NCBI GenBank assembly: GCA_943357025.1
Contig: CALRGA010000005.1
Coordinates: forward strand, 1 to 37,970
DNA from: Candidatus Uhrbacteria bacterium RIFOXYB12_FULL_58_10
GTDB lineage: Bacteria > Patescibacteriota > Patescibacteriia > UBA9934 > GWF2-40-263
Direction of reading: 5' to 3'
Length of the DNA: 37,970 bases
Shown here: piece by piece, positions 1 through 37,970 of the stretch
Layout: each line of letters begins with the position of its first letter
Position numbering within the stretch: the stretch's first letter is position 1
Translations under genes and position numbers: made by a program
Notes under the pieces: model-generated
The model's input: the letters and a program-made list of their open reading frames with translations, nothing else
Told to the model about the DNA's origin: nothing
Databases searched by the model: none

Positions 1-1
1 T

Positions 2-127
2 CGCGGCGTGTACGACACGCAGGGAGTCGCCGACCGTCGCAAGGGACGCTCGCTCTACGGCCAGAAGAAGCCGAAGGCCGGAGCGGCCGCGAAGGGAGCC
101 AAGGGTGGCAAGCCGGGCAAGAAATAA
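2..127 (+). CDS. rpsL: 30S ribosomal protein S12, C-terminal fragment (5' truncated by window)
   Basis: Frame-2 translation RGVYDTQGVADRRKGRSLYGQKKPKAG...KK* matches the S12 C-terminus; upstream of rpsG/fusA. Confidence 0.9.
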   Translation, partial: RGVYDTQGVADRRKGRSLYGQKKPKAGAAAKGAKGGKPGKK

Positions 128-202
128 ATTTAATCACGTCTCCGACGGAGTACTCCCCACGCAGGGAGGAAGGTGCCGGTCGGAGACATTTTCTCTAAAC
201 AT

Positions 203-670
203 ATGCGCGGAAAACAAGCGGTGCGACGTCAGATTACCCCGGACCCGAAGTTTAACAACGAGAACGTGGCCCGCTTCACCAACCTGGTGATGCACGACGG
301 CAAGAAGAGCACCGCCATGCGCGTGATCTACGATTGCTTCGACATCATGGAGAAGAAAACGTCGTCGAGCCCGGTGGAGACCTTCGAGAACGCGCTCAAG
401 AACGTCATGCCGACGCTTGAGGTGAAGAGCAAACGCGTGGGAGGAGCCAACTACCAGGTTCCGATGCCGGTTCGCGGCGAGCGCCGCTTCATGCTGGCCG
501 CCCGCTGGATTCTCATTGCCACGCGCGCCAAAAAGGGCCGCCCGATGGCGCAGAAGCTTGCCGACGAGCTCATCGCCGCCTCGAAGAACGAGGGCGACGC
601 CGTCAAGAAGAAGGCTGACGTACAGCGCATGGCCGAGGCCAACCGCGCGTTCGCTCACTTTGCCCGCTAG
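203..670 (+). CDS. rpsG: 30S ribosomal protein S7
   Basis: MRGKQAVRRQITPDPKFNNENVARFTNLVMHDGKK...; ATG at 203 preferred over GTG at 173 by protein N-terminus. Confidence 0.95.
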   Translation: MRGKQAVRRQITPDPKFNNENVARFTNLVMHDGKKSTAMRVIYDCFDIMEKKTSSSPVETFENALKNVMPTLEVKSKRVGGANYQVPMPVRGERRFMLAARWILIATRAKKGRPMAQKLADELIAASKNEGDAVKKKADVQRMAEANRAFAHFAR

Positions 671-676
671 ACCCCT

Positions 677-2776
677 ATGCCCCGACAATACCCACTTGAA
701 AAAACACGCAACTTCGGAATCATCGCGCACATCGACGCCGGAAAGACCACGGTTTCCGAGCGCGTGCTGTTCTACACGGGCCGCTCGCACAAGATCGGCG
801 AGGTGCACGAGGGAGCCGCCGTCATGGACTGGATGGAACAGGAGCGCGAGCGCGGCATCACCATCACGGCCGCCGCCACCACCTGCTTCTGGAAGGACCA
901 CTGCATGAACCTCATCGACACCCCGGGACACATCGACTTCACCGTGGAGGTGAAGCGCTCCCTTCGCGTGCTTGACGGCGCGTGCGTCATCTTTGACGGC
1001 GTTGCCGGAGTGGAGCCGCAGTCCGAGACCAACTGGCGCTATGCCGACGACTACAACGTGCCGCGCCTCTGCTTCATCAACAAGCTCGACCGCACGGGCG
1101 CCGACTTCTACAAGGACCTGAAGTCGATCGCCGACCGCCTCACCAAGAAGGCGTACCCGCTCCAGCTTCCGATCGGAACAGAGGCCGATTTCGTCGGCGT
1201 CGTGGACCTTCTGAAGATGAAGGCGTTCTACTACCGCGACGACCAGGGCAAGGTCATCGACGAGCTCGAGATTCCGGAGGACATGAAGGCGATCTCGGCC
1301 GAGTATCACGGCAAGCTCATCGAGGCCATCTGCGCCTCCGATGACGCGCTCATGGCCATGTACCTCGCCGGCGAGGAGCCTGGCATCGACGCGCTCAAGG
1401 TCGCGCTGCGCAAGGCCACGATCAAGGTGGAAATCATCCCGGTGCTGTGCGGATCCGCGCTCAAGAACAAGGGCGTGCAGTTCATGCTCGACGCCATCAT
1501 CGACTATCTCCCAAGCCCGCTCGACATCCCGTCGGTCGTCGCGTACAACCCCGACAACCTCGAGGAGCGCGTCGAGCGCCTCACCTCCGACACCGCCCCG
1601 TTCTCCGCCCTCGCGTTCAAGATCGCCGCCGACCCGTTCGTGGGCAAGCTCGCCTTCTTCCGCGTGTACTCGGGTTCGGTGAAGGCTGGATCGTACGTGC
1701 TCAACCCGCTGAACGGCGAGCGCGAGCGCATCAGCCGCATCGTCCGCCTCCACGCCAACAAGCGCGAGGAAATTGACGAGGTGTTCGCCGGAGAGATTGC
1801 CGCGGCCGTGGGACTCAAGTCCACGTTCACGGGCCACACGCTCTGCGACGAGAACAACCCGGTGATCCTCGAGGCCATCGTGTTCCCGGAGCCGGTCATC
1901 TCCATCGCCATCGAACCGAAGACGAAGGTCGACCAGGAAAAGATGGGAACGGCCCTTCAGCGACTTGCCGAAGAGGATCCGACCTTCCGCGTCCGCACCG
2001 ACGACGAGACCAACCAGGTCATCATCTCCGGCATGGGCGAGCTTCACCTCGACATCATCGTCGACCGCATGCGCCGCGAGTACAAGGTGGAGGCCAACGT
2101 GGGCGCCCCGCAGGTCTCGTACCGCGAGACGATCAAGGCCGACATGGCCGAGGGAGAAGGAAAGTACATCAAGCAGACGGGAGGCCGCGGACAGTACGGC
2201 CACGCCTGCATCCGCCTCGAGAAGAACGAGGCCAACAAGGGCTACGAGTTCGAGGAGGAGATCAAGGGCGGCTCGGTGCCGCGCGAATTCTGGAACGCGA
2301 TCGACAAGGGAGCGCACGAGGCCGCCGACCGCGGCGTGCTCGCCGGCTACCCGGTGCTCGACGTGAAGGTGACGCTGACCGACGGCTCGTTCCACGACGT
2401 GGACTCCAACGAGGCGGCGTTCAAAATTGCCGGCTCCATGGCGTTCCAGGACGCGGCCCGCAAGGCCGGCCTGATCCTGCTCGAGCCGATGATGAGCGTG
2501 GAGGTCGTCATGCCGGAGGAGTACATGGGAACCATCGTGGGCGACCTGAACTCCAAGCGCGGACAGATCCAGGAGATGACCGAGCGCTCCGGCGTCAAGG
2601 TCATCACCGCCTTCGTCCCGCTCGCCGAGCTGTTCGGCTACGCGACGCAGTTGCGCTCCATCTCGCAGGGCCGCGGGTCCTACTCGATGCAGTTCGACCA
2701 CTACGAGGAGGTCCCGAGCAACGTCTCGAAGGAAATCATCGAGAAGCGTTCCGGAATGAACCGCCGCGTAACATAA
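677..2776 (+). CDS. fusA: Elongation factor G
   Basis: 699 aa, [36 protein letters not shown], full-length EF-G. Confidence 0.98.
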
Positions 2777-2785
2777 GACGAATTA

Positions 2786-2818
2786 AAAACGACCCCGACG
2801 TTACGTCGGGGTCGTTTT
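2786..2818. terminator. Bidirectional intrinsic terminator between convergent fusA and methyltransferase genes
   Basis: AAAACGACCCCGACG-TTA-CGTCGGGGTCGTTTT, 15-bp perfect stem with A-run/T-run. Confidence 0.9.
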
Positions 2819-3349
2819 AACGTAGACATGAATCCTCCCGTGCTCCTCGCTTGGCTTCCAGTTCTCGAAACGGAAGTCGTTCGAGACGATGCGCGCGCCG
2901 GGTGGAAGTTCTTCCTGTAATTTGGTCTCGAGCTTTCGCATCGCGTACGGGACCTGGTACAGGAAGACGACCGTGCGGTCCGAGACGTTCGTTTTCCAGA
3001 ACGATTCCTTAACGAACCGCGCGTTCTTGAGGCCGAGGCGGTTGGAGGATCGTTGCGACAGCCTCACGAGCGCGCCGTTGATCTCGACGCCGAGCGCGTC
3101 GGCCACGCCTGCCTCGGCGGCGGCGATCACGATGCGGCCGTCGCCGGAGCCGAGGTCGGTTACCTTGTCCGAGGCGACGAGCTTGGCGATGCGGATCATC
3201 TCGTCGACGTGCGCGTTCTGCGTGGGAACGTACGGGCCGCCGAAGTGGACGAGGGGGATGAGGAGCTGGACGACCCACCAGAATCCGAGGACGTTGATGA
3301 TGAGCAGGACGGCGAGGATGACAGAAAGGACGACGGTGATATAATCCAT
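2801..3349 (-). CDS. Membrane-anchored class I SAM-dependent methyltransferase, FAM173/ATPSc-KMT-like
   Basis: N-terminal TM helix (ITVVLSVILAVLLIINVLGFWWVV), SAM motif DLGSGDGRIVIAAAEAG, VFLYQVPYAMRKLETKLQEELPPGARIVSNDFRFENW. Confidence 0.75.
   Translation of the reverse strand: MDYITVVLSVILAVLLIINVLGFWWVVQLLIPLVHFGGPYVPTQNAHVDEMIRIAKLVASDKVTDLGSGDGRIVIAAAEAGVADALGVEINGALVRLSQRSSNRLGLKNARFVKESFWKTNVSDRTVVFLYQVPYAMRKLETKLQEELPPGARIVSNDFRFENWKPSEEHGRIHVYVKTTPT
3340..3345 (+). promoter_or_regulatory. Extended -10 (TGA-TATAAT) for the APH-family gene
   Basis: TGATATAAT, 9 nt before the ATG at 3355. Confidence 0.7.
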
Positions 3350-3354
3350 ACACT

Positions 3355-4368
3355 ATGATTCCACAAGACATTATCGACGCGTACGATTTCGGGACGATCA
3401 AGTCCGTGAAGCCGATCTCGGTCGGTTTGATTCATCAAACATACCAGATTTTAGCGAAAAACGGAACGTTCATCGCGCAGCGGCTGCATCCGGTGCTGGC
3501 GTCCGCGGCGATTGGGAAGGACTTTTTTGTCGTCACGACGTTTCTGAACGACAAGGGGTTTCCGGCGCCGAAGACGGTCGTCACGAAGAAGCTCCAGGTG
3601 CTTGCCAAGGACAAGGAGGGAAGGGTCTGGCGCGTACAGACGTTTTTGCCGGGCACGACGTTCACCGCGGTTCGCGACGCGAAGATGGCACGCGAGGCCG
3701 GGGCGATGTTCGGGCGGGTGCATAAGACGTTGGCGGGACTGAAGTACGAGTTCAAGTCGAAAAAGATCCTGCATGAAACGGAAAAGATTTTTGCGACGTT
3801 CGTGAAGGTCGTCAAGAAAAACTGGAAGAACCCGCTGCTCGACGACGTCGCAGAGGACGTCGCGTTCCTTGCGAACGAAATGCACAATGTTCTGCTGCCC
3901 GCGTCGCTGCCGTTGCGCGCGATCCACGGCGACCCGAAGATCTCGAACCTGCTGTACGACGAGAAGGGCCGCGCATCCGGCGTCGTCGACCTCGACACGT
4001 GCAATCGACGACCGTTGCTCGTCGAGACCGGCGACATGTTCCGGTCGTGGTGCGGCATGCAGGAGGACGACGCGAAGAACGTGTTTCGATTGGACATTTT
4101 TAAAGCGGGTTGGAATGGATACGCCAAGGCTGCCGACGGATTTATCTCGGCCCGGGAGAGAAAGCTCGTCCCAAAGTCCGTCGCCACGATCACGCTCGAG
4201 CTCGCCTCGCGCTTTCTCGCGGACTACTTCGAGGACAACTACTTCGGCTGGGACGAATCGCGCTATCCGTCGCGCCGCGCGCACAATCTTGCCAGGGCGC
4301 GGGGGCAGCTGGCGTTGTATCGCGACATTCAAAAGAAGAAAAAGAAGATGGAAGCGATCGTCGCGTAG
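3355..4368 (+). CDS. Aminoglycoside phosphotransferase (APH)-family kinase, NahK-like
   Basis: 337 aa; AIHGDPKISNLLYDEKGRASGVVDLDT catalytic/metal motifs, GDMFRSWC. Confidence 0.75.
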   Translation: MIPQDIIDAYDFGTIKSVKPISVGLIHQTYQILAKNGTFIAQRLHPVLASAAIGKDFFVVTTFLNDKGFPAPKTVVTKKLQVLAKDKEGRVWRVQTFLPGTTFTAVRDAKMAREAGAMFGRVHKTLAGLKYEFKSKKILHETEKIFATFVKVVKKNWKNPLLDDVAEDVAFLANEMHNVLLPASLPLRAIHGDPKISNLLYDEKGRASGVVDLDTCNRRPLLVETGDMFRSWCGMQEDDAKNVFRLDIFKAGWNGYAKAADGFISARERKLVPKSVATITLELASRFLADYFEDNYFGWDESRYPSRRAHNLARARGQLALYRDIQKKKKKMEAIVA

Positions 4369-4379
4369 ATCCTGCTGCG

Positions 4380-4408
4380 TTGACAAATATCGTCGGTTCG
4401 CGTAGGAT
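4380..4408 (+). promoter_or_regulatory. Sigma70-type promoter
   Basis: TTGACA-N17-TAGGAT; argues for the start at 4429 rather than 4411. Confidence 0.75.
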
Positions 4409-4428
4409 CCATGTTCGTTGGGGAATTC

Positions 4429-5199
4429 ATGGAACGACCTTCTTTTATCGGACTGATGGGGATACAGCGTCCCGAGGAGCGCGGGGAATTGTCCCGGCTC
4501 GCGCCTATGTTCGCGGATCGTCCGCACCGCCTGCTGCTTGGGACATACGCGGATTGGAAGACGCTGCACGGCGCGGCAAGCCGGCCGTTCCTGCCGTCGC
4601 GCGGTACGCTTGGCGCGATCTGCGAAACGGGCGGCGACACGGACGTTGCCGTGCACTTCACGCCGACGCCGGAACGATCGCTTGCGGAGCAGATGTACGA
4701 CCTGATGTCGTCCTGTCCGACCGTCTCCGTGCTGATCCTTCACGCCGTCTGGCCGAAACGCGACACGCTCGCGCGTTTCAAGGGACAATGGCCGAACACC
4801 CGCCTCGTGCTGTGGGTTTCGGAGGAATGTTTCATGGATCTCTCCGAGAGCACGTCGCGCGTGGCCCGTCGCGTGGCCGAGTACGCCAAAATTGGCGTCG
4901 TCGATTCCGTGATGTTCGACCTGGCATCGGGAAGCGGCGCGCCCATCGATAACGCGCGGGCCGTCATGACGCTGCGCCTGCTGCGACAGGCGGGCGTCAA
5001 CCTCCCGTTCGGCCTCGCCGGCGGACTTTCAACGGAACGGTTCGACGCCGGGTTCACGCGCGTCGTCCGCGAGTTCAACCCGCTCTCGCTCGTGGCCTCC
5101 CGCCACCTCCGCCACGACGGACGCATCGATTCGATTCTCGCCAGACAATTTGTCGAGCGTGCCCTGCTCGCCTCGTCCGCCCCCGCTTTCCAGACCTGA
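4429..5199 (+). CDS. Phosphoribosylanthranilate isomerase (TrpF)-like TIM-barrel protein
   Basis: MFDLASGSGAPID...FGLAGGLSTERF...LVASRHLRHDGRIDSILARQFV resembles the TrpF C-terminal half. Confidence 0.5.
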   Translation: MERPSFIGLMGIQRPEERGELSRLAPMFADRPHRLLLGTYADWKTLHGAASRPFLPSRGTLGAICETGGDTDVAVHFTPTPERSLAEQMYDLMSSCPTVSVLILHAVWPKRDTLARFKGQWPNTRLVLWVSEECFMDLSESTSRVARRVAEYAKIGVVDSVMFDLASGSGAPIDNARAVMTLRLLRQAGVNLPFGLAGGLSTERFDAGFTRVVREFNPLSLVASRHLRHDGRIDSILARQFVERALLASSAPAFQT

Positions 5200-5216
5200 T
5201 CGGTCTGGATTTTTTA
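5189..5216 (+). terminator. Intrinsic terminator overlapping the stop codon
   Basis: TCCAGACC-TGATC-GGTCTGGA followed by TTTTTT; TGA stop (5197-5199) in the loop. Confidence 0.85.
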
Positions 5217-5398
5217 TAGAAAATCGCCTCCCCGACAAGCGGTGAGGCGATTTCTTGTTGATTCAGAAGCTGAGAAGACCAGTTCAGGCTGTAATCAGTG
5301 TTACTAGATCCTGCGTGTTATCTTTCATCTTTCCTGTGACAATGTTCCTTTTGGGATACCTTTGAATCCTTGCCAGCGCTAGCTGTCTGGCCTCACAA
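5214..5398 (-). ncRNA. Candidate novel small RNA (possibly with a 14-codon ORF)
   Basis: Preceded by TTGACG-N17-TAGTAT with TGn (5405-5433, minus) and ended by a 10-bp GC hairpin; no annotated gene downstream on this strand. Confidence 0.45.
5221..5253. terminator. Hairpin, probable terminator of the minus-strand RNA candidate
   Basis: AAATCGCCTC...GAGGCGATTT, 10 bp; short T-tracts on both sides. Confidence 0.55.
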
Positions 5399-5404
5399 GA
5401 AGAA

Positions 5405-5433
5405 ATACTATCAGAGTTTGGCGTTTTCGTCAA
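5405..5433 (-). promoter_or_regulatory. Sigma70-type extended -10 promoter for the sRNA candidate
   Basis: Minus strand TTGACG-aaaacgccaaactctga-TAGTAT, 17-nt spacer, TGA before the -10. Confidence 0.7.
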
Positions 5434-5457
5434 GCGTTTTGGGGGTTGATTATATGT

Positions 5458-6639
5458 TTAATCGCTAAGATTAGCCATTCCGCAAGCCTTTTGAATGATC
5501 TCGGCTCCCTTGCGCGCGTCGGATTTCGTCAGATTTAGCATCGGGCTCAGGAACAGCGTCTTCAAATCCGTGAACTCGACCACCAGGCCGGCACGGTAGC
5601 ATTTCGCGGCGATGAGGACGACGATGGGGAGGCGAAATTCGATGGCGAGCGTCATGCCGATACCGCGGACGGCTTTGACCTTCTTCAGGGATTCGAGCGG
5701 CTTGAGGAGATCGAGGAGATACGCGCCGACCTCTGCCGCGTTTTCGGCGAGGTTGTCGCGGACGATGATCTCGACGTTCTTTTCGACGGCGGCGAGATCC
5801 TGGAATGCCCAGCCGAACGTTGGGTGCGACGGGATCCCACGCGCCTTTTTGAAGACGGATTCCGTGACCATCGTCGCGGCCATCGTCGCGTACCCTCCCG
5901 TAAACGACTTGCCGAGACAGAGAATGTCGGGCTCGATTCCCCAGAGCTCGGAACCGAAGAGTTTCCCGCATCGGCCCATGCAGGTGGCCACCTCGTCCAT
6001 GGCGAGGAGGACGCCGTATCGTCGGCAGAGCGACTGGACCGCCGGATAGAACGTCGGGGAGGGGATGAAGCATCCGGCGTTCGTCCACACCGGCTCGGAC
6101 AGGAATGCCGCCACGTCTCCGCGCGCGAACAGATCCTCGATCTCGCGGAGCGTCTCCGCCTCTTGCTTCGCGCTCTTCGGCATCCGGACTTTTGCGAACC
6201 CGTCGCACGGCGCGAGGACATTCCCGAACGCGTTTCCGACGCTTCCGGCGCCATACGTGTGGCCGTGGTACACCCCGTTGATCGTGACGATCACCGACTT
6301 CTTCGTCGCGGCCCGCGCGGCCTTGATGGCGAACTCGACCGCCTCGGACCCGGAGCAGGCGCGAAACACGCGATTGAGTTTTCCTGGCGCGAGCTCGATG
6401 AGGCGCGACGCGAATTTCTCATGGCGCTCCAGTCGAAACCACGGCGGGAGATGAAGCCCCTCGCGCGCCTGCGCCGAAATCGCCTCGGCCATCTCCCTGT
6501 TCTTCCACCCGACGGTCCCGACGCACCAGCCGGTTTGGAAGTCGAGGAACTTCCGACCTTTCCTGTCGAACAGATACGACCCGTTCCCGCGAACGAAGTT
6601 GACGGGGGCGGAGCCGTAGTCGGCGAGATGTTTTGACAT
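5458..6639 (-). CDS. Class III pyridoxal-phosphate aminotransferase
   Basis: MDEVATCMGRCGKLFG, PDILCLGKSFTGGY PLP lysine region, SGSEAVEFAIKAAR. Confidence 0.88.
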   Translation of the reverse strand: MSKHLADYGSAPVNFVRGNGSYLFDRKGRKFLDFQTGWCVGTVGWKNREMAEAISAQAREGLHLPPWFRLERHEKFASRLIELAPGKLNRVFRACSGSEAVEFAIKAARAATKKSVIVTINGVYHGHTYGAGSVGNAFGNVLAPCDGFAKVRMPKSAKQEAETLREIEDLFARGDVAAFLSEPVWTNAGCFIPSPTFYPAVQSLCRRYGVLLAMDEVATCMGRCGKLFGSELWGIEPDILCLGKSFTGGYATMAATMVTESVFKKARGIPSHPTFGWAFQDLAAVEKNVEIIVRDNLAENAAEVGAYLLDLLKPLESLKKVKAVRGIGMTLAIEFRLPIVVLIAAKCYRAGLVVEFTDLKTLFLSPMLNLTKSDARKGAEIIQKACGMANLSD

Positions 6640-6647
6640 ACGGTGGA

Positions 6648-6653
6648 AGTATA
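6648..6653 (-). promoter_or_regulatory. Extended -10 TGC-TATACT of the aminotransferase gene
   Basis: 8 nt between the -10 and the ATG. Confidence 0.7.
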
Positions 6654-6726
6654 GCAGATCGATTCTGGGGCGAGTAAGTATCCGTGATACAATCTATAAG
6701 TAAACGCAAACATTATTCTTATTCGT

Positions 6727-7698
6727 ATGAAGCGACTCCTTTCGTTCCTCGCGGCCGCGGCCATCGTGGCGCCGTCGTTCTTTCTCGTTCGTCCCGTTTC
6801 GGCCGCCGGGGCCGGGGACCTGATCCAGTGTCCGGATTTTTCCTCCGTCTACTATCTCGCCGAGGACGGCAACCGATACGTTTTTCCGAACGAGGGGATC
6901 TACTACTCCTGGTATCCGGATTTCTCGGACGTCGTAACCATTTCATGCGAGAGCCTCGCGACGTTCCCGTTGGGGGAGAGGCTTCCGTACCAGGCCGGGA
7001 CAAGACTTCTGAAGATTCCGAGCGTTCCGACGGTGTACGCGGTGGAGTCCGACGGCGTGCTGCGGCCCATTCCGAGCGAGGACGTCGCGGAAGACCTGTA
7101 CGGCGACGACTGGGCCGACCGCGTGGACGACCTTCCCGAGACCTTCTTTGGCGGATATGAGATTGGCGATGAGCTTGCCGAGGGCGAGCTGCCGGAGGGG
7201 ATGATCCTGGAGGACGAGGACGGAACGCTTCTGCGCGTCGACGACGACGGCGAGGCGCAGGAAATAGACGTCGTGCTCGACACCGACCAGGAGGACGTGT
7301 TTCAGGAAAACGCGATCTCCACGACGGGCCTGGAAGCGCGAATCGGAGCCCTGATCACGCGCATCGAGGTTCTTTCGAGCCAGATAGAGCGGCTTGCCGA
7401 ACTGCTGGCCAAGCTTTCGCTCGTGAAGGTCGACGTCGAGGACGAGGTTGAGATCGACGAGGTGGACGAGATCGAGTCCGGAAGGGACGCGCAGAAGCAC
7501 TCGCTCGACGCGATCGGCGACGCGAAGGAAGAGATCGCCGACGCGGAAGAGGAAATCGCGGACGACGAAGCTGATGCAGAGGACTCGGATGACGCGGAAG
7601 ACGAGGTCGACGCGGAGGACTCGAACGACGATGCCGACGACCAGGATTCGTCAGGATCGGGATCGGACGACGATTCCGAGTCTGAGGGCCGTGGCTGA
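6727..7698 (+). CDS. Secreted protein with CPR-type 'YYLAEDGNRYVFPNE...SWYPDFS' domain and acidic C-terminal tail
   Basis: Signal peptide MKRLLSFLAAAAIVAPSFFLVRPVSAAGA; coiled-coil-like segment; D/E/S-rich C-terminus. Confidence 0.8.
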   Translation: MKRLLSFLAAAAIVAPSFFLVRPVSAAGAGDLIQCPDFSSVYYLAEDGNRYVFPNEGIYYSWYPDFSDVVTISCESLATFPLGERLPYQAGTRLLKIPSVPTVYAVESDGVLRPIPSEDVAEDLYGDDWADRVDDLPETFFGGYEIGDELAEGELPEGMILEDEDGTLLRVDDDGEAQEIDVVLDTDQEDVFQENAISTTGLEARIGALITRIEVLSSQIERLAELLAKLSLVKVDVEDEVEIDEVDEIESGRDAQKHSLDAIGDAKEEIADAEEEIADDEADAEDSDDAEDEVDAEDSNDDADDQDSSGSGSDDDSESEGRG

Positions 7699-7706
7699 CA
7701 TGAGAA

Positions 7707-7735
7707 AAAGCGCGGCGGATTTTCCGCCGCGCTTT
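7707..7735 (+). terminator. Terminator hairpin
   Basis: AAAGCGCGGCGGA-TTT-TCCGCCGCGCTTT, 13-bp stem. Confidence 0.75.
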
Positions 7736-7816
7736 CGGTTGGATTCGTGAGAAGGGACGCGCCCGTGGACACGCGTCGAATTCCGTGCTAGCCTGGCCTT
7801 CCATGAAGGAGCGAAC

Positions 7817-8530
7817 ATGGACAATGGGAAGGCGATCAATCTTGATAGGGAAGTGCCGGAACTTGCGCGGGCCGTGGCCGTGGTTCGGGCGGGGCGCGGG
7901 ATCGAGGCGCTCGCGGAGTGGATAGTCGTCAAAACGGTGCGGGTCCTTGCCTGCGCGTTATTTGTCCTCTGGGGCGTCGGGTGCGCGGCGCTGGCGGTAT
8001 TCGCCGGCTCGGCCGGATACGTCGTTGCCGCGGCAATCGCCTGCGCGAACATGGCGATTATCCGACGGATGGCGCGCCACGCGCCGTCGATTCTTCCGGA
8101 CGATGACGACGAGGCCGACGCGAAGGATCCGCTGAGAGACGTTCCTTCCGGCTTCGCTCGCGTTCTGATCCTGGTCGTCTCGGCCACGGTCTTTCTCCCG
8201 GCGATCGCGGTCGGCATTCGGTGGCACACGGATGCCGTACTCAGAAGGTTTGACGAGAAACGCGCGAAGGCGGACACGGTCGTCGGCGATCCGCGGTGGC
8301 CGGCCATGGGAAGGCTGTTCGCGGCGCTGGAACGCCGAAACGAGCTTGCGCGGAAGGGAATCATCGTCGAATCCCACGCGACGACCGTCGCGGCGATGAT
8401 CGCGGAGACGAGGAATAATATGTATCTCCGTCCGCTCGGACGCGCGCACCTGCCGCTGCCCAACGGCTTCCTGAAAAACGTCGAGGATCTCGAGACCGCC
8501 ATGAGGAAACAATCCGACCGCGTCGACTGA
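7817..8530 (+). CDS. Hypothetical membrane protein
   Basis: Two hydrophobic regions; start preceded by SD-like AAGGAG. Confidence 0.75.
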   Translation: MDNGKAINLDREVPELARAVAVVRAGRGIEALAEWIVVKTVRVLACALFVLWGVGCAALAVFAGSAGYVVAAAIACANMAIIRRMARHAPSILPDDDDEADAKDPLRDVPSGFARVLILVVSATVFLPAIAVGIRWHTDAVLRRFDEKRAKADTVVGDPRWPAMGRLFAALERRNELARKGIIVESHATTVAAMIAETRNNMYLRPLGRAHLPLPNGFLKNVEDLETAMRKQSDRVD

Positions 8531-8541
8531 CGCGGTTTTTT
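8517..8541 (+). terminator. Intrinsic terminator overlapping the stop codon
   Basis: ACCGCGTC-GACT-GACGCGGT + TTTTT; TGA stop 8528-8530 lies in the hairpin. Confidence 0.8.
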
Positions 8542-8542
8542 A

Positions 8543-8570
8543 TTGACACCTCGTCCCCCTGGGTTAAACT
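8543..8570 (+). promoter_or_regulatory. Sigma70-type promoter directly after the terminator
   Basis: TTGACA-N16-TAAACT. Confidence 0.6.
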
Positions 8571-8598
8571 ACGAACAAAATCGGATAATATCATTTCT

Positions 8599-9147
8599 AT
8601 GGACGAGCAACTGCGTCGAATCTTGAACTTGGTGCGGAAAACCGGCGACCGGATGGTCGTGACGGACGGGAACGGGGAGGACGTGTACGTGGTCATGGGG
8701 CTGGAACAGTATGAGAATCTTGTGATTCCACAAGGAATCAAGGTCGTCCAGCCGCATAGTCGCGACGAACTCGATGATGGCTTGCCATCCGAAGCTTCTC
8801 GAAGCGAAGGATGGTTTGAGGATTGCGAGGCTCAGGAAGAACCGGGGAGGATCGTGCCCTCCCACGCTAAGGTTTCGGAGAGCAAGCCGGTCGCCCCGTC
8901 CGCGCCACCTTCTGACATTTGGGAGGCGATGCCGCCTGCGGGGACTGATTCGGAAACATGGGACATTTCAAGGATGTCAGACGTAGAAAAGATTGACTTG
9001 GAGAGGCAGTTCGAAAATTATCAACAGGAGAAGGGAAGGGTTGGCATCGCCGACGAAAAACTGGTCGCTCCGGTCGTTGAGGAGAAAACCGAGCCGAAAG
9101 ATGAGGATTTCAGCGAGGAACAGTTCTATCTCGAGCCGATCGACTAG
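8599..9147 (+). CDS. Hypothetical protein with Phd/YefM-antitoxin-like N-terminus
   Basis: RKTGDRMVVTDGNGEDVYVVMGLEQYENLV; acidic remainder. Confidence 0.6.
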   Translation: MDEQLRRILNLVRKTGDRMVVTDGNGEDVYVVMGLEQYENLVIPQGIKVVQPHSRDELDDGLPSEASRSEGWFEDCEAQEEPGRIVPSHAKVSESKPVAPSAPPSDIWEAMPPAGTDSETWDISRMSDVEKIDLERQFENYQQEKGRVGIADEKLVAPVVEEKTEPKDEDFSEEQFYLEPID

Positions 9148-9172
9148 GCTGGGTTGACGGGCGGGCGAGACC

Positions 9173-9201
9173 TTGCATTATCCGTTTCCCTCTGTTACAA
9201 T
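9173..9201 (+). promoter_or_regulatory. Promoter of tuf
   Basis: TTGCAT-N17-TACAAT with extended TGT. Confidence 0.75.
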
Positions 9202-9241
9202 TTCGCCGTTAATTAAAAAACAACCCTAACAAGAGCATTTT

Positions 9242-9311
9242 TTGCCCGCCTGGTTCAGTGGCACGCGTCGTGACACATTGAGCCGGCCGGGCAAGGTCGT
9301 AACGGACGACC
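9242..9311 (+). promoter_or_regulatory. Structured 5' leader of tuf
   Basis: Long interrupted hairpin TTGCCCG...CGGGCAA with nested arms, then GGTCGT-AACGG-ACGACC. Confidence 0.6.
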
Positions 9312-9328
9312 AAGCTCAAAAAATAGCT

Positions 9329-10522
<1,194 letters not shown>

Positions 10523-10553
10523 TCATTAAATAGGCTGTTCTTTCCTCATCACT

Positions 10554-10907
10554 GTGTCCAACGCAACAAAACCAACGGCAGCCAAGGCGGACAAGTCCGC
10601 GGACGGACAGCGCATTCGCATTCGCGTTCGCGCCTACGACCACAAGCTCATCGACCAGGCCACGATGACCATCATCAAGGCCGCCGAGCGCTCGGGAGCC
10701 AAGATTCACGGACCGATTCCGCTGCCGACCGAGAAGCGCAAGTACACGGTGAACCGCTCGACGTTCGTCCACAAGGATTCGCGGGAGCAGTATGAGATGC
10801 GCGTCCACAAACGTCTCATCGACATCACGGACCCGACGGAAAAGACCATCGATGCCCTGATGTCGCTCAACCTCCCAGCCGGGGTTGACGTGGAGATCAA
10901 GACCTAG
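10554..10907 (+). CDS. rpsJ: 30S ribosomal protein S10 (GTG start)
   Basis: [43 protein letters not shown]. Confidence 0.96.
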
Positions 10908-10944
10908 TACAATCGCCGCAGATTGAGGAACACAGAAGAAAGAT

Positions 10945-10974
10945 CCCCCTCCCGTCCGCAAGGCCGGGAGGGGG
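10945..10974 (+). promoter_or_regulatory. GC-rich hairpin in the rpsJ-rplC intergenic leader
   Basis: CCCCCTCCCG-tccgcaaggc-CGGGAGGGGG, 10-bp perfect stem, no T-tract after it. Confidence 0.6.
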
Positions 10975-11064
10975 AAAACCTTCTGGAGCTTCCAATGTCG
11001 CAAGAAGGAAAACAACCCATTCATTAAGAATTCTCCCAAAAAACTGTTCTACGTTTGAACAGGT

Positions 11065-11125
11065 CAGAAGCTGTTAGTAAACCACCGTTAAGAGAGATTT
11101 CGCGACGTTTTACTACCAACTTCTG
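11065..11125 (+). promoter_or_regulatory. Two-stem leader structure upstream of rplC
   Basis: CAGAAG/CTTCTG enclosing TAGTAAAC/GTTTTACTA. Confidence 0.5.
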
Positions 11126-11195
11126 GCTTTTCGTTATCTTGGCCGGTTCGGTCAGGCGAGTCAGTTGTTAGCACGTCCCGTCGGGACCAATGTCT

Positions 11196-11822
11196 ATGCC
11201 ATTCATCATTGGACGAAAAATCGAGATGTCTCAGCAGTTTCGGGAGGACGGAACGGTCGTTGCGGTTACGCTCGTAAAGGCGGAACCGAACGTGGTCGCG
11301 CAGATTCGCGAACTGGAAAAGGACGGATACGTGGCGGTTCAGCTTGGAACGGACGTGAAGCGCGTCCTGAACCTGCCGGAGGCCGGACACGTAAAGGATC
11401 TTTCCCTGATGGGAACCCTGCGCGAGTTTCGCGTCGATTCTACGGACCTCACGCGCGGCAACGTAGTCGACGTGACCGCGTTCGCCCCGGGAATGCACGT
11501 CGACGTGACGGGTACCTCGAAGGGTCATGGATTCGCCGGCGTCATGAAGCGCCATCACTTTTCCGGAGGTCCGGCAACGCACGGTCAGAAGGACCAGATG
11601 CGCATGCCTGGCTCCATCGCCTCTCAGCGCCAAGGCCCGGTCTCAAAGGGTCAGCGCATGGCCGGACACATGGGCGACCAGCGCGCCACGGTCAAGAACC
11701 TTGAAATCGTCTCGGTCGATCCTATCAACAACATTCTCGCGATCTCTGGCGCCATTCCCGGCGCGCGCGGAGGCTTAATCCTCGTCGTGGCCCGCGAAGG
11801 CAAGCTCGTATGGCAAAAGTAA
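11196..11822 (+). CDS. rplC: 50S ribosomal protein L3
   Basis: MPFIIGRKIEMSQQF... GTSKGHGFAGVMKRHHFSGGPATHG. Confidence 0.96.
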   Translation: MPFIIGRKIEMSQQFREDGTVVAVTLVKAEPNVVAQIRELEKDGYVAVQLGTDVKRVLNLPEAGHVKDLSLMGTLREFRVDSTDLTRGNVVDVTAFAPGMHVDVTGTSKGHGFAGVMKRHHFSGGPATHGQKDQMRMPGSIASQRQGPVSKGQRMAGHMGDQRATVKNLEIVSVDPINNILAISGAIPGARGGLILVVAREGKLVWQK

Positions 11823-12445
11823 CGCTGCATAACCAGGCAGGAAAAGTGGTCGGCGAGCTGGAGCTCGACGCCGAAATCTTCGAGGTCAAGGCGAATCCCG
11901 CTCTTATCCACGAAGCGTTCGTGATCCAGAAGGCCAACGGCCGTCAGGTTCTCGCGCACACCAAGGATCGTTCCGAGGTGGCTGGCACGGGTAAGAAGCC
12001 GTGGAAGCAGAAGGGAACCGGACGCGCCCGCCACGGATCGCGCCGCTCCCCGATCTGGGTTGGAGGTGGAATCACCTTCGGACCGCGCAACGAGCGCAAC
12101 TTCTCGCTGAAGCTGAACCGCGTCGCTCGCCGCAAGGCGCTCGCCATGGTGCTCACCGACAAGCTCGTAAGCGAAAAGTTCGTGGCGATCGATACGATGG
12201 TTCTTCCGGAAAACAAGACCAAGACGATGATTTCCGTTCTGAAAAACCTTCCGGGCGCCGGAAAAAAGACGCTCGTGATTCTCGAACCGTCGAACATCGG
12301 AGCCTCTCTCGCCGCGCGCAACCTGCAGCGCGTCACGACGCTCTCCGCCCTATCGCTGAACATCGGCGACTTGCTTGCAAACGATTTCGTCGTGGCTTCC
12401 AAGGAAGCGATCGACGCCATCACGAAGACGTTTAAGCGCTCGTAA
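11810..12445 (+). CDS. rplD: 50S ribosomal protein L4
   Basis: [36 protein letters not shown]; overlaps the rplC end by 13 nt. Confidence 0.96.
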
Positions 12446-12446
12446 T

Positions 12447-12893
12447 ATGGGAATTCTTGAAAAGTTCAAATCGAAGAAGGAACAGGAACTTAAGGGCGAC
12501 ATCGTCGCCGACGCCAAAGTGGTGAATCCGTCCTCCGCTCTGAAAGGAGCTTCGGAGGACAAGGGCGCAAAGAAACCGGCCGCAAAGAAGACCTCCAAGG
12601 TCATCCCGTCTGACCTTTCTGGAATCGTGTTGCGCCCGCTCGTCACCGAGAAGGCCGCGATCGTCGCCCACGGCGGCCAGTACACCTTCGTCGTCGCGAC
12701 GAGCGCCAATCGCGTGCAGGTGAAATCAGCCATCAAGGCCATGTTCGGAATCCTTCCCGAGTCGGTCAACATCATGTGCATGCGCGGCAAAGTTGTGCGA
12801 TTCGGCCGCTCCAACGGCCAGCGCGCTTCCTGGAAGAAGGCTGTCGTGACGATGCCGAAGGGAATGACGATCGACGTTTACGAAGGGGTCTAA
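12447..12893 (+). CDS. rplW: 50S ribosomal protein L23 with ~55-aa N-terminal extension
   Basis: Core [42 protein letters not shown]. Confidence 0.93.
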
Positions 12894-12899
12894 AATCCT

Positions 12900-13745
12900 A
12901 TGCCGGTCAAAAAATACAATCCAACCACCAACGCGCGTCGGCTTTCCTCCGTCGATACCTTCGAGGATATCACGAAGACTGAGCCGGAACGGAGGCTGAC
13001 CATCGCCAAGAAGCAGCAGGCGGGTCGCTCCAACGGAAAGATCACGGTTCGCCATCGCGGCGGCGGCGCCAAGCGACGCATCCGCGTGGTCGACTTCAAG
13101 CACGACAAGCTGGACATCCCGGCCAAGGTCGTCGCGATCGAGTACGACCCGGGTCGCGGAGGACGCCTCGCGCTTCTGCAGTACGCGGACGGCGAGAAGC
13201 GCTATATGGTCGCGGCCATCGGCATGAAGGTAGGCACCATGATCGTGAACTCCAAGAAGAAGGGAGACGTACAGGATGGAAGCCGCTTCTGCCTCGAGAA
13301 CATTCCGGTTGGCATGAACGTGTACGACGTCGAGATTCTTCCGGGAAAGGGCGGACAGCTCGTGCGCGGCGCGGGACTCGGCGCCCAGCTCATGGCCGTG
13401 GAAGGATCATTTGCCACCATCAAGCTTCCGAGCGGAGAAATCCGCCAGGTTCCGAAGGAGTGCATGGCTACGGTCGGACGCGTGTCCAATCAGGACCGCC
13501 GCCTCATTCGCTGGGGCAAGGCCGGACGCACGCGACATCGCGGATTCCGCCCGACCGTCCGCGGAAAGGCAATGAACCCGGTCGACCACCCGCACGGCGG
13601 AGGAGAGGGCCGAAACTCTATCGGTCTCAAGAATCCGAAGACTCCCGCCGGAAAGCCGGCGCTCGGCGTCAAGACGCGCCACAAGAAGGCTTCCGACAAG
13701 CTCATCATCCAGCGACGTCCGAAAGGCCGGTTCGTGGGAGCATAA
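12900..13745 (+). CDS. rplB: 50S ribosomal protein L2
   Basis: HRGGGAKRRIRVVDFKHDK, VRGKAMNPVDHPHGGGEGR. Confidence 0.98.
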   Translation: MPVKKYNPTTNARRLSSVDTFEDITKTEPERRLTIAKKQQAGRSNGKITVRHRGGGAKRRIRVVDFKHDKLDIPAKVVAIEYDPGRGGRLALLQYADGEKRYMVAAIGMKVGTMIVNSKKKGDVQDGSRFCLENIPVGMNVYDVEILPGKGGQLVRGAGLGAQLMAVEGSFATIKLPSGEIRQVPKECMATVGRVSNQDRRLIRWGKAGRTRHRGFRPTVRGKAMNPVDHPHGGGEGRNSIGLKNPKTPAGKPALGVKTRHKKASDKLIIQRRPKGRFVGA

Positions 13746-13751
13746 AACCCT

Positions 13752-14072
13752 ATGTCTCGCAGCTCCAAGAAAGGTCCATTCGTGGACGAAAAAACCCAAA
13801 AGAAGGTTCTTGCCCTCAAGGCCGGCGACAAGACCGTCGTCAAGACCTGGGCGCGATCCTGCTCTATTACGCCGGAGATGGTGGGCTTCACCATCGCGGT
13901 GCACAACGGCAAGGATTTCATCCCGGTGCGCGTGGTCGAGAACATGGTCGGACACAAGCTCGGAGAGTTCTCCCCGACGCGCAAGTTCGTTCGCCACGGA
14001 GGCCAGGTTGCCGCCACGAGCCCGGGAGCCGCTCCCGCCGCGGCTGCCAAACCGGCCCCGAAGAAGAAATAA
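13752..14072 (+). CDS. rpsS: 30S ribosomal protein S19
   Basis: [14 protein letters not shown]...[34 protein letters not shown]. Confidence 0.97.
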
Positions 14073-14081
14073 TCATCCCAT

Positions 14082-14495
14082 ATGGAAGTGAAGGCCTACG
14101 CAAAAAATATTCGCATGTCCCCGCGCAAGGTGCGGCTCGTGATTGACGTTGTCCGCGGGATGGACGTCACGCGCGCCGCGACTCAGCTGCGCTTCCTGAA
14201 GAAGGACGCGGCCCTGCCGGTTCTGAAGCTTCTGAACTCGGCCGTGGCGAATGCGGATCACAACTTCCAGATCGCCGCCGAGACCTTGTTCGTAAAGACG
14301 ATCATGGCCGACGGCGGACCGGTGATTCATCGCTGGACGCCGAAGGCCTTCGGACGCTCCGCCCCGATTCGCAAGCGCACGAGCCACATCACGATCGTTC
14401 TCGACGTGATGGCTCCGAAGGCTGCGAAGAAGGCCGCCGCCGCCCAGAAGAAGGAGGCCAAGGCAAAAAAGGTTAAACCGGCGAAGGCGAACTAG
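14082..14495 (+). CDS. rplV: 50S ribosomal protein L22
   Basis: AKNIRMSPRKVRLVIDVVRGMDV; KRTSHITIVL. Confidence 0.95.
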   Translation: MEVKAYAKNIRMSPRKVRLVIDVVRGMDVTRAATQLRFLKKDAALPVLKLLNSAVANADHNFQIAAETLFVKTIMADGGPVIHRWTPKAFGRSAPIRKRTSHITIVLDVMAPKAAKKAAAAQKKEAKAKKVKPAKAN

Positions 14496-14496
14496 T

Positions 14497-15159
14497 ATGG
14501 GCAAAAAAACACATCCGATCGCGTTTCGCCTTGCCATCAACAAGGACTGGCAGGGTCACTGGTTCGCCGACAAGGATTTTCCAGCGTTTCTCCGCGAAGA
14601 CGTCATGGTTCGCGAGTTCCTGATGAAGGAGCTCCGCGAGGCCCAGGTCGACCGCGTGGATATCGACCGTTCCCGCCAGATCGTCACCATCAACGTTCGC
14701 GCTGCAAAGCCGGGCGTGGTGATCGGACGGGCCGGAGCCGGAATCGAGGAGCTGAAAAAGAAGATTAGGAAGAACTTTTTCGCCGGACGCCGCACGACGG
14801 TGAACGTCAACGTGAAGGAGGTGGAGAAGCCGGCGCTTTCGTCGCGCATCACCGCGCTCCAGATCATCGGCGACATCGAGAAGCGCATGCCGTTCCGCCG
14901 CATCATGAAGATGGCGATCGAGCGCGCGATGAAGGGCGGCGCGGAAGGAGTGAAGATCACCCTTTCCGGTCGTCTCAACGGCGCGGAAATCGCGCGAACC
15001 GAAACGCTCGCGAACGGAAAGATCCCGCTGCACAACCTGCGTGCGGACATCGACTTCGCCTCGCTTCCGGCACGCACTATCTACGGTGCCATCGGCGTGA
15101 AGATCTGGATCAACCGCGGCGAAGTTTTCGACAAGCCGGTCGTCGTCGAGAAGGCGTAA
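14497..15159 (+). CDS. rpsC: 30S ribosomal protein S3
   Basis: [35 protein letters not shown]. Confidence 0.97.
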
Positions 15160-15169
15160 AAAAAACCCT

Positions 15170-15586
15170 ATGTTGATGCCAAAAAAAGTTAAGCACCGCA
15201 AGTGGCACAAGGGCCGCGCCCGCGGCAAGCGCATCGCGACGCGCAAGACGACGCTCGCTTTCGGCTCGGCCGGTTTGAAAGCCATGACCGAGGCATGGGT
15301 GACTTCCCGCCAAATCGAGGCGGCACGTCGCGCCATGACGCGCGCCATCAAGCGCGGCGGCAAAATCTGGATCCGCATTTTCCCGGACAAGCCGGTCACC
15401 ATCAAGGGGGCCGAAATGCCTATGGGTAAGGGAAAGGGAGCCGTCGACCACTACGTGGCCGTCGTGCGCCCGGGAACGGTTATGTTCGAGATTGACGGCG
15501 TCTCGCGCGAACTCGCGCAGGAGGCGATGAATCTCGCCGCGTACAAGCTTCCGTGCAAGACCAAGGTGCTCTACCGCGAATCCTAA
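15170..15586 (+). CDS. rplP: 50S ribosomal protein L16
   Basis: [38 protein letters not shown]. Confidence 0.97.
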
Positions 15587-15595
15587 TATTTTCCT

Positions 15596-15784
15596 ATGGA
15601 AGACGTGAAAACCATGCGTTCACAGACCGTGGACGCGCTCAAGCGCTCATTGGCGGAAGCCGAGGGGCAGAGGCGCGACCTGCGCTTCAAGACCGCTTCC
15701 CACCAGCTGAAGCAGGTTCGCGTCCTCCGAGACGTCAAACAAACTATCGCGCGCCTCAACATGGTGCTCAACGAGAAGAAGTAA
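15596..15784 (+). CDS. rpmC: 50S ribosomal protein L29
   Basis: 62 aa between L16 and S17; LRDVKQTIARLNMVLNEK. Confidence 0.9.
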   Translation: MEDVKTMRSQTVDALKRSLAEAEGQRRDLRFKTASHQLKQVRVLRDVKQTIARLNMVLNEKK

Positions 15785-15788
15785 ATTT

Positions 15789-16052
15789 ATGCCAACCAAC
15801 ACCGCCAAAACTGAGAAAGTCGTTCGCGCCTTCACGGGCGTCGTCGTCTCCGACAAGATGGACAAGACCATCGTGGTTCGCGTCGACCGAACGGTAACGC
15901 ACTCCAAGTACCACAAGCGGTACGTGCGAAGCCAGACGTACAAGGTGCACGACGAAAAGAACGAGGCGAAGGAAGGCGAAATCGTCGCCTTTGTCGAGTG
16001 TCGTCCCATCTCCCGCGATAAGCGGTGGAGGCTGGTAAAGAAGAACGCCTAA
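15789..16052 (+). CDS. rpsQ: 30S ribosomal protein S17
   Basis: [27 protein letters not shown]. Confidence 0.96.
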
Positions 16053-16053
16053 T

Positions 16054-16425
<372 letters not shown>

Positions 16426-16426
16426 T

Positions 16427-16750
16427 ATGAAGATTAAAACAGGCGACAACGTCCGCGTCATGGCGGGCAAGGACAAGGGAAAAGAGGGCAAGGTTCTTCA
16501 GGTTTTCCCGAAGCTGGAGCGCGTGGTCGTTGACAATGTCAACATGCTCACGAAGCACCTCAAGAAGCGAGGGGAAGCCCCGGGACAGACCATCAAGTTT
16601 CCTTCTCCTCTTCATGTCTCGAATCTTCAGATCATTTCCGCGAAAAGCGGAAAGACCGGACGCATCGGGTTCTCCCTCATCGAGAAGGACGGCACGAAGC
16701 TGAAGGTGCGCGTGATTCGCTTGAAGAGCGGATCGGAACAGATCGAATAA
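16427..16750 (+). CDS. rplX: 50S ribosomal protein L24
   Basis: [28 protein letters not shown] (KOW motif). Confidence 0.96.
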
Positions 16751-16751
16751 T

Positions 16752-17324
16752 ATGGACTTGAAAGAAACCTACAAATCAGCCGTCGTTCCCAAGCTCATGG
16801 AAGAGTTCGGATATAAGAACCCGAACCAGGTACCGAAGGTGCTCAAGGTGACGCTGAACATCGGTCTTGGAAAAGGACTGAAGGACGCGAAGTACCTCGA
16901 GACCTCCGAGAACACGCTCAAGCGCATCTCCGGACAGATTCCGGTAAAGACGAAGGCGAGCAAGTCCATCGCGGCGTTCAAGATCCGCGAGGGCATGGTG
17001 GTCGGCATGAAGGTGACCATGCGAGGAAAGCGCATGTGGGACTTCCTCGAGAAGCTCGTAAAGGTGTCCATCCCGCGTATCCGCGACTTTCGCGGCGTCC
17101 CGGCAACCGGGTTTGACGCGCTTGGAAACTACACGCTCGGCTTCACCGAGCATACGGCTTTCCCGGAGATTCACACCGACGAGATCGAGGTGATCCACGG
17201 CCTGCAGGTGACCATTTCCATGAGCACGACGAAGACCTCTGAGGGAAAGGCCGTCCTGACCCACCTTGGCTTCCCGTTCGCGACCGGAATCGACGTTGAT
17301 AAAAAACGTAAAGCTCGCACGTAA
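16752..17324 (+). CDS. rplE: 50S ribosomal protein L5
   Basis: [40 protein letters not shown]. Confidence 0.97.
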
Positions 17325-17329
17325 GCCAT

Positions 17330-17515
17330 ATGGCAACGGAGAATCAGATCGCAAAATCGAAGCGGAAACCAAAGTATTCGACCCGCAAGGTGAATCGCTG
17401 CTGGAAGTGCGGACGCCGGCACGGGTTCATGCGCGCGTTTGAACTTTGCCGCATCTGTTTCCGTGAATTGGCTAACCGAGGAGAAATCCCCGGAATCGTA
17501 AAAGCAAGCTGGTAA
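17330..17515 (+). CDS. rpsZ: 30S ribosomal protein S14 type Z (zinc-binding)
   Basis: 61 aa, [38 protein letters not shown]. Confidence 0.96.
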
Positions 17516-17516
17516 T

Positions 17517-17912
17517 ATGATGACCGACCCGATCTCAGACATGCTCACCCGGCTGCGAAACGCCTTCAAGGTTAAGAAGCGCGAGGTGGTCTTGCCGTAC
17601 TCGAACGTCAAGTTCGCGATCGCCAAGATCCTCGAGAAGGAAGGCTTCGTGAACGGAATTGAAAAGCGAACGCCCGAGGGCTCGCACCCGGCGCTGCGCG
17701 TCGGCTTGACGTACCGCGACGGCGCCGCCTCCATCACGGAGGTGCACCGCGTGAGCACGCCGGGCCACCGCGTGTACGCCAAGTGCGACGAGATGCCGCG
17801 CGTCATGTCCGACATGGGCATCGCGATCATTTCGACGTCCAACGGCCTCATGACCAACAAGGAAGCCCGCTCCCGCAAGCTCGGCGGAGAGGTTATTTGC
17901 GAAGTGTTTTAA
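17517..17912 (+). CDS. rpsH: 30S ribosomal protein S8
   Basis: MMTDPISDMLTRLRNAFKV; STSNGLMTNKEARSRKLGGEVIC. Confidence 0.97.
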   Translation: MMTDPISDMLTRLRNAFKVKKREVVLPYSNVKFAIAKILEKEGFVNGIEKRTPEGSHPALRVGLTYRDGAASITEVHRVSTPGHRVYAKCDEMPRVMSDMGIAIISTSNGLMTNKEARSRKLGGEVICEVF

Positions 17913-17915
17913 CAT

Positions 17916-18473
17916 ATGTCCCGCATTGGAAAAAAACCGATCCTGATTCCCGCGAAGGTTGACGTCGTCGTCAACGGCCAGCAGGTGACCGTAACCGGTC
18001 CCAAGGGAACCCTTTCTCGTGCGCTCAACTCGCATGTGACCGCCGTCGTCTCGGACATCGAGGGAGGCAAGGGCGTCCTTGTCACCGTTCTCGACCCGGA
18101 GCTCGTGGCCGACCGCGCCCAGTGGGGAACCGCGCGCGCCAACATCGCCAACATGGTGACGGGCGTGACGGAAGGATTCAAGAAGGTGCTCGAGATCAAT
18201 GGCGTCGGTTTCCGCGTCGCCGTGCAGGGAAAGAAGATCACCATGAACCTCGGCTTCTCGCACGACGTGATCTTCGACCTTCCGGAAGGCGTCACCGCCC
18301 TCGCGGAAAAGAACGTCCTCACCCTCACGGGCAATGATCGCGATGAGGTCGGCCTCACTGCCGCGCGCATCCGCAAGCTCCGCCCGCCGGAGCCGTACAA
18401 GGGCAAGGGAATCAAGTACATCGACGAAGTGATTCGCCGCAAGGCCGGTAAGGCCGCGAAGGCGAGCGCCTAG
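17916..18473 (+). CDS. rplF: 50S ribosomal protein L6
   Basis: [42 protein letters not shown]. Confidence 0.97.
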
Positions 18474-18477
18474 AAAT

Positions 18478-18834
18478 ATGCCAAACACGATCAAAGCAAA
18501 AAATGAGAGGGCCGGACGTCGCGCGAAACGCGTGCGATCGCGCATGCACGGCACGAAGGAGTGCCCGCGCCTGAGCGTCCACCGAAGCCTGAAGCACATC
18601 CGCTGCCAGCTCATCGACGACAACGCCGGCGTCACCCTCGCGAGCGCGTCCGACAAGGATATCTCGGAGAAGGCGAAGCCGATCGTCATAGCGAAGGCTG
18701 TTGGCGCGAAGCTTGCCGAGAAGGCCAAGGCCGCCGGCATCGACATGGTCGTGTTTGACCGCGGTGCCAACCGGTACGCGGGACGCGTCGCGGCGCTTGC
18801 CGACGGAGCGCGCGAAGGCGGACTCAACTTTTAA
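18478..18834 (+). CDS. rplR: 50S ribosomal protein L18
   Basis: [56 protein letters not shown]. Confidence 0.97.
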
Positions 18835-18839
18835 ACCCT

Positions 18840-19397
18840 ATGGAAGCACAAACACGAAAACCGAGCGGACGCACAGGAGCCGCGCCAGGAGCCCGACCGC
18901 AGCGCGCCGGAGGCGGAGGACGCCACAGCGAGCCGAAGGAGTTCGAGCAGAAGATCCTCGACCTTTCGCGCGTCACGCGCGTGACCGCCGGAGGAAAACG
19001 CATGTCGTTCCGCTGCACCCTTGTCATCGGCGACAAGAAAGGCCGCGTCGGACTGGGCGTTTCCAAGGGCGTCGACGTGCAGATTGCCATCGACAAGGCG
19101 TACCGACAGGCCAAGAAGAACGTCATCCGCGTGCCGATGATCCACGAGACCATCCCGCATCCGATCCAGGTGAAGTTCGGCTCGGCCATGGTTCTCCTGA
19201 AGCCGGCCCCGAGCGGTACCGGTCTCAAGTGCGGCGGAGCGGTCCGCATGGTGCTCGAGTTCGCGGGCGTCCCGAACGCCTCTTCCAAGATCCTGAACTC
19301 TTCCAACAAAATCAACATCGCGAAGGCAACGTTCGAAGCGATCAAACAGCTTCGCCTTCCGAAGAAACCGGCCGTGGCGCAAGCCGTGGCCGCATAA
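18840..19397 (+). CDS. rpsE: 30S ribosomal protein S5
   Basis: VTAGGKRMSFRCTLVIGDKKGRVGLGVSKG. Confidence 0.97.
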   Translation: MEAQTRKPSGRTGAAPGARPQRAGGGGRHSEPKEFEQKILDLSRVTRVTAGGKRMSFRCTLVIGDKKGRVGLGVSKGVDVQIAIDKAYRQAKKNVIRVPMIHETIPHPIQVKFGSAMVLLKPAPSGTGLKCGGAVRMVLEFAGVPNASSKILNSSNKINIAKATFEAIKQLRLPKKPAVAQAVAA

Positions 19398-19403
19398 CCA
19401 CCT

Positions 19404-19838
19404 ATGGCGTTTACCCTCCACACAATTCGTCCGGCAAAAGGCGCCCGCAAGGCCGCCAAGCGCGTCGGTCGCGGCCTCTCCAAAGGCGGTTCCTATTCGG
19501 GCCGCGGCGTGAAGGGTCAGCGTGCCCGTTCGGGCGGTCGCTCCGGCCTCCAGCTCAAGGGACTGCGCCACATCATGCTCTCCACCAAGAAGAACCGCGG
19601 ATTCAAGAGCATCCATGAGAAGCCGATGGTCGTCAACGTGGCGATGCTCGCCAAGAACTTCGCCGACGGCGAAACGGTCAACCCGACCGTCCTGCTCGAG
19701 AAGGGTCTCGTTCCCGCCAAGGGCAAGGTGAAGCTGCTCGGCGACGGCGCCATCGCGATCAAGCTGGCCGTGGAAGGCTGCACGGTATCCGCGACGGCAA
19801 AAGAAAAGATCGAGAAGGCCGGCGGTTCGATCAAGTAA
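19404..19838 (+). CDS. rplO: 50S ribosomal protein L15
   Basis: KRVGRGLSKGGSYSGRGVKGQRARSG. Confidence 0.96.
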   Translation: MAFTLHTIRPAKGARKAAKRVGRGLSKGGSYSGRGVKGQRARSGGRSGLQLKGLRHIMLSTKKNRGFKSIHEKPMVVNVAMLAKNFADGETVNPTVLLEKGLVPAKGKVKLLGDGAIAIKLAVEGCTVSATAKEKIEKAGGSIK

Positions 19839-19845
19839 CCAAAAT

Positions 19846-21120
19846 ATGTTTTCATTCACGCGCGTTTGGAAGACCAAAGAGGTTCGCAACAGCCTGTTGT
19901 TCATCTTCGCGATGCTCGTCCTTTTCCGCATCGCGGCCCACATCCCGGTTCCGGGAGTGGACCCAAGCGCGCTCGTGAATCAATTTGGCGGCAATCAGTT
20001 TTTCGGCCTCCTGAACATCTTCTCGGGAGGAACGCTTGAAAATTTCTCCGTCGTGGCGCTCGGCCTTGCGCCGTTCATCACGTCGTCCATCATCTTCCAG
20101 CTCCTCGGCATGATCGTGCCGAAGCTTGAGGAAATGCAGAAGGAAGAGCAGGGACGCCAGCGCATCAACCAGTGGTCGCGCATGGCAACGCTTCCGCTCG
20201 CCCTTCTCCAGGGATACGGACTCGTGCTTCTGTTCGGCCAGCAGTCCGGAGCACAGTTGTTCGCGGGCGGATCCGCGAGCCTCTTTACGACGATTCTCAT
20301 CATGGGGACGCTCACGGCCGGAACGATTTTTCTCATGTGGATGGGTGAGCTCATCTCGGAACGCAAGCTTGGAAACGGCGTGTCCATCCTCATCTTCGCG
20401 GGAATCATCGCCGGTCTTCCGACCTATCTCGGCCAGTCGATCGCTCTGTTCGACCGCTCCCAGCTGATCACCGCGATCGTCTTCGGGGTTCTCATCATCG
20501 TCACGCTCGCCGCGGTCGTCATCATGCACGAGGCGCAGCGCAACATTCCGGTGCAGTATGCCCGCCAGACGCGCGGATCGAGGCTTTCCGGAGCCGTCCC
20601 GAGCAACCTTCCGATCAAGCTCAACATCGCCGGCGTGATTCCGATCATCTTCGCGATCAGCATCATCCTGTTCCCGAGCGTCATCGCCCAGTTCTTCCTG
20701 AACGCCCGCACCGAGATGCTTCGCACCGCGGCGCAGTGGGTACTCCAAGTGTTCCAAAACCAGCTGGTTTACGGCGTCATCTACTTCGGCCTGGTGTTTG
20801 CCTTCACGTACTTCTACACGTCCGTGATCTTCCACCCGGACCGCGTGGCGGAAAACCTCCAGAAGCAGAGTGGCTTCATCCCGGGTATCCGTCCGGGCAA
20901 GCCCACGGCCGAGTACATCGCCTGGGTCACCAACCGCATCCTCCTCGTGGGAGCCGTCTTCCTCTCCCTCATTGCCATCCTCCCGCTCGTCGCCCAGCAG
21001 CTGAGCGGCAACGCCTCGCTCGTCATCGGCGGAACGTCCGTCCTGATCGTGGTGAACGTGGTCATCGAGACGATGAAGCAGATGGAAGCGCAGATGAGCA
21101 TGCACGAATACGACATGTAG
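19846..21120 (+). CDS. secY: Preprotein translocase subunit SecY
   Basis: ITSSIIFQLLGMIVPKLEEMQKEEQGRQRINQWSR; 10-TM type protein. Confidence 0.98.
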   Translation: MFSFTRVWKTKEVRNSLLFIFAMLVLFRIAAHIPVPGVDPSALVNQFGGNQFFGLLNIFSGGTLENFSVVALGLAPFITSSIIFQLLGMIVPKLEEMQKEEQGRQRINQWSRMATLPLALLQGYGLVLLFGQQSGAQLFAGGSASLFTTILIMGTLTAGTIFLMWMGELISERKLGNGVSILIFAGIIAGLPTYLGQSIALFDRSQLITAIVFGVLIIVTLAAVVIMHEAQRNIPVQYARQTRGSRLSGAVPSNLPIKLNIAGVIPIIFAISIILFPSVIAQFFLNARTEMLRTAAQWVLQVFQNQLVYGVIYFGLVFAFTYFYTSVIFHPDRVAENLQKQSGFIPGIRPGKPTAEYIAWVTNRILLVGAVFLSLIAILPLVAQQLSGNASLVIGGTSVLIVVNVVIETMKQMEAQMSMHEYDM

Positions 21121-21129
21121 GGGGAAGGG

Positions 21130-21181
21130 GATACGAAACTACGAATTGGCTACGAAACTACAAATACTACGGATTGCTACA
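21130..21181 (+). repeat. Degenerate short direct repeats in the secY-adk spacer
   Basis: TACGAAACTAC twice; CTACGAATTGGCTAC / CTACGGATTGCTAC. Confidence 0.55.
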
Positions 21182-21211
21182 AAGACGGGGGCGAGAGTCC
21201 TCGTCTTCTGG

Positions 21212-21217
21212 TATAAT
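21212..21217 (+). promoter_or_regulatory. Extended -10 TGG-TATAAT of adk
   Basis: TCTGGTATAAT 13 nt before the ATG at 21231. Confidence 0.7.
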
Positions 21218-21230
21218 GAGCGGGAAATAT

Positions 21231-21863
21231 ATGACGTATAAAATCATTTTGCTTGGGCCGCAGGGAAGTGGAAAGGGTACGCAGGCGCAGATCTTGTCTA
21301 AGAAACTGAGCATTCCGGCGCTTGCAATGGGACAGCTGCTGCGCGATGAGGTCGCGGCCGGATCGGATGTTGGACTGAAGGTCGACGGGATCCTGAAGTC
21401 TGGCAGTCTTGTGAGCGACGAGGTCGCCGCGGAGGTTCTCCAGGCGCGCTTGTCTCGTCCCGACGCGGCAAATGGATATGTGCTCGACGGATATCCGCGC
21501 AACCTGCTGCAATACGCGGCGTTTACGTTCGACGCGCCGACGCACGTGATCGTGATCGAAGTTCCGCGAGAGGAATCATCGAATCGTCTTGGTGGACGAT
21601 TGACCTGCTCGACGTGCGGCGCGGTCGCGTCGACGAAGGACGGGGCGAAGGAAGGCGACGCGTGCGCGTGCGGCGGATCGTTCGTTCGTCGCGACGACGA
21701 TACCGAGGCCGCGATCAATCGTCGGCTCGACATCTATGACAATGACACGACGCCGATGCTTGGGAAATTTGAGGAAAAGGGCGTTTTGGTCCGCGTCGAC
21801 GGGGTCGGGACGATCGAGGAGGTACAGGCAAGGATCGTCGAGAAATTAGAAATGGGAAATTAG
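21231..21863 (+). CDS. adk: Adenylate kinase (Cys-rich, probably Zn-binding LID)
   Basis: MTYKIILLGPQGSGKGTQAQ; LTCSTCGAVAS...DACACGGSF; the -10 hexamer overlaps the upstream in-frame ATG. Confidence 0.93.
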   Translation: MTYKIILLGPQGSGKGTQAQILSKKLSIPALAMGQLLRDEVAAGSDVGLKVDGILKSGSLVSDEVAAEVLQARLSRPDAANGYVLDGYPRNLLQYAAFTFDAPTHVIVIEVPREESSNRLGGRLTCSTCGAVASTKDGAKEGDACACGGSFVRRDDDTEAAINRRLDIYDNDTTPMLGKFEEKGVLVRVDGVGTIEEVQARIVEKLEMGN

Positions 21864-21869
21864 AAATCT

Positions 21870-22646
21870 GTGGCTCTTACCAAAACCCCAAAGGAAATCG
21901 ACGCGATGCGCGAGGGCGGGCATTTGTTGTCGCGCGCGCTCAAGGCCGCGGTTGACGCGGTACGTCCCGGCATCACGCTGCCCGAGCTCGACGTGATCGC
22001 GACGGACGTGATTCGAGCTGGCGGTGGCGAGCCTTCGTTCATGGGATATCGGTCGCATCCGGACGACGAGCCGTTTCCGACGACGATGTGCATCTCGGTG
22101 AACGAGGAGGTCGTGCACGGGCGCGGTGACCGGCCGATCGCATTGAAGGAGGGCGACATTGTCGGCCTCGACATCGGGCTGTGGCTGCACGGGCTCTGCA
22201 CGGACATGGCGGTTACGGTTCCGGTCGGGACGGTTTCGGAGGAAGCGACCAAGCTGATGGCGGTGACGCGCGAGGCGTGCCTGGCCGGGGCGAACGCCGT
22301 CCATGTCGGCGGGCTGATCAGCGACGTGTCGCACGCGGTCGTGGCGGTCGTCGATCCTCATGGGTACGGCATCGTCCAGGCGCTGGTCGGCCACGGCGTC
22401 GGTCACAAAGTTCACGAGGGCCCGCACATTCCGAACTACGTCGACAAGCGCAATCCAAAGGTTCCCGTCGTCGATGGAATGTGTCTCGCGATCGAACCGA
22501 TGCTCGGCCTCGGCGACTGGCAGGTGGAGACGGCCGAGGATGGGTGGACCGTCGTCATGAAGGATCGCAAGATCTCCGCGCACTTCGAGGTGACGATCGC
22601 GGTGACGAAGGAGGGGATCGAAATCCTGACGCCGCTGCCGGTATGA
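21870..22646 (+). CDS. map: Methionine aminopeptidase type I (GTG start)
   Basis: GYRSHPDDEPFPTTMCISVNEEVVHGRGDRPIALKEGDIVGLDIG; GHGVGHKVHEGPHIPNY. Confidence 0.96.
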   Translation: MALTKTPKEIDAMREGGHLLSRALKAAVDAVRPGITLPELDVIATDVIRAGGGEPSFMGYRSHPDDEPFPTTMCISVNEEVVHGRGDRPIALKEGDIVGLDIGLWLHGLCTDMAVTVPVGTVSEEATKLMAVTREACLAGANAVHVGGLISDVSHAVVAVVDPHGYGIVQALVGHGVGHKVHEGPHIPNYVDKRNPKVPVVDGMCLAIEPMLGLGDWQVETAEDGWTVVMKDRKISAHFEVTIAVTKEGIEILTPLPV

Positions 22647-23059
22647 GACTTTTAGGCATCGACTACGGTGATAAAAAGATCGGGCTCGCGTTTGGCGATA
22701 CCGAGTCGAACGTGGCCGTCCCGCTCGACGTGGTCCCGAACGTTGGCGCGGAGACGATCCGCGTGTTTGCGAAGCGTGCGAAGTCCGAGGACATCGACGC
22801 GATCATCGTCGGCGTCCCGCTTTCGACGGGGGCGCATCATAGCTCGAAGCAGCTCGACAAGGCGCGCGCGTTCATCAGGCTGCTCGAGGCCGCGACGCCG
22901 ATTCCCGTCCTCGAGGAGGACGAGTCGTATACCACGGGGGAGAGCATTCGGTTGCAGCGCGAGGAAGGGGCGCAGGCCGAGGAGGATGCGCTCGCGGCGA
23001 TGCTGATCTTGCAGTCGTATATGGATCGGATCGATCCGACGACGAGCGGGGGAGAATAA
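22643..23059 (+). CDS. ruvX: Putative Holliday junction resolvase / pre-16S rRNA nuclease YqgF
   Basis: MRLLGIDYGDKKIGLAFGDTESNVA; VGVPLS; overlaps map at ATGA. Confidence 0.9.
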   Translation: MRLLGIDYGDKKIGLAFGDTESNVAVPLDVVPNVGAETIRVFAKRAKSEDIDAIIVGVPLSTGAHHSSKQLDKARAFIRLLEAATPIPVLEEDESYTTGESIRLQREEGAQAEEDALAAMLILQSYMDRIDPTTSGGE

Positions 23060-23061
23060 GA

Positions 23062-23835
23062 ATGGCAACGTTGTATAATACCACCGGAATCGTTTTGTCC
23101 CGTCGCGATCGTGGAGAAGCGGACCGGTGGTATTCGGTTTTGACGCGGGAGCACGGAAAGATCGAGCTCTTGGCGCGCGGAGGGCACAAGATGCTGGCGA
23201 AGCTGACGCCGCACCTCGAGATGCCCGCGGTGATCGACTTTCACGTCGTGAACGGGCGTCAGTTTAACACCGTCGCCGGAACGGACAGGCGCGTCGCGTT
23301 TCCGGGACTCTACGGCGACGTCTCGCGACTCCTCCTCGTCCGCAACGCCCTGTATCTCGTCGACATCGCCACGCGCCAAGAGGAAGCCGACCCGATGCTC
23401 TACGCGATCGTTCTCGCCTGGCTCGTCGCCATCGACGCGGCCCCGTCCGTCAGCTCCGACCGCGCGGGATTTCTCCTTGCCGGGTTCGCGCTCAAGCTGC
23501 TCGCGGCGATCGGATATCGTCCCGAGGTGTCGCGCTGCCTCGACTGCAAGGCGACCGTCGTCGCGGGACAATATCGCTGGCACGCGCTCAGGGGCGGCGT
23601 CGTGTGCAGCCCGTGCGTCACCCGCGACAACCGCCAGTGGTTCGCCGCCCGCGCCATCTCCGACGACACCCTCAAGCTCCTCCGCTTCGGCCTGTCCGAG
23701 CCGTTCGAGTCCCACCTCCGCCCGCTGCTCCCCGTCGCCGCGCTCGACGAGTTCCACGATGCGGTCGAGGGGCTGATGATCTCGCACTTCCCGGTGATCC
23801 CGGCGAACTCGCTCCGGGCGGCGTGCTCTCTTTGA
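23062..23835 (+). CDS. recO: DNA repair protein RecO
   Basis: YNTTGIVLSRRDRGEADRWYSVLTREHGKIELLARGGHK; CLDC...CSPC. Confidence 0.9.
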   Translation: MATLYNTTGIVLSRRDRGEADRWYSVLTREHGKIELLARGGHKMLAKLTPHLEMPAVIDFHVVNGRQFNTVAGTDRRVAFPGLYGDVSRLLLVRNALYLVDIATRQEEADPMLYAIVLAWLVAIDAAPSVSSDRAGFLLAGFALKLLAAIGYRPEVSRCLDCKATVVAGQYRWHALRGGVVCSPCVTRDNRQWFAARAISDDTLKLLRFGLSEPFESHLRPLLPVAALDEFHDAVEGLMISHFPVIPANSLRAACSL

Positions 23836-23838
23836 CAG

Positions 23839-23870
23839 AAAACGACCGTTGCGTCATACGGTCGTTTTTT
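23839..23870 (+). terminator. recO terminator
   Basis: AAAACGACCG-N10-CGGTCGTTTT then TT. Confidence 0.85.
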
Positions 23871-23872
23871 GG

Positions 23873-23878
23873 TACAAT
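23873..23878 (+). promoter_or_regulatory. Extended -10 TGG-TACAAT of asnS
   Basis: Immediately after the terminator T-tract; 9 nt before the ATG. Confidence 0.7.
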
Positions 23879-23887
23879 CTCTCCGTT

Positions 23888-25186
23888 ATGATCACCACAA
23901 CCATATCCCAAATCGGAGCTTACGTTGGCCAAGAAGTTGAACTGAAGGGATGGGCGTATAATTTCCGGTCGAGCGGGAAAATTTTCTTTTTGCAGCTGCG
24001 GGACGGAACCGGGCGCGTGCAAACCGTGTACTCGAAGGCCGAGTTGCCCGAGGATCAGTGGGCCGTGCTTGATACGGTGCGCATCGAGTCGTCGGTGATC
24101 GTGCGCGGAACGGTGAAGGCCGAGGCGCGATCGGCGTCCGGGTTCGAGTTGACGGGCGTCTCGTTCGCGGCGATTCAGATTCCGACCGAGGATTTTCCGA
24201 TCGGCAAGAAGGAGCATGGCCCCGACTTTCTGCTCGACCAGCGCAGCCTGTGGCTCCGCTCCGAATCGCAGTGGGCGATCCAGCGCGTGCGCAACACCAT
24301 CATCAACGCGACGTTCGCGTACTTCAACGAGAACGGCTACGTGAAGTTCGACACGCCGATTCTGACGCCGACCGCGTGCGAGGGAACGACGGAATTATTT
24401 TCGATCGAGTACTTCGACATGGGCAACGCGTACCTGTCGCAGTCGGGCCAGCTGTACCTCGAGGCCGGCATCATGAGCCTCGGCCGCGCGTTCGACTTCG
24501 GCCCGGTGTTCCGCGCGGAAAAGAGCAAGACGCGCCGCCATCTCACCGAGTTCTGGATGATGGACGCCGAAGCCGCGTTCGTGGATCACGAGGGAAACCT
24601 TGCCGTCCAGGAAGGGCTCGTGTGCCGCATCGTAAAGGACGTCCTCGAAAAGAACCGCGCCGAGCTCGCTATTCTCGAGCGCGACGTGGCGGCCCTTGAA
24701 AAGGTCCAGGCTCCGTTCGTCCGCATGACCCACGCCGAGGCCGTCGCGAAACTCCGCGAGCTTGGAAGCGACATCGGCGACATGGACGACCTTGGAGGAG
24801 ACGACGAGACGGTGCTGACGAAACTCTATGACCGACCGATCTTCGTCGAGAAATATCCGGCCGTCGTGAAGGCGTTCTACATGAAGCGCGATCCGATGGA
24901 TCCGACGCGCGTCCTCAACGCCGACATGCTCGCGCCGGAAGGATACGGCGAGATCATCGGCGGCTCCCAGCGCGAGGACGATTACGAGCAGCTCCTCCAG
25001 CGCATGAAGGACCACAATGTCCCGACCGAGCCGTACCAGTGGTATCTCGACTTGCGACGGTTTGGATCGGTTCCGCACTCCGGGTTCGGATATGGGTTGG
25101 AGCGCATCGTCGCGTGGGTCTGCGGGTTGCAGCACATTCGGGAGACGATTCCGTTTCCGAGGTTGATTAATCGGATTACGCCATAG
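23888..25186 (+). CDS. asnS: Asparaginyl-tRNA synthetase
   Basis: FDFGPVFRAEKSKTRRHLTEFWMMDAEAAF; YLDLRRFGSVPHSGFGYGLERIVAWVCG. Confidence 0.93.
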   Translation: MITTTISQIGAYVGQEVELKGWAYNFRSSGKIFFLQLRDGTGRVQTVYSKAELPEDQWAVLDTVRIESSVIVRGTVKAEARSASGFELTGVSFAAIQIPTEDFPIGKKEHGPDFLLDQRSLWLRSESQWAIQRVRNTIINATFAYFNENGYVKFDTPILTPTACEGTTELFSIEYFDMGNAYLSQSGQLYLEAGIMSLGRAFDFGPVFRAEKSKTRRHLTEFWMMDAEAAFVDHEGNLAVQEGLVCRIVKDVLEKNRAELAILERDVAALEKVQAPFVRMTHAEAVAKLRELGSDIGDMDDLGGDDETVLTKLYDRPIFVEKYPAVVKAFYMKRDPMDPTRVLNADMLAPEGYGEIIGGSQREDDYEQLLQRMKDHNVPTEPYQWYLDLRRFGSVPHSGFGYGLERIVAWVCGLQHIRETIPFPRLINRITP

Positions 25187-25215
25187 CGAATGGGACCAAA
25201 GTCCCTGGGAAATCT

Positions 25216-26613
25216 ATGCAACGAACTTGGAACATCGAGACTCCGGCGCATGTCGGCGAGACAATCAAGGTCAACGGATGGGTGCAGAACATTCGGCGCA
25301 TGGGCGACAAGCTGGCGTTCATTGATTTGCGCGACGGGACGGGGATCGTTCAGGTCGTGTGCTACAAGCCCGATTTGGACGAGGCAACCAACAAGGCCGT
25401 CGACGAATTGTCCTCTGAATATGTCGTTGAAATCGAAGGAATCGTCAACAAAAGGGGTGAAAAGCAGGTGAAGGCCGACTTACCCACAGGGACCGTGGAA
25501 CTTGGGGTGAAGACGTTGAAGATCCTAAACGCGTCGGAGACCCCGCCGTTTGAGATCGACAAGGATACGATGGGGGTGAACGAGGAGCTGCGTCTGAAGT
25601 ATCGCTATCTCGATCTTCGGTCCGAGCGACTGCAGCATCATCTTCGTCTTCGCAACCTGTATGTCCAGGCGTGCCGCCAGCATCTGTTGAAGGATCGCTT
25701 CGTCGAAATCGAGACGCCGTATCTTACCAAGGCGACGCCAGAAGGATCTCGCGACTTTATCGTGCCGTCGCGCCTGCAGCCGGGAAAGTTCTTTGCGCTT
25801 CCGCAGAGCCCGCAGCAGTACAAGCAGCTGGCGATGGTCGCCGGGTTCGAGCGCTACTTCCAGACGGCGCGCTGCTTCCGCGACGAGGATCCGCGCGCGG
25901 ACCGCGGCTTCGAGCACACGCAGATCGATATCGAGATGAGCTTCGTGGAGCGCGAGGACGTGATGCAAACGATCGAGGCGATGATTACCGCGTCCGTCGA
26001 GTCGCTCGGGTTCACGATTAAGGAAAAGCCGTTCCCGCGGCTTTCGTACAAGGAATCGATGGAACGATACGGCGCGGACAAGTTCGATATGCGTACCGAG
26101 GAGGACAAGGCGAACAAGGTTCTCGCCTACGCGTGGGTCGTGGACTTTCCGTTCTTCGAGAAGACCGACGAGGGCGGATGGACGTTCACGCACAACCCGT
26201 TCTCTCAGCCGAAGCCGGAGTTCTTGGTAGACCACCTTGCCGGCACGAACATTGAGAAGATCCTGACGACGCAATACGACCTCGTGTGCAACGGCTACGA
26301 GACCGGCGGCGGGAGCATTCGCGCGCACGACCCGAAGGTGCTTCGCGCGACGTATAAGACGATGGGATACTCCGACGAGGAGATCGATGAGTCCGTCGGT
26401 CACATGCTGGAGGCGTTCACGTACGGCGCGCCGCCGCACGGAGGCATCGGCCTCGGCGTCGAGCGCATGATCATGATCCTGACCGGCGAGACGTTCCTGC
26501 GCGAGGTCCAGGCGTTTCCAATGACCGGCTCCGCCCATACGTCCGTCATGGACGCGCCAAGCGCATTGCCGGAAAAGGCGCTCGACGACGCGCACATCCG
26601 ACTCTCGGCCTAA
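25216..26613 (+). CDS. aspS: Aspartyl-tRNA synthetase, bacterial type without evident GAD domain
   Basis: ARCFRDEDPRADRGFEHTQIDIEMSF; GGGSIRAHDPKVLRATYKTMG; YGAPPHGGIGLGVERMIM. Confidence 0.93.
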   Translation: MQRTWNIETPAHVGETIKVNGWVQNIRRMGDKLAFIDLRDGTGIVQVVCYKPDLDEATNKAVDELSSEYVVEIEGIVNKRGEKQVKADLPTGTVELGVKTLKILNASETPPFEIDKDTMGVNEELRLKYRYLDLRSERLQHHLRLRNLYVQACRQHLLKDRFVEIETPYLTKATPEGSRDFIVPSRLQPGKFFALPQSPQQYKQLAMVAGFERYFQTARCFRDEDPRADRGFEHTQIDIEMSFVEREDVMQTIEAMITASVESLGFTIKEKPFPRLSYKESMERYGADKFDMRTEEDKANKVLAYAWVVDFPFFEKTDEGGWTFTHNPFSQPKPEFLVDHLAGTNIEKILTTQYDLVCNGYETGGGSIRAHDPKVLRATYKTMGYSDEEIDESVGHMLEAFTYGAPPHGGIGLGVERMIMILTGETFLREVQAFPMTGSAHTSVMDAPSALPEKALDDAHIRLSA

Positions 26614-26636
26614 TGCCTCCGGCCTTTCGGCCTCCT

Positions 26637-27335
26637 ATGTCCTTCGAAGTCACCCTCGACCAATACTCCGGCCCGCTGCAGCTTCTTCTCGAACTGATCG
26701 AGCAGGAGAAACTTCCGATTACGGAGGTTTCTCTTGCGAAGGTCACGGAGGACTATCTCCGCCACGTAAACGAGCACGATGTTCCCGCCGAGGAGCTCGC
26801 GGATTTCCTTGTCGTCGCGACCAAGCTGCTGCTCATCAAGTCGCACGCGATCCTTCCTCAGCTGAACCTCGACGCCGAGGAGGACGGGGCGAAGCTGGCG
26901 GACCAGCTGCGGATGTACAAGCGGTTCGTGGACGCGTCGGCGGTCATCGAGGCGATGTTCGGGGCGGGGAAGGACATGTTCGCGCGGGAGAAGACGTCGG
27001 TGGCGAAGGTGCGTCAGTTCCTTCCGCCCAAGAACGTGACGCCGACGATCTTGCGCGAGCTGTTCCAGGCCGTTCAGAAGAGGCTTGAGCCGTTCTTCGC
27101 GCTTCGCCAGTCGAGCATCGAGCGCGTCGTGTCCATCCAGGAGCGCATGAAGCAGCTGCAGGCCGCGATGCTCGACCGATCCAAGGTTCTCTTCAAGGAC
27201 ATGATCGCCAGCTCCGCGTCGAAGGTCGAGGTCGTCGTCAGCTTCCTCGCGCTTCTCGAGCTCATGAAGCAGCGCGTGGTTAAGGCTGTCCAAGGAGGGT
27301 CATTCCACGATATACTGATCACGAGAAGCGACTAG
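26637..27335 (+). CDS. scpA: Segregation and condensation protein A
   Basis: FEVTLDQYSGPLQLLLELIEQEKLPITEVSLAKVTEDYL. Confidence 0.93.
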   Translation: MSFEVTLDQYSGPLQLLLELIEQEKLPITEVSLAKVTEDYLRHVNEHDVPAEELADFLVVATKLLLIKSHAILPQLNLDAEEDGAKLADQLRMYKRFVDASAVIEAMFGAGKDMFAREKTSVAKVRQFLPPKNVTPTILRELFQAVQKRLEPFFALRQSSIERVVSIQERMKQLQAAMLDRSKVLFKDMIASSASKVEVVVSFLALLELMKQRVVKAVQGGSFHDILITRSD

Positions 27336-27337
27336 CT

Positions 27338-27910
27338 ATGATCACCACCTCCCTTGAATCGATCCTGTTCGCGTCGGCAAAGCCGGTCGCGATTTCGGTT
27401 TTGAAAAAGACGCTGAATGTTTCCGACGAGGTGCTGCTCGAGGCGGTCGCGGATGTAAAGCTGCGATTCAACGTCGAGGCGTCGGGCATCCACGCAATCG
27501 AGCACGAGGGAAAGATCCAGTTCGTCACGAACCCGTCCGAGTCCGCGATCGTCGCGACGCTTCTGAAGGAGGAGGTGAGCGGGGAACTGTCGCGACCTTC
27601 GCTTGAGACGCTTACCATCATCGCGTACCGCGGGCCGATCACGAAGCCGGAGATCGAGCAGATTCGTGGCGTGAACTGCTCGCTGATTCTTCGCAACCTG
27701 TCGATGCGAGGACTGGTCGACGAGGCCGACGATATAGAGCGCCTGCAACCGGTGTTTACCGTGTCCGCGGATTTCGTGCGGCACCTTGGGATTCATTCGA
27801 TCGCGGACCTTCCCGATTATCTCGACCTTCACGAGGATCAGAAAATGACGCAGCTGGTCGATTCGCTGAGCGACTCCATGTCGTCGTCCCTTCAAGATTC
27901 CGCCCTGTGA
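27338..27910 (+). CDS. scpB: Segregation and condensation protein B
   Basis: LESILFASAKPVAI; ETLTIIAYRGPITKPEIEQIRGVN. Confidence 0.93.
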   Translation: MITTSLESILFASAKPVAISVLKKTLNVSDEVLLEAVADVKLRFNVEASGIHAIEHEGKIQFVTNPSESAIVATLLKEEVSGELSRPSLETLTIIAYRGPITKPEIEQIRGVNCSLILRNLSMRGLVDEADDIERLQPVFTVSADFVRHLGIHSIADLPDYLDLHEDQKMTQLVDSLSDSMSSSLQDSAL

Positions 27911-28899
27911 TCCTCCGACTGATGACACAGCTTCTGCTTGCGACCACCCTGCTTCAGGTTTACCCGCACGACGCGGGAATGATCGAGCGCTATGCGACGC
28001 TTCCCGCTGCCGAACAGCGCCAGCCGGGCGTGTTCGAGGCGATGTCGTTGCTTCGCGCCGGACTTCCGCAGGCTCCCGACGCGTCGCGCTCCCCGAGAAA
28101 GATCGAGCCGAATAGCGTCGGCGTCGTTACGTCGGCCATGAGCGCGATCGTGGTCGACCGCGCGACGGGTACCGTCCTGTACGAGAAGAACGTGGAGGAG
28201 CCGCGATCGATCGGCAGCATCACCAAGCTGATGACGTCGTTCGTCTTCCTGAAGGGGAACCCAGATCTGACGTCCCCGTCCGCTCTCCAGGCGTCGGACG
28301 TCCGCTCCGGCGGAACGCAGCACGTTTCCGTCGGCGACATCGTGACCGTGGGCGACCTGCTTCGCGCGAGCCTCATTGGGTCCGATAACACGTCGACGGC
28401 GGCGCTCGTTCGACTCTCCGGCCTTTCGGACGGCGATTTCGTGGCGAAGATGAACGAGACGGCGGCGGAGCTTGGGATGCGCGCGACGACGTTCCTGGAC
28501 CCGACCGGACTGTCCGCCGACAACCGATCCGTGGCGCCCGACGTGGTACGGCTCATTGACGCGGCGATGCGCGTGGACGTCATTCGTGAGTCCACGCAGC
28601 AGCCGACCGCAAACTTTCGAGGATCGTCGGGACGCGCCTATTCGATCGCTACGACGGACGACCTGCTGCACAGCTTTCTCAACCAGGCTCCTTACAAGGT
28701 CGTTGGCGGCAAGACGGGATTTTTGCCCGAGGCCGGCTATTGTCTCGGCTCGCTCGTCTCCGAGAACGACGGGCATGAGCTCATCGTGGTCGTGCTCGGA
28801 TCCGAGACGATCAACGGAAGATTTCAGGACGTGAAGGCACTGACGGTTTGGGCGTACAAGGTTTACGAGTGGCCCGACGAAAAGACATCGACGCTATGA
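27907..28899 (+). CDS. dacA: D-alanyl-D-alanine carboxypeptidase (S11 family)
   Basis: IGSITKLM (SxxK), GSDNTS (SxN), GGKTGFL (KTG); GTG start overlapping the scpB stop. Confidence 0.88.
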   Translation: MILRLMTQLLLATTLLQVYPHDAGMIERYATLPAAEQRQPGVFEAMSLLRAGLPQAPDASRSPRKIEPNSVGVVTSAMSAIVVDRATGTVLYEKNVEEPRSIGSITKLMTSFVFLKGNPDLTSPSALQASDVRSGGTQHVSVGDIVTVGDLLRASLIGSDNTSTAALVRLSGLSDGDFVAKMNETAAELGMRATTFLDPTGLSADNRSVAPDVVRLIDAAMRVDVIRESTQQPTANFRGSSGRAYSIATTDDLLHSFLNQAPYKVVGGKTGFLPEAGYCLGSLVSENDGHELIVVVLGSETINGRFQDVKALTVWAYKVYEWPDEKTSTL

Positions 28900-29360
28900 A
28901 ACAAGAGCTTTCCATCCTGATCCTGTCCGCGCTCCCGGTCACGGAGCTGCGCCTTTCGGTTCCGATCGCGATCGGGCTCTTTGGATTCACGCCGTTCAAG
29001 GCGTGGGCAATCGCGTTTATCGGAAACCTCATTCCCGTCCCGTTTCTTTTGGTCGGAATGCCAAAAATTTTGGTGTGGTTGGAAAAACGGATTCCACGGT
29101 TTCATCGCTTCGTCGACAAAAAGCTCCGCGCGCTCGAAAAGGATCACATGAAATCCTACCAGCGGTTCGGTGCCCTCGCCCTCGCGATTCTCGTCGCGGC
29201 CCCGCTTCCGGGTTCCGGAATCTGGTCGGTGACCGCGCTCGCGGTCCTGTTCGACATCAAGCATCGGTATGCCGTCCCTGCGATCATCATCGGTCACGTA
29301 TTTGCCAGCATCGGAGTCGTCCTGCTGACGATCGGCGCGTTCAAGGTCACGTCGCTATGA
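28896..29360 (+). CDS. Small multidrug export / COG2426-family membrane protein
   Basis: [51 protein letters not shown]. Confidence 0.8.
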   Translation: MKQELSILILSALPVTELRLSVPIAIGLFGFTPFKAWAIAFIGNLIPVPFLLVGMPKILVWLEKRIPRFHRFVDKKLRALEKDHMKSYQRFGALALAILVAAPLPGSGIWSVTALAVLFDIKHRYAVPAIIIGHVFASIGVVLLTIGAFKVTSL

Positions 29361-30418
29361 GGATTGCGGTCGACGGCACCACGATGCGCGACGGCGCGGG
29401 AATTGGCACGTACGCGCGTTCCGTCGTCGAGGCCATGCGATCCGTTCCTGGAACGGATCTCTTCGTTTGGAATCCGAAGCGCCGCGTCCCGTTTTTGACG
29501 CGGCATGTCAGCCTGCCGGTCGTCGCGACCATGAAAATGACCGACGTCCTGTTCTGTCCCGCCAATCAGTCGCCAATCTGTTGGACGGGAAAGACTGTCG
29601 TCACGGTCCACGACCTGACGATCTACGAGCACCCGGAATGGTTCCCAAAGTCAAAGCTCGACTTCGCCGCCCGCGTTCTCGTCCCGCGATCGCTACGACG
29701 CGCAAATGCGATCGTCGCGGTATCCGAGGCGACGAAGAAACAGATCGGACGCGTGTTCCCGGACGTCGTCGACAAGGTTGTCGTTGTCTATCCCGGCGTC
29801 GTCAGCGTTTCCCCTCCTCATAGGGAGGAGGGGACAGGCGTGGTCGCCGCGACGTCCGACACGATCCTCTTCGTCGGCACCCTCGAGCCGCGCAAGAACC
29901 TCGTCAACGCGCTCGCCGCGTTCGACGCGTTCCTGCGCATGCACCGCGAGCGCGCCGCGACGACGCGCTTCGTCATCGCGGGAGGAATCGGATGGAACGC
30001 CGAGCCGATCCTTGAGGCGATCGCGCAGACGAATGCCGCCTGGCAATCCGTCGCGGGCGGCGACGTCGTCCGACAGGTCGGGTACGTCACCGAGGACGAG
30101 AAGGCGAATTTATACTCGCAGGCCGCATGTTTCTTTTTTCCATCGTGGGAGGAAGGGTTCGGCCTCCCGGTCCTCGAGGCCATGGCCGCCGGCGTCCCGG
30201 TCATCGCGTCGAACCGCGGCGCGCTTCCCGAGGTCGGCGGCGACGCGGTGATCTACGTCGAGCCCGACGACACCGAGCAGATGGCGTTCGCGATCGCCCA
30301 GTGCGTGATGATGCCCGAGGCGCTCGGAGAAATGGTCGCGGCCGCGAAGCTCCGCGCGGCGGAATTTTCGTGGGAGCGAACGGCGCGTTCGATCGTAGAA
30401 ATTTTTGAGAAAATTTGA
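29357..30418 (+). CDS. GT4-family glycosyltransferase
   Basis: MRIAVDGTTMRDGAGIGTYARSVVEAM; FFPSWEEGFGLPVLEAMAAGVPVIASNRGALPEVGGDA. Confidence 0.92.
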   Translation: MRIAVDGTTMRDGAGIGTYARSVVEAMRSVPGTDLFVWNPKRRVPFLTRHVSLPVVATMKMTDVLFCPANQSPICWTGKTVVTVHDLTIYEHPEWFPKSKLDFAARVLVPRSLRRANAIVAVSEATKKQIGRVFPDVVDKVVVVYPGVVSVSPPHREEGTGVVAATSDTILFVGTLEPRKNLVNALAAFDAFLRMHRERAATTRFVIAGGIGWNAEPILEAIAQTNAAWQSVAGGDVVRQVGYVTEDEKANLYSQAACFFFPSWEEGFGLPVLEAMAAGVPVIASNRGALPEVGGDAVIYVEPDDTEQMAFAIAQCVMMPEALGEMVAAAKLRAAEFSWERTARSIVEIFEKI

Positions 30419-30448
30419 TTTTACTTTTGTGGCTCGCCGCCACCGGGC

Positions 30449-30652
30449 GTTACTTTCTTTGAAGGCGGCAAAGAAAGTAACCAAAGAAAACCGCTACCGC
30501 CCGGCCATCCGCTCCTACGCCAGAACGCGAAAAATTGGCTCGGCTGCGGAACTCGCTTCTCGCCTGCGGGCTCGTACGCTCAGACAATCCTCGCCCGTGC
30601 TGACGCACCCGCCAATTTTTCGCGTCCTGGCTGGGTCGCTCCGGCAGGGCGG
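30449..30652 (+). repeat. Structured repeat element, copy A
   Basis: 13-bp hairpin GTTACTTTCTTTG/CAAAGAAAGTAAC, then a long stem 30520-30539/30611-30630; shares 18-nt and 27-nt blocks with copy B. Confidence 0.85.
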
Positions 30653-30688
30653 CGACCGGATGGAAGTCTTTTTGATAACCACCCCTAA

Positions 30689-30709
30689 CCCCTCCTTGAA
30701 AAGGAGGGG
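30689..30709. repeat. Small palindromic repeat
   Basis: CCCCTCCTT-GAA-AAGGAGGGG perfect 9-bp stem. Confidence 0.8.
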
Positions 30710-30768
30710 AGACGAGGGAGAAAAAAGCCTCAGCCACAAAACAATTGCGCAACACCGCCCGGACGACC

Positions 30769-30986
30769 CGCCCTGTCGGAATGGCGGATGGGAGATGGGA
30801 CGTAAAACTTGGCCGGGTGCATCAGCACGGGCGAGGATTGTCTGAGCGAAGCGGCGCTGTCAGGGGTTAACGTCCGGCGCAGCTAGCGAGTTCCGCAGCC
30901 GAGGCCAAGTTTTACGTCCCATCCCGCCATGGAGACCGGGCGGCGGATTTCTTTGCTTACTTTCTTTTTCCGCAAAAGAAAGTAAG
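30769..30986 (-). repeat. Structured repeat element, copy B (inverted relative to A)
   Basis: Hairpin CTTACTTTCTTTT/AAAAGAAAGTAAG (30956-30986) and perfect 21-bp stem 30794-30814/30903-30923. Confidence 0.85.
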
Positions 30987-31007
30987 GCCCCGTGGGTGGC
31001 AACCCAC

Positions 31008-31037
31008 AAAAAAACTCCTCACGGAGTTCTTTTTTTT
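31008..31037. terminator. Bidirectional intrinsic terminator of the downstream minus-strand gene
   Basis: A-run AACTCC-TCAC-GGAGTT T-run, adjacent to the stop at 31044. Confidence 0.85.
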
Positions 31038-31043
31038 TCGCGC

Positions 31044-31508
31044 TTACAATTTCGTCTGCAAATAAGCAATCAACACCACCTGCGCCAGCAAGGCGTAGTA
31101 CAGCGGAACTTCTCCGCGCCTCTTCACGAAGAAATCGTGGAAGTAGAAGTGCATCGTGTTGAACCATCGCAGGAGCGGGGTCTTGGTGACCTCGTAGAGT
31201 CCGACGATGAGGTCGGGTAGGACCCCTCCGACGATTCCCCAGGTGAACGTCCGCATGTGGTCGATATCGCGCGTATTGGCGAGCAGGAGGACGAACAGCA
31301 GCGCGATGGTGGCGTCCACGGCCACGTAGGCCACGGCCTGGGTCTGGCGCGTCTTGTGGACGCGAAAGTTGTCTGAGATCCCGGTATCGCCGTGCGGGAT
31401 CATGTCGATCATGAAGTGAGAAACGAAACCGAGAACAAAGGCAACCACCGGATTTCCAACCGCATGCCCGATAACCGCCCCGAGCGTCGCGTGCGTTGTC
31501 AAAGTCAT
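31044..31508 (-). CDS. Membrane-bound metal-dependent hydrolase-like protein
   Basis: MTLTTHATLGAVIGHAVGNPVVAFVLGFVSHFMIDMIPHGD; multiple TMs; start revised from 31574. Confidence 0.65.
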   Translation of the reverse strand: MTLTTHATLGAVIGHAVGNPVVAFVLGFVSHFMIDMIPHGDTGISDNFRVHKTRQTQAVAYVAVDATIALLFVLLLANTRDIDHMRTFTWGIVGGVLPDLIVGLYEVTKTPLLRWFNTMHFYFHDFFVKRRGEVPLYYALLAQVVLIAYLQTKL

Positions 31509-31518
31509 AGTTGGCCGG

Positions 31519-31547
31519 ATTATGCCATATCGTGAGGATTTATGCAA
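31519..31547 (-). promoter_or_regulatory. Promoter of the hydrolase-like gene
   Basis: Minus strand TTGCAT-N17-CATAAT with extended TGG; -10 is 10 nt from the ATG. Confidence 0.7.
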
Positions 31548-31567
31548 TAAAATGCAGTTGGATTCGC

Positions 31568-31596
31568 TTGGCAATTCTTGGGCATTCTGCTACCAT
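31568..31596 (+). promoter_or_regulatory. Promoter of tRNA-Leu
   Basis: TTGGCA-N17-TACCAT with extended TGC. Confidence 0.65.
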
Positions 31597-31615
31597 TCTC
31601 CCGCGAGCGACCAAT

Positions 31616-31701
31616 GGGCGAGTGGCGGAATGGTATACGCGCGGGACTCAAAATCCCGTGTCCGCAAGGGCATGAGGGTTCGAGTCCCTCCTCGCCCACC
31701 A
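31616..31701 (+). tRNA. tRNA-Leu (CAA)
   Basis: Acceptor GGGCGAG/CTCGCCC, loop CTCAAAA, long variable arm, encoded CCA. Confidence 0.95.
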
Positions 31702-31824
31702 AAAACCGTTTAATTTCGCGATCTGCTGGTTTGCCGCTCCGCTCCCTCCCTCACCGTATATTCGTATACGCCTCGGTCGGGTGCTCGCGGCGCACCAACA
31801 TCTCATCAAAATTAAACAGTTTTT
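31701..31824. repeat. Imperfect palindrome between tRNA genes
   Basis: AAAAACCGTTTAATTT ... AAATTAAACAGTTTTT (15/16 inverted match), inner CGTATA-TTCG-TATACG. Confidence 0.65.
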
Positions 31825-31880
31825 GTCCCACCGAACGCTTGTCAGAAAACGTCGTGTCTGGTATCATCCTGGCACATCGA

Positions 31881-31957
31881 GGCTGGGTAGCTCAGTCGGT
31901 TAGAGCGAGGGACTCATAAGCCCTAGGTCGGCGGTTCGATTCCGCCCCCAGCTACCA
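31881..31957 (+). tRNA. tRNA with CAT anticodon (elongator Met or Ile2)
   Basis: Cloverleaf GGCTGGG...CCCAGCT-ACCA, loop CTCATAA. Confidence 0.92.
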
Positions 31958-32007
31958 AAGCTGATTCAGACTGATCGCTCGCGGCGTGCGCCTTTACGGA
32001 CGCAGGC

Positions 32008-32084
32008 CGCGGGGTAGAGCAGCCAGGCAGCTCGCCAGGCTCATAACCTGGAGGTCGTCGGTTCAAATCCGACCCCCGCAACCA
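32008..32084 (+). tRNA. Initiator tRNA-fMet (CAT)
   Basis: CGCGGGG/CCCCGCA with C1:A72 mismatch, CTCATAA loop, encoded CCA; close to E. coli fMet. Confidence 0.95.
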
Positions 32085-32116
32085 AAAGGATTCGTCGCTC
32101 GCGACGGATCTTTTTG
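32085..32116 (+). terminator. Terminator of the tRNA cluster
   Basis: AAAAGGATTCGTCG-CTCG-CGACGGATCTTTTT (two G.T wobbles). Confidence 0.85.
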
Positions 32117-32133
32117 TTTGTCGTTTCGTTTGG

Positions 32134-32139
32134 TATACT
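32134..32139 (+). promoter_or_regulatory. Extended -10 TGG-TATACT of parA
   Basis: 11 nt before the ATG. Confidence 0.65.
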
Positions 32140-32150
32140 ACCCACGTTCT

Positions 32151-32924
32151 ATGGCACACATCGTATCGGTGGTAAATCAAAAAGGCGGCGTGGGGAAGAC
32201 CACGACGACGTTGAATTTGGCCGCGTATTTGGCGGAGCAGGGGAAGTTCGTTTTGGTGATTGATTTGGATCCGCAGGCGAACGCGACGTCCGGATTAGGA
32301 ATCGCGCACGCGGATCTGGAGCATGGAATCTACGAGGGGATCATCGGGCAGAAGGCGATGCGGGACGTGGTGATGACCACGGCGCACGAGGGATTGAAGA
32401 TCATCCCGGCGACGCAGGCGCTTTCCGGCGCTTCGGTCGAGCTCGTGAACATGGAGGAGCGCGAGCACTTTCTACGGAAGGCGCTTTTGGAGATCCGCAA
32501 CGACTACGATTACATTCTCATCGACAATCCTCCGACCCTCGGCCTTTTGACGATCAACGGCCTCGTGGCGTCCGACTCCGTGCTCATCCCGGTCCAGGCA
32601 GAATATTTCGCGCTCGAGGGGCTCGGCCAGCTGATGAACACGGTGAACCTGATCAAGGAGAACCTGAAGCCCGAGCTGAACGTGATGGGCGCGGTGATTA
32701 CGATGTTCGACGCGCGCACCCGTCTGTCGCAGGAAGTGCTCGAGGAACTGTACCGCTACTTTCCGGACAAGATTTTTCGCTCGGTCATCCCTCGCTCGGT
32801 TCGCCTCGCGGAAGCGCCGTCGTTCGGCAAGACGATCCTCGGATACGACCCGTCGTCGAAGGCGGCGAAGGCGTATGAGCGGCTGGCACGCGAATTCATT
32901 CTGCGCGAAGACGGAAACGTATGA
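32151..32924 (+). CDS. parA: ParA-family chromosome partitioning ATPase (Soj)
   Basis: SVVNQKGGVGKTTTTLNLAAYLAEQGKFVLVIDLDPQANATSGLG. Confidence 0.96.
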   Translation: MAHIVSVVNQKGGVGKTTTTLNLAAYLAEQGKFVLVIDLDPQANATSGLGIAHADLEHGIYEGIIGQKAMRDVVMTTAHEGLKIIPATQALSGASVELVNMEEREHFLRKALLEIRNDYDYILIDNPPTLGLLTINGLVASDSVLIPVQAEYFALEGLGQLMNTVNLIKENLKPELNVMGAVITMFDARTRLSQEVLEELYRYFPDKIFRSVIPRSVRLAEAPSFGKTILGYDPSSKAAKAYERLAREFILREDGNV

Positions 32925-33796
32925 TGATGAAACCTGCGCTCGGCCGCGGTCTCGGATCGCTCATCCCAAACGCCCCGGCTCCGCGCACAATGACGGAGCA
33001 GATCATCCCTTCGGCACGACGGGAAATCTTGGACGTCCCGCTCGACCAGATCGTACCGAACCCGCGCCAGCCTCGATCACATTTTTCGCCGGCCGAGCTT
33101 GAGGACCTTATCGCCAGCATCAAGGAGCACGGCGTGATGCAGCCCGTGACCGTCACCAAAGTCGCGAACGGCTACGAGCTGATCGCGGGAGAACGGCGGT
33201 TCCGCGCATCCTCGGCGCTCGGGCTCGCGACGATCCCCGCGATTGTCCGTGAGGCGAGCGAGCAGCAGAAGCTTGAGCTTGCGCTCATTGAGAACATCCA
33301 GCGCCAGGACCTGAACGCCGTCGAGGAAGCGATCGCATATCGCGCGCTCATCGACGAGTTCAACCTCACCCAGGAGGTCGTTGCCGCGCGCGTGGGCAAA
33401 AGCCGCAGCAACGTGGCAAACATCCTGCGCCTGCTCGATTTGCCCGACGACGTGCTCGACGCGCTGCGCGACGGCAAACTGACGAAGTCGCACGCGAGGA
33501 CATTGCTCGCCGAGGCCGATCCCGTTCGTCGCCGGTCGCTGTTCCAGCAGATGCTCAACGGCGGCATGACCGTCCGCGAGATGGAAGAGCGCGTGGGCCT
33601 CGGGTCAAAAGGAAAGAAGGTCGACGGCGTGCGCGCGACGAAGGATCCGAATGTCGCGGCGCATGAGAACCGTCTTCGCGAGATCTTCGGCACGAAGGTC
33701 GAGATCGCCGAGAAGGGCGGGAAGGGGACGGTCGCGATCAGCTTCTATTCGAAAGAGGAGCTCCTCGAGCTCCTCGGCCGCCTGTCCGACGTCTAG
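32921..33796 (+). CDS. parB: ParB/Spo0J-family partition protein
   Basis: ALGRGLGSLIPN; NPRQPRSHF; GERRFRASSALGLATIPAIV; LIENIQRQDLNAVEEA. Confidence 0.96.
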   Translation: MMMKPALGRGLGSLIPNAPAPRTMTEQIIPSARREILDVPLDQIVPNPRQPRSHFSPAELEDLIASIKEHGVMQPVTVTKVANGYELIAGERRFRASSALGLATIPAIVREASEQQKLELALIENIQRQDLNAVEEAIAYRALIDEFNLTQEVVAARVGKSRSNVANILRLLDLPDDVLDALRDGKLTKSHARTLLAEADPVRRRSLFQQMLNGGMTVREMEERVGLGSKGKKVDGVRATKDPNVAAHENRLREIFGTKVEIAEKGGKGTVAISFYSKEELLELLGRLSDV

Positions 33797-35277
33797 GCTT
33801 TTCTTGAAATCATCCCCCGCAGCCAGCCGGACACGGTCGATTTGGCCGCGTCCTTTATTTTTGATCTCGCGTGATGCGTCTTTACGAACTTGATCCAGTC
33901 GGGGTTCGGGCCGCGGCGGTTCTTGTCAGTGACAATCTCGACCACGTCGTTCGAGCGCAGCGCAGTGTCGAGGTTGCGCATGGTGCCGTTGATGCGCGCG
34001 GCCGAGCATTTGTTTCCGAGCTCGGTGTGGATCGCGTACGCGAAATCGACGGGCGTGGCGTTTTCAGGGAGGTCGATGACGTCGCCGTTCGGCGTAAAGA
34101 CGAAGATGCGGTCCTTGAACACGTCGATCTTCATGATCTCAAGCTGCTCCATGAAGTCCTTCTTTCCCGCCAGCTCCTTCTGGATCTTGGCGAGCTCCTC
34201 CATCCAGTACAGGTTCTTGAGCGGCGACATTCCGGCCTCCTTGTAGCGCCAGTGCGCGGCCACGCCGAACTCGGCAAGCTCGTGCATCTCCTGCGTGCGG
34301 ATCTGGAACTCGACGATCTCGCCGTCGTCGGTGAACACCGTCGTGTGGAGGCTCTGGTAGCCGTTCGGCTTCGGCTGGGCGAGGTAGTCCTTGATGCGTC
34401 CCGGCATCGGCGCGAACTTTTGGTGAAGGATTCCGAGCACGCCGTAGCATTCTTCCACGTCCCTCACGATGACGCGGATGGCAATGAGGTCGTAAACCTT
34501 CGACAGGTCGTCGTCGTACTTTCCAAGCTTCTTATACAGGCTGTACAGGCGTTTGACGCGCCCGTGGACCGCGGCGTCCGCGACGCTGAACTCGACGAGG
34601 TACTTCTCGGTCTGATCGATGATGCGCGAGACGTATGCCCCTTTTTCGCGGACCTTTGCCGTTATCATGTCGCGCACGCGCTCGAAGTCGCGCGGAAAGA
34701 GGTACTCGAAGCACAGGTCCTCGATCTCTCCCTTGAACTCGCTCATGCCGAGGCGCCCGGCGATCGGGGCGTAGATCTCGAGCGACTCGCGCGCGATGCG
34801 CTCCTGCTTGTGCTTGGGCTGGGCGTAGAGCGTCTTCAGATTGTGCAGACGGTCGGCGAACTTGATGAAAACCACGCGCACGTCGCTGGCCATCGCCAAA
34901 AACATCTTGCGCATGTTTTCCGCGTACCGGTCGGCTCCGGAATACTTAACCTTCTTCAGCTTCGTCAGCGAGTCCACGAGCGACGCGATGTCGTCGCCGA
35001 ACTCCGCGGCAACCTGCTCGAGCGTGATGTCCGAGTCCTCCACGACGTCGTGCAGGAGCCCGGCGGCGACCACGTTCAGGTTCGATCCCATCTCCGCCAG
35101 CTTGTACGCAACCGCGAGCGGATGAACGATGTACGGGTCGCCGGTGAGTCGGATGATGTCCTTGTGCGCTCCCTCGGCCATCTCGTACGCGCGCGAAATC
35201 AGCCCGAGGTCCGGGTTCTCATAGGACGACGCGATCAGCCGCGTCAGCTCGTCGTAGGTCCGCGCATTCTCAGGCAT
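33793..35277 (-). CDS. RelA/SpoT-family protein (HD, synthetase, TGS; no C-terminal regulatory half)
   Basis: AAGLLHDVVEDSDIT (HD), synthetase QPKPNGYQSLHTTVF, TGS VFTPNGDVIDLPENATPVDFAYAIHTELG; start revised from 36537. Confidence 0.93.
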   Translation of the reverse strand: MPENARTYDELTRLIASSYENPDLGLISRAYEMAEGAHKDIIRLTGDPYIVHPLAVAYKLAEMGSNLNVVAAGLLHDVVEDSDITLEQVAAEFGDDIASLVDSLTKLKKVKYSGADRYAENMRKMFLAMASDVRVVFIKFADRLHNLKTLYAQPKHKQERIARESLEIYAPIAGRLGMSEFKGEIEDLCFEYLFPRDFERVRDMITAKVREKGAYVSRIIDQTEKYLVEFSVADAAVHGRVKRLYSLYKKLGKYDDDLSKVYDLIAIRVIVRDVEECYGVLGILHQKFAPMPGRIKDYLAQPKPNGYQSLHTTVFTDDGEIVEFQIRTQEMHELAEFGVAAHWRYKEAGMSPLKNLYWMEELAKIQKELAGKKDFMEQLEIMKIDVFKDRIFVFTPNGDVIDLPENATPVDFAYAIHTELGNKCSAARINGTMRNLDTALRSNDVVEIVTDKNRRGPNPDWIKFVKTHHARSKIKDAAKSTVSGWLRGMISRKA

Positions 35278-35308
35278 TGCTCCAGGATAGTACAGAACGC
35301 CGAAAATG

Positions 35309-35332
35309 AAAAGAACCCGATCGGGTTCTTTT
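35309..35332. terminator. topA terminator, perfect 24-nt palindrome
   Basis: AAAAGAACCCGATCGGGTTCTTTT. Confidence 0.8.
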
Positions 35333-35336
35333 CTCG

Positions 35337-37619
35337 CTACGTTTTGGACTTTTTCTTCGGGAAGACGCGCGGCGGCGACGTTCGTTTCTTTTCGAGCATG
35401 GCGAGCGCGACGTCGAGCGTGATTTCCATCGGGTCCAGTTTTTTCGGGACGGAAACGTTCGTGGTTCCGTCCGTCAGGTACGGGCCGAAGCGTCCGTTGC
35501 GGACCACGACAGGATTGCCGTCGGGTCCCGCGCCGAGGTCGGCCATCGGGGCCATCTGCTTTGCCTTGAGCGCCTCCTTGTTGGCGAGCACGAACCGGGC
35601 GTCCGTCTCCGAGATCGTGCCGGGGTGATAGTCCGCGGGAATCGACGCGGTGAGCGTCTCGGTCTTGAGATACGGGCCGAACCGCCCGAGGTGCGCGACG
35701 ATCTCCTCGCCCGCCTCGGTCTTTCCGACGACGCGCGGCATCTCGAACAGCGGGAGAATTTCCTCCATCGTCACCGTGTCGATGTTCGCGCCCTTCGGCA
35801 GCGACGCGCTCTTCGGCTTCGGAACCTTGGCCTTTTTGTCCTCCGCGGTCCACTCGCCGAGCTGGGCGAACGGGCCGAAGCGTCCGGAGCGGACGATGAC
35901 GGATTTCCCGGTCTTCGGGTCGTTCCCGAGAATCCGCTCCTTCATGATGTCCTCGCGCGACACGCCGACCACCTTTTCCTCGATGAGCGAGTGGAACGGC
36001 CCGTAGAACGCCTCGAGCGTGGGAACCCATTCGACGGTGCCCTCCGCGATCTCGTCGAGCGTGTTTTCCATCGTGGCGGTAAACGTGAAGTCGACGACGT
36101 TCGGGAAGTGCTCGACGAGGACGTCGTTCACGATCATGCCCGTGTCGGTGGGGAACAGCTTCTTGTTGTCGTCGCGCTCGACGTACTGCCGCGCCTCGAT
36201 CGTGGCGATCGTCGGAGCATACGTGGACGGTCGGCCGATGCCGAACTCTTCCATGGCCTTCACGAGCGTGGCGTCGGAGTACCGCGCGGTCGGCTCGGTG
36301 AAGTGTTGGGTGGGGACGACGGACGTGACGTCCACGGCGTTGCCGACGGCGAGCGCCGGGAGGATTTTTTCCTGCGACGCGTGATACACCTTCATGAATC
36401 CGTCGAACTTCACCATGCTGCCGTTGGCACGGAAGGAATGCTTCGCGGCGTCGAGGTCGACGGCCGTGCGCTCGACCTTCGCGGGAGGGAGCTGGGAGCC
36501 GACGGTGCGGCGCCAGATGAGGTCGTACAGCTTCCACATGCCGGACTCGAGCGTTCCCTTGAGCTCTTCCGGGGTCGCGGTGACGACGGTCGGGCGGATG
36601 GCCTCGTGCGCCTCTTGCGCGCCCTTCGCCTTGGTGGCGTATTTCTTTGCGCCGACCGCGTAGTCCTTTCCGAACTCGGAGGAAATGTACGCCTGCGTCT
36701 CGTCGAGGAACGCGTTCGCGAGGTTCACGGAGTCGGTACGCATGTAGGTGATGCGTCCCGTCTCGTACAGCTTCTGCGCCAGAACCATCGTCTGCTTCGC
36801 GCCGAACCCGAGCCGCCCGTTCGCCTCGATCTGCAGGGAAGAGGTGGTAAACGGCGTCGGCGGGTTCTTTGAGACTTCCTTCGTCTCGATCTTCGTCACC
36901 TCGAATTTCTGCCCGGACAGCGTCGCCACGATCTTCGCGGCCTCGTCGCCCGTCTTGATATCAAGCTTGTCGACCTTCTTCCCGTCGATCGAAAACAGCG
37001 CGCCCGGGAAGGCGATTCCGTCCTTTATAAACTCTCCGTCGATCGTCCAATACTCGTCGATCTTGAACGCGAGGCGCTCTCGTTCGCGCTCGACGACGAG
37101 GCGCAGCGCGACGGACTGCACGCGCCCGGCGGACAGGCCGCGGCGCACCTTGGCCCAGAGGAACGGCGACAGCTCGTAGCCGACGAGACGATCCAGAATG
37201 CGCCGCGTCTGCTGCGCATTCACCAGGTTCATGTCGATCGTCCGCGGCGCCGAAAGCGCGTGCTCGATGGCCGTCTTCGTGATCTCGTGAAACGTAATCC
37301 GCTTCGCCGTCTCCGGGTCGAGCCCAAGCGTCTCGGCGATGTGCCACGCGATGGCCTCTCCTTCTCGGTCTTCGTCGGTCGCGAGGATGATGTCGGTCAT
37401 CCCTTTCGCGGCCGCCTTCAGTTCCTTTACGTGATCCTTCGCCTTGTCCGGGACTACGTATGTGGGAGCGAAATGATTTTTTACGTCGACGCCCGTCTTG
37501 CTCGCCGGCAGGTCGCGGATGTGTCCGAAAGAGGACAGGACCTTAAAGTCCTTCCCCAGAAACTTCGTAATCGTTTTCGCTTTCGTCGGAGACTCGACGA
37601 TGACAAGTGTATGTGGCAT
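35337..37619 (-). CDS. topA: DNA topoisomerase I
   Basis: TLVIVESPTKAKTITKFLG; ATDEDREGEAIAWHI; GRITYMRTDS active site; three GRFGP[YF] repeats; start revised to 37619. Confidence 0.96.
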   Translation of the reverse strand: MPHTLVIVESPTKAKTITKFLGKDFKVLSSFGHIRDLPASKTGVDVKNHFAPTYVVPDKAKDHVKELKAAAKGMTDIILATDEDREGEAIAWHIAETLGLDPETAKRITFHEITKTAIEHALSAPRTIDMNLVNAQQTRRILDRLVGYELSPFLWAKVRRGLSAGRVQSVALRLVVERERERLAFKIDEYWTIDGEFIKDGIAFPGALFSIDGKKVDKLDIKTGDEAAKIVATLSGQKFEVTKIETKEVSKNPPTPFTTSSLQIEANGRLGFGAKQTMVLAQKLYETGRITYMRTDSVNLANAFLDETQAYISSEFGKDYAVGAKKYATKAKGAQEAHEAIRPTVVTATPEELKGTLESGMWKLYDLIWRRTVGSQLPPAKVERTAVDLDAAKHSFRANGSMVKFDGFMKVYHASQEKILPALAVGNAVDVTSVVPTQHFTEPTARYSDATLVKAMEEFGIGRPSTYAPTIATIEARQYVERDDNKKLFPTDTGMIVNDVLVEHFPNVVDFTFTATMENTLDEIAEGTVEWVPTLEAFYGPFHSLIEEKVVGVSREDIMKERILGNDPKTGKSVIVRSGRFGPFAQLGEWTAEDKKAKVPKPKSASLPKGANIDTVTMEEILPLFEMPRVVGKTEAGEEIVAHLGRFGPYLKTETLTASIPADYHPGTISETDARFVLANKEALKAKQMAPMADLGAGPDGNPVVVRNGRFGPYLTDGTTNVSVPKKLDPMEITLDVALAMLEKKRTSPPRVFPKKKSKT

Positions 37620-37626
37620 GCGAAAG

Positions 37627-37655
37627 ATAATGCCGTGGATTGACGGTTTTGTCAA
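37627..37655 (-). promoter_or_regulatory. topA promoter
   Basis: Minus strand TTGACA-N17-CATTAT, 7 nt from the ATG. Confidence 0.8.
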
Positions 37656-37668
37656 AAAATGATAAGAA
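37640..37668 (+). promoter_or_regulatory. Divergent promoter for the partial ORF
   Basis: TTGACG-N17-TAAGAA with extended TGA. Confidence 0.55.
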
Positions 37669-37691
37669 GTCGGTGCTCATAGGGGAGCCTC

Positions 37692-37970
37692 ATGGCGATC
37701 GTGATCAAGGGCGTGCCGACGCCCGGTTGGTATGTTCCCACTGGTCTGTCTGCTTCCAAAATGGTCCCGCATCTCTGGACCGGCATTGCACGGTTCCGAT
37801 TTCGACGCGTCGAGGGTTTCGTCATCTCGATACACAAGTTCGACGGAGGGCCGCGCATCCACTCCGAGTGGAAATCCGCGACGATGATCCGCGGGCTGCT
37901 GTCTCGCGTCCAGGCCGTATACGAGCACACCGCCGCGCTCCCCGATGTCTGGCGCGACCAGGACATTCGC
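37692..37970 (+). CDS. Hypothetical protein, 3' truncated by window
   Basis: Open frame MAIVIKGVPTPGWYVPTGLSASKMVPHLWTGIARF... to window end; SD-like AGGGGAG upstream. Confidence 0.6.
   Translation, partial: MAIVIKGVPTPGWYVPTGLSASKMVPHLWTGIARFRFRRVEGFVISIHKFDGGPRIHSEWKSATMIRGLLSRVQAVYEHTAALPDVWRDQDIR

Follow-up and report, generated by a model that had tools for sequence, protein, structure and literature searches.

The window analysed here is the whole 37,970-nt stretch CALRGA010000005.1 (GCA_943357025.1) of Candidatus Uhrbacteria bacterium RIFOXYB12_FULL_58_10. The interval 30419-31043, between two convergent ORFs, holds a palindromic composite:

29003-30418, + strand: glycosyltransferase ORF, left neighbour of the element
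30429-31007, half A (+ strand) then half B (- strand): entire composite element, delimited from sequence and from orthologous empty and filled sites
31044-31574, - strand: 176-aa ORF, right neighbour of the element

tRNA genes for Leu, Met and Met lie at 31616-32084, 0.6 kb from the element; no link between them was seen.

A first-pass annotation of this DNA had described two inverted copies, A and B, of a structured element in a gene-free interval. All of the blocks it named are in place, with 82-92% complementarity, and both copies exist. They can be described more precisely as the two converging halves of a single palindromic insertion (~580 bp), and the composite of half A, a central stretch and the inverted half B recurs as a unit in many copies. 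The halves are joined by inverted pairs at 30577-30627/30798-30848 (51 nt, 86%), 30525-30557/30885-30917 (33 nt, 82%), 30470-30494/30943-30967 (25 nt, 92%) and 30440-30460/30975-30995 (21 nt, 90%). Because the A-B match reached E = 1e-16 in a search of the window's genome, it is not a product of chance. Each half also contains an internal stem of its own, and RNA folding of the halves gave energies far below those of shuffled sequences (z = -4.6 and -6.3).

From outside to inside, a half consists of a short hairpin (HP1), a second hairpin (HP2), an A-rich segment with a short block, a long stem, and a core at the stem tip. HP2 has the general form TTACTTTCTTTG..CAAAGAAAGTAA and is followed by the A-rich segment and the short block; the core, ~30-45 nt long, reads GGAACTCG - variable hairpin - CTCARACAGTCCTCGC. 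The corresponding parts in the window, with the basis for each in brackets, are:

30429-30443, + strand: HP1 of half A, short terminal hairpin GTGGCTCGCCGCCAC adjoining a T-rich stretch (sequence; similar hairpins end other copies)
30449-30481, + strand: HP2 of half A, hairpin GTTACTTTCTTTG/CAAAGAAAGTAAC (sequence, inverted-repeat search)
30483-30494, + strand: putative pseudoknot/triplex module of half A, third segment AAAGAAAA plus CCGC (covariation across copies)
30519-30631, + strand: long stem of half A, with arms at 30519-30539 and 30611-30631, core inside (inverted-repeat search; arms pair best with their own partner)
30548-30594, + strand: conserved core of half A, GGAACTCG - variable hairpin - CTCAGACAATCCTCGC (matches across genomes)
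30679-30709, - strand: central GC-rich three-segment motif CCCCTCC-TTTTCAA-GGAGGGG-TTA-GGGGTGG (by-eye comparison with the TMECO/BoxC type A motif, PMC4666352)
30794-30923, - strand: long stem of half B, perfect over 21 bp, with arms at 30794-30814 and 30903-30923, core inside (inverted-repeat search)
30831-30894, - strand: conserved core of half B (sequence, inverted-repeat search)
30943-30986, - strand: HP2 and putative pseudoknot/triplex module of half B, hairpin 30956-30968/30974-30986 (sequence, inverted-repeat search, covariation across copies)
30992-31007, - strand: HP1 of half B, terminal hairpin GTGGGTGGCAACCCAC (sequence)

In half A, AAAGAAAA is a mirror repeat of the purine arm of HP2, and the CCGC within 30483-30494 is complementary to GCGG in the HP2 loop (30465-30468). 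Half B has the same arrangement, with a predicted pseudoknot between GCGGA (30943-30947) and TCCGC (30969-30973) and a third strand at 30948-30955. Across copies, the A-rich segment mirrored the HP2 purine arm perfectly in 26 of 36 scorable arm/third combinations; mean mirror identity was 0.91 as compared with 0.79 for shuffles, none of 2000 shuffles scored as high, and pairing of the following block with the HP2 loop was likewise elevated (4.63 vs. 3.17). The mirror and the loop complementarity covary across copies, which points to a pseudoknot in each half, with the mirror repeat as a third strand that could form a triple helix. On the complement strand this would be an H-type pseudoknot in which a long pyrimidine loop runs alongside, and parallel to, the second stem's purine strand, and the predicted triple helix would be of the U.A-U/C+.G-C type.

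Mirror repeats of this kind have been described for the PIT/BoxC/TMECO elements. In PMC4666352 (Hoyne and Maher cited there), these are intergenic, multi-copy elements with a hairpin followed by a mirror third strand, sometimes as two inverted copies of different subtype; TMECO itself, an Escherichia coli intrastrand triplex, is presented as a 34-37 nt motif with no such core. The mirror-repeat third strand next to the HP2 hairpin is a shared feature. The centre of the composite (30679-30709, - strand) has the three-segment order of TMECO/BoxC when compared by eye with the type A motif of that source, although its segments are 7 nt long as opposed to 9 nt in the published TMECO consensus. Unlike PIT/TMECO, the triplex module of the present element is AT-rich, is predicted to be pseudoknotted, and belongs to a larger element with a long stem and a core.

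Two measures mark the complement of the core-sense strand as the structured one. Isolated arm mismatches, read in the core sense, were A.C in 39 contexts and G.T in 13 in a first set, and A.C in 46 and G.T in 19 unique contexts in a larger one. A genome-strand cause was set aside, since the A.C excess was present in both halves of composites in the first set, and these lie on opposite strands. In addition, the complement strand had the lower folding energy in 201 of 225 copies (mean difference 7 kcal/mol); the shared core adds to this count, so that the copies are not independent. The suggestion in the first-pass annotation of an ncRNA family is supported if taken to mean a structured nucleic acid, given the covarying stems, the pseudoknot and the strand asymmetry. 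The introduction of PMC4666352 states that RNA cannot form purine-motif triplexes and can form the other kind; if RNA is the functional molecule, this restriction agrees with the complement strand.

Further copies were found in the window's genome on contigs C20, C4, C54 and C26, along with a lone end piece on C50. Two of the four other genomes of the genus are carriers, G003 with ~10 copies and G002 with one; similarity searches found no element in G001 and G004, and 38 genomes from other genera of the family gave no match. Orthologous sites occur in both states. At the locus of the element in the window, G000 and G003 have the insertion; G001 and G004 lack it, and their two convergent genes lie directly next to each other. 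The C20 locus is filled in G000 and clean in G002 (GGGGTAG|AAAAGAAAAAACC). At C4, G002 retains two terminal pieces only, as after an internal deletion. Comparison of G000 with G002 at C20, the one clean site, gave no evident target-site duplication; direct repeats of up to 11 nt occur at the ends of copies in Myxococcota (see below). The suggestion in the first-pass annotation of a non-autonomous mobile element is supported by the multiple copies, the empty orthologous sites and the lack of an associated transposase. In G003 (contig 39, L223 region), the locus orthologous to the C20 insertion retains a remnant of the left end and also has a TMECO-like motif and an ORF of unknown function.

A pattern scan of genome contigs identified the core in at least 120 genome stretches, its conservation among them being partly inherent in the search pattern. 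Among the matches listed were Pseudomonadota, Nitrospirota, Myxococcota, Coriobacteriia, Bacteroidota, Gastranaerophilales, Desulfobulbaceae and Patescibacteria, and isolates of Dechloromonas, Niveibacterium, Thauera, Litorivivens and Barnesiella; 15 of the matching genomes have 2-50 copies each. Bacteria of at least seven phyla have the structured core, and its distribution is sporadic, with matches in 4 of 382 genomes of the window's own phylum. The similar AAAGAAAGTAA-CAAAGAAA repeats that the first-pass annotation mentioned for proteobacteria are real: the hairpin part is present on Caballeronia and Paraburkholderia replicons, and the full half-element in Dechloromonas, Gallionella and others. 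With copies in the window genome, the genus and other phyla, the pair in the window is not a solitary local duplication. The triplex/pseudoknot, the spread of the core over phyla and the target-derived arms of other lineages, described below, go beyond that annotation.

Only 1 of 2.9 million viral contigs has the core; this contig (IMGVR_UViG_2829208299_000001, L329) also has an HP2-like third segment beside it. A phage collection yielded no match to element or core, and plasmids yielded hairpin-only or short partial matches with no full element. No Rfam family was found at or above the gathering cut-off when gathering and permissive thresholds were used, and the sub-threshold hits were limited to flavivirus SL6 and miRNA precursors, which were taken as chance matches. 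A literature search with sequence strings retrieved no description of the core.

Several variant arrangements were noted. A short Barnesiella contig (G433 contig 32, L278) has the core in tandem units of ~395 bp. Another core type, GGGGCTCG...TCGAACA..TCCTCGC, is present at atpD/atpC of G424, and a core resembling it adjoins the G358 copy in L172 (loci L172 and L202). Gallionellaceae and relatives (L058, L063, L067, L106, L149, L150) have a + half-element followed by a - half-element 0.9-1.7 kb away, enclosing single unrelated small genes that are possibly cargo. The notion that these wide pairs are autonomous elements was rejected, as none of the inner ORFs is recognisable as a transposase.

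The long-stem arms differ from the core in being variable and self-complementary. For 173 copies, pairing of an arm with its own partner was about twice that with the arms of other copies (mean score 33 vs. 17 when swapped). In the Patescibacteria genus g43, four genomes gave 17 pattern matches, and a variant and a decayed copy were located in addition by their flanks. The core occurs singly here, in most cases 16-56 nt downstream of the stop codon of a gene in the same orientation, and the arms are locus-specific. In 9 of 13 copies the 5′ arm extends at least 3 nt, and up to 15 nt, into the upstream coding sequence. The arms follow each species' own codons, as with GCTTATTTGA vs. GTTAATCTGA at gpmI/mutM, where the 3′ arm changes accordingly. 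Between atpD and atpC, three species have a filled site with arms that match their own gene end, and the empty site of G425 lacks any inverted copy. Coriobacteria present a comparable picture: 12 of 18 copies are centred in a perfect palindrome peculiar to their locus, with arms of 17-49 bp whose inner end is at -38 to -42 nt from the core.

One Coriobacteria palindrome, a single case, is inserted in frame in priA (G432). The native codons R-M-R-G 5′ of this site are common to eight genomes of the genus, and an inverted copy of them occurs only in G432, in G444, which has another insert, and in G447, which has remnant arms without a core. In G432 and G444 the inverted copy matches the genome's own arginine codon, CGA and AGA, respectively; in relatives that lack an insert, the native 5′ sequence persists and no inverted copy is present. 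From this comparison of native and inverted sequences it follows that the native 5′ flank was the source of the 3′ arm, which arose during insertion or through subsequent correction of the palindrome. In these two lineages the copied flank includes priA codons as well as stop codons. Copies in the window genus have arms in common, which are therefore family-specific, and the inverted-duplication signature is consequently not visible in the window. Different palindromes were also seen at one site between a response-regulator gene and polA in several genomes of the G432 genus (L301-L309), which suggests a hot spot with other core types.

On balance, we consider it somewhat probable that the element is a non-autonomous mobile palindrome which, in some lineages, is accompanied by inverted duplication of adjacent target through snap-back synthesis. 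The observations behind this reading are the multiple copies, the empty and filled sites, a conserved core with variable self-complementary arms, the locus-specific flank copies and the strand asymmetry. The shared unit would be the core (~30-45 nt) that tips a long stem; in the window lineage it would have been elaborated into a convergent pair of half-elements that also bear terminal hairpins and triplex/pseudoknot modules. Extension would start from a free 3′ end on a nicked or nascent strand of the target and would use as template the complement strand of the core, the better-folded strand, in the form of RNA or single-stranded DNA. The new strand would then snap back on the core hairpin and copy the DNA just left behind, so that the far side of the insertion would carry an inverted copy of the near-side target. 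Extension followed by snap-back copying is the most economical model for the arms; we infer the order of the steps, the nature of the template, the mobilising agent, and that the window lineage shares this mode. Against it stand the family-specific arms of the window genus, the MITE-like copies of Myxococcota with direct repeats at their ends, and the fact that ordinary quasipalindrome correction could re-match arms after insertion. Template switching alone, moreover, leaves the strong cross-phylum conservation of the core unexplained. That conservation suggests a recognising factor, although none was found, and the core may have a standing function as a binding motif. An element that spreads across phyla with no dedicated enzyme, host replication or repair copying the folded strand, snap-back duplicating the target and the host locus supplying the arms, is a tentative idea to which we give a minor share of our confidence.

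The snap-back reading competes with one in which the sequence is a cis-acting structured RNA of 3′-UTRs or intercistronic regions, its arms coevolving by compensatory selection and its core a protein-binding motif. The upstream gene is co-oriented in 19 of 21 stand-alone Patescibacteria copies, usually at the distance given above, orthologous positions are kept across species with arms that have changed and yet remain paired, and the apical motif is conserved. We nevertheless regard this as unlikely: the better-folded strand is the complement of the transcribed orientation, the arms match coding codons and are missing from empty sites, occurrence in the phylum is sporadic, and the priA insertion is in frame.

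An ordinary MITE mobilised by a DDE transposon with terminal inverted repeats would account for the Myxococcota copies, which have such repeats, and whose end direct repeats of up to 11 nt average 6.8 nt (4.2 in shuffles). The element resembles MITEs in being short, non-coding and multi-copy, but its conserved part is internal and its termini are not common to lineages, arms being locus-specific in Coriobacteria and Patescibacteria. An all-against-all comparison of proteins within 2.5 kb of copies revealed no recurring transposase family, a range that distant autonomous copies would escape; the neighbours that did recur were spurious ORFs over the element and apparent housekeeping genes. An origin as an ordinary MITE is improbable. 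The core may ride in different frames, and there may be more than one spreading route.

It is very doubtful that the element is REP/BIME-like and owes its mobility to a Y1 (RAYT/HUH) transposase that acts on its folded strand. As in REP/BIME, short palindromes are paired in inverse orientation between genes and are non-autonomous, and the bulged hairpin, the one clean site free of target-site duplication and the strand asymmetry would all fit. Unlike REP/RAYT, the element is longer, has a conserved tip on a variable stem and revealed no RAYT dependence: Y1_Tnp had no hit in 9 of 21 element-bearing genomes, among them G003, G358 (7 copies, 100% complete), G429 (13 copies, single-chromosome assembly), G428 and G439 (17 copies), and loci around the Y1_Tnp genes of the genus contained no core or HP2 motif. 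A retroelement, with the structured RNA copied by an encoded reverse transcriptase, would supply the complement strand as template and an arm templated on the 5′ flank through priming by the target 3′ end, but holds little promise in view of the lack of RVT_1 hits in G358, G427, G429, G432 and G439 (6-17 copies each). As G358, G429 and G439 have neither Y1_Tnp nor RVT_1, both enzymes were rejected as required partners.

Rickettsia palindromic elements, palindromes of ~150 bp described in Rickettsia that insert in frame in coding genes (reviewed in PMC10969869), offer a parallel for the single case in priA of G432. By description they differ from the present element, whose core spans phyla and which in some lineages has target-copied arms.

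The element explains a class of spurious ORFs over such repeats. A single structured core of ~30-45 nt is found in the chromosomes of many phyla and yet is nearly absent from viral contigs. We know of no described bacterial repeat that has an inverted copy of adjacent host DNA as its insertion signature. The comparison of native and inverted sequences at priA and at gene ends makes the idea testable with strain-level genomes, and an inverted copy of the neighbouring target would represent either a novel transposition mode or a strong example of palindrome growth templated by the palindrome itself.
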